A DNA stretch of 64,000 bases, taken from positions 1 through 64,000 of the forward strand of contig CANCHK010000003.1 in the NCBI GenBank assembly GCA_947377865.1, in the 5' to 3' direction. The notes beneath the pieces are model-generated. The model saw only the letters and a list, made by a program, of their open reading frames with translations. It searched no databases and had not been told where the DNA came from. Source of the stretch: Opitutia bacterium. Lineage in GTDB: Bacteria; Verrucomicrobiota; Verrucomicrobiia; Opitutales; UBA953. The position numbers and the translations under genes were made by a program. Each line of letters begins with the position of its first letter. Positions within the stretch are counted from its first letter, which is position 1. Positions 1-64,000 of the stretch are shown piece by piece.

Positions 1-234
1 ATCTTCAACCATCTCGCCGTGGCGAAGAGCGCCCGCTTCGAACAGCTCTGGGGCACACCGCAGGCGACCGACCTCGGTAAGCTCTGCGCCGCGCACAAGG
101 TACGCCATGATCTCGCCGACGACTGGAACGACCTGCGTCGCCTGCTCGAAGTCCGCGGCAAGGGCGTCCGCGTCATCGAATTCCGCACCGACCGGGAAGC
201 CGACTCCGCCTGGCGCCAGAAGTCGTTCAAGTAA
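1..234 (+). CDS. menD: 2-succinyl-5-enolpyruvyl-6-hydroxy-3-cyclohexene-1-carboxylate synthase, C-terminal fragment (5' end outside window)
   Basis: Open frame from base 1 (IFNHLAVAKSARFEQLWGTPQ...VRVIEFRTDREAD) resembles the MenD C-terminus; a menaquinone methyltransferase lies downstream. Confidence 0.7.
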   Translation: MFNHLAVAKSARFEQLWGTPQATDLGKLCAAHKVRHDLADDWNDLRRLLEVRGKGVRVIEFRTDREADSAWRQKSFK

Positions 235-288
235 GGGGTCAGACCGCTTCTGACAGATATCGCTCAGAAGCGGTCTGACCCCTTACTT
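229..288. repeat. Perfect 25-bp inverted repeat (arms 229-253 and 264-288) overlapping the menD stop codon
   Basis: AAGTAAGGGGTCAGACCGCTTCTGA / TCAGAAGCGGTCTGACCCCTTACTT, 10-nt spacer. Confidence 0.95.
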
Positions 289-327
289 TGCTCTGTCCCT
301 ACTTTCATCCGGTGGCTAAATAATCGT

Positions 328-1128
328 ATGCGTTCGACCTTCCTCGCCCTCCTCGCCTGTTGCGTGTCATCGGCAGCGGCCGACAAGCCGGCGGTGGTGG
401 TCGACATAGCCGTCCCGCGTACCGAGCTCAAAGCGCAGGTAGCGCCCGGCGCTTCGATGAAATTTGGCTTTCCGGAACTCTCCGTCGATCGGTATGGCGC
501 CATGGCGGAGTGCAACCTTACTCTACCCGGGAACTACGACGCCTCGAAGAAGTATCCGCTGGTCGCATGGCTCGGCGGCGGGGCTGGCACCAACTCGCCC
601 AAGAATTCCTTCCTGCCGGAAGGCGATTTCATCGTCGTCGGCCTGCCCTTCCCCAAGGGCGCGAGTAATCCTAGCCAGGCTTATATGGTCGGCGATTACG
701 CCAAGGTCTGGGCCTACCAGCGCTTCATGTTGGACGAGATCGCGAAGGTCATCCCGAACATAGACAGGTCACGCTCGATCATCACTGGCTTCAGCAATGG
801 TGGGCATGCGATCGACGGCATGCTACGCGTCAGTGGCGGCCCCAAACTCACCGAGTACTTCGGCATCTTTATCTTCGTCGAGGGTGGCGGCACGGGATAT
901 TCATCCCTGGGCGAACTCCCCGACCTCAAGGGCAAGTTCGCCTACGCCTGCTGGGGTTCGGAGAAAGGCTCCAACAAGCCCGACGCCAGCTACCTGCCTG
1001 CGGCTCTCAAGGCCAAAGGCGCGTCGGTCGTTGGCAGTGAGATGGTCGGCGTCGGCCACGGATTCTCCGAGTCCGAACACCGCAAGATCGCCGAGTGGCT
1101 CCAGAAGGTAGCCCTGGCGAAGAAGTAA
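328..1128 (+). CDS. Secreted alpha/beta-hydrolase-like protein (putative esterase)
   Basis: N-terminal signal peptide; GFSNGGHAI nucleophile-elbow-like motif. Confidence 0.6.
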   Translation: MRSTFLALLACCVSSAAADKPAVVVDIAVPRTELKAQVAPGASMKFGFPELSVDRYGAMAECNLTLPGNYDASKKYPLVAWLGGGAGTNSPKNSFLPEGDFIVVGLPFPKGASNPSQAYMVGDYAKVWAYQRFMLDEIAKVIPNIDRSRSIITGFSNGGHAIDGMLRVSGGPKLTEYFGIFIFVEGGGTGYSSLGELPDLKGKFAYACWGSEKGSNKPDASYLPAALKAKGASVVGSEMVGVGHGFSESEHRKIAEWLQKVALAKK

Positions 1129-1137
1129 GCCTTCGGC

Positions 1138-1809
1138 CTAGAAGTAGGTCTTCAGGAAATCAGCTTCGGCCGCGGAGAGCGGCGCCTCGCCGGTGGCCAT
1201 GGCCAGGGATTTCGAAAAGCGTTGGTGCTCCGGCGGCAGGACGCGGAAGCCGTGGCGCTCGTAGATGGCCGGCTTGACCTCCGAGAAGAGGAGGAAGCGC
1301 GTATCGAGCTGGGCGAAGCGATGCAGCTCCATGACGGCGCGGAGCAGCCGCGAGGCGTAGCCCTTGCCCCGCTGCTCCGGCGAGGTCGCCACGGAGGCGA
1401 GGCCGATCAGACTTTCACGGAAACGTAGGACGTTCAAAGCAGAGACAGGTTGGCCGGCGGCATCCTCGAGCAAGTAACGCGTGCCACGTAGGTGGTTCGG
1501 ATCCTGATCCTTGTCGGCACAGTATTGATCGAAGGTCTTATCGTGCTTCCACGCATCATAACCGAACGCCAAAACCGTGCGCATGTCTTCCGGCTGCACG
1601 AGACGGAGACGACCCACGGGAGTGAAACGCTGGCGTCCGTCCTCGATGACGCCTTCGAACATCGGCTGCGGACGGACCCACGTGCGGGCTTCGGGATTGT
1701 CATACAGGCAGCGGTAGACCACCTGCGGCGACAGGTCCTCGGAATGCGCCGCGACCCCGAGGCGGAGGTAGTGGTTGCCTTTGTAGTGGCGGTAGAGGGT
1801 CCAAGACAT
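1138..1809 (-). CDS. DUF1653 domain fused to GNAT N-acetyltransferase domain
   Basis: N-terminus YRHYKGNHYLRLGVAAHSEDLSPQVVYRCLYD..WVRPQPMF is DUF1653-like; C-terminus SVATSPEQRGKGYASRLLRAV is a GNAT acetyl-CoA motif. Start set at MSWTLYRHYKG. Confidence 0.75.
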   Translation of the reverse strand: MSWTLYRHYKGNHYLRLGVAAHSEDLSPQVVYRCLYDNPEARTWVRPQPMFEGVIEDGRQRFTPVGRLRLVQPEDMRTVLAFGYDAWKHDKTFDQYCADKDQDPNHLRGTRYLLEDAAGQPVSALNVLRFRESLIGLASVATSPEQRGKGYASRLLRAVMELHRFAQLDTRFLLFSEVKPAIYERHGFRVLPPEHQRFSKSLAMATGEAPLSAAEADFLKTYF

Positions 1810-1821
1810 CGTTGCGAAGCA

Positions 1822-1853
1822 GGGATAGGGGTAGGGATAGGGGTTGGGGTAGG
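1822..1853. repeat. G-rich (GGGGNN)n-type array
   Basis: gggataggggtagggataggggttggggtagg. Confidence 0.85.
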
Positions 1854-1887
1854 CAAGGCAACGGGTTGGGGCCGCCGCAGGGCGGCC

Positions 1888-1924
1888 GATGGTAGGGGCG
1901 TGGCTACGCCGCGCCCCTACCATC
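1888..1924. repeat. REP-like palindrome GATGGTAGGGGCG...CGCCCCTACCATC
   Basis: 13-bp perfect arms 1888-1900 and 1912-1924. Confidence 0.85.
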
Positions 1925-1929
1925 GGACT

Positions 1930-1952
1930 GCACGATGAATCGTGCCCCTACC
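1930..1952 (-). repeat. REP-like unit GGTAGGG + hairpin GCACGAT-TC-ATCGTGC
   Basis: gcacgatgaatcgtgcccctacc read on the minus strand. Confidence 0.7.
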
Positions 1953-1976
1953 CTCGTTCGCCCTACGGCGAACCAA

Positions 1977-2002
1977 GGACAGCACGTGGTGCTGTCCCTA
2001 CC
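1977..2002 (-). repeat. REP-like unit GGTAGGGACAGCACCACGTGCTGTCC
   Basis: GTAG signature plus perfect hairpin. Confidence 0.75.
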
Positions 2003-2020
2003 TCAAGAAATCACTCCCCC

Positions 2021-2050
2021 GATACTCGACACTCCATACTCAACACTCTT
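2021..2050. repeat. Degenerate ATACTCGACACTCCATACTC microrepeat
   Basis: gatactcgacactccatactcaacactctt. Confidence 0.7.
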
Positions 2051-2051
2051 C

Positions 2052-2075
2052 CTCCTACCCCTGCCCCTACCCCTT
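2052..2075. repeat. C-rich (CCCCNN)n array facing 1822-1853
   Basis: ctcctacccctgcccctacccctt. Confidence 0.8.
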
Positions 2076-2077
2076 AA

Positions 2078-3421
2078 TCACTTCGCCGGACCCCAGTGGG
2101 ATGTGAACGGGTGCAGGATGAAGAGCGGCTTGCCGACGACGTCCTGGGCGGGCACTTCGCCCCAACCGCGCGAGTCGTAGCTGTTAGCCGAATTGTCGCC
2201 CATTGCGAAATAATGTCCGGCCGTCACGGTATATTCCTGCTGCAGCGGGATAGCATAGCGGTCGCCGCCGGCTTCGGGCAGGTAGCCGTAGTAGCCCTTG
2301 TCCATCGCACGCTGGCTGTTGAGCACCATCGGCTCGGGCGAGGTCACGACCTTGCCATCGAGGAAGAGTTCACCCTTCTCGCCCACGCGCAGCTTCTGAC
2401 CCGGGACGCCGGCGAGGCGCTTGACGTAGTAGCTCTGCGAAGGCTGTCCGTATTGGTCGTCGAGCCCGCGGATATTGTTCGTGCGGAAGACGAAAGTGTC
2501 GCCGCGGGAGGGGTCGACGAAGTTGTAGGACATGCGATCCACGAAGAGCATGTCGCCCGTGAGGATGTCGAAATTGAACAAGTTCTTGCCCGCGGCCACC
2601 TGCTTGCCCGTCATGAGCACCGGGCCAAATGGCCCGTTCTTGATGCGACCATCGCGGGCAGCCTTGGCGAAGACCACGCGCCAGCGATCCTGATCCTGCC
2701 GGGGCAGCTTCAATTTGGCCTCTTCGGGGAAGAAAGTCTTGAGCATGACCGTCTCGAAACCGAAATCGGCCGGCATCACGACGGACTGCATCGTGTCGCC
2801 GACCTGGATCTCGTGCTTGTCGGCGGCGCCCTTCCAGACGCCCGAGCCGAGGATGCCGTCGTCGAGCGTGCGCTGGCGGGAGCGCAGGCCGTATTCGACC
2901 TGATTATTCCCGTAGCGATTCATCACAATCGGGATGCCGACTTCACCGGTCGCTTCGGCGGGAATGATATATGTCCAAGTCCACTGGACCTTCTCGAGCA
3001 GGCGCATCGGCAGGCTCGGCACCGGCTCATCGGCGGTGCGCACCTCAGCGGTCATGCCGTTGTACGTGGGCCACATGGAGTTTGTCGGGATCTTAAAGGG
3101 CTGCAGGAAGAAACTGCGGATAGAGCCGGCCACAATTGCAGCCATGACCACCATCTCGGTGTAGTCGGTGCCGGAGGTCAGCGGGTAGATTTTGCCGCCG
3201 TTACGGACCAGCACCTCGTGGAGCTGATTGAGGAGCACCTCGACTTGGGTAAGCTCCATCTTCCGGTCCTTGGCCGCCGCACGGACCTTATCAGCTAGTT
3301 CCAACTGCGCGTTAAGGGCCTCCTTCGTGAGGACGTCGGCGCGGTAGAGTTCGATCTTCTCCGAAGCCTCGAGCAAGGCCTTGCCGATCTTGCGGAGCTT
3401 ACGACGGTAGTAGAAGGACAT
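2078..3421 (-). CDS. lepB: Signal peptidase I with N-terminal extension
   Basis: Motifs FFLQPFKIPTNSMWPT, DILTGDMLFVDRMSYNFVDPSRGDTFVF, YYVKRLAGVPG, MGDNSANSYDSRGWGEV. Confidence 0.9.
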   Translation of the reverse strand: MSFYYRRKLRKIGKALLEASEKIELYRADVLTKEALNAQLELADKVRAAAKDRKMELTQVEVLLNQLHEVLVRNGGKIYPLTSGTDYTEMVVMAAIVAGSIRSFFLQPFKIPTNSMWPTYNGMTAEVRTADEPVPSLPMRLLEKVQWTWTYIIPAEATGEVGIPIVMNRYGNNQVEYGLRSRQRTLDDGILGSGVWKGAADKHEIQVGDTMQSVVMPADFGFETVMLKTFFPEEAKLKLPRQDQDRWRVVFAKAARDGRIKNGPFGPVLMTGKQVAAGKNLFNFDILTGDMLFVDRMSYNFVDPSRGDTFVFRTNNIRGLDDQYGQPSQSYYVKRLAGVPGQKLRVGEKGELFLDGKVVTSPEPMVLNSQRAMDKGYYGYLPEAGGDRYAIPLQQEYTVTAGHYFAMGDNSANSYDSRGWGEVPAQDVVGKPLFILHPFTSHWGPAK

Positions 3422-3478
3422 GGGGAGGACCCGCCCAAACTAACATCCACCGACCCAAGGGAAAGCCCGAATTGGGGC

Positions 3479-5278
3479 TCAACCCTCGTTCTTAAGGATC
3501 TTGATGAAGGCTTCCTGCGGGATATCGACCTTGCCGATCTGCTTCATGCGCTTCTTGCCCTCCTTCTGCTTGTCGAGGAGCTTGCGCTTACGGGAGATGT
3601 CGCCGCCGTAGCACTTCGCGGTCACGTCCTTGCCGACGGAGCCAATGGTCTCGCGGGCGATGACCTTCGAGCCGACGGCCGCCTGGATGGCGATCTTGAA
3701 AAGCTGGCGCGGCAGGAGCTCCTTGAGCCGCTCGCAGAGATTACGTCCGCGGCCTTCGGCCTTGGAGGCGTGCACGATCGAGGAGAAGGCATCGACGGGC
3801 TCCTCGTTGACGCGGATGTCCATTTTTACGAGGTCCGAGGTGACGTATTCGCCGAGCTCGTAGTCCATCGAGCCGGACCCACGGGTGATGGATTTCATGC
3901 GGTCGTTGAAGTCGACGAGGATCTCGTTGAGCGGCAGGAGGCAAACAAGGACGACGCGGTCGCCGTCGATGGTTTCGGTGCGCTCGCAGATGCCACGCTT
4001 CTCCTGGACGAGCGTGAGCATGTCGCCGATCGAGGTACCTGGAATATGGATATGGGCACGGATCGTCGGCTCCTCGATGTGCTCGATGGCGGACGGGTCC
4101 GGCATGACGACCGGGTTGTCCAGGATGTGCTCCACGCCGTCGGTGGTATAGACCTTATAAACGACCGACGGGTAGGTCGAAAGGATGTCGAGGTCGTACT
4201 CACGTCTCAGGCGCTCCTGGACGATTTCCATATGCAGCAGGCCGAGGAAGCCGCAGCGAAAACCGAAGCCCAGCGCACTCGAACTCTCGGCGGTGTAGGT
4301 CAACGAAGAGTCGTTGATCGCGAGTTTGGCGAGCGAGGTCTTGAGCTTCTCGTAGTCGGCCGTGTCGAGCGGGTAGATGCCGCTGAACACCATCGGGCTG
4401 ACTTCCTTGAAGCCCGGGACGGGCTCCTTGGCGGGGTCATTAGCGAGGGTGATCGTGTCGCCGACCTTCACGTCCGCGACTTCGCGGATATTGATGACGA
4501 GGTAACCGACGCAACCCGGACCGAGTTCGTCCTGAGGCTTCATCTTCGGAGAGAAGATGCCGACTTCCTTAATGACGGAGCGGACGCCGTTGTGCATCAT
4601 CTCGATGGTCTGGCCGGCCTTGAAGGTGCCCGAGAAAACGCGGACGTAGCTAATGACACCCTTGTAGGAATCGAAGAGGGAGTCGAAGACCAGCGCGCGG
4701 TGCTGCGGGTATTCGGACCAGCGGGGCGGCGGGACGCGCTTGATGATCGCAGCGAAGATCTCGTCGATGCCGATGCCGGACTTGCCCGAGGCGAGGACAG
4801 CGTCTTGCGCAGGGATGGTGAGGATATCCTCGACCTGGCGACGAGCTTCATCGGGTCGGGCGCTGGGGAGGTCGACCTTGTTGATGACCGGGACAATCTC
4901 AAGGCCCTGGTTCATCGCGAGGGTGGCGTTGGCGACCGTCTGGGCTTCGACGCCCTGTGACGCGTCGATCAGGAGCACCGCGCCTTCGCAGGCGGCGAGG
5001 GAGCGCGAGACTTCGTAGGCGAAGTCGACGTGCCCCGGGGTGTCGATGAGATTGAGGATATACTGCTTACCGTCCGGCGCGGTGAAATTCATCGTCACCG
5101 GGTGGCACTTGATTGTGATACCCTTCTCCCGCTCGAGGTCCATCGCATCGAGGAGCTGCTCCTTCATCTGGCGCTTCTCGATCGTCTTCGTGTGCTCGAG
5201 GAGGCGGTCGGAAAGGGTCGTCTTGCCGTGGTCGACGTGCGCGATGATGCAGAAGTTGCGGATGTGGTCTAAGGACAC
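3479..5278 (-). CDS. lepA: Elongation factor 4 (LepA)
   Basis: MSLDHIRNFCIIAHVDHGKTTLSDRLL...; full-length LepA-type translational GTPase. Confidence 0.97.
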   Translation of the reverse strand: MSLDHIRNFCIIAHVDHGKTTLSDRLLEHTKTIEKRQMKEQLLDAMDLEREKGITIKCHPVTMNFTAPDGKQYILNLIDTPGHVDFAYEVSRSLAACEGAVLLIDASQGVEAQTVANATLAMNQGLEIVPVINKVDLPSARPDEARRQVEDILTIPAQDAVLASGKSGIGIDEIFAAIIKRVPPPRWSEYPQHRALVFDSLFDSYKGVISYVRVFSGTFKAGQTIEMMHNGVRSVIKEVGIFSPKMKPQDELGPGCVGYLVINIREVADVKVGDTITLANDPAKEPVPGFKEVSPMVFSGIYPLDTADYEKLKTSLAKLAINDSSLTYTAESSSALGFGFRCGFLGLLHMEIVQERLRREYDLDILSTYPSVVYKVYTTDGVEHILDNPVVMPDPSAIEHIEEPTIRAHIHIPGTSIGDMLTLVQEKRGICERTETIDGDRVVLVCLLPLNEILVDFNDRMKSITRGSGSMDYELGEYVTSDLVKMDIRVNEEPVDAFSSIVHASKAEGRGRNLCERLKELLPRQLFKIAIQAAVGSKVIARETIGSVGKDVTAKCYGGDISRKRKLLDKQKEGKKRMKQIGKVDIPQEAFIKILKNEG

Positions 5279-5352
5279 GGTAAAGGGGGAAAGGGCTTAA
5301 TAGGACTGCGGACGGGGCGCTTGTCCAGCGTTAGCCCCCGCCCGAAGGGGTT

Positions 5353-6261
5353 TTAGGCGGGAATATCGGCGAACTCGTGCAACGACGCCACCGGGGCCGC
5401 GGGCGCGGAGCGCTTCATCATGCCGGCCAGGACGCCACCCGGACCGCATTCGTAGAACTGGGCGATGCCGGTATCGGCCGCGGCCTTGCAATCGTCTTCC
5501 CAGAGCACCGAGGAGACCACCTGCTTCACCAGCGCGGCGCGCAGATCGACGGGCTCGGCGAGCGTGCCACCGGTGGTGTTCGAGTAGACGGTGACCTGGG
5601 GGCGCTTGAACTCGACGCCCTGCAGGAAGGATTCGAAAGCCTGGCGGGCTGGCTCCATCAGGCGGCTGTGGTAGGCACCCGCGACGACGAGAGGCTTCAC
5701 AAGTTTGAAGGCGCCGAACTCCTTAGCGCGGGCGACGGCCAGGGCGACCTTCTCGGCGTCACCGGAGATCACGACCTGGCCGGGGCAGTTGAAGTTCGCG
5801 GCGTCGATGTCGAAGGCGGCGCAGAGTTTGAAAATCTCGTCGCGGGTGCCGCCGATGACCGCGGCCATGCCACCCTTGGTCTGGTCGCAAGCGAGCTGCA
5901 TCAGGCGGCCGCGCTCGGCGACGACTTTGAGGCCGGTCTCGAAATCCCAAACACCGGCGAAAGCGTAGGCGGTCAGTTCGCCAAGGGAGAGACCCAGGCA
6001 GGCCTTGAGGTCGTTGAGCTTGCCGCGCTCCTTGAGGATCTGGGCGATTGCGTAGCCTTGGACGTAAAGGGCCGGCTGGCAGACACGGGTCTCGGTCAGG
6101 AGCTCGGCCGGGCCTTCGAAGCAGGCCTGACGGAGGTCGAAGGGCAGCACCTTGGCGGCGCGGTCGTAGAGGTCCTTGGCGGAGGCCGAACCTTCGTACA
6201 GGGACTTGCCCATGCCGACGACTTGGGCGCCTTGACCAGAGAACAGGAGAGCGGTGGACAT
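5353..6261 (-). CDS. fabD: Malonyl CoA-acyl carrier protein transacylase
   Basis: MSTALLFSGQGAQVVGMGKSLYE, GLSLGELTAYAFAG; start trimmed from the longer ORF. Confidence 0.93.
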   Translation of the reverse strand: MSTALLFSGQGAQVVGMGKSLYEGSASAKDLYDRAAKVLPFDLRQACFEGPAELLTETRVCQPALYVQGYAIAQILKERGKLNDLKACLGLSLGELTAYAFAGVWDFETGLKVVAERGRLMQLACDQTKGGMAAVIGGTRDEIFKLCAAFDIDAANFNCPGQVVISGDAEKVALAVARAKEFGAFKLVKPLVVAGAYHSRLMEPARQAFESFLQGVEFKRPQVTVYSNTTGGTLAEPVDLRAALVKQVVSSVLWEDDCKAAADTGIAQFYECGPGGVLAGMMKRSAPAAPVASLHEFADIPA

Positions 6262-6314
6262 TGGAAGGAGGGAGGGAAAAAGGGCGGGAGGGTCAATGAT
6301 GGAGACAAAGACAA

Positions 6315-6417
6315 GGGGGCATGCTGGCAAGGGGACACGGGGACATGGGGGGAGATGCCAAAAGCATGATAAGGTATAACGGCCTTGCCCACGTGTCACC
6401 GTGCCCACGTGCCCCCT
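6315..6417. repeat. Facing degenerate arrays GGCATGCTGGCAAGGGGACACGGGGACATGG / CACGTGTCACCGTGCCCACGTGCCCCC
   Basis: Imperfect inverted repeat, arms about 6315-6351 and 6386-6417. Confidence 0.75.
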
Positions 6418-6480
6418 CATTCGCCCCTCCTTCCTTGACCACCCCACCCCCGCCCCCTACCCCTAGCCCTTTCTTTCACC

Positions 6481-8022
6481 ATGCCTATCGCCCTTCTCTC
6501 CGTCAGCGACAAGACCGGCCTCCTGCCCTTCGCCCAGGCCCTCGTCAAGGAACACGGCTATAAGCTCCTCTCGACCGGCGGCACCTCGAAGATGCTGCGC
6601 GACGCGGGCCTGCCAGTGACCGACGTCAGCGAACACACGGGCTTCCCTGAGATCATGGAAGGCCGCGTGAAGACCCTGCACCCGAAAGTCCATGGCGGCC
6701 TCCTCTGCCGTCGCGATTCGCACGAGCACCTCGACGAAGCCAAGAAGCACGGCATCGACCTCATCGACCTCGTCGTCGTGAATCTCTACCCGTTCGAAGC
6801 CACCGTCGCGAAGCCCAACTGCTCGTTCGAGGACGCCATCGAGAACATCGACATCGGCGGCCCGTCCATGCTGCGCAGCGCAGCCAAGAACCACGCCTCC
6901 GTCTCCGTCGTCACCGACCCCGCCGACTACGAGCGCGTGCTCGCCGCCATGAAGGCCCCTGAGACCCTCGGCGAACTGCGTCGCGAACACGCCCTCAAGG
7001 TCTTCCAGCGCACCTCCGCCTACGACGCCGCGATCGCCAACTACCTCGAATCCCAGGCCCAGCCCGGCCTCGGCAATGTCCTCGGCCTGCCCTCCCGCTT
7101 CACCTCGACCCTGCCCATCGCCCAGCGTCTCCGCTACGGCGAAAACCCTCACCAGCAGGCCGCGCTCTACGGTTCGTTCCACGAAGCCTTCGAACAGCTG
7201 CAGGGCAAGGAACTCAGCTATAACAATATCCTCGATATCACCGCCGCGACCTACCTCATCGGCGAGTTCGAGCGCCCGACGATCTGCATCCTAAAGCACA
7301 CCAACCCGTGCGGCGTCGCTTCGGCGGACACCCTCCTCGAAGCCTGGCACAAGGCCTTCGAGACCGACAAGCAGGCCCCGTTCGGCGGCATCATCGTCGC
7401 CAACCGCACCGTCGACAAGGGCCTCGCCGAGGCCATCGCCGAGATCTTCTCGGAAGTCATCATCGCACCAGAATTCGACGCCGACGCCCTCGCGATTTTC
7501 GGCAAGAAGAAGAACCTCCGCCTCATGCGCGCCAAGGTCGGCCTCCGCGCCGACACCCTCCGCGAAGTCCGCGCCGTTATCGGCGGCGTACTCGTCCAGG
7601 ACCGCGACCAGAAGCCCGCCAACCCGCGCGACTTCAAGATCGTCACCAAGCGCGCCCCGACCGCCGACGAGATGACCGCCCTGCTCTTCGGCTGGCGCGT
7701 CGTCCGCCACGTGAAGTCCAACGCCATCGTCTACGCCGGCAAGGAACGCACCCTCAGCGTGGGCGCTGGCCAGATGTCCCGCATCGACTCCTCCCGTATC
7801 GCGGTCTGGAAGGCAGGGGAAGCCAAGCTCTCGCTCACGGGCTCGGCCATCGCTTCCGACGCCTTCTTCCCCTTCCCTGACGGCCTGCTCGCCGCGGCCG
7901 ACGCCGGTGCAACCTGCGCCATCCAGCCGGGAGGCTCCGTGAAGGATGCCGATGTTATCGCCGCCGCCGATGCGCGCGGCATGGCGATGGTCTTCACCGG
8001 CATGCGCCACTTTAAGCACTGA
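6481..8022 (+). CDS. purH: Bifunctional AICAR formyltransferase/IMP cyclohydrolase
   Basis: [22 protein letters not shown]..., [26 protein letters not shown]. Confidence 0.97.
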
Positions 8023-8052
8023 GTTCCGCTCAGCGGAACTCAGTGCTTAAAG
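8010..8052. repeat. Perfect 21-bp inverted repeat with 1-nt spacer spanning the purH stop codon
   Basis: CTTTAAGCACTGAGTTCCGCT-C-AGCGGAACTCAGTGCTTAAAG. Confidence 0.97.
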
Positions 8053-8056
8053 CGCA

Positions 8057-8187
8057 GGGGACATGCTGGCACGGTGACATGGGGACAAGGGGAAACCGCA
8101 CCAAGCGAGGCGGACATCTTGCTTCTAGGGGCGGCAATGACGCCTCATCACCCCGTGTCACCGTGTCACCTTGCCCACGTGCCCACT
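8057..8187. repeat. Facing degenerate arrays (second copy of the 6315-6417 type)
   Basis: ggggacatgctggcacggtgacatggggacaagggg ... caccccgtgtcaccgtgtcaccttgcccacgtgcccac. Confidence 0.75.
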
Positions 8188-9088
8188 AAAGCTTCACCCC
8201 AATCTTCTCCAGCAGGCGGGCGAGTTCGTCGTCGCTGCTGAAAGGAATCGAGATGCTGCCCTTTGTTCCCTTACGGACGACGGACACGGGCGAAGCGAAG
8301 TGAGACGCGAGGCGCTTCTGGACGTCGGCGACGACGGTCTGGACGGCCTGCTTGCGATCGGCCTTCTTGGTCGAAGCAAGTTTCTTCACTTCGGCTTCGG
8401 TGGCGCGGACGGAGAGCCCCTTCTCAATCACGAGACGGGCGACCTGCACGCGATGGGCGACATTCTCGATGCCGAGTAAAGCCTTGGCGTGGCCGGCGGA
8501 AAGCTGGCCTTTGCGCACGTAGCCCTGCAGCTCGTTGTCGAGCGCAAGGAGACGGACGCTGTTCGCGATACTGGCGCGTGGCTTTCCGAGACGGTCGGCG
8601 ACGGCTTCCTGCGTGAGACTAAAGTCGCGCATGAGCGAGGCGAAGCCGAGGGCTTCATCGATGGCGTTGAGATCGGCTCGCTGCAGGTTCTCGATGAGCG
8701 CAAGCACGGCACTGGAAGCGTCGCTGGCCTCGAGGATACGTGCGGTGATGGTCTTCTGGCCGATCAGCTTGAAGGCGCGGAAACGGCGTTCGCCGGCAAT
8801 GAGCTCGAAGCCGTCCTTCACCTTGCGGACGACGATCGGCTGCATGAGGCCTTCAGAGCGGATGGAGTCGGCGAGTTCCTTTACCTGAGCGTCGTCGAAA
8901 TCGCGGCGCGGCTGGCGGGGATTAGGGACGATTGAAGTGAGTGGCAGCTCCTGCAACAGGAGGCCCGGAGCCACGGGAGCAGATGAGACGGGCACGGGGG
9001 TGGCGGCCGGTATGGCGGGCTTGGCGACGCCACCACCGATGAGGGAACCGAGACCGCGACCGAGGGATTTCTTTGGGGGAGTGGCCAT
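8186..9088 (-). CDS. parB: ParB/RepB/Spo0J family partition protein
   Basis: SLGRGLGSLIGG; NPRQPRRDFD; ELIAGERRFRAFKLIG. Confidence 0.93.
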   Translation of the reverse strand: MATPPKKSLGRGLGSLIGGGVAKPAIPAATPVPVSSAPVAPGLLLQELPLTSIVPNPRQPRRDFDDAQVKELADSIRSEGLMQPIVVRKVKDGFELIAGERRFRAFKLIGQKTITARILEASDASSAVLALIENLQRADLNAIDEALGFASLMRDFSLTQEAVADRLGKPRASIANSVRLLALDNELQGYVRKGQLSAGHAKALLGIENVAHRVQVARLVIEKGLSVRATEAEVKKLASTKKADRKQAVQTVVADVQKRLASHFASPVSVVRKGTKGSISIPFSSDDELARLLEKIGVKL

Positions 9089-9106
9089 GGGGCTTTGAAA
9101 GGGTGA

Positions 9107-9688
9107 TCAGCGACCCGCGGTTTCAGGCTGCGGGACGAAGATATCGACATCCGCTTTCAGGGCGGAAGGCGAGGGAAGGTTATTCGCTTTCAGAATCCAT
9201 TCGACCTTAGAGCCATTACGCAGGGCGATTTTCGTGACGGTATCGCCCGATTTCACATGATATTTGATGCCGGCCTGCGGAATATCCGAAGGGACACCCG
9301 CGTCCGCGGCGGCCGGAGCTTCGGCCTGTGCGGCGGCCTTAACGGCCTTGGCCACGGGCTGCGCAGCGGACTTGCCGAGGGCAGCGTTCACCTGGCGAGT
9401 GAGCTCGGCGAGCGCGGCATTCACGTCGGCGGTCTGTTGCTTCAACTTGCGATCGACCTCGGTCAGGGTTTCAGCGCGCGCCTTGGCGAAGGCCTCGTTC
9501 TGGGAAGCTGCGGGCGTCTGGCCCGTCTTCTGGCGATTGAGGGCGGTCCGCAGGTCGGCATTTTCGAGCTTCAGTTTCTCAACCTCATTGCGAAGCTCGG
9601 CGAGGTCTTGCTGCATCCCGGCGATCTGGGCGTTCTGCGCGGAGAGAGGAAGAAGACCGAGGAAAAGAAAAAGGATGCCGAGACGCAT
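9107..9688 (-). CDS. Exported coiled-coil protein with C-terminal LysM domain
   Basis: Signal peptide MRLGILFLFLGLLPLSAQ; IKYHVKSGDTVTKIALRNGSKVEWILKANNL LysM-like. Confidence 0.7.
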   Translation of the reverse strand: MRLGILFLFLGLLPLSAQNAQIAGMQQDLAELRNEVEKLKLENADLRTALNRQKTGQTPAASQNEAFAKARAETLTEVDRKLKQQTADVNAALAELTRQVNAALGKSAAQPVAKAVKAAAQAEAPAAADAGVPSDIPQAGIKYHVKSGDTVTKIALRNGSKVEWILKANNLPSPSALKADVDIFVPQPETAGR

Positions 9689-9741
9689 GGACCAAGGAAA
9701 ACATGCCCAAGGCAGGAGAGCAAAGCGATATGAGACCACAG

Positions 9742-9846
9742 AGGGACAGGGGCAGGGGTCGGAGCAGGGGTAGTTAGGACAAACCTACTGAAGCCCTTGG
9801 TCGCCTGTATTTTCTACCCCTACCCCCACCCCGGCCCCTACCCCTT
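9742..9846. repeat. Facing G-rich and C-rich (GGGGNN)n arrays
   Basis: gggacaggggcaggggtcggagcaggggtag ... ctacccctacccccaccccggcccctacccctt. Confidence 0.8.
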
Positions 9847-9892
9847 CAAATAATCTGTATCCCCGCCCTTCCCCGCCCTACCTTGCCCTCCG

Positions 9893-10969
9893 ATGTCCAA
9901 GGTTCTGGTAGCCCTCTCCGGCGGCGTTGATAGCGCCGTGGCGGCCCTTCTGCTCAAGCAGCAAGGGCATGAGGTGCATGCCGCCTACTTCCGGACCTGG
10001 ATGAACGAGGAGGGCCTACCCTTCCCCGGCGAATGCCCCTGGGAGGACGACGTCCGTAACGCCCAGGCCGTCGCCGCGCACCTCGGGCTGCCCTTCCGGA
10101 TCATCGACCTCGTCGAAGACTACAAACAGACGGTTGTCCAATACCTCGTCGACGGCTACCGCAACGGCCTGACCCCGAACCCCGACATCATCTGCAACCG
10201 CGAGATGAAGTTCGGCGTCTTCCTGCGCAAGGCGATCAAGGACGGGTATGACGTCATCGCCACGGGCCACTACGCGCGCCGACGAGAAAACGCTGACGGG
10301 ACGTTCGACCTCCTCGAAGGCCTCGACCCGAACAAAGACCAGTCCTACTTCCTCGCTCTACTCCGCCAAGAACAGCTGGCCAAGGCAATCTTCCCGATCG
10401 GCGAACTGCTGAAGCCCGAGGTGCGCAAGCTCGCTGCCGACGCACAGCTACCCAACGCCGAACGCAAGGACAGCCAAGGCATCTGCTTCCTCGGCCAGAT
10501 CCCCGTGCAGGATTTCCTCGAGCGGCATATTCCGGACTCGCCCGGCCCGGTTGTGAACGCCACCGGAAAGGAGATTGGCAAGCATCGCGGCCTCCATCGC
10601 TACACCATCGGGCAGCGCAAGGGCATCGGCCTGCCCTCCAACACCGATAACGAATACTTCGTCGTCGTTAAAAAGGACTTCGCGACCAACACCCTGCACG
10701 TCGCCTTCGACAAGCCGGACGCGCCTTGGCTCTACACCAGCGAAGCCATCGCGCGCGACTTCACCTGGATCAATCAGCCGGTGGTTGGCGAACAGGACAT
10801 CCTCGCCCGCGTGCGTTACCGCGACAAGGCCACGGCAGCCCGGTTCATCCCGCAGCCTGACGGCTCCGTGCGCCTCCGCTTCGCTGAGACCCAGCGCGGC
10901 CTTGCCCCCGGCCAGGTCCTCGCCGTCTACCATGACCGTGTCCTCATGGGCGGAGGAGTGTTCGTCTAA
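9893..10969 (+). CDS. mnmA: tRNA-specific 2-thiouridylase
   Basis: VLVALSGGVDSAVAALLLKQQGHEV; NREMKFG; ATGHYAR; DSQGICFLG. Confidence 0.95.
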   Translation: MSKVLVALSGGVDSAVAALLLKQQGHEVHAAYFRTWMNEEGLPFPGECPWEDDVRNAQAVAAHLGLPFRIIDLVEDYKQTVVQYLVDGYRNGLTPNPDIICNREMKFGVFLRKAIKDGYDVIATGHYARRRENADGTFDLLEGLDPNKDQSYFLALLRQEQLAKAIFPIGELLKPEVRKLAADAQLPNAERKDSQGICFLGQIPVQDFLERHIPDSPGPVVNATGKEIGKHRGLHRYTIGQRKGIGLPSNTDNEYFVVVKKDFATNTLHVAFDKPDAPWLYTSEAIARDFTWINQPVVGEQDILARVRYRDKATAARFIPQPDGSVRLRFAETQRGLAPGQVLAVYHDRVLMGGGVFV

Positions 10970-11099
10970 GGGGTAGGGGCAGGGGTCGGGGTAGGGACAG
11001 GAGATGCATCAGGCTGAAGACATGATGGCGAGGTGTTCAGAAAACTCCTGAGGGTTGAGTTTTATTTCCTACCCCTACCCCGACCCCTGCCCCTACCCC
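10969..11099. repeat. Perfect 28-bp facing inverted (GGGGNN)n arrays
   Basis: AGGGGTAGGGGCAGGGGTCGGGGTAGGG (10969-10996) is the exact reverse complement of 11072-11099. Confidence 0.97.
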
Positions 11100-11154
11100 T
11101 CTTTGTTTGCCGCCCTCCTCTTGACCTTCTGCCCAATGTGCGGAGGGTAAGCCC

Positions 11155-11844
11155 ATGCCCGAAGGCTCCGCCGTCCAACGCATGTTCTCCGGGATCGCCT
11201 CCCGTTACGACTTCGCGAACCGCGTACTGAGCCTCGGCCTGTGCGTCGGTTGGCGCGAGCAGCTCGTGGCCGCCGCCAAGGCCGCCCAGCCCAAGACCGT
11301 CGCCGACCTCGCCACCGGCAGCGGCGACGTCGCCTTCGCCCTGCGCCGCGACCTTCCGCCTGACTGCACGATCGTGGGCTATGATTTCTGCGAACCGATG
11401 CTCGAGCTCGGCCGCATCCGCGCGAGGAAGGAAAATATCGCGCTGGAATTCCGGGTCGGCGACTGCATGTCGCTCCCGATCGCGACTGCCTCACAGGACG
11501 TGGTCACGATCGCCTACGGCGTGCGCAACTTCGAAGACCGGGCCAAGGGCCTCGGCGAACTGCGCCGTATCCTGCACCCGGACGGCACGCTCCTAATCCT
11601 AGAGTTCTCCCAGCCCAACGCATGGTTCCTGCCGTTCCACTTCGTCCACGTGCGCTGCGTGCTTCCGGTGCTCGCCGGAATCCTCACCGGAGACTTCGGC
11701 GCCTACAAATATCTCGGTACCAGTATCGCCGGATTCCCAGATGCCGCAGGTCTCGATGCGGAGCTCAAGGCCGCTGGATTCAGCAAGGTGTGCCATAAAA
11801 GGATGCTTTTCGGCACCGTCGCCCTCCATCAGGCACAGGCCTGA
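11155..11844 (+). CDS. ubiE: Demethylmenaquinone/ubiquinone methyltransferase
   Basis: VQRMFSGIASRYDFANRVLSLGLCVGWR; DLATGSGDVAF; RNFEDRAKGLGELRRIL. Confidence 0.93.
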   Translation: MPEGSAVQRMFSGIASRYDFANRVLSLGLCVGWREQLVAAAKAAQPKTVADLATGSGDVAFALRRDLPPDCTIVGYDFCEPMLELGRIRARKENIALEFRVGDCMSLPIATASQDVVTIAYGVRNFEDRAKGLGELRRILHPDGTLLILEFSQPNAWFLPFHFVHVRCVLPVLAGILTGDFGAYKYLGTSIAGFPDAAGLDAELKAAGFSKVCHKRMLFGTVALHQAQA

Positions 11845-11895
11845 AAAATTCCTTGCCTTAGAGGCGGGGGGTCGTTTGCTCAAACCCCTCACTAC

Positions 11896-11970
11896 GGGCT
11901 CGTGGTGAAATGGATATCATTTCTGACTACGGATCAGACGTTTGGGGTTCGAATCCCTACGAGCCCACCA
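11896..11970 (+). tRNA. tRNA-Arg (ACG)
   Basis: GGGCTCG/CGAGCCC acceptor, anticodon loop CTACGGA, TTCGAAT T-loop, encoded CCA. Confidence 0.93.
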
Positions 11971-11978
11971 CTTTGAGC

Positions 11979-12005
11979 GCTAACCGGATTAAAACCCCGG
12001 TTAGC
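11979..12005 (+). terminator. Possible hairpin downstream of tRNA-Arg
   Basis: GCTAACCGG...CCGGTTAGC 9-bp stem; no clear T-run. Confidence 0.4.
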
Positions 12006-12022
12006 TGTATGGGTCGGCAGAA

Positions 12023-12048
12023 GGTAGGGGCGCCACGGCGTGGCGTCC
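12023..12048 (+). repeat. REP-like unit GGTAGGGGCGCCACGGCGTGGCGTCC
   Basis: GTAG signature plus hairpin. Confidence 0.7.
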
Positions 12049-12074
12049 GCGGGCGGACAGGAAAGACCCGACCC

Positions 12075-12219
12075 AAGGGGAGACCGGAAACCGGAAAGGA
12101 TGCTGCGGGCCTATTTCTAGGTAGGGTTGAGCGCCCTCGCTCAACCGCGGCTGACCGAGGCGGTCAGCCCTACCCTCAGACAGACCTCAACCAATCATCC
12201 GGCTTCCGGTCTCCCTTTT
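12075..12219. repeat. Outer imperfect inverted repeat (AAGGGGAGACCGGAAACCGGAAAGGATG / CATCCGGCTTCCGGTCTCCCTTTT) enclosing a REPIN
   Basis: Arms about 12075-12102 and 12196-12219. Confidence 0.75.
12120..12174. repeat. REPIN-like element with two hairpins between GGTAGGG and CCCTACC
   Basis: GGTAGGGTTGAGC-GCCCTC-GCTCAACCGCGGCTGACC-GAGGC-GGTCAGCCCTACC. Confidence 0.85.
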
Positions 12220-12233
12220 CGTGAGTTATGCCC

Positions 12234-12263
12234 CAACCGCTAACCGCCAACCGCTAACCGCTT
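12234..12263. repeat. Degenerate heptamer array ACCGCTAACCGCCAACCGCTAACCGCT
   Basis: Direct inspection. Confidence 0.75.
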
Positions 12264-13419
12264 ACACCTTATACTCGTCCGGCATCTTCGTGCCGGAAGG
12301 ATAAATGTACGCCCGGTCCTCGAAATTACGTAGCTCGACGATCCCGTCGTGGATGGCTTGGACGTATTCCGGATTGATCGGGACCTTCCCGCCGCCGCCC
12401 GGGGTATCGATGATCAGCTGCGGGACGGCATAGCCCGTCGTGTGACCGCGGAGTGCGCGGATGATATCGATACCCTTCTGGATGGGCGCACGGAAATGGG
12501 TCGAGCCTTCAATCAGATCGCAGGCGTAGAGATAATACGGACGCACACGCATCATCAGCAGGCGATGCACGAGGGACTTCATGACCTCAGCATCGTCATT
12601 AATGCCGGCGAGGAGCACCGACTGGTTGCCGAGCGGGACGCCGGCAAATGACAGGCGTTCGCAGGCCGTGGCGAGCTCGCGGGTGACCTCCTTCGGATGA
12701 TTGGTGTGGATACTCAGCCAGATCGGGCCGTGCTTGCGGAAGACTTCGGCGAGCTCCGGCGTGATACGCTGGGGCAGGAAGACCGGGATGCGCGAGCCGA
12801 TGCGAATGAATTCGACGTGCTTGATCGCGCGGAGGCGTCCGAGGAGGGCGTCCAGCTTGGCGTCGGAGAGCAGCAAGGGATCGCCGCCCGACAGCAGCAC
12901 GTCGCGAATCTCAGTATGCTCTTCGATATACTTCAGGCCGGCTTCGAGCTCGGGATGGAAGTCATAGGCCTGCGCGTTGGAGACGAGGCGGCTGCGCGTA
13001 CAATAGCGGCAATAGGAAGCGCAGCGATCGGTCACCAGGAACAGCACGCGGTCCGGGTAGCGGTGGACGATGCCAGGGACGGGCATGGTGCCCTCTTCGC
13101 CGACGGGGTCCTCGGATTCACCGGCGGCGACGTAGGATTCCTCGATGCGCGGGATGACCTGACGACGGACCGGGCAGTTTGGATCCTTGGGGTCGATGAG
13201 GTTGAAGAAATGCGGCGTGATCGAGAGCGAGAGCTTGTGCGGGGCGAAAAGGCACCCCTCCCGCTCCTCCTTAGTCAGCTCCAGCATCTCTTCCAACTGG
13301 GCTAGGGTCGTGATGCGGTTACGCAGCTGCCAATGCCAGTCGTTCCACTCCGCGGCGGGCACGTCCTTCCATCGGCCTTGGCCGGCATGCCAGTTTTCAC
13401 GGAGGTCCTGAGGATACAT
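12262..13419 (-). CDS. KamA-family radical SAM protein (lysine 2,3-aminomutase-like)
   Basis: CASYCRYCTRSR CxxxCxxC motif; YPQDLRENWHAGQGRWKDVPAAEWNDWHWQLRNRI; LLSGGDPLLL. Confidence 0.88.
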   Translation of the reverse strand: MYPQDLRENWHAGQGRWKDVPAAEWNDWHWQLRNRITTLAQLEEMLELTKEEREGCLFAPHKLSLSITPHFFNLIDPKDPNCPVRRQVIPRIEESYVAAGESEDPVGEEGTMPVPGIVHRYPDRVLFLVTDRCASYCRYCTRSRLVSNAQAYDFHPELEAGLKYIEEHTEIRDVLLSGGDPLLLSDAKLDALLGRLRAIKHVEFIRIGSRIPVFLPQRITPELAEVFRKHGPIWLSIHTNHPKEVTRELATACERLSFAGVPLGNQSVLLAGINDDAEVMKSLVHRLLMMRVRPYYLYACDLIEGSTHFRAPIQKGIDIIRALRGHTTGYAVPQLIIDTPGGGGKVPINPEYVQAIHDGIVELRNFEDRAYIYPSGTKMPDEYKV

Positions 13420-13479
13420 CGGCTAAAAGACCAACTTAACGGTCGGGACGCCCAATGCAAACGGGGAAGTGCCTTGGCC

Positions 13480-14295
13480 TCAGGCGACCGGGGGACCCTT
13501 GCGCCTAAACCAGCCTACGAACGGATGCCACAGTTGGCCGAAGAAGCCTGCAGGCACCTTTTCCGGCACACCGAAATCGCAAGGCATCCGGTCATGCGGC
13601 ATGTAATAAGTGCCGAAGAGGATATCCCAAAGCGGAAGGAGACCCGCGAAGTTCTTGTCGATCGCCTGCGGATCCTTCGAGTGATGCCAGCGATGGAAGA
13701 CCGGCGTCGAGATGACGGAGCGGAGGGGGCCGAAATCCCAGTCGACATCGGCATGCAGGAAAATTGCGTAGAACGTGAAGAAGACGGCCGTCCCAAGGGT
13801 CGTAGTCGGATCAAAGCCAAGCAATAGGACCGGCGTCGCCTGCGCGAGTTTGTCGACGACTTCGTTGACCGGATGCACGCGCACGCTGGAAAGCCAGTCG
13901 AGCTCCTCGGAGCTATGATGGACGGCGTGGAATGGCCACCATCTGCCCGTGTGGAAAAGGCGATGGATCCAGTAACCTGAAAAATCCACGAGCAGGTAAA
14001 TCTCCACAAACTGGAGCCAGCGCGGCTGTTCGAGCACGGGGCCGAACCCTTTGTACATGCCTGCGCGCAGTTCCTCAGGCGTCGAGACCTGCAGCCACAC
14101 CAGCATGATCGCCGGAATCACCAAGAGAGCCTTCGTGAGCAACTTGACCAAGCCGACGACGAAAAAGTATACGGTATCCGTGACCATTCCTGGACGAAGC
14201 AAAGAAGCCCTGCGGCGATTGCCGAGGATTCTCTCGATAAGATAGAAAACCAGCCCAAGGACTAGGAGCGCGATCAGCTTCTTCGTTAAGTCCAT
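13480..14295 (-). CDS. Sterol desaturase/fatty acid hydroxylase family protein
   Basis: Histidine boxes HRLFH, HAVHH, HRWHH; multiple TM segments. Confidence 0.85.
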   Translation of the reverse strand: MDLTKKLIALLVLGLVFYLIERILGNRRRASLLRPGMVTDTVYFFVVGLVKLLTKALLVIPAIMLVWLQVSTPEELRAGMYKGFGPVLEQPRWLQFVEIYLLVDFSGYWIHRLFHTGRWWPFHAVHHSSEELDWLSSVRVHPVNEVVDKLAQATPVLLLGFDPTTTLGTAVFFTFYAIFLHADVDWDFGPLRSVISTPVFHRWHHSKDPQAIDKNFAGLLPLWDILFGTYYMPHDRMPCDFGVPEKVPAGFFGQLWHPFVGWFRRKGPPVA

Positions 14296-14312
14296 GGGCT
14301 GGCTCCGGCCGT

Positions 14313-15116
14313 TTACTTCTTCTCGACGACCCAGAAGTTACGGTATTCGACGGCGTCGCCGTGGAACTGCAGGGCGAGCGGCATCTTGTCCGCGTGCTTC
14401 ACGTAAGGGGGATTCTTCTTATGGCTGCTCGGGCCGATGTATTCCGAGTTATCCTGCACCTTCACGCCGTTCATGACGACGGTGATGCGGGCCTTGCTGG
14501 CGACGGTGCCGTCAGCATTGAAGCGCGGAGCGGTCCACTCGATGTCGTAGCTGTTCCAGCTGCGGGAAGGCAGGCAGGCATTGAAGAGCGGAGGAAGTTG
14601 GCCGTAGATTGCGGCGGTCATGCCGTCGGCGTAAGTCTCATTCTTCCAGCAATCGAGGACCTGGAGTTCGTAGGTCGACATAAAGAAGATGCCGCTATTC
14701 GAGCTACTCTGGCTCTTCTTCTTGGGGTCGCTCTCGTAACCTTCGGCGGAACGCCATTCGGCATGAAGGGAGATATCGCCAAAGGTGCGCTTGGTCCGGA
14801 TGGTGTTGCCGCGGGCGATCATCGCGCCGTCCTTGACGAGCCACAGGGTCGGGGCCGTCTTAGTAGGCTTGGAGTGGGTCATGACATCCGGCTCCCATTC
14901 GGTCACGGCGTCCTTGCCGTCAAAAAGCACGATGGCACCGGCAGGAGCGGCGGCCTCGTTGCACTTCAGCTTGGCGGCGTCGGCACGAGGTGGCTGCGGG
15001 CGAGTGGAATCATGCACATGCCACTGGGTGCCCGGGATGAGGGGGGTGTCGGTATAGCCTTCGGCGGCGACGAGGCTGGCGGCGGCAAGGAAGGTCAGGA
15101 GGGAAGCGAGGCGCAT
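14313..15116 (-). CDS. Exported DUF1080 (3-keto-disaccharide hydrolase-like) family protein
   Basis: Signal peptide; GAIVLFDGKDAVTEWEPD ... MSTYELQVLDCW ... NSYDIEWTAPRFNADG. Confidence 0.8.
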   Translation of the reverse strand: MRLASLLTFLAAASLVAAEGYTDTPLIPGTQWHVHDSTRPQPPRADAAKLKCNEAAAPAGAIVLFDGKDAVTEWEPDVMTHSKPTKTAPTLWLVKDGAMIARGNTIRTKRTFGDISLHAEWRSAEGYESDPKKKSQSSSNSGIFFMSTYELQVLDCWKNETYADGMTAAIYGQLPPLFNACLPSRSWNSYDIEWTAPRFNADGTVASKARITVVMNGVKVQDNSEYIGPSSHKKNPPYVKHADKMPLALQFHGDAVEYRNFWVVEKK

Positions 15117-15182
15117 GAGGTTGTAGGGGAAGAGACAGGCTGGCGGGCCATAGGTTCGGGGGAAAGGGGAAATCTTTCTGAG

Positions 15183-15276
15183 GTTGGGGTGGGGGTAGGG
15201 ATAGTTGATCCAGCCACCCGCCACCTGGGGCCGCCACCCGCCACCCGAATCGATAACCCCTACCCCTGCCCCTGTT
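15183..15276. repeat. Facing G-rich/C-rich arrays enclosing the 15213-15247 GCCACCCGCCACC repeat
   Basis: gttggggtgggggtagggatag ... ataacccctacccctgcccctg. Confidence 0.7.
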
Positions 15277-15384
15277 AAATCTCTCTTTTTGCCTCATTTT
15301 ACCCCCATTTCCATCACTACCCCCACCCCTCCCCCTACCCCTATTCCATTGCCCTCCCCCTCCCCATTCTCCAACTTACGGCCC

Positions 15385-16353
15385 ATGTCCGCGCCCAAGG
15401 CCCGCTTCACCCTCGAATTCGAAAAGCCCCTCCGGGAGCTCGAGGACAAGATCAACTCTCTTCGCGCCTCCTCTGAGTCCGCCGGGATGGACGTCTCCAA
15501 GGAGGTTAAGTCCCTCGAGGTCAAGATGGAGCAGACCCGCCGCGAGGTCTACGGCAACCTGAACCCCTGGCAACGCGTCCAGCTGGCCCGCCACCCCCGT
15601 CGCCCCTACTCCCTGGACTACATCGGCATGCTCTTTGACGACTTCCAAGAGCTACACGGCGACCGCCTCTACATGGATGATGAATCCATCGTCGGCGGAA
15701 CGGCGTTCTTCGAAGGCCGACCAGTCATGGTCCTCGGCCAGCAGAAAGGGCGCGACACCAAGGAGAACCTCCGTCGTAACTTTGGTTGCCCAAATCCCGA
15801 AGGCTACCGCAAGTCCCTTAGCCTGATGAAGATGGCCCACACATTCGGTCTGCCGATCATCACCCTCGTCGACACCCCCGGTGCCTTCCCCGGCATCGGC
15901 TCCGAAGAACGCCACGTCGCCGAAGCCATCGCTGTCAATCTCCGCGAGATGAGCCAGTTCGGCGTGCCGATCATCACCTTCGTCATCGGCGAAGGCGGCT
16001 CCGGCGGCGCCCTCGGCATCGCCGTCTCGAACAAGGTCTACATCCTCGAGAACGCCTACTACTCCGTCATCTCACCTGAAGGCTGCGCCGCGATTCTCTT
16101 CAAGGACCGCGCCCACGCGCCGAAAGCCGCCGAAGCCCTACGCCTCGACGCCCCGAATCTCCTCAAGCTAGGAGTCGTCGACGGCGTCGTAAAGGAACCG
16201 CTCGGTGGCGCCCAGGAAGACCCGGCCGCCACCGGCTCTGCTATCCGCAAGACCTTGCGCGACTCGCTCGCCGACCTCTCCAAGGCCTCGCCCGAAAAAC
16301 TGATTGCGATGCGCTACGCCAAGTTCCGGGCAATGGGCGTCTTCTCGGAGTAA
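15385..16353 (+). CDS. accA: Acetyl-CoA carboxylase carboxyltransferase subunit alpha
   Basis: LEFEKPLRELEDKINSLR; WQRVQLARHPRRPYSLDYI; GGSGGALGIAVSN. Confidence 0.96.
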   Translation: MSAPKARFTLEFEKPLRELEDKINSLRASSESAGMDVSKEVKSLEVKMEQTRREVYGNLNPWQRVQLARHPRRPYSLDYIGMLFDDFQELHGDRLYMDDESIVGGTAFFEGRPVMVLGQQKGRDTKENLRRNFGCPNPEGYRKSLSLMKMAHTFGLPIITLVDTPGAFPGIGSEERHVAEAIAVNLREMSQFGVPIITFVIGEGGSGGALGIAVSNKVYILENAYYSVISPEGCAAILFKDRAHAPKAAEALRLDAPNLLKLGVVDGVVKEPLGGAQEDPAATGSAIRKTLRDSLADLSKASPEKLIAMRYAKFRAMGVFSE

Positions 16354-16372
16354 GCCAAAGAAGACCCGAAAT

Positions 16373-16404
16373 GAAAAAGGGGCGCCCCTCGGCGCCCCTT
16401 TTTC
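16373..16404. terminator. Bidirectional intrinsic terminator between convergent genes
   Basis: GAAAAAGGGGCGCC-CCTC-GGCGCCCCTTTTTC. Confidence 0.93.
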
Positions 16405-16425
16405 ATTTATCGTAAGCAGGATTGC

Positions 16426-17691
16426 TCAGCCGCCGTTAGCAAGCACCCGGATATAGCGGGTATAATTACGACCGTAAATATAGACGATACGCTTAAAGTC
16501 GGCATCGGGGACCTTCTGGTTGTCATTCAGCATCTGCAGGCCACGCAGCTCCTTGGAGCCATCGGGCGTTAGAACGGTGACGGAGACTTCCACGCCTCGA
16601 ATCGTATAGGGCATGTAGTTAAATGGCGCAGCGCTCGCCGGAGCACCGAGCGTAAGCCCATCAGGGTACATGCGGTTCGAGAAGACACGGAGACGCCCGA
16701 AATAATAGTCCTTAGGGTGAACCGTGCCGGCCGACACCGCGACGGGCGTTCCGGTCTCAGCGTAACGGACAGGAGCCAAGGCCACGGTCGCGGCCGTGGT
16801 CGCCGACTTGAAGGCTACTCCATAGCCCCCGATGAGCGGGTTAACGTTATACTTCAGGGTCTGGTCTGAGGCGGCCGGAAAAACCGGGCGGAGGGCCGAG
16901 TCGACCCGCTTGACCGGATCATTGATCGTGCCGTTCAAGGCCGGCAGCGAGGAGCTGCACCAAAGGACGATGTTAAGGGCGACCACGTTGGAACCGACGA
17001 AGTTCTGTTCATCCATCGTCCAGCAGCTCAAGGTGCCGTCGATTAAGGTCTTGGTCTTCGTACCCGAACTACCGGAAAGCGGAGCGTACTCAGCGACGGA
17101 ACGTGCGGCGGACCAATAGTCCCACGGCGTCTTCATCGTAGAGGAGACCGCGCCATCCAGGATAACAGGGAGGGCCTCGGCGAAGGTGTTCTCTGGGTCA
17201 ATCACGGTGCGATAGACGCCGTAGACCTGCTGGATTTTCTCCCCCGGCATGTCGAACGGGGAACGCTGGCCGATACGATACGCCACAGCGCAGACGTCGC
17301 CGCGCAGCTGGCGTCGGGTCGTCGTATCAGCGCTCCAACGGGGTCGGTCCTGCGGAGCCGAGAAGAGCATCACAAGCGGCTGATCGATAGGATGGATATT
17401 ACCGACCGTGGTAACCGTCGGGGGCGCCCCAGTGCCGGTCGGGATGATGATCTCCATCCAGCAACGTCCGTCCGAACGAAGCACGGCGGTCGAGAAATCG
17501 TTCTCCATGGCATCCAAGACGCCACGCGCCTCGGACTGGGTCGAAAGATCGGCGACGGCGCGATCATAGACGCGCAAGGAGTCACTCGCGATGGTGACCA
17601 CCGTCAGGACGATGATGACCATGATGGCCGTCGAGACCAGAACTTCGAGGAGAGTGAAGCCCTTGCGGATATTTCGCTGAATGGTGTTCAT
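16426..17691 (-). CDS. Prepilin-type N-terminal cleavage/methylation protein (Verru_Chthon cassette protein C-like)
   Basis: RKGFTLLEVLVSTAIMVIIVL class III signal. Confidence 0.75.
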   Translation of the reverse strand: MNTIQRNIRKGFTLLEVLVSTAIMVIIVLTVVTIASDSLRVYDRAVADLSTQSEARGVLDAMENDFSTAVLRSDGRCWMEIIIPTGTGAPPTVTTVGNIHPIDQPLVMLFSAPQDRPRWSADTTTRRQLRGDVCAVAYRIGQRSPFDMPGEKIQQVYGVYRTVIDPENTFAEALPVILDGAVSSTMKTPWDYWSAARSVAEYAPLSGSSGTKTKTLIDGTLSCWTMDEQNFVGSNVVALNIVLWCSSSLPALNGTINDPVKRVDSALRPVFPAASDQTLKYNVNPLIGGYGVAFKSATTAATVALAPVRYAETGTPVAVSAGTVHPKDYYFGRLRVFSNRMYPDGLTLGAPASAAPFNYMPYTIRGVEVSVTVLTPDGSKELRGLQMLNDNQKVPDADFKRIVYIYGRNYTRYIRVLANGG

Positions 17692-18482
17692 CGGCTAATG
17701 ACGATATTCTGGACGAGGATGGGCTTGTCGCTGCGCGTCTTAAAGACGTCGAAGGTCGTATAGTCGTGCGGGAAAAATTCCGCCACGACCGGCAGGTAGG
17801 CCAAGGCGTAGTCGGAAGGCTCCGTCGGCAGATCACTGGACCCAGGAGTGAAGATGACCTTCTCGTCCGGCTCGCTGGTCGTGGCATTGATCTTATAACG
17901 CTGACCATTCAGGAGCTTGGAAACCGTCAGGCGGACACGCATCGGGGTGCCAATGACATTACGCGCCGACGCGCCGATCGCGGTGAAGTTCTTGCCGTTG
18001 CCGTCAGCGGAAGCGACCTCCATGATCGAGGGATTAGAGGTGAGAGCGTAAGCCGTACCCGAGAAATCACTGGTCGCGGTCACGACCTTGCGCTCATAGA
18101 CGTATAGCCACACGGCGCTGTCGGTATTCTTGGCTTGAGATAAGAGGCGATAGGCAATGTCGAAATTAGTCGCCGGCTGCGTGGTGGAATTTGGATCCAG
18201 TGAAGCGATCCCCTGCTGGATATACTGGGAGTTCGCGGCCAGACCGATGGTGTCCCCGGTCTGATGGTAGATGATGGAGCGCGGACTGTCCAAGGCGGCG
18301 ACGAGACGTGTGACACCGGATAGGGCGCGGTTGGTCTGCATGATGTCGTCGACCTGCTGGAAGGTAGACCCAAGGATACCGACCAGAGAAAGAATCGCGA
18401 CGCCGACGATGCCGATGGCGAGCGTCACTTCGACCAAGGAGAAGCCTGGGCGGAGGGGAGAGGGATTACGTGCAGGGGTCAT
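17688..18482 (-). CDS. Prepilin-type pseudopilin (Verru_Chthon cassette protein B-like)
   Basis: RPGFSLVEVTLAIGIVGVAILSLVGILGSTFQQV. Confidence 0.75.
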   Translation of the reverse strand: MTPARNPSPLRPGFSLVEVTLAIGIVGVAILSLVGILGSTFQQVDDIMQTNRALSGVTRLVAALDSPRSIIYHQTGDTIGLAANSQYIQQGIASLDPNSTTQPATNFDIAYRLLSQAKNTDSAVWLYVYERKVVTATSDFSGTAYALTSNPSIMEVASADGNGKNFTAIGASARNVIGTPMRVRLTVSKLLNGQRYKINATTSEPDEKVIFTPGSSDLPTEPSDYALAYLPVVAEFFPHDYTTFDVFKTRSDKPILVQNIVISR

Positions 18483-18492
18483 CGGAGAAAGG

Positions 18493-19320
18493 TCACTTGG
18501 CGGTATTCATCTCGTCGGCGTCGAGCGTCATCGTGACGTCGCCATTAGGACGCAGAGAGAGGGCGGCGAACTGGTTGTCGGAAGGGATGTCGATTACGGC
18601 CGTGCCGGACCCAGTATTGCGCACGACGCCCTTGGCGATCACGAGCAGCACACGTCCAAGGTGATTGGAGGCGCCAGTATCCTGCAGCTCGACGTAAAAC
18701 CACTTCTTGGGATTTAAATCGGCCATAGCCGAAAGTGCCGTGGGCTGATTGACCGGTGCATAGGTCATCCAGGGAGGCGAGGTGGCCGTGGAGTCGGTCG
18801 AAGTACTGGAGACATTATCCGCAAGCTTGCCAATGACCGTGCGACGGGTGTCGGCGGTGACGGCGAGCGTCATAGTGGTGGCCGTGTCGCCCTTGGGCGG
18901 CACAAAGACGATGCCGTTGGGCAGCATCTGCGGGGGCTCCGGCGAGAACCAGAGATAAGGGGTTGCCGAAGTGTTGGTGATTGAAGCCGGATCAGCTCCG
19001 GCGAGACCAGTCGAACTCACGCCACCCACGGCGATGACGAACTGACGCAGATGGTTCACCTCATCGTCCGGGTCATTGAGAATCAGCAGCCGGTAACGAC
19101 CGCCATAATTGACGCCACCCGTGCCCGGGCCGCGGTTCATGAGTGCCATCGCCCTCGCGGTGCGGATGGAGGAGGCGAGGATACGCTGGCCGGCCGGAAG
19201 GCCGCCGCCGTCACCAGCTGTCAGTCCAAGAAATAGGGATGAAATAAGCAGGATGATCGAGATGACCACCAGCAGCTCGATTAGCGTGAAGCCCTTGCGG
19301 GCGATGGAACGGACGGACAT
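18493..19320 (-). CDS. Prepilin-type pseudopilin (Verru_Chthon cassette protein D-like)
   Basis: RKGFTLIELLVVISIILLISSLFLGL. Confidence 0.75.
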   Translation of the reverse strand: MSVRSIARKGFTLIELLVVISIILLISSLFLGLTAGDGGGLPAGQRILASSIRTARAMALMNRGPGTGGVNYGGRYRLLILNDPDDEVNHLRQFVIAVGGVSSTGLAGADPASITNTSATPYLWFSPEPPQMLPNGIVFVPPKGDTATTMTLAVTADTRRTVIGKLADNVSSTSTDSTATSPPWMTYAPVNQPTALSAMADLNPKKWFYVELQDTGASNHLGRVLLVIAKGVVRNTGSGTAVIDIPSDNQFAALSLRPNGDVTMTLDADEMNTAK

Positions 19321-19979
19321 TATTGGATGGCTAGCACCTGGGCGAAATCAGAAGCACCAAGGCCATCGACGGACTCGAAGTCATCGCCAAGGTCTGTGGT
19401 ATAGATGATAATACGGGCCGGGATACCGGTGGTATCGGCGGCGCCGCGGATTTCTTCGGGCATGGAATCCCGACCGCCTGGGCCAGGGGTGCTGCGAATG
19501 CTGGTGTTATTGTCCGTATCCAGAATCACGCGGATTTTGCGGTTACCGAAACGATCGACGAGCATGCTGCTGTCGCTGAAATTATCCGTCCCCTCGAAGT
19601 CATCCTTACCAAAAGAGCAGAACTCCTCGGCGTTACGGTTTAGGGTTTTGCGGTCAGTCACCGACAGGGCGGTGCCGGTCGGCAGACGTCCGGAAAGAGC
19701 CTTCACAAACTTAAGATTGGTCGAAGTATCCTCGAGCTGATGAAGGCTGTCCTTGGAGGTGTCATAGGAGGCGCCGATGTTCGGATAGAACCCGTAGACC
19801 TGCTTATAGCGGGTGATACCGCCGGCCCATTGGGTGAAAGCGGTCGTAGCGGAGGACTGACGTGCCTTCTTGCGGATACCGCCAATCGCCGGGAAAAGCA
19901 TACCAGCCAAGATGCCGATGATGGCGATCACGGTAAGCAGTTCGATGAGGGTGAAACCGGCACGACGACGATAAGTCAT
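19320..19979 (-). CDS. Type II secretion GspG/H-like pseudopilin
   Basis: MTYRRRAGFTLIELLTVIAIIGILAGMLFPAIGGIRKKA. Confidence 0.75.
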   Translation of the reverse strand: MTYRRRAGFTLIELLTVIAIIGILAGMLFPAIGGIRKKARQSSATTAFTQWAGGITRYKQVYGFYPNIGASYDTSKDSLHQLEDTSTNLKFVKALSGRLPTGTALSVTDRKTLNRNAEEFCSFGKDDFEGTDNFSDSSMLVDRFGNRKIRVILDTDNNTSIRSTPGPGGRDSMPEEIRGAADTTGIPARIIIYTTDLGDDFESVDGLGASDFAQVLAIQ

Positions 19980-20075
19980 GGGAAAATCGGGGGTAGATTG
20001 GGGAAGGGACATTATACGGGCCCGAACGCACGGTTGAACAGTCAAAACCGCCCTCCCTGCCCTCTCAAGCAACCC

Positions 20076-21464
20076 TTATCTGAGGCAAATAAAGCAACCG
20101 ACGGCCAGCAAAGTGGGGGCGATGGCCCACAGAAACAGCCGCCATGCCGAGACCCCTCCGTCAAACCAAGGAGAAAGTATCGACTGGCCAGCAGGATTAG
20201 GCGCGTTGGCGATAACGGTCAGCCCGCCCCCAGCCAAGGCACCCGCCAGGACGGCATGCCTCAAGGACTCGGCCTCCGCACCTACGGCCGACAAGGCCGG
20301 CACCTGCGATGCCAAGTAAGTCACCGCAGCATTATCATTGAAGGCAGTCAGGACGGTTGAGCAGATCAACAAGGCTCCTTCCCCCATCCGGCTGAGGATC
20401 GGCGCAATCCACCACCCTTGGACGCCGCCAAGGACTACGAGTCCGGCCAGGAAGAAACCCACGAGAGCCGGCCCACGCAACCCGGGGGCCGGCTGCCAGC
20501 GGGAAGTCGCCGCGGTGAATGCCAGAAAGACCAAGAATCCTCCCAGCATCAGGACCGGGCGATGCTCGGTCAGCATGAGGACCGTCCAAACCATGCAGGC
20601 GAGATGAAAGACCACGACCCAGGCTGGCATAGGCGGCTCGGCCGACCGCCCCTCCTCAGCGCCCTTAAGCGCCGCGAGTTCGCGGCGGAACCAGAACAGG
20701 TAAGCAAGGTTCGAAAGCAGGATTGAGACGAGCGCGGCGACGCCGAAATGCGCGAAGACATCCTTTAGCCCCCAGCCCCATTTCGCAGCGACCATCACGA
20801 CGGGCGGCGCGGCGAAATGCGTCAGCGAACCACCGACGGACACGTTCACGAACAGCAACGCGAGCGTGGCGTAACGCAACGGCTCGGAGGGTTTCAGCCT
20901 GTAGAATTGGGCCGAAAGTAGCATCGCCCCAATCGTCATCGCGGCAGGTTCGGTGATGAGCGAACCAAGCAACGGCGCCAAGGTCAGCACGACGAACCAA
21001 TGCGCGGCCGCTGATCCGCCGAACACGCGACCGACCCGTCCGAGCAGGCCGGCCGCCAATGCCATGACGGGCTTGGACGCGGCCATGACCATGATCACGA
21101 AGACGAACAGGGGCTCGACGAACTTGGACGGGCCGCCCGCCGTCGAGGGAACGTATTCGCCGGTCTCGATATAACGCGCCGCAAACTCCCAACCCTTTCC
21201 GGGCCAGCACGCCATCAGGATGAAGAGCACAATCGCCCAAAGTCCGAACACAGCTTCGACCTCGCCGAGCAGATGCAACACCGCGCCCTTGAGCCCGCCC
21301 TGCTTCTCGGCGGAATGTGCGAGCCGCGCGATTGACGGACAAAGGAAAGCATGGGCGACGGCGGCGAAGAAGACCAAGGTGCCGACCAGCAGGAAACGGT
21401 CGGCCGATATCGCAGTGGCGAGTTCGGACCAGAGCTCAGGCTTAGCAGACATGCCCCACCACAC
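20076..21464 (-). CDS. Putative Na+/H+ antiporter family membrane protein
   Basis: Multi-TM protein; LLGSLITEPAAMTIGAMLL..GGSLTHFAAPPVVMVAAKW resembles the putative Na+/H+ antiporter (DUF1504) family. Confidence 0.7.
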   Translation of the reverse strand: MWWGMSAKPELWSELATAISADRFLLVGTLVFFAAVAHAFLCPSIARLAHSAEKQGGLKGAVLHLLGEVEAVFGLWAIVLFILMACWPGKGWEFAARYIETGEYVPSTAGGPSKFVEPLFVFVIMVMAASKPVMALAAGLLGRVGRVFGGSAAAHWFVVLTLAPLLGSLITEPAAMTIGAMLLSAQFYRLKPSEPLRYATLALLFVNVSVGGSLTHFAAPPVVMVAAKWGWGLKDVFAHFGVAALVSILLSNLAYLFWFRRELAALKGAEEGRSAEPPMPAWVVVFHLACMVWTVLMLTEHRPVLMLGGFLVFLAFTAATSRWQPAPGLRGPALVGFFLAGLVVLGGVQGWWIAPILSRMGEGALLICSTVLTAFNDNAAVTYLASQVPALSAVGAEAESLRHAVLAGALAGGGLTVIANAPNPAGQSILSPWFDGGVSAWRLFLWAIAPTLLAVGCFICLR

Positions 21465-21500
21465 CGCAACACGACGCGATTGGCAATCCCAGCCGAACGG

Positions 21501-22898
21501 CTACTTGGCCGGGACGATATCGGGACGGGCGCCACCCAGCGCCTTCACAAGATCGACCTGGGCACCGAGACGGTCCAGACGGACCCGGGCGACGGCGACC
21601 TGAGATTCGGCCAGCATCCGGCGGGCGGCGAGGAACTCCAGAGGATCCAGTTGACCCTGCTTGCGGCGTTCCTCAGAGATGCGAAAGGCCTCGCGGGCGG
21701 CCTTCTCGCGACGGGCGGCGGCCTGCGCCGACGCCATCGTCTCACGGACGTCAGACAATGCGTCGCGCACCTCGCGGAACGCCGTCAGCACGGCCTTCTC
21801 GTAGGCCGCGGCGGCTTGATGTTGCGCGGCGATGGCGAGGTCCACCTTGGCGGCGGTGCGGCCAAAATCGAAGATCGGTATGCTCATGTTAAGGCCCAGC
21901 ATGGAGGTGCCGTTGCCCTGACCGAAGACCGAGGTAAACTCTTTGCTCTCCGCGCCCACGGCGCCAGTGAGTGAAAAGGTCGGGAAGTACGCGGCCTTGG
22001 CGTAACCGATACGCGCGTTGGCGGCGACGAGCGCCTGTTCGGCGGCGACGACATCGGGTCGGCGACGCAATAACTCGGCGGGCAATCCAGTGGCCGGAGG
22101 AGGCGGCGTGGCACCCTGCGCGATGGCCTGAGATTTCAGAACGAGGTCAGGCGTGCCGACGAGGAAGCCGAGAAGATGTTCCGCCTGCGCACGGGCGCGT
22201 CGCGCATCGGACAGCGCGGCCACTGCGGCCGAACGGGCCACTTCGGCCTGGGCAATCTCGTTCGCACCGGCGGAACCAACCTGCGCGCGCTGCTGGATAA
22301 TCCGCAACTCTTCGTCACGGACGGCGAGGAGCTCCTGCGCGGAAGCCTGCTGGACATCAGCAGAACGAACCAAGGCGTAGGCCTTCACGACCGAAGAGAC
22401 GACACCTAGCTCGACCTGGCGACGAGCCTCGTCGGCGCTCAGCAGCTGGGCGCGGGCCGCTTCCGACGCACGACACAACTTGCCCCAGAAATCGAGTTCG
22501 AAAGTCGTCGAGAGGCCGGCGGTATAATCCTTACGAGTGCGACCGAAGGTCGAGATTGAGGTATAGGCATCATTGCTCACCACATTGCGCGAGACGCTGC
22601 CGCCTCCGGTGATCGCAGGCAACTGCGCACCGGCGACATCGGCGAGGCCGGCCGAAGCCTCCTCGACGCGACCGGCGGCAAGGCGGATGTCAGTGTTATT
22701 TTTGAGTGCCTGCTCGACGAGTTGGGACAGGCGGACATCGCCCAGTCCGACCCACCAGTCGGAAACGATGGTCGCCCGACCTCCCTTCCCTTCAGGGAAA
22801 GCGACGGCGGACGGGAGGGCCGGACGGACGTAATCCGGACCGACCGCGCAGGCGGAGAGCAGGCAGGCGACAAGCGCTAGATAAAAGATCTTGTTCAT
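21501..22898 (-). CDS. RND efflux outer membrane lipoprotein, NodT family
   Basis: Lipobox LLSACAVGPDYVRP; TolC-like repeats. Confidence 0.9.
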   Translation of the reverse strand: MNKIFYLALVACLLSACAVGPDYVRPALPSAVAFPEGKGGRATIVSDWWVGLGDVRLSQLVEQALKNNTDIRLAAGRVEEASAGLADVAGAQLPAITGGGSVSRNVVSNDAYTSISTFGRTRKDYTAGLSTTFELDFWGKLCRASEAARAQLLSADEARRQVELGVVSSVVKAYALVRSADVQQASAQELLAVRDEELRIIQQRAQVGSAGANEIAQAEVARSAAVAALSDARRARAQAEHLLGFLVGTPDLVLKSQAIAQGATPPPPATGLPAELLRRRPDVVAAEQALVAANARIGYAKAAYFPTFSLTGAVGAESKEFTSVFGQGNGTSMLGLNMSIPIFDFGRTAAKVDLAIAAQHQAAAAYEKAVLTAFREVRDALSDVRETMASAQAAARREKAAREAFRISEERRKQGQLDPLEFLAARRMLAESQVAVARVRLDRLGAQVDLVKALGGARPDIVPAK

Positions 22899-25800
22899 GC
22901 GCGGGGCTCCTTGCGGTCGCCGGTGAGGACCTTGAAGAATAGAGGGATGAAGAGCGTGGCCACAAAGGTATCAAAGAGCATGCCACCGAAGACACCCGTG
23001 CCCATCGAGCGGCGGGCACCGGCACCCGCGCCGGCGGCGAGCACGAGCGGAACGACCCCGAGCACGAAGGCCATCGAGGTCATGACAAGCGGACGGAAAC
23101 GGATGCGGGCGGCCTCAATCGCGGCCTCGGCGGCGTTCTTGCCTTCGTCACGTGCCTTAACGGCGAACTCGACGATCAGGATGGCATTCTTCGCCGCGAG
23201 ACCGATGAGCGTAACGAGGCCAATCTGGAAGTAGATGTCGTTGGAGCTACCGCGGACGAAGATCGCAACCAACGCGCCGAGGAGCGCGAAAGGTACGGTC
23301 AAGATGACGCCGATGGGGAGCGACCACTTTTCATAAAGAGCGGCGAGGATCAGGAAGACCATCAGCAGGGCCATAGAGAAAGCCGGTATGGCTGAAGAGG
23401 CCGAACGCTTTTCCTGCAGGGCCTGCGCGGTCCAATCCAGTTCGTAGCCTGGCGGGAGGTTCTCCGCCGCGGTCTCCTCGACGATACGTAGCGCATCACT
23501 CGAGCTCACGCCCGGTACGCTCCCGCCGATAACGCGGGCGGCGACGAAGCCTTGATAGCGCTCGATCTGATCGGGACCGTAACTTTCTCGGACGGTGACC
23601 AGCGAAGTCAGCGGCACCATCGAACCGTCGTTGGCACGCACATGCACGCGACCGACGTCCTTGAGCGCCATGCGATCAGAGGGCTCTGACTGCATGAGTA
23701 CGCGGTAGGTGCGCCCGGCGCGGGTGAAGTCGTTGACATACACCGAGCCGATCGTGGTCTGCAGTGCGTCGTAGATGTCGGGCAACGCGATGCCGAGGGC
23801 GGCTGCGCGCACTTGGTCGACGTCGGCAGCGTACTGCGGGACGGTCGTTCGGTAGAAGGTGTTGATGCCCGCGAGCTCGGGGCGCTTGCGAAGGGCAGCC
23901 AGGAGACCGTCGAGCACCTTGCCGAGTTTGGCGGGATCGTCGTCATCACGCGCCTGGAGGTAGAACTCGAAGCCACCGGCGGAACCGATGCCGCGGATGG
24001 GCGGCGGGTTCACGACGAAGCACATCCCCTTGCTGGACTTCGCGACAGCGCCGGTGAGCATGCCGCTCAGCTGCTCGGCGCTGTACTTGCGCTCGTCCCA
24101 AGGAATCAGCGGGATAAAAATCGTGCCGGCGTTGGTCTTCTCACCGCCGCCGATGAGGTCAAAGCCGCTGATGGCGAAGGCGTGGAAGACCTCGCTCTTC
24201 GGGGCGGGCGTAGCCATGATCTCGGGAACGATCTCCGCCATGTAGGTGCGCGTACGCGAAACGCTCGCGCCATCGGGAAGAGAGACCACGCCGAGGACGT
24301 AGCCCTGGTCTTCCGAGGGGATGAACCCGCGCGGGATCGTGCGGATGAGCACGACGTTGGCGGTGAGGATCAGGAGGAATAGGCCTAGCGAGGTCTTCGG
24401 ACGTTCGAGCAACCAACGGACTGTGCGGCCATGCCACGCGGCCAAGGCATTGAAGCGGGCTTCGAACCAGCGAAGGAAAGCGTTGCCGTGAGGCGCTTCG
24501 GCGTCGCGCGGACGCAGGATGAGGGCGCACAGCGCGGGAGTGAGGGTCAGCGCGACGAAGCCCGAGATCACGACGGCCACGGCCACGGTGATGGCGAACT
24601 GGCGATAAAGCGCTCCCGCGATGCCGCCCAAGAAGGCGACCGGCAGGAAGACCGAGACGAGCACCAGCACGATTGCGATAATCGCACCGCCGACCTCACG
24701 CACCGAGGCGATGGCGGCGTCGAAGGGCGACATACCCTTCTCATGCATGAGACGCTCGACGTTCTCGAGCATCACGATCGCGTCGTCGACGACGATGCCG
24801 ATGGCGATCACCATAGCGAAAAGCGTCAAAGTGTTGATGCCGAAGCCGAAGAGCCACAGGCCCGCGAAGGTGCCGATGAGCGAGACAGGCACGGCGAGCA
24901 TCGGAATGAGCGTCGCGCGCCAGCTGCCGAGGAAGAGGAAGACGACCAGGACGACCAGAATACCCGCTTCGAAGAGCGTGTGCTCGACCTCGCTAATGGA
25001 AGCCTTCACGAAGCGCGTGGTGTCGAAGGGAATCTCGTAGTCGACGCCGGCGGGGAAGCGCTTGGACAACGTGGCGACCTTGGCCTTCACGGCGTCGGCG
25101 ACGTCCAGCGCGTTGGCGCCAGGGGCGAGGAAGATACGGATGCCGACGGCGGTCTTGCCGTCGAGCGTCGCCTGCTGCTCGTAGCTCTGGGCACCAAGCT
25201 CAAGGCGGGCCACGTCGCGCAGACGCAGCGTGCCAGCGGCCCCGGCGGAGCGGATGATGATCTCGCCGAACTCCTCGGGCGTCGAGAGACGACCGGCGGT
25301 GATAATTGGCACAGAGAAGGCCTGACCGTCAGGCGTCGGTTCTTGGCCGAGACGGCCGGCGGCGTACTGGTTATTCGTCGCGCGGATGGCCTTGGTGACG
25401 TCACCCGTGGTGACGCCGAGGCGCGACATCTTGTCGGGCTGCAACCAGACGCGCATCGAATAGTCGCGGGCACCGAACACGCCAGCGTCACCAACCCCGG
25501 GGACGCGCTTGATCTCGTCGACGAGGTTGATGGAAGCGTAATTGCTGAGGTAGATCGAATCGCGCGTGCCGTCCCGGGAGATGACCGACATCGCCATAAG
25601 GATATCATTCGAACGCTTCTTCACGATGACACCCAGGCGGCGCGCGTCGTCCGGCAGACGCGACTCCGCAATCTTCACGCGATTCGTGAGATTGATAATG
25701 CAGAGGTCCGGGTCAGCACCTGGCTCAAAGGTGACGTTGATTGTCAGCAGGCCGGTCGCCGAAGCGGTGGAGGAATAATACAGTAGGTTGTCGGTGCCGT

Positions 25801-26011
25801 TGATCTCCTCCTCGATGGGCGCGGCGACGGTCTTAATCAGGGTCTCGGCCGAGGCGCCAAGATACGAGACGGTAATCGTGGCGACAGGCGGCGCGATCTG
25901 GGGATACTGCGCGACGGGCAGCACCTTGAACGCGAGCAGGCCCGCCAACACAATGATCAGCGAGAGGACGGACGCGAAGATGGGCCGACGGACGAAGAAT
26001 TCCCAGGACAT
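22895..26011 (-). CDS. RND multidrug efflux permease (AcrB/MexB, HAE-1 family)
   Basis: FFVRRPIFASVLSLIIVLAGLLAFKVLPVAQYPQIAPP; IGIVVDDAIVMLENVERLM; 1038 aa. Confidence 0.95.
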   Translation of the reverse strand: MSWEFFVRRPIFASVLSLIIVLAGLLAFKVLPVAQYPQIAPPVATITVSYLGASAETLIKTVAAPIEEEINGTDNLLYYSSTASATGLLTINVTFEPGADPDLCIINLTNRVKIAESRLPDDARRLGVIVKKRSNDILMAMSVISRDGTRDSIYLSNYASINLVDEIKRVPGVGDAGVFGARDYSMRVWLQPDKMSRLGVTTGDVTKAIRATNNQYAAGRLGQEPTPDGQAFSVPIITAGRLSTPEEFGEIIIRSAGAAGTLRLRDVARLELGAQSYEQQATLDGKTAVGIRIFLAPGANALDVADAVKAKVATLSKRFPAGVDYEIPFDTTRFVKASISEVEHTLFEAGILVVLVVFLFLGSWRATLIPMLAVPVSLIGTFAGLWLFGFGINTLTLFAMVIAIGIVVDDAIVMLENVERLMHEKGMSPFDAAIASVREVGGAIIAIVLVLVSVFLPVAFLGGIAGALYRQFAITVAVAVVISGFVALTLTPALCALILRPRDAEAPHGNAFLRWFEARFNALAAWHGRTVRWLLERPKTSLGLFLLILTANVVLIRTIPRGFIPSEDQGYVLGVVSLPDGASVSRTRTYMAEIVPEIMATPAPKSEVFHAFAISGFDLIGGGEKTNAGTIFIPLIPWDERKYSAEQLSGMLTGAVAKSSKGMCFVVNPPPIRGIGSAGGFEFYLQARDDDDPAKLGKVLDGLLAALRKRPELAGINTFYRTTVPQYAADVDQVRAAALGIALPDIYDALQTTIGSVYVNDFTRAGRTYRVLMQSEPSDRMALKDVGRVHVRANDGSMVPLTSLVTVRESYGPDQIERYQGFVAARVIGGSVPGVSSSDALRIVEETAAENLPPGYELDWTAQALQEKRSASSAIPAFSMALLMVFLILAALYEKWSLPIGVILTVPFALLGALVAIFVRGSSNDIYFQIGLVTLIGLAAKNAILIVEFAVKARDEGKNAAEAAIEAARIRFRPLVMTSMAFVLGVVPLVLAAGAGAGARRSMGTGVFGGMLFDTFVATLFIPLFFKVLTGDRKEPRA

Positions 26012-26020
26012 CGGGGTGCT

Positions 26021-27151
26021 TTACTTGGCGGAAGGAGCGACAGCGGCAGGACGCGGCACGACGGGCGAGCCAGGTCGAATCTTCTGCAGGTTATCGGTGA
26101 CCAGACGGTCGCCGGCCTTAAGTCCGCTCAAAATCACGGCGGTCGGACCAGCGATTTCGTCGACGACCACGGGGGCCATGACGGCGAGATTCTTGTCGTC
26201 GGCGATCCAGACGAAACGGCCCTGCGTGGACTGCATGAGCGTGGCGGAAGGGATGACGAACGCGGCGGGCAAGGTACGGCCGCGCACGCGCACGCGCACG
26301 TACTGTCCGGGAAGGAGCACGGCCTTCGGGTTGGCGAACTCGGCTCGCATCTGCACGGTGCCAAGGCGGGATTCGACCTGGGCGGCGACGAAGTTCACCT
26401 TGCCGGCGGCGGGATAAGCCGAGCCGTCTGGAAGCAGGATCACGACGGCAGCCTCCGCGGCGGCGGCGGCATCGCCTAGGAACAGGCGAGCGAACTGCTG
26501 CTCCGAAAGACCGAAGCGCACCCAGACCTGCTCGCGCTGCACGACGGTGGTGAGCAGGCTTTCGGCACCGGGCGAGACGAGCGAACCTTCAGAACGATTC
26601 AGGCGGCCAGTGAAACCGGCGATCGGAGCCCGCACTTCACAATAGGAAAGGTCCAGCTCGGCGGCGCGCACCTTGGCGGCGGCGACATCGCGGGCGGCTT
26701 CCGCGGCGGCGGCGGCGGACTTGCTATCCGCGGCCTCCTTGGTGCTTGCGGCATTCGCCTTGAGCAAGGCGGCTTGACGGACGGCCTCGGCCGAGGCCTG
26801 CTCGAAGCGGGCCTTCTCCTGCAGCAGCTGGGCCTTCGCGAGCGACAGCGCCACCTCATAGGGAGCGGGGTCGATCTTGAAGAGCAGGTCGCCGGCCTTC
26901 ACCGCGGCGCCCTCCTGGTAAGACTGCGCCAACAGGATGCCCGTCACGCGCGCACGGACCTCGACCTCGCGGGTGCCTTCGACCTGGGCCGTGACCTCCA
27001 CAATCTGGGGTACCGGCGCCGGATTAACGACCTGCAGATTGACCACCGGAGGGGGCATGGCCGGTGCCTCGGCAGGCTTGCATCCAGAAAGGACGGCTAA
27101 AAGGGAGAAAGAGAGAAGGACCTCGACAGCCCCAGATTTACATACAGACAT
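26021..27151 (-). CDS. RND efflux periplasmic adaptor (AcrA/MexA family)
   Basis: Lipobox AVLSGC; VEVRARVTGILLAQSYQEGAAVKAGDLLFKIDPAPYE. Confidence 0.92.
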   Translation of the reverse strand: MSVCKSGAVEVLLSFSLLAVLSGCKPAEAPAMPPPVVNLQVVNPAPVPQIVEVTAQVEGTREVEVRARVTGILLAQSYQEGAAVKAGDLLFKIDPAPYEVALSLAKAQLLQEKARFEQASAEAVRQAALLKANAASTKEAADSKSAAAAAEAARDVAAAKVRAAELDLSYCEVRAPIAGFTGRLNRSEGSLVSPGAESLLTTVVQREQVWVRFGLSEQQFARLFLGDAAAAAEAAVVILLPDGSAYPAAGKVNFVAAQVESRLGTVQMRAEFANPKAVLLPGQYVRVRVRGRTLPAAFVIPSATLMQSTQGRFVWIADDKNLAVMAPVVVDEIAGPTAVILSGLKAGDRLVTDNLQKIRPGSPVVPRPAAVAPSAK

Positions 27152-27162
27152 GTATGTAAATC
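27135..27162. promoter_or_regulatory. Putative TetR/AcrR-type operator palindrome
   Basis: GATTTACATACA-GACA-TGTATGTAAATC between divergent tetR and adaptor genes. Confidence 0.85.
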
Positions 27163-27175
27163 TATTTGCCCAACC

Positions 27176-27802
27176 ATGGCTCGCAAGACCAAAGCAGAGG
27201 CCGCACTGACTCGTCACCGGATTGTTGAATGCGCCCGCCAGGTCTTCAGCCGGGACGGAGTCACCAATACCTCGCTAGAACATGTAGCGAAAGAAGCCGG
27301 GGTGACCCGCGGGGCGGTCTACTGGCACTTCCGCGATAAGGCCGATCTCTTCATGGCCGTCCGCCAAGAGACCGGGATCCTGCTTCGCTTCGGCGATTTC
27401 AAGTCGGGCGATGCCCTGCGGCGACTCGAAAGCGGCCTGCATGAGGCCCTGCGACGTCTGGCCGAGGATAAGCAGGCCCGCGAGACCTACGAGGTCATGC
27501 TCTGGAAATGCGAATATGTCGGTGAGTTCGCTGGCGTCCGTAAAGACCTGATGTCCGCGGGCACACTTTTCCTGACCGAGGCCACCGCTCTCTATGAGGA
27601 AGCGGTGCGAGATAAGCTTGTCGGCCCTGAGCTCGACCCGCAGATGGCCGCCCGCGAGACCTTCTGCTTCTACGCTGGGATGATCAAACTCTGGCTGGCC
27701 GATGAAGGCGGCCAAGCGATCCGCTCCGAGATCCTGAAGGTCATCACCCACCACATCGAAAGCCGGCGCCTTCGCCGACGTATCCACCCGAAGGCAGTTT
27801 GA
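27176..27802 (+). CDS. TetR family transcriptional regulator (AcrR/TtgR-like)
   Basis: TRHRIVECARQVFSRDGVTNTSLEHVAKEAGVTRGAVYWHFRDKADLF. Confidence 0.93.
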   Translation: MARKTKAEAALTRHRIVECARQVFSRDGVTNTSLEHVAKEAGVTRGAVYWHFRDKADLFMAVRQETGILLRFGDFKSGDALRRLESGLHEALRRLAEDKQARETYEVMLWKCEYVGEFAGVRKDLMSAGTLFLTEATALYEEAVRDKLVGPELDPQMAARETFCFYAGMIKLWLADEGGQAIRSEILKVITHHIESRRLRRRIHPKAV

Positions 27803-27833
27803 CTGCCTTGGCCCCCGCCCCTATTAAAGCATC

Positions 27834-28460
27834 GTGAAGGCCTTCCCCGCCCTACTCTGCCTACTCTTTCTCGAGTTAGCCCCGGCATGGGCTGCAGAAC
27901 CCGACGCCCCTCAGACGTTACCGATTATCTACGATCAGCCAGGAGAGAAATACATCCTGCGGATCGATAACCGCCGCTACCAGTTGCCGTACCTGACCAA
28001 GGAAGGAGTCGTGCGACTGATGTCCGCCGCGAACTACCCGCGTACGAAACTTCGCTATGAGGAATTTAAGCGGGCGCTCGAAGACAAGGCGAAGGCCGAA
28101 GCGCTCGTGAACCGGGCGCAATCGGCCGTCACCCGCGAGGCCGACCGCGTCTCCCGCCTCCGCCGCAGCCTAGATTCACTCCGCTCCCAAATGGCGGCGG
28201 TGCGCAGTCAGTCGCCCGTCGACCTCCGTCAGTTACAGTTCCTGCAGGAGCAGATCCGCAGCACCACCGCGTCGCTCGCTTCAGCGGAAGACCAAGAAGC
28301 GAAGGCCCAGGCAAACCTCGACAAAACCAAGTCGACCACGGAGTCTGCGTTTCAGCGCGCCGACAAAGCTCGCGAAGATTTCGTTGCCGCCCTGGACGAC
28401 TACGAGAAGCCACTCGCCGAGATCCGCACGATCGCAATGACGCACGGCACCGCCCTCTAA
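27834..28460 (+). CDS. Exported coiled-coil protein of unknown function
   Basis: ORF with N-terminal signal sequence; GTG start assumed. Confidence 0.55.
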   Translation: MKAFPALLCLLFLELAPAWAAEPDAPQTLPIIYDQPGEKYILRIDNRRYQLPYLTKEGVVRLMSAANYPRTKLRYEEFKRALEDKAKAEALVNRAQSAVTREADRVSRLRRSLDSLRSQMAAVRSQSPVDLRQLQFLQEQIRSTTASLASAEDQEAKAQANLDKTKSTTESAFQRADKAREDFVAALDDYEKPLAEIRTIAMTHGTAL

Positions 28461-28470
28461 TTTCTAAGAC

Positions 28471-29628
28471 ATGAAGACCTCCACCCTCCTCCTCTCCGCC
28501 CTGCTGTGCGCCGGCTCCGCCGGCTTCGCGCAGCAGTCGAAAGAAACCGCCAAGGTGCCCGCCGCCAAGGCCGCGCCTAAGGCCGTCGATCGCTATGCCG
28601 TACGCCCGGAAGAGAAAATCTCGTGGCACGACGTCCGTGAGACGGACCTAGAAGGCCGCGCCTTCCCTGATGCCGAGCGTAAGAGCTACTTCGACCGTCT
28701 GCCCGCCGAGGCCGACGGCAAGGTCACGCCCGCCGTGTGGGGCCTGAGCCGCGACAGCGCGGGCCAGATGTTCCGCTTCCGCACGGACTCCACGACGATT
28801 TACGCGCATTATAAGGTCACCAAGCCGCTACTCGCGATGCCGCACATGCCCGCCACCGGCGTCAGCGGCCTCGACCTCTACGCCCGTGACCGGGATGGCA
28901 AGTGGCGCTGGGTGCAGGTCGCCCGCCCCGGCGCGCAGGAGATGAAACTCCGCCTCGCCGATGGCCTAGATGCGGGTGAACGCGAATACGCGATCTACCT
29001 CCCGCTCTACAATGGTGTCGAATTCCTCAACGTTGGCGTGACCGAAGGTAAGAAGTTCGAAGGCCTCAAGCCACGCGCCAAGCCGGTCGTGTTCTACGGC
29101 ACCTCGATTACGCACGGCGCCTGCGCGAGCCGCCCCGGTATGGTGCACACGGCCATCCTCGGCCGCCGCTTCGACGTACCGGTCGTGAACCTCGGCTTCT
29201 CCGGTAACGGAAGAATGGATCAAGCCGTCGGCGATTTCCTCGTGCGCATCGACGCCGCCGCCTACGTGATCGACTGCCTCCCGAATATGGGCCCGAAAGA
29301 TGTCAGCGAAAAGTGCGTACCACTCGTGAAGCAGCTCCGTGGCGCCCGTCCTGACACCCCGATCATCCTCGTCGAGGACCGCCGCAACACCGACTCCTGG
29401 CTCATCGCCTCGCGCCGCCAGCATCACGACGATAACCACGCCGCGCTCAAGGCCGCCTATGAACAGCTCGTAAAGGAAGGCGTCAAAGGCCTGTCTTACG
29501 TGCCCGGCGATCACCTTTACGGAGATGATAACGACGGTGCCACGGACGGCTCCCACGCAAGCGACCTGGGCTTCTATCGCCAGGCTGACATCTTCGAGCC
29601 CTTCCTCAAGGCCGCCCTCGGCCGCTGA
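28471..29628 (+). CDS. Exported SGNH/GDSL hydrolase family protein
   Basis: VFYGTSITHGACASRPGMVHTAILGRRFDVPVVNLGFSGNGRMD. Confidence 0.82.
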   Translation: MKTSTLLLSALLCAGSAGFAQQSKETAKVPAAKAAPKAVDRYAVRPEEKISWHDVRETDLEGRAFPDAERKSYFDRLPAEADGKVTPAVWGLSRDSAGQMFRFRTDSTTIYAHYKVTKPLLAMPHMPATGVSGLDLYARDRDGKWRWVQVARPGAQEMKLRLADGLDAGEREYAIYLPLYNGVEFLNVGVTEGKKFEGLKPRAKPVVFYGTSITHGACASRPGMVHTAILGRRFDVPVVNLGFSGNGRMDQAVGDFLVRIDAAAYVIDCLPNMGPKDVSEKCVPLVKQLRGARPDTPIILVEDRRNTDSWLIASRRQHHDDNHAALKAAYEQLVKEGVKGLSYVPGDHLYGDDNDGATDGSHASDLGFYRQADIFEPFLKAALGR

Positions 29629-29680
29629 TTTTTCACCGACCCGCTGGCGCCACGGCGAAATCCTTCCAGATTAGAAGCCT

Positions 29681-30385
29681 ATGCAAAAGAGCTTCCGCTA
29701 CTACGACCTGATTCTCGGCGCGTTCGTGGCGGTCTTGCTCTGCTCGAACCTCATCGGACCAGCGAAGGTCGTACAGGTGAACTTTCCGTTCCTCGGCCCG
29801 ACAGACTTCGGCGCAGGCAATATCTTCTTCCCGCTGTCCTATCTTTTCGGCGACATCCTCACCGAAGTGTACGGCTACGCGATGGCTCGCCGAGTCATCT
29901 GGGCCGGCTTCGGCGCGATGATCTTCGCGACGATGATGACGTGGGTCGTACTCGCCATGCCGGCTAGCCCGAACGAACCGTTCAGCGCGCAGCTCCAGCC
30001 CGCGCTCGTGACGTGCTTCGGCGGAGGCTGGCGCATCGCCATCGGCTCGATTATCGCTTTCTTCGTCGGCGACTTCCTCAACTCGTACGTCCTCGCCAAG
30101 CTGAAGGTACGTACGCAAGGCCGCCACCTCTGGCTACGCTTCATCAGTTCGACCTTCATCGGCCAGGGTGTCGACAGCCTGATCTTCTACCCGCTCGCGT
30201 TCCTCGGAATCTGGAGCCCCCAGACGCTCCTCGCCGTGATGCTCGCCAACTGGATGTTCAAGGTGCTCGTCGAGGTGCTCATGACCCCGTTCACCTACTG
30301 GGCCTGTGCGAAGCTGAAGAAGGCCGAAGGCGTCGACACGTTCGATACCGACACCAATTTCACGCCTTTCAGCCTCAAGCGCTGA
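29681..30385 (+). CDS. Queuosine precursor transporter, YhhQ family
   Basis: DILTEVYGYAMARRVIWAGF; FVGDFLNSYVLAKLKV..GQGVDSLIFYPLAFLG. Confidence 0.88.
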   Translation: MQKSFRYYDLILGAFVAVLLCSNLIGPAKVVQVNFPFLGPTDFGAGNIFFPLSYLFGDILTEVYGYAMARRVIWAGFGAMIFATMMTWVVLAMPASPNEPFSAQLQPALVTCFGGGWRIAIGSIIAFFVGDFLNSYVLAKLKVRTQGRHLWLRFISSTFIGQGVDSLIFYPLAFLGIWSPQTLLAVMLANWMFKVLVEVLMTPFTYWACAKLKKAEGVDTFDTDTNFTPFSLKR

Positions 30386-30539
30386 CCGGCTGCACCCCGT
30401 TTAGAGGCCATTTATCCGCCTCCAATCGGGATTTCTGTCATATTATCAGGGGTTTCCGAGGAATCCATTGACAACTCCCGCAGGGACCCGCACAACAACA
30501 CCAGTCAATTTCACTCAGGTAAGAGCCTCCCTTATAAAG

Positions 30540-30686
30540 GACGCATCAGTCGCGAGGGCGACTAACGGAATCAGGATTCAAACTCTCCGTACCCGACCCC
30601 AGAGTCCCGTAGCTAGGACTCTGGACTTATTTGTCCCGGAAACGGGAAGACAGGCCGCACCACCCGTGCGGCCTGTTTCGTTGTGT
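30540..30686 (+). ncRNA. Candidate structured small RNA with strong 3' hairpin
   Basis: TATAAA box about 30534; hairpins GTCGC-GAGG-GCGAC, CCAGAGTCC...GGACTCTGG, TCCCGGAAACGGGA, then ACAGGCCGCAC...GTGCGGCCTGTTTCGTT. Confidence 0.35.
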
Positions 30687-30688
30687 CG

Positions 30689-30769
30689 TGCCCAAGACCG
30701 GACTCGAACCGGTAAGCCTTTCGGCGGCAGATTTTAAGTCTGATGTGTATACCGTTCCACCACTTGGGC
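30689..30769 (-). tRNA. tRNA-Leu (TAA)
   Basis: GCCCAAG...CTTGGGC acceptor; loop CTTAAAA; variable arm; T-loop TTCGAGT; CCA not encoded. Confidence 0.9.
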
Positions 30770-30873
30770 CGACGTCCCCAAAGTGCGGACGCGCCCCCGA
30801 TTGGCAACCCGGGAAAGCGGGCAGGATTCGCCTTCGCCTTGCCCTCCCGACCAAACCCGGCTTCCTTCCGCGC

Positions 30874-31665
30874 ATGGATCGCTTAGCCCAGACGTTCGCC
30901 CGCTGCAAAGCCGAAGGCCGCCCGGCCTTCGTGAGCTACGTCTGCGCCGGCGACCCCGACGTCGAGACGTCCAAGGCCGTGCTCCTTTCCCTGGCTCAGA
31001 ACGGCGCCGACGTCCTCGAAGTGGGCGTGCCTTTCTCTGACCCGCTCGCCGACGGCCTGACAAACCAGCTCGCCTCCCAGCGCGCCCTCGAAGGCGGCAT
31101 GACCTACGACGGCCTGCTCGACGTGCTCCGCGCTGTCCGCGCTGGCACGGACAAGCCGATCGTGCTTTATTGCTATTATAACCTGCTGTTCTCATTCGGA
31201 CTAGACAGCTACTGCGCCAAGGTCCGCGAAGCCGGCGCCGACGGCCTGCTCGTCCTCGATTGCCCGCCCGAAGAAGCCGACGAACTGATCGCAGCCTCAA
31301 AGAAGCACGGCCTCGCCAACATCTTCATCGTCGCTCCAACCACGCCGCCCGCACGCATTAGCCTCATCGCAAAGCACGCCTCGGGCTTCATCTACTACGT
31401 CTCGCGCGAAGGCGTGACCGGCGAGCGCTCCGAACTGGCCGCCAATCTTTCGTCCGCCGTCGCCGAGATCCGCAAGCACACTTCGCTGCCCATCTGCGTC
31501 GGCTTCGGCGTCTCCACCGCCGCCCATGTTCAGGCCATCGCCAAGGTCGCCGACGGCGTGGTCGTCGGCAGCGCACTCGTGAACGTCGTGGCTGCCCATA
31601 AGGATAAGAAGGACGAAGCCGCCGCCGCCATCGGCGCGAAGGTCCGGGAGTTACTCGCTAAATAA
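30874..31665 (+). CDS. trpA: Tryptophan synthase alpha subunit
   Basis: ARCKAEGRPAFVSYVCAGDPD; ADVLEVGVPFSDPLADG; YYVSREGVTG. Confidence 0.96.
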   Translation: MDRLAQTFARCKAEGRPAFVSYVCAGDPDVETSKAVLLSLAQNGADVLEVGVPFSDPLADGLTNQLASQRALEGGMTYDGLLDVLRAVRAGTDKPIVLYCYYNLLFSFGLDSYCAKVREAGADGLLVLDCPPEEADELIAASKKHGLANIFIVAPTTPPARISLIAKHASGFIYYVSREGVTGERSELAANLSSAVAEIRKHTSLPICVGFGVSTAAHVQAIAKVADGVVVGSALVNVVAAHKDKKDEAAAAIGAKVRELLAK

Positions 31666-31669
31666 TTCA

Positions 31670-31772
31670 AGGGGTGGGGATAGGGGTCGGGGTTGGGGTA
31701 GTTAAATAAAACAAGGGGCTCTCTGCCTTTTGTCCTCTCCTACCCTGACCCCTACCCCTACCCCTACCCCTT
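31670..31772. repeat. Facing G-rich and C-rich (GGGGNN)n arrays
   Basis: aggggtggggataggggtcggggttggggtag ... ctaccctgacccctacccctacccctacccc. Confidence 0.8.
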
Positions 31773-31860
31773 CGCTATCCTCTAATCCCTTGACCAAGGG
31801 CCTTCCCTCCGCACTTTCCCAATGGTCCTAAACTCGTTAGGGCCACCGGAAACTCCCCGC

Positions 31861-32802
31861 ATGGCCCAACAAGACACCTGGACGAAAAAAGACCTGACCG
31901 GCATCGAGGAGCTTTCCCGCCCCGAGATCGAACTGCTCTTCCGCCAAGCCGACCAGTTCCTGCCCGCCCTCACGCCGGGTAAGGGCCTCGACCTGATGAA
32001 GGGCCGCACAGTGGTGAACCTCTTCCTCGAGCCGAGCACGCGCACCCGTACGGCCTTCGAAATCTCGGCCAAGAAGCTCGGCGCCGAAGTAGTCTCGATC
32101 AACACGACGGCCTCCTCCCTCGTGAAGGGCGAGACGCTCCGCGACACGGCGATGAACATCCGCGCGATGGGCGTCGATGCCATCGTCATGCGCCACTCCT
32201 CTGCCGGCTCCGCCCGCTACCTGGGCTCAGTGCTCGACATCTCGGTGGTCAACGCCGGCGACGGCGCCCACGAACACCCGACGCAGGCCCTGCTCGACGC
32301 CTTCACGCTCCGTCAGCGCTTCGGTAAGGTCGAAGGCCTCAAAGTCACAATCCTCGGCGACATCCTCTTCAGCCGCGTCGCCCGTTCCAACATCCTCTGC
32401 CTCTCGAAGCTCGGCGCACAGGTCACCCTCGCGGGCCCCGCGACGCTGGTCCCAGCCTCGCTGAAGGAAGCCTTCCCGCAGGTGCGCATCGTCCATGACC
32501 TAAAGGAAGCGCTGAAGGACTGCGACGCGGTCATGCTCCTGCGCATCCAGCACGAGCGCCAGACGACGACCCACTTCCCTTCGCTCGGCGAGTACACCTC
32601 GCAGTTTGGCCTCAACGCCGAACGCGCCGCCTGGCTCAAGCCCGAGGCGATCGTCATGCACCCGGGCCCCATCAATCGCGGCGCCGAAGTCGAAAGCGAA
32701 GTCGCCGACGGACCCCGCTCGGTCATCCTCGAACAAGTCCGGAACGGCGTCGCCGTCCGCATGGCTGTCCTTCACCTCTGCACTGGAGCCATCAGCCGAT
32801 GA
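31861..32802 (+). CDS. pyrB: Aspartate carbamoyltransferase catalytic subunit
   Basis: NLFLEPSTRTRTAFEISAKKLGAEVVSI; HEHPTQALLDAFT; MHPGPINRGAEV. Confidence 0.97.
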   Translation: MAQQDTWTKKDLTGIEELSRPEIELLFRQADQFLPALTPGKGLDLMKGRTVVNLFLEPSTRTRTAFEISAKKLGAEVVSINTTASSLVKGETLRDTAMNIRAMGVDAIVMRHSSAGSARYLGSVLDISVVNAGDGAHEHPTQALLDAFTLRQRFGKVEGLKVTILGDILFSRVARSNILCLSKLGAQVTLAGPATLVPASLKEAFPQVRIVHDLKEALKDCDAVMLLRIQHERQTTTHFPSLGEYTSQFGLNAERAAWLKPEAIVMHPGPINRGAEVESEVADGPRSVILEQVRNGVAVRMAVLHLCTGAISR

Positions 32803-34094
32803 ACCCCGCCGACAACTCCCCTCTCTGGATTCGCGGCGCCCGCGTAATCGATCCCTCCGCTAAGCGAGACGAAGCGAAAGGCGACGTCTTCGCCCTCGAT
32901 GGCAAGTTCGTTGATAAGCTCTCGGCCGCCGACCAAGCCAAGGCCCGCATCATCGACGGCCAGGGCCTCGTGGTCGCCCCCGGTTTCGTCGACCTGAACT
33001 GCCGCCTTGGCGAACCGGGCCGCACGGCTCGCGAGACGATCCGCACCGGCACCCGCGCGGCCGCCGCCGGCGGTTTCACAACGGTCGTCACGATGCCCGA
33101 CTCGCTTCCCGCGGCGGACAACGTCGGCACAATCCAACTCCTCCGCGAAATCTGCACACGCGATGCCGCGGTGCGCGTGCTCCCGACAGGCACCCTCACC
33201 AAAGGCCATGAAGGCAAGGCCCTCGCGCCTCTCGGCACAATGAAGAAGGCCGGCGTGGTTGCCGTCACCGACACGACCTCCGGCGTCCAGAACAACGAGA
33301 TCATGCGTCGCGCGCTGGAATACGCCGCAATGTTCGACCTTGTCGTCCTCGACCACTGCCAGGATAGCAGCATGACCGAAGGCGGCCAGATGCACGAAGG
33401 CTCCTGGTCCCTCCGCCTCGGCCTCCGCGGCCTACCCCGCGCCGCCGAAGAAGTCGTGGTCTCGAGCGACTGCCTGCTCGCCGAACTCACCAAGGCCCGC
33501 ATCCACCTGCAGCACCTCTCCTCCGGCGGCTCCGCCGACATCGTCCGCCGCGCCAAGGCGAAGAAACTCGCGGTCACAGCCGAAGTCTCGGCGCTCCACC
33601 TGCTCCTCACCGACGCCGCGCTGGCTAACTACGGAACGAGCCTGAAGACGAACCCGCCTCTCCGCGAAGAAACCGACCGCCTCGCGCTCATCGCCGCGCT
33701 CATCGACGGCACGATCGACGCAATCTGCTCCGACCACTCGCCCTGCACGGCCACCGAGAAGGACTGCGAGTTCGACCTCGCTCCGTTCGGTGCCGCAACG
33801 CTCGAGACGGCCTTCTCGGCCGCCCACACAGCGCTCGTCGCCGGCGGCCATGCCGACCTCTGCCTGCTCATCGCCCGCCTCACGCACGGCCCGGCCAAAG
33901 CCCTCGGCCTCGAAGCCGGCACGCTCAAGACCGGCGCCCTCGCCGACTTGGTACTCCTCGACACGAAGGCCGCTTGGACACCGACGCACGCAGACCTCTC
34001 CTCGAAGTCCGGTAACAACCCGCTCGTCGGCCGCGCCCTCACCGGCCGCGTACGCGCGACGTTCGTCGGCGGTCGTCAGGTCTTCGGCGCCTAA
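32799..34094 (+). CDS. pyrC: Dihydroorotase
   Basis: VVAPGFVDLNCRLGEPGRTARETI; ICSDHSPCTATEKDCEFD; 4-bp overlap with pyrB. Confidence 0.94.
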   Translation: MNPADNSPLWIRGARVIDPSAKRDEAKGDVFALDGKFVDKLSAADQAKARIIDGQGLVVAPGFVDLNCRLGEPGRTARETIRTGTRAAAAGGFTTVVTMPDSLPAADNVGTIQLLREICTRDAAVRVLPTGTLTKGHEGKALAPLGTMKKAGVVAVTDTTSGVQNNEIMRRALEYAAMFDLVVLDHCQDSSMTEGGQMHEGSWSLRLGLRGLPRAAEEVVVSSDCLLAELTKARIHLQHLSSGGSADIVRRAKAKKLAVTAEVSALHLLLTDAALANYGTSLKTNPPLREETDRLALIAALIDGTIDAICSDHSPCTATEKDCEFDLAPFGAATLETAFSAAHTALVAGGHADLCLLIARLTHGPAKALGLEAGTLKTGALADLVLLDTKAAWTPTHADLSSKSGNNPLVGRALTGRVRATFVGGRQVFGA

Positions 34095-34100
34095 GCGAAG

Positions 34101-35036
34101 ATGGACGAACTCACGCAGTCCCTCGACGCCTTCGGGCTGTGGGACTGGGTGTGTGTCGTCGCGAATCTTCTCACAGCAATCATCGGCATCTATGCCCTGA
34201 AGTGCTGGCGAAACCTGCCCGGCAAGGCGGGCACTCCGACGACTCTCATCAGCGACGCCATCATGGGGCTTTGCACTGGGATACTTTCCTTCGGTATCAT
34301 CTTCGGCATGGTGACGGGTATCGTCTCCCAGGCTTTCTCGACGCACTTTGGAATCTCGCAAGCCCACCTCTTCACCTCGGCCTTCTGCGGCCAGCTCGCC
34401 GCGGCGGCATCGATGCTCGCCATAAGTGCGCTCGCACCTCGAACGCTCGACTGGGAACCTTCCGTCGGGACTGATGAGCCTAAGCCCGAAGGCTCGCCGT
34501 TACGCCAGGCCCTTCGCGGCTTCAGCCTCCCCCGCGTGCTTCTCGCGCTGCTCTCGATCTTCGCCCTCGGCCTCGCCGCCACGCTCATCTGGAAAGGCTT
34601 CCACATCGCCTGGGAACAGCTTTTCCTGCACGGCTGGGCCGGTCAGCCTCCCGCCGATGAGCCGCAGGAGATTGTAGACGCGGTGCTTAAGACTGATGTC
34701 GAGTCCTGGCGCTTCGCGACGATCGTCCTAGCGGTGACAATCGGTGCCCCGATCATGGAGGAACTGGCCTTCCGCGGGATGATTTACCCGGGCTTGCTTC
34801 GGCTTGGCGCCGTCACCGAACGTCACAGCCGCTGGATAGCGATCGTCCTAACGGGGGCACTTTTCAGCGCCGCCCATCTGAGCCCCTCCGCCGCCCTTCC
34901 GCTATTCGCCTTCGGAGCGTTCATGTGCCTCGTCCGCGACCGTTACGGGCTGATCACCTGCATGGCGGTGCACTGCAGCTTCAATCTCTGGAACTTAGTC
35001 TGGTTGAAACTGGCCCCAAACGCCTCCACGCTCTGA
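34101..35036 (+). CDS. CPBP family intramembrane metalloprotease
   Basis: EELAFRGMIYPGLLR; FSAAHLSPS; HCSFNLWN motifs. Confidence 0.88.
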   Translation: MDELTQSLDAFGLWDWVCVVANLLTAIIGIYALKCWRNLPGKAGTPTTLISDAIMGLCTGILSFGIIFGMVTGIVSQAFSTHFGISQAHLFTSAFCGQLAAAASMLAISALAPRTLDWEPSVGTDEPKPEGSPLRQALRGFSLPRVLLALLSIFALGLAATLIWKGFHIAWEQLFLHGWAGQPPADEPQEIVDAVLKTDVESWRFATIVLAVTIGAPIMEELAFRGMIYPGLLRLGAVTERHSRWIAIVLTGALFSAAHLSPSAALPLFAFGAFMCLVRDRYGLITCMAVHCSFNLWNLVWLKLAPNASTL

Positions 35037-35040
35037 GACT

Positions 35041-36003
35041 ATGGGAGCCCTCACCACCGCCGCTGACCGTTCGGTCGCCAAGCTGACCGAGGAAGAACTC
35101 ATCCGTCGTGTGGTCCAGTCCCTTGCCGAAGCCGCTCCGGCTTTTCCCGAAGGCCCTGGCGGCGATTGCGCGCATATACCAAACACCGGAGGCCGCTCAA
35201 TCCGTGCGAGCACGATTGATTCGGTGATTCTCGGACGGCACTTCGACGCCGCCTGCGATGGCATCCGCGCCGGGGCGAAGCTGGTTAACCGTAATCTCAG
35301 CGATCTCGCCGCCGCCGGAGCCGTGCCATCCGACGCCTTGCTCTCGCTTGTGATCGGAGCCGACGTCGACGCGACCTGGCTGACCGACTTTGCCCATGGC
35401 GCCGGACGCGCCGCCGCCAAGGCCGGCCTCCGCATCGTCGGCGGCGACATTTGCCGTGGACCGAACGGCGCCTTCATCGGCACGCTCGCCGTCCAAGGCT
35501 TTGCCCATCGAATCCTCACACGCAAGACCGCCGCCGTCGGCGACGTGCTCTTCGTCACCGGCCAGCTCGGTGGCTCGCTCTACGGCAAGCACCTCGACTT
35601 CTCCCCGCGCCTCGCGGAAGGCGAATGGCTCTGCAGCCACGGCGAAGTCACGGCATGCACCGACCTCTCCGACGGCCTCGCCAAGGACCTACCGGGACTG
35701 CTCGGACCCAAGCTCGACGCCCGCATTACCGTAGTGACCCTGCCGGCCTCAGACGCCGCGAAGGCGCTATCCAAGTCCGACGGTAAGCCGGTCCTTGAAC
35801 ACGCCCTGCAAGACGGAGAAGACTACGAACTGCTCTTTGCGGTCAGCGCCGACCGCGCGGACCTGCTCGAAGCCTCCTTCCGCAAGGCCTTCCCGCTTAC
35901 GCCGCTGACGCGCCTAGGCACGATCGAAGCCGGCACGGGCCTCGCTCGCGACGTCGCCGACGGCGAACCAATCAAGGTTCGCGGCTTCGGCCACTTCGCC
36001 TAA
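35041..36003 (+). CDS. thiL: Thiamine-monophosphate kinase
   Basis: NRNLSDLAAAGAVPSDALLSL; CTDLSDGLAKDL; LQDGEDYELLFAV. Confidence 0.9.
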   Translation: MGALTTAADRSVAKLTEEELIRRVVQSLAEAAPAFPEGPGGDCAHIPNTGGRSIRASTIDSVILGRHFDAACDGIRAGAKLVNRNLSDLAAAGAVPSDALLSLVIGADVDATWLTDFAHGAGRAAAKAGLRIVGGDICRGPNGAFIGTLAVQGFAHRILTRKTAAVGDVLFVTGQLGGSLYGKHLDFSPRLAEGEWLCSHGEVTACTDLSDGLAKDLPGLLGPKLDARITVVTLPASDAAKALSKSDGKPVLEHALQDGEDYELLFAVSADRADLLEASFRKAFPLTPLTRLGTIEAGTGLARDVADGEPIKVRGFGHFA

Positions 36004-36450
36004 TCAGAGCGCCTGACGGCGGGCCATGCGGCCTTCATCGACCTCGATATAGTCGAACATCGTGTCTACGCCGGCTTCGGCGGTGAGTCCGTTCTCCTTG
36101 AGACGACGCACAAGCACTTCGTTGGCTTCGTCGCGCCATCCACGCTTGGTCATGAAGCCGTTCCAAATCTCGATGTCGTTCGTGGAAAGTTTGCGACCCT
36201 TGGCCTCGGCCCAGGCGAGGACCTCGTCCTGCGTGGCGGCGGGATTCTGCAGCACCCAGACGCGGAGCTCGTCGTACTTGATGCCTAGATACTGACAGCA
36301 GCGGTCATCGAAGGCCTTGCCGAGATTATTCACGAAGTCGGCGTGCAGCTGGCCGGCGGCGTGCAGGCGAATCTTCGAGACGAGACGGGGCAGATAGACG
36401 AAACCACGGACGGCTTCATAGGGGCTGAGGAGACCAGGAACGAGGGGCAT
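36004..36450 (-). CDS. DUF5069 domain-containing protein
   Basis: PYEAVRGFVYLPRLVSKIRLHAAGQLHADF. Confidence 0.7.
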   Translation of the reverse strand: MPLVPGLLSPYEAVRGFVYLPRLVSKIRLHAAGQLHADFVNNLGKAFDDRCCQYLGIKYDELRVWVLQNPAATQDEVLAWAEAKGRKLSTNDIEIWNGFMTKRGWRDEANEVLVRRLKENGLTAEAGVDTMFDYIEVDEGRMARRQAL

Positions 36451-36461
36451 GGGTGTGTGAT

Positions 36462-36500
36462 CAGATAAAAGATGACGGATGACAGATGGCAGAGGAAAGC
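36462..36500. repeat. Degenerate GATGACGGATGACAGATGGCAGA microrepeat
   Basis: Direct inspection upstream of the DUF5069 gene. Confidence 0.5.
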
Positions 36501-36613
36501 CAAAACCCCGACCCCTTGCCACCGGGAGATAAATGCCTCTGCTTCGCAGCCTGCCAGCAGTTCCCCCTATTCACGGCCCTCCATAGCCTTGCCCTTCTCG
36601 CCTCCCCGCCTTT

Positions 36614-36642
36614 CCTACCCCTACCCCTACCCCTACCCCTTT
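36614..36642. repeat. C-rich (CCCCTA)4 array upstream of an SGNH gene
   Basis: ctacccctacccctacccctacccct. Confidence 0.9.
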
Positions 36643-36652
36643 CCCCACTCCC

Positions 36653-37354
36653 ATGCTCCGCCTCCTCGCCTGGCTCCCTCTCCTCTTCCTGACGGCCTTC
36701 GCCGCCGACAAGCCCGCGGCTTACTCGACCGAAAGGTTCGATAAGGATATCGCCGCGTTTGAAGCGGCCGACAAAGCCAACCCTCCCCCGCAGCACGGCG
36801 TGCTGCTATCCGGAGCCAGCACGTTCCGACGATGGAAGAACTTCGCCGAGGACTTTAAGGGCTACCCGGTCATCAACCGCGGCTTCGGCAGCTCGAAGAC
36901 CACCGATGTGCTCGGCTACATGGATCGCATCACGCTGCCCTATCACCCGCGCGTCGTGCTCTTCCACTGCGGCAGCAACGACCTCAACTACGACAAGGCC
37001 ACGGCAACCGAGGTGGCCGACCGCGTCCGTACCTACTGGCGCAGGGTCAAAGCAGAGAACCCTGACTGCGTGATGATCCTGCTCTCCGTCACTCGTGCGC
37101 CCTCCAGGAGGGCGATCTGGGACGAGATGAAGAAGACCGACGCGCTCTTCCAGCAGATCGCGAAGACCGAAAAGGGCGTGAGCTATCTGGACATCAATCC
37201 CGCGCTCAACCTGCCTGACGGCGAACCCCGCCCTGGCGTCTATGCCTCGGACAATCTCCACCCGAACGAAAAGGGTTACGAAGGCATCATCGCGATTCTT
37301 CGCCCCGCTCTCGACCAGGCCTGGAAAGACACCGCCCCCGCCTTCGCCAAATAA
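36653..37354 (+). CDS. Exported SGNH/GDSL-like hydrolase (tandem copy 1)
   Basis: Signal peptide; LLSGASTFRRW; CGSNDLN; SDNLHPNEKGY. Confidence 0.83.
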   Translation: MLRLLAWLPLLFLTAFAADKPAAYSTERFDKDIAAFEAADKANPPPQHGVLLSGASTFRRWKNFAEDFKGYPVINRGFGSSKTTDVLGYMDRITLPYHPRVVLFHCGSNDLNYDKATATEVADRVRTYWRRVKAENPDCVMILLSVTRAPSRRAIWDEMKKTDALFQQIAKTEKGVSYLDINPALNLPDGEPRPGVYASDNLHPNEKGYEGIIAILRPALDQAWKDTAPAFAK

Positions 37355-37399
37355 ACCACGGCCATTCCTGCCCCAATCCCTCCCCCTACCCCTTTCAAT

Positions 37400-38107
37400 A
37401 TGAAACTGCTCCTCGCCTGCCTCCTCGCTGTCTCGGCCTTCGCGGCCGACGTCGCCAAGCCCCACGTCCCTCTGGCCCAGCAGCCGCTGCGTATGGCCAA
37501 GGACATCGCGGCCTTCGAAGCCGCCGACAAAGCAAACCCTCCGCCCCAGCACGCCTTACTCTTCTCGGGCGCCAGCACGCTGCGCATGTGGAAGAACGTC
37601 GCCGAGGAAATGAAGCCCTACCCGGTGATCAACCGCGGCTTCGGCGGTTCCTACACCACCGAGGTCCTCGGCTACATGGACCGCATCACGTTGCCCTACC
37701 ACCCGCGCGTCATTGTCTTCCAGTGCGGAGGCAACGACGTGAACGCCGGCGACGAGCCCTCCGCCCCGATCGGCCGCATCCGCGAATACCTGGCCCGCGT
37801 CCGCAAGGAAAACCCGAACTGCGCCGTGGTCTTCATGGCCACGACCCGCGCGCCTTCCCGCAAGGCCAAGTGGGAGCAACTCGACGAATACAACCGACAG
37901 CTCGAACAGATTACGAAGGAAGGCAAAGGGCTCTGGTACGTGGATATCAACGTCGCGCTCAACCTGCCGAACGGCGAGGGCAAGCCTGGGCACTATCTCA
38001 AGGATAACCTCCACCCCGACGTCGACGGCTTCAAGGCCATCGCCAAGGTCCTGAAGCCCGCCGTCGACGCCGCCTGGCAGGCGACCGAAGCTGCATTTAA
38101 AAGGTAA
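37400..38107 (+). CDS. Exported SGNH/GDSL-like hydrolase (tandem copy 2)
   Basis: Highly similar to the 36653 product; LFSGASTLRMW; CGGNDVN; DNLHPDVDG. Confidence 0.83.
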   Translation: MKLLLACLLAVSAFAADVAKPHVPLAQQPLRMAKDIAAFEAADKANPPPQHALLFSGASTLRMWKNVAEEMKPYPVINRGFGGSYTTEVLGYMDRITLPYHPRVIVFQCGGNDVNAGDEPSAPIGRIREYLARVRKENPNCAVVFMATTRAPSRKAKWEQLDEYNRQLEQITKEGKGLWYVDINVALNLPNGEGKPGHYLKDNLHPDVDGFKAIAKVLKPAVDAAWQATEAAFKR

Positions 38108-38109
38108 TC

Positions 38110-38332
38110 GCGGTTAGCGGTTGGCGGTTAGCGGCTAGGATAAAACCTGACCCATCAGCCTGACTTGAATGGGTAGGGTCGGGACCGCGTCACGACATAG
38201 AACCGCTGAGGCGACTGCATCGCGCCTCGCAACGGCCTGCCACCCGCCACCCGGGGCTGCCACCAGCCACCTGAAATTTACCCGGGTAGCACTTCGCTAC
38301 CCGCCAGCCGCCCACCGCTGACCGCCAACACC
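38110..38332. repeat. Composite intergenic element: outer GCGGTTAGCGGTTGGCGG facing arrays with nested REP-like and GCCACCCGCCACC units
   Basis: Arms about 38110-38136 and 38301-38332; REP 38172-38196; GCCACC repeat 38239-38273; hairpin GGGTAGC-ACTTC-GCTACCC 38284-38302. Confidence 0.75.
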
Positions 38333-38370
38333 TGCTTCGGGTGGTTTGCCCGCGACACCTTGTCTTTACC

Positions 38371-38405
38371 TATACTCCATACTCGATACTCCATACTCTC
38401 ATACC
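38371..38405. repeat. Degenerate TATACTCCATACTCGATACTCCATACTC microrepeat upstream of an MFS gene
   Basis: Direct inspection. Confidence 0.85.
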
Positions 38406-38406
38406 G

Positions 38407-39666
38407 ATGCACGAACCCTCCGCCAGTCCCGCCGCCGAACGTTTTCCGAACGGGCCGTTCACGCGCTACATGGTCGGCGAAGGGATCTCGATGACCGGCA
38501 CCTGGATGCAGGGCATGGCGCTTGGCTGGGTGATGACCGAAGTGGTAGTCCGCGACGGACTCCAACGCTACGAAGGCCTCCTGCAGGCGGCGCCCCATCT
38601 CGCGAGCGGTCTCGTCATGCTGGCGCTCTTCCGCCTCGGTGGAGCTTACGCCGACCGACACGATAAGCGTTTCATCCTCCAAGTCTGTCAGGTGGCTCAA
38701 ATCGGCTTCGCCCTTGCGATCGGTCAGCTCGTCGCGCACGGATCCTTGCACACCTGGCACCTCATTGTGGCCGCGGCCCTTCTCGGCATCTCCAGCTCAT
38801 TTGAGATGCCCGCCGCTGCGGCAATTGTCCCAGAACTGGTCGCCAAAGAGAACGTCGCGAAGGCCATCTCTGTGGATCGCGCGGTCTTCCACGCCACCCG
38901 ACTGGTCGGCCCGGCCGCCGCCGGCTTTCTTGTCGGACGCTACGGCGCCGAATGGGCATTCTACCTGAACGCAGCATCCTTCTTAGCCCTGATGGTCGCC
39001 CTAACCACGCTGCCGAGACGGCCGCAGGGATCGGCCGAAGAAGAACTGAAACGTCAAGGGGGAGCAGGCGAAGGCTTTCGGCATGTGCGCCAGGACAAGC
39101 CTAGCCTCGCGATGGTCGCACTGCTCGCCACCAATACGCTCTTCGTCTTCCCGGTCATCATTGTACTGCTTCCGCTCTACGCGAAGAATGACCTCCATGC
39201 CACGCCTCAGGAGATGGGATTGCTTATGCTCTGCTCCGGATTGGGCTCGGTCTCGGGCTCACTCCTCATCATGGCCCTTCGCCCGAGCCTTCGCCGCCTC
39301 GCCATCCTCACCGGCATGATCCTCGCGTGCGGAGCGCTTGTCAGCCTGAGCCAGGCGCATGACCTCGTCTGGGCAGGCGCCTCGCTCGTCTGCCTGGCGG
39401 TCGGGGTCTCGACGCTCGTCGGCCTAGCCAACACGATCGTACAAGAACGCTCTCCCTCTGAGCTGCGAGGGCGCGTCTCGGCCGTCGCTGGCCTGAGCTT
39501 CTTCGGCTTCCTGCCTTTCGCTGCGATCATCATGGGCTGGATGACTGACCTCTTCAAATTGCGTAATGTGCTGCTCGGCTCGTCGATCTGCTACGCCGTC
39601 ATCGGCTTCCTTGTGATGCTCACCGTCGGCAGTAAGGTGACGGGTGAGCGGGAGCAGGAAACTTAA
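38407..39666 (+). CDS. MFS transporter
   Basis: GPFTRYMVGEGISMTGTWMQGMALGWVM; multi-TM; VQERSPSELRGRVSAV. Confidence 0.88.
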   Translation: MHEPSASPAAERFPNGPFTRYMVGEGISMTGTWMQGMALGWVMTEVVVRDGLQRYEGLLQAAPHLASGLVMLALFRLGGAYADRHDKRFILQVCQVAQIGFALAIGQLVAHGSLHTWHLIVAAALLGISSSFEMPAAAAIVPELVAKENVAKAISVDRAVFHATRLVGPAAAGFLVGRYGAEWAFYLNAASFLALMVALTTLPRRPQGSAEEELKRQGGAGEGFRHVRQDKPSLAMVALLATNTLFVFPVIIVLLPLYAKNDLHATPQEMGLLMLCSGLGSVSGSLLIMALRPSLRRLAILTGMILACGALVSLSQAHDLVWAGASLVCLAVGVSTLVGLANTIVQERSPSELRGRVSAVAGLSFFGFLPFAAIIMGWMTDLFKLRNVLLGSSICYAVIGFLVMLTVGSKVTGEREQET

Positions 39667-39668
39667 AA

Positions 39669-39794
39669 GGTAGGGACGTGATTGTCATCACGTCCGTTTG
39701 AACCGGTACGCCAAGAAATCAACCGAGGCCAGCCAAGGCCCGACGACTTCCGGCCTCGGAGTCGAACCGATGCGATGGCAATCGCATCCCTACC
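39669..39794. repeat. REPIN-like pair: GGTAGGGACGTGATTGTCATCACGTCC and facing GGTAGGGATGCGATTGCCATCGCATC
   Basis: Arms 39669-39695 (+) and 39769-39794 (-), each a GTAG+hairpin unit. Confidence 0.85.
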
Positions 39795-39836
39795 CCAACC
39801 CCTGCCCCTATCCCTCGCGAACTGGTTCGCGTAAAG

Positions 39837-39911
39837 TGGTGCTCCCGTTGGGAGTCGAACCCAAATCGCCGGCTTCGGAGGCTAGCATTCTATCCATTGA
39901 AATACAGGAGC
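39837..39911 (-). tRNA. tRNA-Arg (CCG)
   Basis: GCTCCTG...CGGGAGC acceptor, loop CTCCGAA, T-arm GGGTTCGACTCCC, encoded CCA. Confidence 0.9.
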
Positions 39912-39981
39912 GTGAGGGCTTAAAATCTTCCTAATCGAGGGTTAGTCAACCCTTCCCGAACCGGGCACCGTTTGACTGGCC

Positions 39982-41253
39982 TTATTTCGCAGGCATGACG
40001 CGGTCGGCGAAATCGACATAGCTCTTCCAGTCCTCGAGGAGGATGTCGTGCTTACCAGGGCGGACGTGGTAACCGATGGTCTGGCCGACGGACTTGCTGA
40101 TGGGCGGGTATTCCTTGGTGCCGAGTCCAGGCAGGCCGAGCACATGGTAGACGGGGTCGGTGTGCACGGCGCCGAGGAACTCTCCGACAGGATCAGCCCA
40201 GCTGTCTTCCGAAGCGCTGGCGACGTAGAGCGGGCGCGGCGCGGAGAGCGCGAGCAGGTAATGGGCGTCGAGCGGGAGCTTATCTTCGTGTTCGGAGAAG
40301 GTCTCGAAGCGCGCGGTAAACCAATGCGGGAAACCGCGGCCAGGATAATGGCCGGTGATGACACCGACGGTCTCGCCGAAGATGCGCTTATTGAGCGCGG
40401 CACCGCCGCAGCCGGAGTCATTGGAGATCACGAACGCGAAACGCTGGTCCTGCGCGCCGGCCCAGAGCGATGCCTTCCCGAGACGCGAATGCCCATGCAC
40501 GGCGGCGCGCTTAGCGTCGACGGACGGCACTTTCTCGAGGACGTCAAGCATGCGCGAAAGCCCCCAAGACCAACAGCCTATGGCGGCCCAATCGCCGTCC
40601 TTCCACTGGGTGTTCATGCCATCGGGCGAAATCGCCGCCCGGAAACCACTCTTCCACCCCTCGGGATGGTCAGGCTCGAAATCACCATAATAAGCCGTGG
40701 CGGAAGCGTAGCCCCGATCGATGAGCATCTCGAACTCCCAGCGACGCGCCTGACCACCCCGCAAGGCCGGGTCGGCTTGGGTGGTGCCCTTCAAAGCCCA
40801 CGGCTTTGAGACCCAGCTCGAGGCGACGAAGACCGCCGGGTCTTCGGTGGTGGTGTGATTGCTACCGAAGTTGAGCCCTACGAAGACAGGGGCGGGACGC
40901 TTCGCCGCATTGGGCACATAGAGCAGCATGTCGAACGACGGGCCCTTCTTGCCGATGGGCCAGACCTTGAACTGGGTGCGCGTGGCCTTGCCGCCGAAAG
41001 CTTCTTTAGACTGTTCACGAATCTCAACCGCCGCATCAGCCTGTAGTTTCGAGGTATCCGGCGTGCGCCCGAACATATTCTCTTCGACAAGACGAAAGAC
41101 CTCCGGACGGCGGACCTCGTTCCACATCTTCGCGTCGTTCACCTTGCGGCCGTCGGCGCAGACGAGCGGATCGGGTAACGTATAGGGCGGCACCTTCGAC
41201 TCTTCGGAAATGGTCGGTGGAATCGCGGCTAGGAGGAGCAAGGGTAGCAGCAT
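39982..41253 (-). CDS. Exported CE15 glucuronoyl esterase-like hydrolase
   Basis: Signal peptide MLLPLLLLAAIPP; VHGHSRLGKASLWAGAQDQRFAFVISNDSGCGGAALNKRIFGETV. Confidence 0.82.
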   Translation of the reverse strand: MLLPLLLLAAIPPTISEESKVPPYTLPDPLVCADGRKVNDAKMWNEVRRPEVFRLVEENMFGRTPDTSKLQADAAVEIREQSKEAFGGKATRTQFKVWPIGKKGPSFDMLLYVPNAAKRPAPVFVGLNFGSNHTTTEDPAVFVASSWVSKPWALKGTTQADPALRGGQARRWEFEMLIDRGYASATAYYGDFEPDHPEGWKSGFRAAISPDGMNTQWKDGDWAAIGCWSWGLSRMLDVLEKVPSVDAKRAAVHGHSRLGKASLWAGAQDQRFAFVISNDSGCGGAALNKRIFGETVGVITGHYPGRGFPHWFTARFETFSEHEDKLPLDAHYLLALSAPRPLYVASASEDSWADPVGEFLGAVHTDPVYHVLGLPGLGTKEYPPISKSVGQTIGYHVRPGKHDILLEDWKSYVDFADRVMPAK

Positions 41254-41255
41254 GG

Positions 41256-41308
41256 CGCGACTATGCGTGATTTGGCGGCTCATGGGAGCCAAATCACGCA
41301 TAGTCGCG
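41256..41308. repeat. Perfect 21-bp inverted repeat just upstream of the CE15 start codon
   Basis: CGCGACTATGCGTGATTTGGC / GCCAAATCACGCATAGTCGCG, 11-nt spacer. Confidence 0.95.
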
Positions 41309-41563
41309 AGGGGACACGGGTTTCGCTGGCACGGGGACAAGGTAGGGTCGGGACCGCGTCACGACATAGCTGTAATTGGGTAGGGTCGAGCATCCCTGCT
41401 CGACCGCGGCCGACCAAGGATGGTCAGCCCTACCTCGAGACATAGCTCAAAGGGAAACCGGATAGTTAGCTGGGGTAAATGTCCGCAGCATACATTCCGG
41501 TTTCCGGCCTCCCCTTGAGTTAAGCCACCCCGTGTCCCCGTGTCCACGTCCCACGTGCCCACT
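41309..41563. repeat. Composite nested element: outer GGGGACACGG/CCGTGTCCCC arrays, REP copy 41342-41370, REPIN 41380-41435, inner AAAGGGAAACCGGAT/ATTCCGGTTTCC arms
   Basis: Direct inspection of nested complementary segments. Confidence 0.8.
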
Positions 41564-41580
41564 CGCAGCGTCAGCCGCGC

Positions 41581-42075
41581 TCACCTCTCCCAGATTTCAA
41601 ACGCGTACTTCAGCCCCTCATACTCACCCTCCTTCGACGAAACGAGTTTCGTAAAATAACGCTGCCAATCAGAGGGGAAGAAACGGTCGCCGTCAAAGTC
41701 GCGGTCAATGCGGGTGATGAGGAGACGTTCGCACAGCGGCAGGCCTTCGGCATAGATGCGCTCACCACCGGTGATCCAGGTCGGCCCCTGCCACTGGTCC
41801 ATGCGCTCGGCGATAATGATGGCCTCGGCTAGGGATGTCGCCTGCTCGGCACCGGGAAAGGATTTGGACGGATCACGCGAGACGACCACGGTACCCCGCC
41901 CCGGCAAAGCCTTACCGAGTTCGGCGTAGCAAGCCGGTCCTTCAATCATGACACCCCCAGCGGTCCGGTCCATGAACCAAGCCAGGTCTTCGGGAATATG
42001 CCAAGGAAGCCTGCCCTCCATGCCGATGACCCCGTTACGGGCCACGGCAACGATGCAATGAAGGGGCTTAGGCAC
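41581..42075 (-). CDS. folA: Dihydrofolate reductase (GTG start proposed)
   Basis: LHCIVAVARNGVIGMEGRLPWHIPEDLAWF; ITGGERIYAEGLPLCERLLITRI. Confidence 0.88.
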   Translation of the reverse strand: MPKPLHCIVAVARNGVIGMEGRLPWHIPEDLAWFMDRTAGGVMIEGPACYAELGKALPGRGTVVVSRDPSKSFPGAEQATSLAEAIIIAERMDQWQGPTWITGGERIYAEGLPLCERLLITRIDRDFDGDRFFPSDWQRYFTKLVSSKEGEYEGLKYAFEIWER

Positions 42076-42170
42076 GGCCCAAAGGGATGTTAATAACCCC
42101 GCCGGACGCAAGCACCAGGGAAGGCTTGGACTGATTGACACCCGCCGAAAGACTGGGGTAAGTTGACCGA

Positions 42171-43763
42171 ATGATTACCTGGCTCCAGAACGCCACCGGC
42201 AAGCACCACCGCATAATCTTTGGATTCCTGCTCGTGGTCATCGTGGTCTCCTTCGTCTTTTACGGCTTCGCCGGTCGCGGCGCACTCCGTGGCTCTGGCT
42301 CCTACATGTATCAGGGCGTCGACCTAAACGACCCAGCCGTACGCTCCCGCTTCCGCGACGCGACCTTCTTCGCACAGATGACCGGGCAGCGCATGGACAA
42401 CAACGGCCTCGTGCAGCGCGTCGCTGAACTTAGCCTCGCAGACTCCCTTGGCATCCCCTCTCCCTCCGACGTCGAGATCCGCCGCGTCGCCCGCGAGATG
42501 ACCACCTCACCCGACGGTAAGAACACGGATGGTCTCGATAAGTTCCTGGAGTTCGCCGCCAAACAGCTGGACACTTCCGATCTGGCAACCCGCGCCCGTT
42601 TCGAAACCTACATCAAGGATACCTGGCGCATCCAGAAAGCCATCAGCACCCTCGCCGGCACCGGCCACGCCACCGCCAGCCAGATTAAACGCATCCTCGA
42701 GCGCGAACGTGCCAAATGGACCGTCGACGTCGCCACCTTCGCCGCGGCCGGCTTCAAGCCCGAGGTCAAGGTTGACGAAGCCAAGGTGAAGGAATCCTTT
42801 ACGGCCAACATCGAAAACTACCGCCTGCCCCCGCAGGTCGCCGTCACCGCCGTCACCATCGCCCCCACCGTCGCCGACACCGCGCCGGTAACCGACGACG
42901 AAATCATCAACATGGGCTATAATCAGGCTGAGAAGTTCAAGTTCGAGACCGGCAAGGTCAAGGAACAGGCCCTGGCTAAACGCGCCGAGCTCGAGAAGCT
43001 CGTCCGCGCCGACCGCGCGATTACCAACCTCGCCGGACAGGTCTCCGACGAACTCGCCGAGAAGTTCGCCATCGATGCCGCCAAGGCCGACAGCAAGGAG
43101 CTCGCTGCCTGGATCAAGGCTAAGAACGCCAAGGTAATCGTAATTCCCTCCTTCGAAGTCATCAATCCTCCCACCGTCGCCAAGGTGCCTGCCGAAGCCT
43201 TGCGCGTCGCCGGCGAACTCACCGAAAAGGAATGGCGCACCGAAGTCTACCGCTCCGAAGAAGGCGCCACCTTCGTCTTCCTAAATAAGCGTACCGCCGA
43301 TCGCCTCCCGACCTATGACGAAGCCAAGACCAAGGCCGTCGAGAACTGGAAGAAGTCCCAACTCAACCGACTCCTCGCCGACGAAGTATCCAAAGTTGGC
43401 AAGGCCCTCCAGTCCGACGTCGCCGCCGGCAAGACCTTCACCGAGAGCGCCAAAGCCCATAAGCTCGCGCTGACCTCACCCGAAGCCTTCTCCGTTTACT
43501 CCGTCCCCGAAGCGCTCAACGGCGCCAACGAGAACACTGGCCTCCTCATCGAAGCCGCCGGCGTAGGCAAGCTGACCTCCGCCATCCGCGTGACGAACGG
43601 AGACTACGTCTTCATCCGTCCAGCCAAGAGAGATCTACCCGAGGACAAGACCGGCGCCGAAGAGAGCCGTCAGTTCGTCCAGCGCGTCTCCCAGCGTAAC
43701 GCCTACTTCACCGGCATCGGCCTGATCCAGGACATCATCCCGGCCCCCGTCCAAGCCAAGTAA
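42171..43763 (+). CDS. Membrane-anchored SurA_N/PpiD-like periplasmic chaperone
   Basis: Single N-terminal TM MITWLQNATGKHHRIIFGFLLVVIVVSFVFYGFAGR; SurA-like organisation. Confidence 0.65.
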   Translation: MITWLQNATGKHHRIIFGFLLVVIVVSFVFYGFAGRGALRGSGSYMYQGVDLNDPAVRSRFRDATFFAQMTGQRMDNNGLVQRVAELSLADSLGIPSPSDVEIRRVAREMTTSPDGKNTDGLDKFLEFAAKQLDTSDLATRARFETYIKDTWRIQKAISTLAGTGHATASQIKRILERERAKWTVDVATFAAAGFKPEVKVDEAKVKESFTANIENYRLPPQVAVTAVTIAPTVADTAPVTDDEIINMGYNQAEKFKFETGKVKEQALAKRAELEKLVRADRAITNLAGQVSDELAEKFAIDAAKADSKELAAWIKAKNAKVIVIPSFEVINPPTVAKVPAEALRVAGELTEKEWRTEVYRSEEGATFVFLNKRTADRLPTYDEAKTKAVENWKKSQLNRLLADEVSKVGKALQSDVAAGKTFTESAKAHKLALTSPEAFSVYSVPEALNGANENTGLLIEAAGVGKLTSAIRVTNGDYVFIRPAKRDLPEDKTGAEESRQFVQRVSQRNAYFTGIGLIQDIIPAPVQAK

Positions 43764-43783
43764 GGGAGTCTTAAGGCCCACTG

Positions 43784-43819
43784 GAACCCCTCCGGAGGCC
43801 TCCTCCCGAGGGGTTCTTT
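43784..43819 (+). terminator. Intrinsic terminator
   Basis: GAACCCCTCCGGAGGCCTCCTCCCGAGGGGTTCTTT. Confidence 0.85.
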
Positions 43820-43844
43820 ATTTGGCCCCGATTACGGCTTTACC

Positions 43845-43878
43845 AACCCCTACCCCAACCCCTACCCCTTTCCCTATC
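43845..43878. repeat. C-rich (CCCCNN)n array immediately upstream of gltX
   Basis: aacccctaccccaacccctacccctttccctat. Confidence 0.85.
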
Positions 43879-43881
43879 CAA

Positions 43882-45246
43882 ATGTCCCAGGTCCGCGTCC
43901 GCTTCGCTCCCAGCCCTACCGGCTTCTTCCACATCGGAAGCGCCCGGACGGCCCTATTCAACTGGCTCTACGCCCGCCACACGGGCGGTAAGTTCATCCT
44001 CCGCATTGAGGACACCGACAAGGAGCGCAACTCCGAGGCCTTCCTGAAGGTAATCTTCGACTCGATGCGCTGGCTCGGCATGGATTGGGACGAAGGCCCC
44101 GAGGTCGGCGGCGACTTTGGACCGTACTTCCAGTCGCAGCGCACGGAACTCTATAAGGCCAAGCTCCAGGAGCTCGCCGCCAAAGGCCGCGCCTACGAGA
44201 AGGACGGCGCCTGGTGGCTCCGTCTCGAAGGCGCCCGCTCCGCCGCCTACGACGAACACCTGAAGAAGGATTACGAGAAAGTCGACGCCGCCCCGATGGT
44301 ACTGCACGACATGGTCCGCGGACAGGTCGCCCGCGTCGAAGACCGCGACTTCGTGATCTTCCGCTCCAACGGCGAACCGGTCTTCCACTTCGTCAACGTC
44401 GTCGACGACATCGAGATGCAGATCACGCACGTGATCCGCGGCGAGGACCACCTCTCCAACACCTCGAAGCACCTCGAGCTCTTCAAGGCCTTCGGCGCCA
44501 AACCGCCCATCTACGGCCACATCCCGCTCATCCTCAAGACCGACGGTCCCGGCAAGATGTCCAAGCGCGACAAGGGCGCCCTCATCGAGGAGTACCAGCA
44601 GCGCCGCTACCTGCCCTCCGCCGTCCGTAACTACCTCTGCCTGCTCGGCTGGACGCCCGCCGACGGCAAGGAAGTGCTGCCAATCGAAGAGATCATCAAG
44701 CAGTTCGAAATCTCTGCGGTGCACCAGTCCAACGCACGCTTCGACGAGCGGAAGATGTCGCATATCAACGCGCAGACGCTCCGCGGCCTGCCCGCCGCCG
44801 AATTCGCCACGCTCGCCCGCCCGATCCTGCTCGAGACCAAAGTCATCGACGCCTCAGTCTCCGATGCCCGCCTCACCGAGGTCCTCGGCATCGTCCAGGA
44901 GAAGGTGACCTCCCTCGAACACTTGCCTGAGTTCATGGGCTTCTTTTTCACCGCCGACTTCAAGAAGGACGAAGGCGCGATGGCCAACCTCACCAAGAAG
45001 GGCGGCGACCCAGTCGCCCGCATTCGCGAGCTCTTGCCCACCCTCGAAGCCGCCGCCTGGACCGAGCCGGCCCTCGAAGCCGCGTTCGCCGCCGTCGGCG
45101 CCGCCCACGAGCGCAAGCCCACCGACTACTTTGCTCCGGCCCGCTTCGCGACTTCCGGTCAGGGCGGTGGCGCCCACCTTCTGGGCGTCCTCCGCGTCCT
45201 CGGACGTGATACCACCCTCGCCCGCCTCAAGGCCTTCATCGCTTAA
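43882..45246 (+). CDS. gltX: Glutamate--tRNA ligase
   Basis: [52 protein letters not shown]. Confidence 0.97.
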
Positions 45247-45253
45247 TCCGCAC

Positions 45254-46942
45254 ATGTCTTCCGAATCCCCTGCGCCGGCGGCCCACCGCCACTTCATCCA
45301 GCAAATTATCGATGCCGACCTGGCCTCGGGTAAGCATGTCTCCGTCGCCACCCGCTTCCCGCCAGAGCCCAATGGCTACCTGCACGTCGGCCACGCGAAG
45401 TCTATCTGTCTGAACTTTGGCCTCGCCCTAGAATTCAAAGGCCGCTGCCACCTCCGCATGGACGACACGAATCCGACCAAGGAAGAGGTCGAATACGTCG
45501 ACTCGATCAAGGAGGACGTCCGCTGGCTGCGCTTCGACTGGAACGAGCACTATTACCAGGCGTCGAACTACTTCGAGCGCATGCACGCCGACGCCATCAA
45601 GCTGATCAAGCTCGGCAAGGCCTACGTCTGCTTCCTCTCGCAGGACCAGATCCGCGAATTCCACGGCGACGAAAAGACGGCCGGCAAGCCGAGCCCGACC
45701 CGCGATGCTTCCGTCGACGAGAACCTCGCGGCCTTCGATAAGATGACCCGCGGCGAGTTCGACGAAGGCAAGGCGGTACTCCGCGCCAAGATTGATATGG
45801 CGTCGCCGAACATGCACATGCGCGATCCGGTCATCTACCGCATCCGCAAGGCTCATCACCACAACACTGGCGACAAGTGGTGCGTCTACCCGATGTATGA
45901 CTACGCCCACCCGCTCGAGGACGCGTACGAAGGCATCACCCACTCAATCTGCACGCTGGAGTTTGAGGTGCACCGCCCCTTCTACGACTGGCTCCTCCGC
46001 ACGCTCGATACTCCCGCCAAGCCGCAGCAAATCGAATTCGCCCGCCTCAACCTGACGTACACCGTCATGTCCAAGCGCCGCCTGCTCGAACTCGTGCAGG
46101 AGAAGCGCGTCTCCGGCTGGGACGACCCCCGCATGCCGACCATCTCCGGCATGCGCCGCCGCGGCTACACGCCCGCCGCGCTGCGCAAGTTCTGCGAGAC
46201 CATCGGCATCACGAAGAACAACTCCCTCTCCGACGTCGCCCTCCTCGAGCACGCCGTGCGCGACGACCTCAACAAGTCCTCCTCCCGCTTCATGGCGGTG
46301 CTGGACCCGGTTCGCCTCGTCATCGAGAACTACCCTGAAGGCCAGGTCGACGAACTCGACGCCGTCAACAACCCCGAGGACCCCTCCGCCGGCACCCGCA
46401 AGGTGCCCTTCTCCAAGACGCTGCTCATCGAACGCGCCGACTTCATGGAGATCCCGGAGAAGAAGTATTTCCGCCTCACGCCCGGCCAGGAGGTCCGCCT
46501 CCGCTGGGGCTACTTCGTAACCTGTACCGGCTGCAAGAAGGACGCCGCCGGCAACGTCATCGAAGTCACCTGCACCTACGATCCCGCCACCCGCGGCGGC
46601 GACGCCCCTGACGGCCGCAAGGTCAAGGGCACCATCCATTGGGTCTCTGAAAAGCATGCCGGCGACGTCGAGGTCCGCCTCTACGACCGCCTCTTCGCAC
46701 ACGAGGACCTGAATGACATCCCCGAAGGCACCGACTGGCGCACCCTCCTCAACCCCGGCTCGCTCAAGACGATCCGCGGCTTCGTCGAACCCGCCCTCCT
46801 CGCCCTCGCGCCGAGCACCCGCGTGCAGTTCGAACGCACCGGCTACTTCTGCGCCGACGCCAAGGACTCCCAGCCCGGCAAGCCCGTCTTCAACCGCACC
46901 GTCGGCCTGAAGGACTCCTGGGCGAAGGCCGTCGCGAAGTAA
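45254..46942 (+). CDS. glnS: Glutamine--tRNA ligase
   Basis: [53 protein letters not shown]. Confidence 0.96.
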
Positions 46943-46991
46943 GACAGGGACACGACGGCGTCGCGTCCGATCGTCGTGCGTCATGCCTCAA

Positions 46992-47058
46992 GGTAGGGCG
47001 GGCTCTCCGAGCCCGCCGATACATGCATACACGGACGGCTCGGAGAGCCGTCCCTACC
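46992..47058. repeat. REPIN-like element with matched hairpins
   Basis: GGTAGGGCGGGCTC-TCC-GAGCCCGCC ... GGACGGCTC-GGA-GAGCCGTCCCTACC. Confidence 0.92.
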
Positions 47059-47106
47059 ATCCCCCTGCCCCAGCCAGCCGGCCCTCCAATCAATGATTAA
47101 ACTCAT

Positions 47107-47141
47107 CCTACCCCAACCCCTACCCCTGCCCCTACCCCTAC
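47107..47141. repeat. C-rich (CCCCNN)n array
   Basis: cctaccccaacccctacccctgcccctacccctacc. Confidence 0.9.
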
Positions 47142-47202
47142 CTTAAACACCCTTGACCCACCCCCTGCCCTCCCTTTGATGCACCTTCTAGCTGGTAACA
47201 AA

Positions 47203-47468
<266 letters not shown>

Positions 47469-47566
47469 AAAAGCGGTGGGATACGTCGTTTAAGACCCGA
47501 GCTAATCGGCTAAACCCAAAGAACCATTGAGGGCGGGCGGGGTTAAGAGTTATGTAGCCTCTCCGC

Positions 47567-48973
47567 ATGAACCCCGCCGTCCGGTGCCCCCGTCCCACCC
47601 CCCTCTGGGCCATACTGTGCATGCTGCTCAGTGGCTGCGCCAGCTACGTGCCCAAGGATCTCAATCCGGCAACCTCGGCGGCCGACTTTGACGCACGCTC
47701 CCTCGCCGACCCGCAGCTCGCGACCTTTATCGGAAGACATGGACTCAAGCCAAAAGGCGACTGGGATCTCGATCGCCTGACATTGGCTGCTCTCTACTTT
47801 AGTCCAGAACTCGCCATTGCCCGCGCCGAACTGGCGGGCGCCGTAGGCGATACAACAAGCGCCGCGGAATGGCCAAATCCTTCGTTCAATCTTTCTCCAG
47901 GATATAATACCGATGCGGCTCCCGGTCAGACGCCCTGGATCCTCGGATACACGCTGACGATTCCGGTCGACCTCTCTGGCCAACGTTCACATCGCCTGCT
48001 CGCCACCGAGAAGCGCCAGGAAGCCGCGCGCTTCCGTCTCGCCGTCGCAGCCTGGACGGCGCGATCGGCCGTCAGACAGACTTTGTCTGAGATGCATACC
48101 GCGGAGAATTCGGCGAAGGCATGGCACGCCTTGCTACCCGCACTGGCCAATGCGCGCAAGGCACTCGCCGCTCAGACCGCCGCCGGCGAGAGCTCTGCCG
48201 CGGAGTCGGCACAGGTACGCCTGACCCTCGATCGGGCCGAACTGGCATCCCGTGAAGCCGATCGTGCCCGTCTCAACGCCGCTTCGCGTCTCGCCGAAAC
48301 CATCGGTATCCCGCTTGCCGCCCTCAATGCGCAGCCGCTTTCCTTCCGAGGTCTCGGTAGCTTCGGCCGCCCTCCCCGCATCGACCAAGCACGCCTTTGG
48401 GCCGCCCAGCACCGCGCCGACCTGCTTGCCGCACTCTCCGAGTACTCCGCGACCCAGGCTGACCTACAGGCTGAAATCGCCCGTCAATATCCTGACGTCT
48501 CCATCGGGCCTGGCTACCAACTCGACCAAGGCGAAGGCAAATGGTCGCTGGGACTCGACGTCTCACTGCCTTTGTTTAATCGCAACGGCGGCGCAATCGC
48601 CGCGGCCGAGGCCAAACGCTCCGCCGAAGCGGCCAAGTTCCAGGCCCTGCAGATCAAGATCCTCTCTGACGTCGATCGCACCGTCGGAGCCTACGCCGAC
48701 TCCATAGCCGACTTGGCCACGCTAGGACGAATGGATGCCGACTTGATCGTCGCATCCAAGCATCTGGCCGCCCAGGAGAAAGCCGGCGAAGTCTCCGCTC
48801 TCGAGGCCGCACGTCTGCTGATGGAACAGGCCGATGCGGTCGTCTCTGCCCAAGCCGCCCGACAACGCGCTGAACAGTCTCTCGCCGCGCTCGAATCCGC
48901 CGTGCAACGTCCGCTGCGCCTCCTCGAATCGGAGCCGACAGAAAAACCGGCCAGACTTTCCAAGAAAAAATGA
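47567..48973 (+). CDS. TolC-family outer membrane efflux lipoprotein
   Basis: Lipobox LLSGCASY; TolC-like repeated architecture. Confidence 0.82.
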   Translation: MNPAVRCPRPTPLWAILCMLLSGCASYVPKDLNPATSAADFDARSLADPQLATFIGRHGLKPKGDWDLDRLTLAALYFSPELAIARAELAGAVGDTTSAAEWPNPSFNLSPGYNTDAAPGQTPWILGYTLTIPVDLSGQRSHRLLATEKRQEAARFRLAVAAWTARSAVRQTLSEMHTAENSAKAWHALLPALANARKALAAQTAAGESSAAESAQVRLTLDRAELASREADRARLNAASRLAETIGIPLAALNAQPLSFRGLGSFGRPPRIDQARLWAAQHRADLLAALSEYSATQADLQAEIARQYPDVSIGPGYQLDQGEGKWSLGLDVSLPLFNRNGGAIAAAEAKRSAEAAKFQALQIKILSDVDRTVGAYADSIADLATLGRMDADLIVASKHLAAQEKAGEVSALEAARLLMEQADAVVSAQAARQRAEQSLAALESAVQRPLRLLESEPTEKPARLSKKK

Positions 48974-50007
48974 CCCTCTCTATGAAGACTATCCTGCTGA
49001 TTGCCGCGCTCACGCTGACGGCGAACCTCCGTGCCGAAGAAGAAAAGAAGGTGGAGACGAACGTTGCCGTCCAGGTGACGAAGATCGTCAAGACGACCCT
49101 GCACGCATACGCCAGCGGCTATGGCACAATCGAAACCTCTCCGACCGGCGGTGCCCGACTCGCCGCAGCCTCGGCTGGCCTCGTCCAGAAGGTTCTGGTC
49201 ACGGAAGGCGCCAAGGTCGCCAAGGGCGACCTGCTCGTCCAACTCGATGCCCGTGCGGCCGACGCCTCGGTGGCCAAAGCCCGTGCTTCGCTCTCGGCCG
49301 CCGAGAAGGCCCATGCCCGCCAGCTCGCCATGAAGTCGGCCGGTGGCACTTCCGAACGCTCTTTGCTTGAAGCCGCTGCGACGCTCGCCCTCGCCCAAGC
49401 TGATCTCGCCTCTGCGGAACTCGCCCAGACCCAGCTCTCCATCCGGGCTCCGCTCGCCGGCGTCATCGGCCGCCTCGCGGTCCGTCCGGGTGAATGGCTC
49501 GACCTCGGCAAGGATGTCACGGAAATCGTCAACCCAGCCGACCTGATTGTTACCACTCAGATTGCTTCCGCTGACGCGGGCCTACTCCACCCAGGAGTCG
49601 AGGCCTTCGTCTTTACCAAGCTCGGCGAATCGGAAAAACCCTTCGCCCAAGGCAAGGTCATCTCCATCTCCCCGCTTATCGCCAAAGACAGCGATAGCGT
49701 GGCAGTCCGCGTAAGCCTAGGCGCCGAGGCCGGCCGACCCGGCCAGCTGGTACTCGTCCGCATCGTCACCTCTTCCAAGGAAAGCTGCCTTGCGGTGCCG
49801 GTAGAATCGGTGATCAAGGCTGACGACCAAGAGACGATCTCGATCGTCGTTGGCGGTGTCGCGAAGCAAAAACCAGTGAAGACCGGACTGAGTGACCGTG
49901 GTCTCATCGAGATTTCCGGCGCAGGTATCGCCGAAGGTGATGACGTCGTGACTACCGGTGCCTACGGCCTGCCGAAGGAAACCAAGGTCAACATCCTCGC
50001 CCGCTAA
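48970..50007 (+). CDS. RND efflux periplasmic adaptor subunit
   Basis: AASAGLVQKVLVTEGAKVAKGDLLVQLDARAADASVAKARA; ATGA overlap with upstream gene. Confidence 0.87.
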   Translation: MTLSMKTILLIAALTLTANLRAEEEKKVETNVAVQVTKIVKTTLHAYASGYGTIETSPTGGARLAAASAGLVQKVLVTEGAKVAKGDLLVQLDARAADASVAKARASLSAAEKAHARQLAMKSAGGTSERSLLEAAATLALAQADLASAELAQTQLSIRAPLAGVIGRLAVRPGEWLDLGKDVTEIVNPADLIVTTQIASADAGLLHPGVEAFVFTKLGESEKPFAQGKVISISPLIAKDSDSVAVRVSLGAEAGRPGQLVLVRIVTSSKESCLAVPVESVIKADDQETISIVVGGVAKQKPVKTGLSDRGLIEISGAGIAEGDDVVTTGAYGLPKETKVNILAR

Positions 50008-50013
50008 GACGCC

Positions 50014-53000
50014 ATGAGCAGCTCCCCAGGAGAAGAAGGATCGGCAATCGGACGCTTCGCCGTACGTCATGCGCTGGCCATCGTCTTCATCACGGCAGCC
50101 CTCTGCCTAGCCGGCCTCTACTCGGCCCGCAATATGCCATCCTCGGTCTTCCCCAAGACCGACTTCCCTCGCTGCGTCATCCTCGTCGACAACGGCGTCA
50201 TGCCCGCCGACGAGATGATGTCCACCATCACCCGCCCCATCGAGGAGACGATGAAGGACATCCCGGGCGCGGTCTCCGTGCGCTCGTCGACCGGCCGTGG
50301 CTCCGCTGAGATCAACGTCTTCTTCGACTGGAAGACGCCGATGGAACAGGCCGAACTCTACGTGAACAGCCGCCTGTCGCAGATCCGCGCCACCCTGCCA
50401 ACTTCCGCCACCACCACGGTCTGGCGCCTCACTTTCACGGCCTTCCCCATCACCGGGATCAGCCTCACCAGCCCTACGCGCGATACCTCCGCACTCTGGG
50501 AGATCGCACGATATGACATCAAGCCGCGCTTCCTCCGGATTCCCGGCGTGGCCCGCGTCGATATCGTCGGCGGTCGTGCCCCCGAATATCAGGTCGTCGT
50601 CGACCCGATCCGCCTCACCGCCGCCGGCCTAACCTTCGCCGACGTCGCCAACGCCCTCAATGCCAGCAACACGGTGTCCCCGGCCGGACTGCACGAGGAA
50701 GACCATCTGCTCTACCTGACCGTCGTGGACGGCCGCCTCAAGAATGCCGACCAGATTGCAGCATTGACGGTGGCCGCACCCGGCGGCCACCCGATCCGCA
50801 TCGGTGACTTCGCACAGGTCCGACGCGGACCAGAGCCCATCTACAACGTCGTGACCGCCCAAGGGGTCAACGCCGTCCTCCTCAATGTCCGCAGCCAGCC
50901 CGACGGAAGTACCTTGGATATCGCCGACGCGCTCCGTGAAGAGATCGCGCACCTTCGCTCGGTCCTGCCCGCCGACACGCGTCTCGATTTCTATTATGAC
51001 CAATCGGTGCTAGTCCGCTCCTCCGTCGGCGGAGTCTGGGAATCCATCTTCTTCGGTCTGATTCTCTCCGTGGTCATCATCTACCTCTTCCTGCGCGACT
51101 GGGGTACCACGCTGACCGCGGTGACCGTCATCCCGGTCGCGGTGCTGATGACGCTGGTCGTAATGTACCTGCTCGGGATGAGCTTCAATCTCATGACCTT
51201 GGGCGGCATCGCCGCCGCCATCGGGCTCGTCATCGACGACGCCATCGTGGTCGTGGAATCCATCCACGCCCGCATCATCAAAGGCGGCGAACGCCTCGCC
51301 GCGATCCGGGACGGCATCGGGGACATCATCGCGCCGCTGATTGGCTCGACCCTCACCCCGGTCGTCGTCTTCATCCCGCTGGCCTTTCTGGACGGACTCA
51401 CCGGGGTCTTCTTCCGCGCGTTGGCCCTGACGATGGTGTCCGCGTTGCTCACCTCCCTCTTGCTCGCCCTTACGCTCACCCCAGCCCTCGCGGGGTGGTT
51501 CGTGCGCCAACCGAAGGCTGCGACGACCACCGAAGAAAACGGCCTACTAGGCCGCTGCATCCGAATCTACGAGAATACCGTCCGGCTCGCGCTCCGTCGC
51601 AAGGGATGGACAATCAGCCTGTGCGGACTGGTACTGCTGGCCACCGCCTTCCTCTATCAACGACTGCACACCGACTTCCTTCCAGAGATGGACGAAGGCG
51701 GCTTCGTTATCGACTATTTCACACCGCCGGGCACTAGCCTCTCCGAGACCGATCGCCAACTCCGCGAAGTCGAAAAAGTCCTGCGCTCTACCCCGGAAGT
51801 CGAAGGCTATTCTCGCCGGACTGGAGCTCGCCTCGCGCTGGCAATCGCAGAGCCTAATACGGGCGACTTCCTGGTGAAGCTGCGTGACGACCGCACGCGC
51901 TCGACGGAAGAAGTCCTCGACGAAGTCCGCGCCAAGGCGCACGAAGTCGCCCCCGGCGTCGACTGGGACCTTCACGGCATCCTCGGCGACCTCATCGGCG
52001 ACCTCACGTGGTCGCCCAAGCCGATCGAGGTGAAGATCTTTTCGCCCGACGTCGCTTTCCTGGAACAGCAGGCCCCGGTCGTCGAGAAGCTCCTCGCCTC
52101 CGTCCCGGGGGTGGTCGATACCAATGACGGCCTCACCTACACAGGCCCTTCGCTACGCCTCAACGTGCGCTCAGCCGAAGCCCGCCGGGCCGGCCTCACC
52201 ACGACCGACATCGCCACCGCGGTACGCTCTGCCATGATCGGCGAAACCGCTACTTCCGTGCAGGAAGGCGATCGGACCATCGCCATCCGCATCAAGGCCG
52301 ATGCCGCAGCCACCAACCTGAAGGCCACGCTGCTTGAACTCCCCCTGCGGACTGCCGCCGGTCAAGTGATCAAGCTTTCCCAGGTTGCCGACTTGGACAC
52401 CTTGCCCGGCCAGCTTGAACTCCGCCGTGAAGACCTTCGTCAGGCCGTCGCCGTCACCGCGCGCCTTGAGGGACGCGACCTCGGCAGCGCTATGGCCATG
52501 ATCAAGGAGAAGGTGGCCAAGGAATCCGGCCTACCCGCCAACCAAATCGAATACGGCGGCCTCTATCAGCAGCAGCAGGAGTCGTTCGCCCGCCTGATGG
52601 TAGTACTCTCGCTGTCGATCGTGCTGGTGTTCACGGTCCTTCTCATCGAGTTCCGCACCTTCCAAGGCCCGGTCGCCATCGTCTCTGGCGCCATCCTGGC
52701 CCTCTTCGGTACCGTCACCGCGCTCTGGATCACGGGCGTTACCCTGAACGTCGTTTCCTTCCTCGGAGCCATCATCGGCATCGGCATCGTCGCCAAGAAC
52801 GGCATCCTGATGCTCGACTGCGTCTCCGCCTTGCGCGCCGAGGGGCTCACACTCACCGAAGCGCTCGTCGCCTCAGGCCGACGTCGCCTCCGACCCGTAC
52901 TCATGACTTCCCTGGCCGCAGCGTTTGGCCTACTCCCACTCGCCTATGGCATCGGCACCGGCTCCGACATGCTGAAGCCGCTGGCCATCGCAGTCATCGG

Positions 53001-53082
53001 TGCCCTCGGCATGTCCGTGCTCTTCTCACTCGTCGCGACGCCCGTGGTCTACGCCCTGCTGGATCGCGAACAGGCCGCCTAA
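50014..53082 (+). CDS. RND efflux permease (AcrB/CusA superfamily)
   Basis: 1022 aa; IAAAIGLVIDDAIVVVESIHARI; IIGIGIVAKNGILMLD. Confidence 0.93.
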   Translation: MSSSPGEEGSAIGRFAVRHALAIVFITAALCLAGLYSARNMPSSVFPKTDFPRCVILVDNGVMPADEMMSTITRPIEETMKDIPGAVSVRSSTGRGSAEINVFFDWKTPMEQAELYVNSRLSQIRATLPTSATTTVWRLTFTAFPITGISLTSPTRDTSALWEIARYDIKPRFLRIPGVARVDIVGGRAPEYQVVVDPIRLTAAGLTFADVANALNASNTVSPAGLHEEDHLLYLTVVDGRLKNADQIAALTVAAPGGHPIRIGDFAQVRRGPEPIYNVVTAQGVNAVLLNVRSQPDGSTLDIADALREEIAHLRSVLPADTRLDFYYDQSVLVRSSVGGVWESIFFGLILSVVIIYLFLRDWGTTLTAVTVIPVAVLMTLVVMYLLGMSFNLMTLGGIAAAIGLVIDDAIVVVESIHARIIKGGERLAAIRDGIGDIIAPLIGSTLTPVVVFIPLAFLDGLTGVFFRALALTMVSALLTSLLLALTLTPALAGWFVRQPKAATTTEENGLLGRCIRIYENTVRLALRRKGWTISLCGLVLLATAFLYQRLHTDFLPEMDEGGFVIDYFTPPGTSLSETDRQLREVEKVLRSTPEVEGYSRRTGARLALAIAEPNTGDFLVKLRDDRTRSTEEVLDEVRAKAHEVAPGVDWDLHGILGDLIGDLTWSPKPIEVKIFSPDVAFLEQQAPVVEKLLASVPGVVDTNDGLTYTGPSLRLNVRSAEARRAGLTTTDIATAVRSAMIGETATSVQEGDRTIAIRIKADAAATNLKATLLELPLRTAAGQVIKLSQVADLDTLPGQLELRREDLRQAVAVTARLEGRDLGSAMAMIKEKVAKESGLPANQIEYGGLYQQQQESFARLMVVLSLSIVLVFTVLLIEFRTFQGPVAIVSGAILALFGTVTALWITGVTLNVVSFLGAIIGIGIVAKNGILMLDCVSALRAEGLTLTEALVASGRRRLRPVLMTSLAAAFGLLPLAYGIGTGSDMLKPLAIAVIGALGMSVLFSLVATPVVYALLDREQAA

Positions 53083-53089
53083 GGCGAAC

Positions 53090-53344
53090 TCAGATCGCCA
53101 CCAGGACGAAGGTCAGGGCGAGCTTGTAGCGGAGACGTAGCTTGGAGATGAAGACGGCGCCAATAAGACCGATGGTGATACCGCCGAGGTATTGACTCCA
53201 AAAGAACCCGAAGCCGTCCTCGGCGTCCTCGAAAGCCGACATGAGAGCCAGCCGGATCGGCAGAGCACACAGGACCACGATGAAGTAGCCGGCGATCTCC
53301 TTCCGAAGATTCCGCTTAAAGTCCGAGGGGTGGCTATTTGACAT
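53090..53344 (-). CDS. Small membrane protein of unknown function
   Basis: 84 aa with two likely TM segments; overlaps the upstream SGNH gene by 11 bp. Confidence 0.45.
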   Translation of the reverse strand: MSNSHPSDFKRNLRKEIAGYFIVVLCALPIRLALMSAFEDAEDGFGFFWSQYLGGITIGLIGAVFISKLRLRYKLALTFVLVAI

Positions 53345-54050
53345 GCTCGTATGGCTTCTCGGCGGGCACGATCACCGGAGCGATCACCGACTTCCAGACG
53401 GCGTAACCCGCCGGCACCATATGGATGTCGCCGGGCTTGAAGAGTTCTTCCTTCGGCTTGCCGTCGGCTCCGAGGAGCGGGCTGGTGACGTCGATGAACT
53501 TCATCCAAGGCTGCGTGGCACATTCCTTGGCGAGTAATTCGTTCGTCTTCTTCAGGTCACCAATCTTCTCGAAGCGCTTGCCAGGGCTGGGCACGAGGCC
53601 GAGGACATAGAGGCGGGCCTGCGGAAGCGCGGCGTGCAACTTGCGGTGGATCTTCTGGAAATTCGCCAGGATGGTCTCCGGCTTGGCCCCTCCGCTGAGG
53701 TCGTTGCTGCCTTCGTAGAGGATGACGGCGCGGGGCTTAAAGGGAATGGCGAGGTTATCGATGAACAAATCGGCCGCCTGCGTCATGCGGCTGCCACCGA
53801 TGCCGTAGTTGGTGACCGTGAGCGGGGCGAGGTCTTCCTTCACGCCCTTCCACAGCTGCATATGCGAACTACCGATGCAGATGACGGAGCCGGGCGCCGG
53901 CGGCTCCTTCTGCGCGGCGGACAGGACCTTCTGGTACAGGGCCATGACCTTCGTGGAGGAAGACTTGTCCGACAGGACCTCGTCGGCCGCGAAGGCGGCG
54001 GACGCGGACAGGCAAAGGGCGACGAAAAGCGGGAGGCGCATCGACGTCAC
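53334..54050 (-). CDS. Exported SGNH/GDSL-like hydrolase
   Basis: Signal peptide; VICIGSSHMQLW; YEGSNDLSGG; PGDIHMVPAGY. Confidence 0.82.
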   Translation of the reverse strand: MTSMRLPLFVALCLSASAAFAADEVLSDKSSSTKVMALYQKVLSAAQKEPPAPGSVICIGSSHMQLWKGVKEDLAPLTVTNYGIGGSRMTQAADLFIDNLAIPFKPRAVILYEGSNDLSGGAKPETILANFQKIHRKLHAALPQARLYVLGLVPSPGKRFEKIGDLKKTNELLAKECATQPWMKFIDVTSPLLGADGKPKEELFKPGDIHMVPAGYAVWKSVIAPVIVPAEKPYEHVK

Positions 54051-55462
54051 TTGGTCTCCTTGACCTTCTTGGTCTTGTTCTTCTTTTTCTCTTCCTTGTT
54101 GCCGCTTCGGCCGGAGCCGTCGCCGACCTCATCCTTATAACCCGCTCCGGGATTCAGGCCGGCCAAGGCGGCGGCCAGGCGCGCACGAGCGGCGACAGCG
54201 GCCTCGTCCTTGGTATCGGCCGCGACGGCTACCTCCTTGAACGGCGCGTCCTTCATGTCGTAAAGCGTGCCCGACTGGTCGAGCTTCCATCCTGCCTCGC
54301 GGACGTAGTAGTTGTTGCTGAGCTGGCAATAGGCCCAGGTGCGCGGGGAATTCGTATCGCCCTTGAACTGGGACACCAGGCTGCGTCCGTCGATGACGCG
54401 TCCATTCGGCAGCGGTGCACCGGCGACTTCCGCAAAGGTGGGCAGCAGGTCGCTGGCGTCGGCGACGTTCGGGTTCACCTTGCCGGCCGGGGTGACGCCG
54501 GGCCAGGTGGCGAAGAACGGCACGAGGCCGCCGCCTTCCTTCATCGAGCCCTTCTCGCCGTCGAGGCGCTTGCCCCCGATGGTCGCGACGGGCGCATGGG
54601 CCTTGGCCGTACCATTGTCGCCCATGAAGACGATGAGGGTGTTCTGGCGCAGCTTCAGGCGATCGAGCTCGGCCATCAGCTTGCCGACGAGCTTGTCCAT
54701 GTAGGCGATATTATCGGTATAATGACGGGCCAGGCGGGTCGCCGCGTCCTCGCCAGCCGGATTCGGCAAGCTGTCAGGCGTGGGCAGGATTTCGCCGTGC
54801 ACATGGGACATCGAGTAATAGAGGAAGAACGGCCCGTCCTTGTGCGCTTCGAGCCAGGCGACGGCATCCTTGTGCATGAGGTCAGGGATATACTCGTCGT
54901 TCTTCACCGGGATGGTCTTGCCGTTGAGCACATAGGTGTCGGGATCGCCGCGCACCTTGCCGTCTTCGGTCATGGTCTTCACGCGGGTACTGTTCCAGTA
55001 CATGCCGCTGGCCTTGAAGTGGAAGTCATGCTCGAAACCCCATTCCGCCGGATCGCCGGACGGCGAGAGCTGACCCCACTTGCCGATCATCGCGGTGGCG
55101 TAGCCGGCCTTCTTCAGGACGGTCGGGATCATCTGCTCGGCCTTCTCGCCGGTGCGGATGATAGTCTTGCAGGCGTCCTGCGTGACGGCACCGGTACGGA
55201 AGGCGTAGCGACCGGTTAGGATCAGCGAGCGAGACGGTCCGCAGAGCGGCGCGGTGAAAAAACGGGTGAAGCGCACGCCCGCGTTGGCCAGCGCGTCGAT
55301 GTTCGGGGTCTTATACTTGTCAGCCCCGTTGCTGCCGAGCTCCGCGAAACCGAGGTCATCCGCGAGGATGTAGACGATGTTCGGTTTGGCGCTCGCCCCG
55401 GACAACGAGGCGAGACTGGCCGAAAAGATGGCCAAAAGAACGGCGAGAAGGCGAAGGGTCAT
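54047..55462 (-). CDS. Exported sulfatase (arylsulfatase family)
   Basis: KPNIVYILADDLGFAELG; formylglycine motif CGPSRSLILTGRY; MGDNGT. Confidence 0.93.
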   Translation of the reverse strand: MTLRLLAVLLAIFSASLASLSGASAKPNIVYILADDLGFAELGSNGADKYKTPNIDALANAGVRFTRFFTAPLCGPSRSLILTGRYAFRTGAVTQDACKTIIRTGEKAEQMIPTVLKKAGYATAMIGKWGQLSPSGDPAEWGFEHDFHFKASGMYWNSTRVKTMTEDGKVRGDPDTYVLNGKTIPVKNDEYIPDLMHKDAVAWLEAHKDGPFFLYYSMSHVHGEILPTPDSLPNPAGEDAATRLARHYTDNIAYMDKLVGKLMAELDRLKLRQNTLIVFMGDNGTAKAHAPVATIGGKRLDGEKGSMKEGGGLVPFFATWPGVTPAGKVNPNVADASDLLPTFAEVAGAPLPNGRVIDGRSLVSQFKGDTNSPRTWAYCQLSNNYYVREAGWKLDQSGTLYDMKDAPFKEVAVAADTKDEAAVAARARLAAALAGLNPGAGYKDEVGDGSGRSGNKEEKKKNKTKKVKETK

Positions 55463-55553
55463 GGGGATACCCCTATCCAACCCCCGGGCATAGGTAAAGT
55501 TTCCACTGCGATTCCGGGATTCCCTCCCGAGGACATCCTCCTAGGGTAGCCTC

Positions 55554-56510
55554 ATGCGCCCCCTCCCCCTCACCCTTGGCACCCTGTTCGCCCTTACCCA
55601 GGCCTTTGCCGCTGATATCAGGGTCACCCCAAACGAAGCCGTGGACGTCGCCCAGGACGGCAAGATCGTGGCCCGCTTCATGATGGCCCACGATGTCAGC
55701 ACCCCGGACAAGCGCCTCGAGACCTACAAGCCCTACCTCCATGTCTTCGACGCCAGCGGAGCCCAGCGCCTCACCAAGGGCCCCGGCTTTCTCTTCACAC
55801 ACCACCGAGGTATCATGGTCGGCTTCATGAAAATTACGGTCGACGGTAAGACCTACGACCGCTGGCACATGAAGGGGGGCGACCAGGTAGTCACCGCGAT
55901 TAATCCGACCGCCGACGGCTTCGTGGCCGCGATTGACTGGCAGGGTGAATCCGCCACGGCCAAGCCGATCCTCACCGAGGAACGTACCTTCAAGTTCACG
56001 AAGCCCACCGCGCCCTTCTATTTTGGCATCGAGATGATGAGCTCACTCAAGCCCGACCACAGCGAAGCCAAGATCGACGGCGACCCCGAGCACGCCGGCG
56101 CCCAGTTCCGCCCCTCCGAAAAGATCGACGGCTCGAAGACGACGTATGTCTACCCCGGCAAGGACGTCCTCATCCACAAGGTAAAGGACCTCACCTGGGT
56201 CGCCGAAGTCTTCACGGTGGAAGGCAAGACCTTCACAGCGCTCCTGCTCAATCACCCTTCGAATCCGAAGGACACGGCATTCTCGGCCTACCGCGACTAC
56301 GGTCGCTTCGGCGCCTTCCCGAAGGGCGTCGCCACGCCGGAGTCCCCTTTCAAACTACATTATAAGTGGCTCATCGCCGAAGGCGATATCCGCGACCCAG
56401 CCGCCTTCCAGCAGGCCTACAATGCCTTTGCGGGCGCGAATGAGCCGACTCCGGTCGTGACGGTCATGACCGCCGAACAGACGAAGCCGAAGGCGCCGGC
56501 GAAGAAGTAA
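55554..56510 (+). CDS. Exported DUF6807/PmoA-family protein
   Basis: YLHVFDASGAQRLTKGPGFLFTHHRGIMVGFMKITVDGKTYDRWHMKGG. Confidence 0.7.
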   Translation: MRPLPLTLGTLFALTQAFAADIRVTPNEAVDVAQDGKIVARFMMAHDVSTPDKRLETYKPYLHVFDASGAQRLTKGPGFLFTHHRGIMVGFMKITVDGKTYDRWHMKGGDQVVTAINPTADGFVAAIDWQGESATAKPILTEERTFKFTKPTAPFYFGIEMMSSLKPDHSEAKIDGDPEHAGAQFRPSEKIDGSKTTYVYPGKDVLIHKVKDLTWVAEVFTVEGKTFTALLLNHPSNPKDTAFSAYRDYGRFGAFPKGVATPESPFKLHYKWLIAEGDIRDPAAFQQAYNAFAGANEPTPVVTVMTAEQTKPKAPAKK

Positions 56511-56516
56511 GCGGGC

Positions 56517-58034
56517 TTACTTGGCCTTCTTCGCCTTCTTGGCTTTCTTCGCCGCGGGGTCGCGACTGCAGGACATGTCATCCTCGACCTCGAACTTGCC
56601 CGCTGCGCGCAGGGCGATCACCCATGCCGGCCCGACCTCCTCAGGCTTCAGCGGATGCATCTCGCCTAGCTCACGCTTCTCACTCCAGCCTGACGCCAGG
56701 TCCTCGAGTTTAAAACCAGAGCTGACAGCACCCTTGAGTTTGCCACCCACGACGACATTGCTGCGGAATCGGTTGGCAAGCGACTTGGCCATCAAGGAAG
56801 CGAACTGAGATTCCGGCGCGGCGATCTCGACGGACACCCCGCCCTTGGGGCGCACAAAACGGTTGCCGCTGATGTCGCAGTCGGACGGCAACAGCACCAT
56901 CTGCTCCTGCGGCCAGTGCTTTTTATAGTCCGATCCTAACTCGAGATCAGGTCCATCACAGGCAACGACGACATTATTGGAAAGTGTAAGCTTCTTCGAC
57001 TGCGGATAGGCCGTGACGATGCCGAGGACATTCTTCGCGGTCTTCGCGTTACTCTTCTCGTGCGGCGAGTACTCCGGCGTCAGAGCATGGGCCGTGAACT
57101 CGCCGGCGGAGACCCGGATGCCGTAATCGCATCCAGAGACGTAGTTGCCCTGTACGACGTGATTCGCGCCCGACATACGCAAGCCATGCGCACCGGCAAC
57201 GCCTTCACCAAGGACGATGTTGCCTTTGACGGTGTTATTTGCTCCACGACGGATATTGATGCCGCCACGGGTTGCTCGGACGGTGTTATTGAGGACTTGG
57301 TTGAAATTGGATTTCAAGGAGACGATCTCAGTACCCTCGCCGTCGGCATGGTCGAATAGATTGCCTTGAATCAGGAAGTAGGCGCCCTCGGCAGTCTTCT
57401 CGTCGAACTTACCCGAACCCCAGACGCGGATGTCCTCACGACCGTTACCGACGTCGTAAGGGATGTTCTTGAAATAGCACCCAACCACGGAGTTGTACTG
57501 GGCGTTGTCGAGTCCGTTACCGATGAGGGGCTCGAGGTTGTTCTTTCCCTTGAAGTAGCAGCGTTCGAGCGTGTTGTGACTGCCGTTGAAGAAGACCCAG
57601 TAGTAGGCGGTCTCGAAGCCGGCAGGATTATAATCGACGATGGCGGTATTGCGGACGACCCCGTGGTGCGAATTGAAGGTGATCACGGAACGGTCGGCCG
57701 CCCCGGAGGCGATGGCGCCATTGAGAAGATAAAGCCCATCGATCACCACATAGGCACCGCTGATATCAATCTCGGAAGAGCCCCCGAGGATAGCTTCGCC
57801 GGGCACCACGGCCACGACCTGGATCGGCCTGCCCTGTGTGCCGTTATGCGTGATGCGGAGCTTGACGTCGTCATAGCGGCCGGAGGCCAGACGGATGACA
57901 TCCCCGCCGACCGCTGAAGAGCCAGCAGCCTTGAGCTCCAATGCGTTCTTGACCGTAATGTCACGCGCCGTAACCGACAGGGTCAACCCAGCTAAGGCCA
58001 GGAAGGAAAAGAGGGGTCGCATCGGTACGTTCAT
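56517..58034 (-). CDS. Exported PL6-family (alginate lyase/chondroitinase B-like) parallel beta-helix protein
   Basis: Signal peptide; DVIRLASGRYDDVKLRITHNGTQGRPIQVVAVVPGEAILGG; ERCYFKGKNNLEPLIGNG. Confidence 0.82.
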   Translation of the reverse strand: MNVPMRPLFSFLALAGLTLSVTARDITVKNALELKAAGSSAVGGDVIRLASGRYDDVKLRITHNGTQGRPIQVVAVVPGEAILGGSSEIDISGAYVVIDGLYLLNGAIASGAADRSVITFNSHHGVVRNTAIVDYNPAGFETAYYWVFFNGSHNTLERCYFKGKNNLEPLIGNGLDNAQYNSVVGCYFKNIPYDVGNGREDIRVWGSGKFDEKTAEGAYFLIQGNLFDHADGEGTEIVSLKSNFNQVLNNTVRATRGGINIRRGANNTVKGNIVLGEGVAGAHGLRMSGANHVVQGNYVSGCDYGIRVSAGEFTAHALTPEYSPHEKSNAKTAKNVLGIVTAYPQSKKLTLSNNVVVACDGPDLELGSDYKKHWPQEQMVLLPSDCDISGNRFVRPKGGVSVEIAAPESQFASLMAKSLANRFRSNVVVGGKLKGAVSSGFKLEDLASGWSEKRELGEMHPLKPEEVGPAWVIALRAAGKFEVEDDMSCSRDPAAKKAKKAKKAK

Positions 58035-58074
58035 CAAACACCCACAACCAGAAAGAGTCGCATCGGAAGAAGGC

Positions 58075-59499
58075 TCAACGCGTAGGCTCCGCCTTAGGAT
58101 CCCAGCCACCGCCGATAGCCTTCACGAGCGCAACGGTGGAATTCAGACGGAGATTCTGAATTTGGGCGGCGGCCAATTCAGCCGCCAGCAGCGTGCGCTG
58201 GGAATCCATGAGCTGATAATACGGTGTCAGGCCGCTGCGATACTGCATCTCGACTAGCCGGGCGGTCTCTCGGGCCGAGGCGACCACACGGGCCTGCGAT
58301 TCGGCCGCACCGACGCGGTTGCTGAGATCATTGAGGACGTCCTCGGTCTCACGGAATGCAGCAAGGACGGCCAGACGGTAATCGGCGAGCGACTCCTCGT
58401 AGCGCTGTTTGGCACCCTCGAGCGACGCGTCGAGCTTACCGCCCTGGAAGAGCGGCAGATGCAGGCTCGGTCCAGCGGACCAGACGCGACTCTGCCAGTC
58501 GGTGACCTTGGAAACGTCGATCGTCGAGAAGCCGGCCGAACCGGTGAGCGTCAGACGGGGATAATAATCGGCCTTGGCCTGACCGATGCCGGCGTTGGCG
58601 GCGACGAGGCGAAGCTCAGCGGCGGCGACGTCAGGTCGACGACCAAGCAGTTCGGACGGCAGGCCGGCAGGCACAATCGGCACTTCGGTCGTCAGAGGTT
58701 TTGGAGCGAGGGAAAGCTCGGACGGCAGGCGACCGGTCAGCACCGCGAGCGCATGCTCGGCGTTGATGCGCAGACGACGCACTTCATTGAGCTGGCCGGT
58801 AGTCATCTCGACCTGGGTGCCAGCCTGAAGGAGATCCGTCTGCGGCACGAGGCCAGCCTTAACCTGCTTGCCGACGAGTTCGGCCTGACGCTGGTAGAGC
58901 CCAAGGCTCTTGGTCAGCATTGCGGCTTGGGTGTCGAGGGCCCGCAGCGAGAAGTAATTGAGAGCGACGTTGGCCTGGACCGTCTGCAGCACGACCGCGA
59001 ACTCAGCCGCGGAAACCTTGGTGCTCGCGCTGGCCGATTCGCTGAGGCGACGCACGCGGCCCCATACGTCGAGTTCATAGCTAAGCTCGAGCGGAACAGA
59101 ATAGGAAGTCTGCGTGCGGCTCACGCCACCAGCGGTGTCAGATGTCCGGTTACGCTGGACCGAAGGATCCAAGCTGAGCGCGGGCCAGAATCCGGAGCTG
59201 GCGACATCGCTGAGAGCGCGGGCCTGCCCCACCCTCGCAAAGGCCGCTCGGACAGTATGATTGGCCTTAATCGCATCCGCCTCGAGCCCGTCGAGATCGG
59301 TATCTTTGAAGATCGACCACCAGTTGACACCCAGCGCCGGAGAGCCTTGGTACGGCCCGGTGAGTTCGCGGAATGCGGGCGAGACCGGCACCTCAGGGCG
59401 GACGTAATCCGGGCCAACCGCGCAGGCGGAGAGCATGCACGCAGCCGCGAACCCGAACAGGCGGCTAGAGGCGGCGGAGGATGGCTTCATGGCGGTCAT
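58075..59499 (-). CDS. RND efflux outer membrane lipoprotein, NodT family
   Basis: Lipobox MLSACAVGPDYVRPEVPVSPAF; TolC-like. Confidence 0.9.
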   Translation of the reverse strand: MTAMKPSSAASSRLFGFAAACMLSACAVGPDYVRPEVPVSPAFRELTGPYQGSPALGVNWWSIFKDTDLDGLEADAIKANHTVRAAFARVGQARALSDVASSGFWPALSLDPSVQRNRTSDTAGGVSRTQTSYSVPLELSYELDVWGRVRRLSESASASTKVSAAEFAVVLQTVQANVALNYFSLRALDTQAAMLTKSLGLYQRQAELVGKQVKAGLVPQTDLLQAGTQVEMTTGQLNEVRRLRINAEHALAVLTGRLPSELSLAPKPLTTEVPIVPAGLPSELLGRRPDVAAAELRLVAANAGIGQAKADYYPRLTLTGSAGFSTIDVSKVTDWQSRVWSAGPSLHLPLFQGGKLDASLEGAKQRYEESLADYRLAVLAAFRETEDVLNDLSNRVGAAESQARVVASARETARLVEMQYRSGLTPYYQLMDSQRTLLAAELAAAQIQNLRLNSTVALVKAIGGGWDPKAEPTR

Positions 59500-59511
59500 A
59501 GGCAGGAAAGT

Positions 59512-62500
59512 TCAGGAAACGACGGGAGGCAAGGTCGCGTCGGAGCGACGACGCAGGGTCCAGTGGCGGAGACGGTCGAAGTAGAGGTAGACGACGGGGG
59601 TCGTATACAGGGTGAGCAGCTGGCTGAGCAACAGGCCGCCGACGATGGCTATGCCGAGGGGCTGACGCAGCTCAGACCCCTCGCCGAACCCGATCGCCAA
59701 GGGCAAGGCCCCGAACATCGCCGCCAGCGTCGTCATCATGATCGGCCGGAAACGCAGGGAGCAGGCGGCGAAGATAGCCTCTCTCGCCGGCACGCCGTCG
59801 CGGCGTTCGGCATCGAGCGCGAAGTCGATCATCATGATCGCATTCTTCTTCACGATGCCGATGAGCAGCAGCACGCCAATCAACGCGATGATGCTGAATT
59901 CCATGCCGAAGGCCATCAAGGCGATGAGGGCGCCGATGCCGGCCGAAGGCAACGTGGAGAGGATCGTAATCGGATGAATCCAGCTTTCGTACAGGATCCC
60001 GAGGACCACATACATCGCCACAATCGCCCCGAAAATAAGGAAGGGCTGATTGTCGAGCGAGGCCTGGAATATCTTGGCCGTGCCCTGGAAGCCGCCCTGG
60101 ACCGAACTGGGTACGCCGATCTCGCCCATGGCGCGGCGGATCGCCTCGTCGGCGTCGGAAAGCGTCTTACCGGGGGCGAGGTTGAAGGAAAGCGTCGTGG
60201 CGACGAACTGCGACTGGTGATTGACGTTCAAGGGCGCATTGGCGGCCTCGAAGCGGGCAAAGGACATCAGTGGCACGCGCTTGCCCGCCGACGTCACGAC
60301 GGTGATGTCACGGAGGGATTCCGGGCTCATCGTGCGCTCAGAGTTCACCTCCATCACGAGGCGATACTGGTTGAGCGACTTATAAATCGTCGCCACCGGT
60401 AGCTGGCCGAAGGCGTCGTAAAGCGTGCGATTGGCGACGTCGACCGGGATGCCGTAGGCGGCCATCTTGTCGCGGTCATAGGTGACGTAGGTCTGGAGGC
60501 CACGGTTCTGGGTGTCGGTATTGACGTCGGTGAGCTCCGGTAGTCCAGCCAAGGCGGCCTGAATCTTAGGCACCCAGGCATTGAGCGCCGAAAGCTCCTC
60601 CGCTTGCACGGTATATTGGTAGAGCGCAGAACTGGAGCGACCGCCGATGCGGATGTCCTGCGCCGACATCAGCACGAGCCGAGCCCCGGTGATGAGGGCG
60701 GTCTTCTGACGCAGGCGAGCGATGATGGCATCGGCAGAATCCGTCCGCTGATCCATAGGCTTGAGCACGACGTAAAGGCGGGCGGAATTGACCGGACCAC
60801 CACGACTACCACCGATGGAGACGCTGATGACGTTCACGTCGGGGTCGGCGCGAACGATGTCGGAGATCGCGACCATCTTCTTCTCCATCTCGCGGAAAGA
60901 AATACTCTGGTCGGCGTCGATATTGCCCATCAGGAAACCGGTGTCCTGCTGAGGGAAGAAGCCCTTGGGGATGACGGAATAGAGGACGATATTGAGGGCC
61001 ACGGTGGCCACCAAGGCCACCAGCACGACGAAGCTATGGTCGAGCACCCAACGGAGCGAACGGCGGTAGCCTTCGAGCAGCCAGGCGAAGAAACGCTCGA
61101 GTCGGCCCGGAGCTGCCGCGCCGACGGCCTTAGCCTTAAGAAGGAGCGAGCACATCATCGGCGTGGTGCTCAGGGAGACCACCAGCGACACGAGAATAGC
61201 CACCGAGAGGGTGATGGCGAACTCGCGGAAGAGGCGGCCAACCAGCCCGCCCATCATCAGGATGGGGATAAAGACCGCCATCAGCGAGACGCTGATGGAC
61301 AGGACGGTGAAACCGACCTCCTGCGCGCCCTTCAAGGCGGCCTCCATCCGCGTGGCGCCCTTCTCGATGTGGCGCGAGATGTTCTCCAACACGACGATAG
61401 CATCGTCCACCACGAAGCCAGTGGCCACCGTGAGGGCCATCAAGGTGATGTTATTGATGGAGAATCCGGCCAGAGCCATGATGGCGAATGTCCCGAGGAT
61501 CGAGACTGGCACGACGATCGCGGGAATCAGCGTCATGCGGGCGTCACCCAGAAAAAGGAAGACTACCAACGTGACGAGGAAGACGGAAAGCAACAGGGAG
61601 CGCTCAACCTCGTGCAACGAACTACGGATAGTGATCGAACGGTCCATCGCGGCTGACATCTCCATACCCTTGGGAATCTGGGCCTGCAGGTCGGGGATCT
61701 TCGCCTTGATGAGGTCGACCGTTTCGATGATGTTCGCACCGGGCTGGCGGGTGATGATCATCACAATGGCCGTGCGCCCGTTGAGCAGGCCGGCGTTACG
61801 GACGTCCTCGACTGACAGGCTGACCGTGGCGAGGTCCGACAGACGCACCGGGGTCGTGCCACGGTAGCTCACGATCAACGGCAAGTAATCCTTCGGATCT
61901 AAGGCCTGGTCGTTCGCCATGACCTGCCAGCGGCTGCCGGCAGACTCGACGATCCCTTTGGGCGAATTGACGTTCGTGGCCGAGAGCGTCTTGCGGACGT
62001 CCTCGAGCGAGACGCCGTAGGAAGCCAGCTGGGCCGGGTTCACATTCACGCGGATGGCCGGCAGGGCCGAACCGCCGACGTTGACGTCCCCTACTCCTGG
62101 AATCTGGGCGATGCGCGGCGCAAGGACGGTCGTCGCAATATCGTACATCTCCCCGCGGGTGAAGCTGTCTGATGTGACGGCCAGCAACATGATCGGCATA
62201 TCCGCCGGGTTCGACTTACGGTAGCTCGGACTGTTGATCATCGACGACGGCAGCATGCTGCGCGCGGCGCTGATGGCCGATTGGACTTCGCGGGCCGCTC
62301 CGTTAATATCGCGGGAAAGATCGAACTGGAGGGTGACGTTCGTATTGCCGCGCGTGCTCGAGGAAGTGATCTCGGTCACGCCAGCGATACGGCCGAGCGA
62401 GCGCTCCAAGGGGGTCGCGACCGTGGCGGCCATCGTCTCGGGGCTGGCGCCGGGGACGGAAGCGCGGACCTCGATCGTGGGAAAATCGACCTGCGGCAGG

Positions 62501-62607
62501 GGCGAAATCGGGAGGATCTGGAAGGCGAACAGTCCCGTGAGCACGATGCCGATGGTCAGCAACGTGGTCGCGACCGGGCGGCGGATAAAGAACGCGGACA
62601 GGTTCAC
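59512..62607 (-). CDS. RND multidrug efflux permease (MdtC-like); GTG start, 4-bp GTGA overlap with upstream gene
   Basis: [47 protein letters not shown]. Confidence 0.93.
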
Positions 62608-64000
62608 GGCGACGTGGCGGCGGCACGGCGGCGCTGCAGACGGTCGAACCACAGGTAAATCACCGGAGTGGTGAAGAGCGTCAGGATCTGGCTCAGAATC
62701 AATCCGCCGACCATCGTGATGCCCAGCGGCTGGCGCATCTCGGAACCCATGCCTGCCCCGAGCATCAGCGGCAACGCGCCGAGGAGCGCGGCCATGGTGG
62801 TCATGAGGATCGGGCGGAAGCGTAGCAGGCAGGCCTGGGTGATGGCCTCCTCAGGATTGAGGCCCTGCGTGCGTTCGGCATCGAGGGCGAAGTCGACCAT
62901 CATGATGGCGTTCTTCTTCACGATACCGATGAGCAGGATGATACCGATGATGCCGATGACGTCCAAGTCGGTGCGTGAGAGGATCAACGCCAGGAGCGCA
63001 CCAACGCCAGCCGAAGGCAAGGTCGAGAGGATTGTCACCGGATGAATAAAGCTCTCGTACAGGACACCGAGCACGATGTACATGACCACGATGGCGGCCA
63101 AGATAAGCCAAAGCTCGTTCTTTAGCGCGATCTCAAAGGCCGCCGCGGCGCCTTGGAAGGTGGTGTCGATCGAGACGGGCATGCCGAGGTCCTTTTCGGC
63201 CTTCTTGATGGCTTTCACCGCGTCACCCAACGCAGCACCTTCGGCGAGATTGAAAGAGATACGGGCGCAAGGGAACTGCCCGACGCGCGTGATCGCTAGC
63301 TGCGCCGGCTGCTCGCGGAACCGGGCGAGATTGGAGAGCGGAACCTGCGCACCACCTGGGGCGGAGACGTAAAGGCGACCGAGGGACTCAGGACCATCAC
63401 GGAACTCAGGCTTCACCTCGAGAATCACGCGGTACTGGCTGGATTGGGTAAAGATCGTGGAGATGATGCGCTGGCCGAGCGCGTCGTAGAGCACGGCGTC
63501 GATATCGGCGACGGAGATACCGTAGCGGCCCGCGGCCGTACGATCGATATCAACGAACACCTGGCGTCCGTTGAGCTGTAGGTCCGTGGCCACATCCTTG
63601 ACCGCCGGAATGGCTTTCACCTTCTCCATCAGCTGGGGCACCCATTCGGCGAGCTCTTCCATACGCGGGGTCTGGAGCAAGAACTGATACTGGGTACGGC
63701 TGACGGTGGTGTCCACGGTCATGTCCTGCACGGGCTGAAGGTAGAGGGCGACGCCCTCGAGCTTAGCCATCTTGGCCTTCAGGCGCTCGGCGATGGCTGG
63801 CGCTCGCGACTTACGCTCCTCAAGCGGGCGCAGATTAATGACCATGCGACCGGAGTTGACGGTGGAGCTAGTGCCGTCGACTCCGATAAATGAGGCGAGG
63901 CTTTCGACGTCGGGGTCGGACAAAATCTCCTGGGCGATCTCCTGCTGCTTAACGGCCATAGCGGAAAAGGAGATGTCCTGGCGGGCCTCGGTGACAGCCT
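62604..64000 (-). CDS. RND multidrug efflux permease (MdtB-like), C-terminal part; N-terminus outside window
   Basis: Frame stays open to the window edge ([26 protein letters not shown]); [19 protein letters not shown]. Confidence 0.92.

Follow-up and report, generated by a model that had tools for sequence, protein, structure and literature searches.

REPs are small repeats thought to be moved by RAYT (REP-associated tyrosine transposase), and terminator, attenuator and mRNA-stabiliser roles have been proposed for them. In Opitutus terrae, the head-to-head dimers of GTAG-17 REPs (Di Nocera et al. 2013, PMC3733652) resemble the elements analysed here in the features described for them: the GTAG on the outside, the head-to-head orientation, the 1–2 bp between partners and the occurrence in Verrucomicrobia. 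The same work describes complementary stem changes and heterodimers, and it records a preference for heterodimers that has no obvious explanation, with protection from enzymes removing long hairpins as a suggestion. In Pseudomonas fluorescens SBW25 (Bertels and Rainey 2011, PMC3116915), REPINs are likewise two inverted REPs amplified as a unit with a cognate RAYT, but their REPs lie 71 or 110 bp apart and the pair is shown as a single long hairpin, whereas the spacer here measures 2 bp and the fold predicted to be more stable has two hairpins. In Stenotrophomonas maltophilia and Marinomonas, group 3 REPtrons (PMC8266576) also combine GTAG with a short perfect hairpin. In the part of the study of RAYT–REP coevolution available here (Nunvar et al. 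2010, PMC2817692), REP-rayt-REP units likewise occur and the RAYT and REP trees agree; that part of the paper contains no loop rule or residue rule of the kind described below.

Two elements of this kind lie in the window, the 64,000-nucleotide stretch analysed, which comes from a MAG of an Opitutae genus (2.32 Mb, 76% complete). Both have the layout G-GTAG-hairpin-2 bp-hairpin-CTAC-C, and each arm is a GTAG-type REP composed of GTAG and a 9-bp hairpin with a loop of 3–4 nt. The features discussed are as follows.

41379–41434, plus strand: head-to-head GTAG-REP dimer (REPIN) of subfamily A, loops TCCC/TCCT
41380–41405, plus strand: left REP of the 41379 dimer, GTAG with GGTCGAGCA, loop TCCC and TGCTCGACC
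41408–41433, minus strand: right REP of the 41379 dimer, GTAG with GGCTGACCA, loop TCCT and TGGTCGGCC
41341–41365, plus strand: single REP-like GGTAGGGTCGGGACCGCGTCACGAC adjoining the 41379 dimer, belonging to a REP cluster at the same site in sister species
41581–42141, minus strand: folA (dihydrofolate reductase-like), assigned by reading the open reading frame
12120–12174, plus strand: head-to-head GTAG-REP dimer (REPIN) of subfamily B, loops CCCT/CCT
12121–12146, plus strand: left REP of the 12120 dimer, GTAG with GGTTGAGCG, loop CCCT and CGCTCAACC
12149–12173, minus strand: right REP of the 12120 dimer, GTAG with GGCTGACCG, loop CCT and CGGTCAGCC
12262–13419, minus strand: kamA-like radical SAM aminomutase, assigned by reading the open reading frame
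1891–1952: third GTAG-tagged dimer in the window, of a different hairpin type (GGGCGTGGC / GGGCACGAT)

The original prediction had called the element at 41379 a REPIN with a second copy at 12120–12174, and this call was borne out: each is a pair of inverted GTAG-REPs amplified together, in about 30 copies across the MAG. The two sequences match those that it gave, and the coordinates of the 12120 copy are exact, while those of the other, given as 41380–41435, lie one base too far right. Its 6-nt loops need redrawing, as a ninth base pair (A-T in 41379, G-C in 12120) closes a loop of 3–4 nt; the loop letters listed above follow the direction of each REP itself. The stem of the right REP of 41379 includes one T.G wobble on the minus strand, equivalent to C.A on the plus strand. 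Both window copies are intergenic. The 41379 REPIN lies ∼150 bp downstream of the folA stop codon, with an esterase-like gene as its other neighbor, and the 12120 REPIN lies ∼90 bp downstream of the kamA-like stop codon, with a tRNA-Arg on its other side; an Rfam search of the window returned tRNAs only. A second abundant inverted repeat, ∼80 bp long with ends CTCAAAGGGAGACCGGAAACCGG, is found at 41453–41519 and at 12074–12108 with 12185–12218, and dozens of whole or half copies of it are present in the MAG. The 12120 REPIN sits in the middle of this repeat, so REPINs appear to nest in it.

The pattern GTAGGG-N20-50-CCCTAC was observed three times in the window (0.04 expected), and GGTAGGG-N25-50-CCCTACC was found at 40 places in the whole MAG, representing several hairpin types, as compared to 0 for the reversed control. 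Copies of the family to which the window elements belong are dispersed in the genome; sister species carry hundreds, and copies are present in 37 of 55 genomes of the genus. A search for clean empty sites at folA and kamA yielded none; these places were occupied by another type of REP or a degraded copy, or had a partial deletion. At orthologous folA sites (L210–L236), the REP type following the common flank TTTGAG..TGTCTC varies with the species (TCCY, GGC or TGCC), with an A/B hybrid in L236 and a partial deletion in L226. REPs at these sites look as if they replaced one another at the common GGTAGGG boundary. The window elements belong to a known kind, inverted REP pairs, and are ordinary within it; since complementary stem subfamilies and heterodimers have already been reported (PMC3733652), the original prediction's "unusual for REP elements" does not hold.

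Covariation was analysed in 81 distinct sequences of the family, of which 61 are 56 nt long and form a gap-free alignment. Double changes were detected at pairs 8-25, 9-24, 10-23, 14-19, 32-49, 33-48, 35-46 and 36-45 of these 61 copies, and the first-stem difference between the window elements, GGTCGAGC/GCTCGACC versus GGTTGAGC/GCTCAACC, is compensatory, as originally proposed. As raw counts that ignore relatedness, two-sided changes occur at 8-25 in 23 sequences, at 9-24 in 21, and at the closing pair 14-19 and at 33-48 in 20 each. Local stem pairing is retained in 92 to 100% of the 61 sequences at nearly all positions, with one right-arm position at 69%. Independent support for stem covariation comes from the orthologous kamA site, where some species have TTGAGC/GCTCAA and others TTAAGC/GCTTAA, so that one stem pair differs on both sides.

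The stems of the two arms are unlike, and this affects the computed fold. With DNA energy parameters, two hairpins have the better energy in 53 of the 61 natural copies, beating a single long hairpin by a mean of 4.2 kcal/mol, whereas in homodimer controls, in which the left arm was mirrored, two hairpins are favored in 0 of 61 and the long hairpin is better by a mean of 15.9 kcal/mol. For the 41379 copy, a long hairpin is possible at −13.0 kcal/mol, as compared to −17.1 for two hairpins. These energies support, but do not prove, selection for two separate hairpins as the reason for which partner arms have unlike stems, a reason that we infer. Avoidance of one long hairpin is offered as an explanation for the preference for heterodimeric REP pairs noted in PMC3733652.

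RAYT genes were gathered from sister species and from across Verrucomicrobiota. In sister species, A-type REPs directly flank RAYTs L100 and L103/L197, and B-type REPs flank RAYTs L084, L093, L094, L138/L192, L123/L193 and L146/L196; the A-flanked and B-flanked RAYTs form separate clades with 100* support. Loop type tracks the RAYT tree, requiring 26 changes versus 61.4 in shuffles (minimum 55), or 24 versus 33.8 (minimum 29) with one RAYT per 70% cluster. RAYT L100 carries the HUH motif and the catalytic Tyr in its NP context that characterize RAYTs, scores 85.8 bits against NCBIfam REP_Tyr_transpos (cut-off 80) and matches E. coli TnpA-REP (4er8) by sequence and fold (E 1.9e-8, TMq 0.77), while L084 and L072 score just under the cut-off (77.6 and 75.9). 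Neither cognate RAYT was found in the 76% complete MAG of the window elements themselves, which reflects either incompleteness or loss, and a plasmid search for further RAYTs gave two partial matches only. The same MAG contains a different REPtron (L043, 1245–1955) with a 146-aa RAYT and GTAG-GGTCRGCAC[TGC]GTGCYGACC dimers on both sides. It also encodes larger Y1 proteins in open frames of 246 to 325 aa (L041 and L042 on contig C83, L040 on C89); these were rejected as cognate RAYTs, a GGTAGGG scan having given no match on C83 and one match lacking a hairpin on C89.

Sharing of loops between arms was quantified across Verrucomicrobiota in 31 REPtron clusters with head-to-head dimers and in 21 held-out REPtrons, 52 in all. 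In the 31 clusters, agreement of the first two loop bases is 0.75 for the arms of a dimer and 0.16 for different REPtrons (0 of 2000 permutations), and the loop-proximal pairs agree at 0.74–0.76 versus 0.26–0.33. Mid-stem agreement (0.51 versus 0.35) is above background but less so than that of the loop, and whole stems of partner arms are identical in 3% (approximately 1 of 31). The held-out REPtrons behaved alike, with loop agreement of 0.83 versus 0.21 and identical stems in 5% (approximately 1 of 21). Partner arms, whose loops agree far beyond chance while whole stems are rarely identical, therefore combine the same loop with different, internally paired stems, although loop sharing could partly come from common descent of both arms. 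The natural set in this way separates the parts that are kept (GTAG, loop and loop-proximal pairs) from a freer mid-stem.

Taken with the RAYT associations, these data make it very probable that the window elements are nonautonomous REPINs with the same loop in both arms, set by the cognate RAYT, and that they belong to two subfamilies with RAYT clades of their own. Each element is two GTAG-REP hairpins placed head to head ∼2 bp apart with GTAG outside, most likely dispersed and maintained by its cognate RAYT, which may read GTAG together with the hairpin loop and closing pairs on single-stranded DNA. If both arms are substrates of one RAYT, both must carry its loop, and inversion then makes the loops look complementary; the stem sequence would be free provided that it pairs, resulting in compensatory changes, with unlike arm stems favoring two separate hairpins over a long one. 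That the 41379 and 12120 copies differ in both stem and loop is explained by their membership of sister subfamilies, A (TCCY) and B (CCCT), which have separate RAYT clades.

The best surviving alternative, though an unlikely one, is that the elements are kept as RNA structures at transcript 3′ ends, acting as terminator, attenuator or mRNA stabiliser, and that the covariation reflects RNA function. The position of both window elements 90 to 150 bp downstream of a stop codon, the presence of other REP types at the same sites in sister species and the proposal of such roles in the REP literature are consistent with this; however, the hairpin types found at the same site in different species are unrelated, the arrangement of REPs around their RAYTs is fixed, and the loop follows the RAYT.

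Still less probable is that one arm was recently copied from the other, by palindrome-templated copying or gene conversion, and then diverged, as the original prediction had allowed. The arms are indeed similar inverted copies, and template switching inside a hairpin could produce stem double changes, but stem position 7 has a fixed opposite pair in the two arms (exactly G-C versus C-G in 55 of 61 copies), and no copy of either subfamily forms the long-hairpin pairs 12-45 and 21-36. Since the same difference, a GAGC arm against an RRCC arm, is fixed in both subfamilies, the arms diverged before the subfamilies split; together with the rarity of identical partner stems, this refutes arm copying for most copies.

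Complementarity between the two loops of an element, a further part of the original prediction, holds in part in both window copies, while position 18-39 is unpaired in most sequences (57%, with C.A in 31 of 61). The complementarity follows from the inversion of two arms whose REPs share their loop. Position 15-42 is T-A or C-G, mainly according to subfamily (A, TCCY; B, CCCT). Inside the subfamilies, one loop–loop double change was counted in each, as compared to 42 and 8 in the stems. Elements with B-type stems and GCC in both loops occur in genomes G027, G033 and G015, the first two of which also contain elements with unlike loops. The loop–loop “covariation” amounts to one difference separating the two subfamilies, one of which has a fixed mismatch, and not to maintained pairing. 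A kissing loop, in which the two loops base-pair in RNA or single-stranded DNA and are selected to stay complementary, is accordingly the least credible reading, since the complementarity in the window copies and the change from T-A to C-G at 15-42 that speak for it come down to one subfamily-level change, loop–loop double changes within each subfamily are far fewer than those in the stems, hybrids with unlike loops exist (including L236), and the arms also share their loop in dimers with REPs 20 to 75 bp apart, as do REPs on either side of a RAYT gene. An inverted pair with complementary loops can thus mimic a kissing loop.

RAYT residues were also compared with the first loop base. Across 91 screened RAYTs, one alignment column had Arg in 26 of 28 with G-first loops and in 0 of 43 with T-first loops (phi 0.94; next best column, 0.62). 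The rule was fixed before being applied to 41 new RAYTs, each with <70% identity to any used earlier. With raw loop labels, Arg was present in 13 of 13 held-out G-first RAYTs and in 1 of 28 others; restriction to RAYTs with consistent loops gave 13 of 13 and 0 of 26. The single misfit has the loop CGCCGT, readable as C-GCC-G. The combined count, for which CTCCGT-like and GTCCCT-like loops were relabeled TCC after inspection (the held-out count kept raw labels), comprises 37 G-first RAYTs with Arg, 2 without, 83 non-G without and 0 non-G with Arg. Both G-first RAYTs without Arg (L081 and L152) belong to a divergent clade of the genus of the MAG. On the tree, many branches of which have weak support, the number of changes is 15 for loop G, 13 for Arg and 15 for both together; independent pairs on supported branches number two to three in the same direction and 0 in the opposite, too few for significance.

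The corresponding residue in the RAYT of the 41379 type (L100) is Tyr53, in the last turn of the first helix (40–55) of a structure model with pLDDT 90; among known structures, the model is closest to E. coli TnpA-REP with REP DNA (4er8). Cleavage in group 3 REPtrons depends critically on one base of the loop (G13 of GCT in Sm, T13 in Mb), while contacts with the loops could only be guessed, helix α3 being suggested (PMC8266576); in contrast, the covarying residue here, Tyr53 or Arg, ends the first helix. The residue may touch the loop base, and a one-residue code is probable, in which the residue at the end of the first helix reads the first loop base, with Arg for G and Tyr or another non-Arg residue for T or C. 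Such a code, if true, would explain how both REPIN arms share a loop while their stems drift, and how related REPINs switch families when the loop changes. It is a single-residue prediction that one point mutation could test. Ordinary as the elements themselves are, both rules, on the loop and on the residue, can be tested and merit the attention of a specialist.

In several REPs with GCT or TCC loops (at L112, L121, L134, L149, L150 and L167), an A.G mismatch is kept at the third position below the loop, as in GGCGGGACC[GCT]GGGCCCGCC, reminiscent of the conserved bulge of E. coli REPs.
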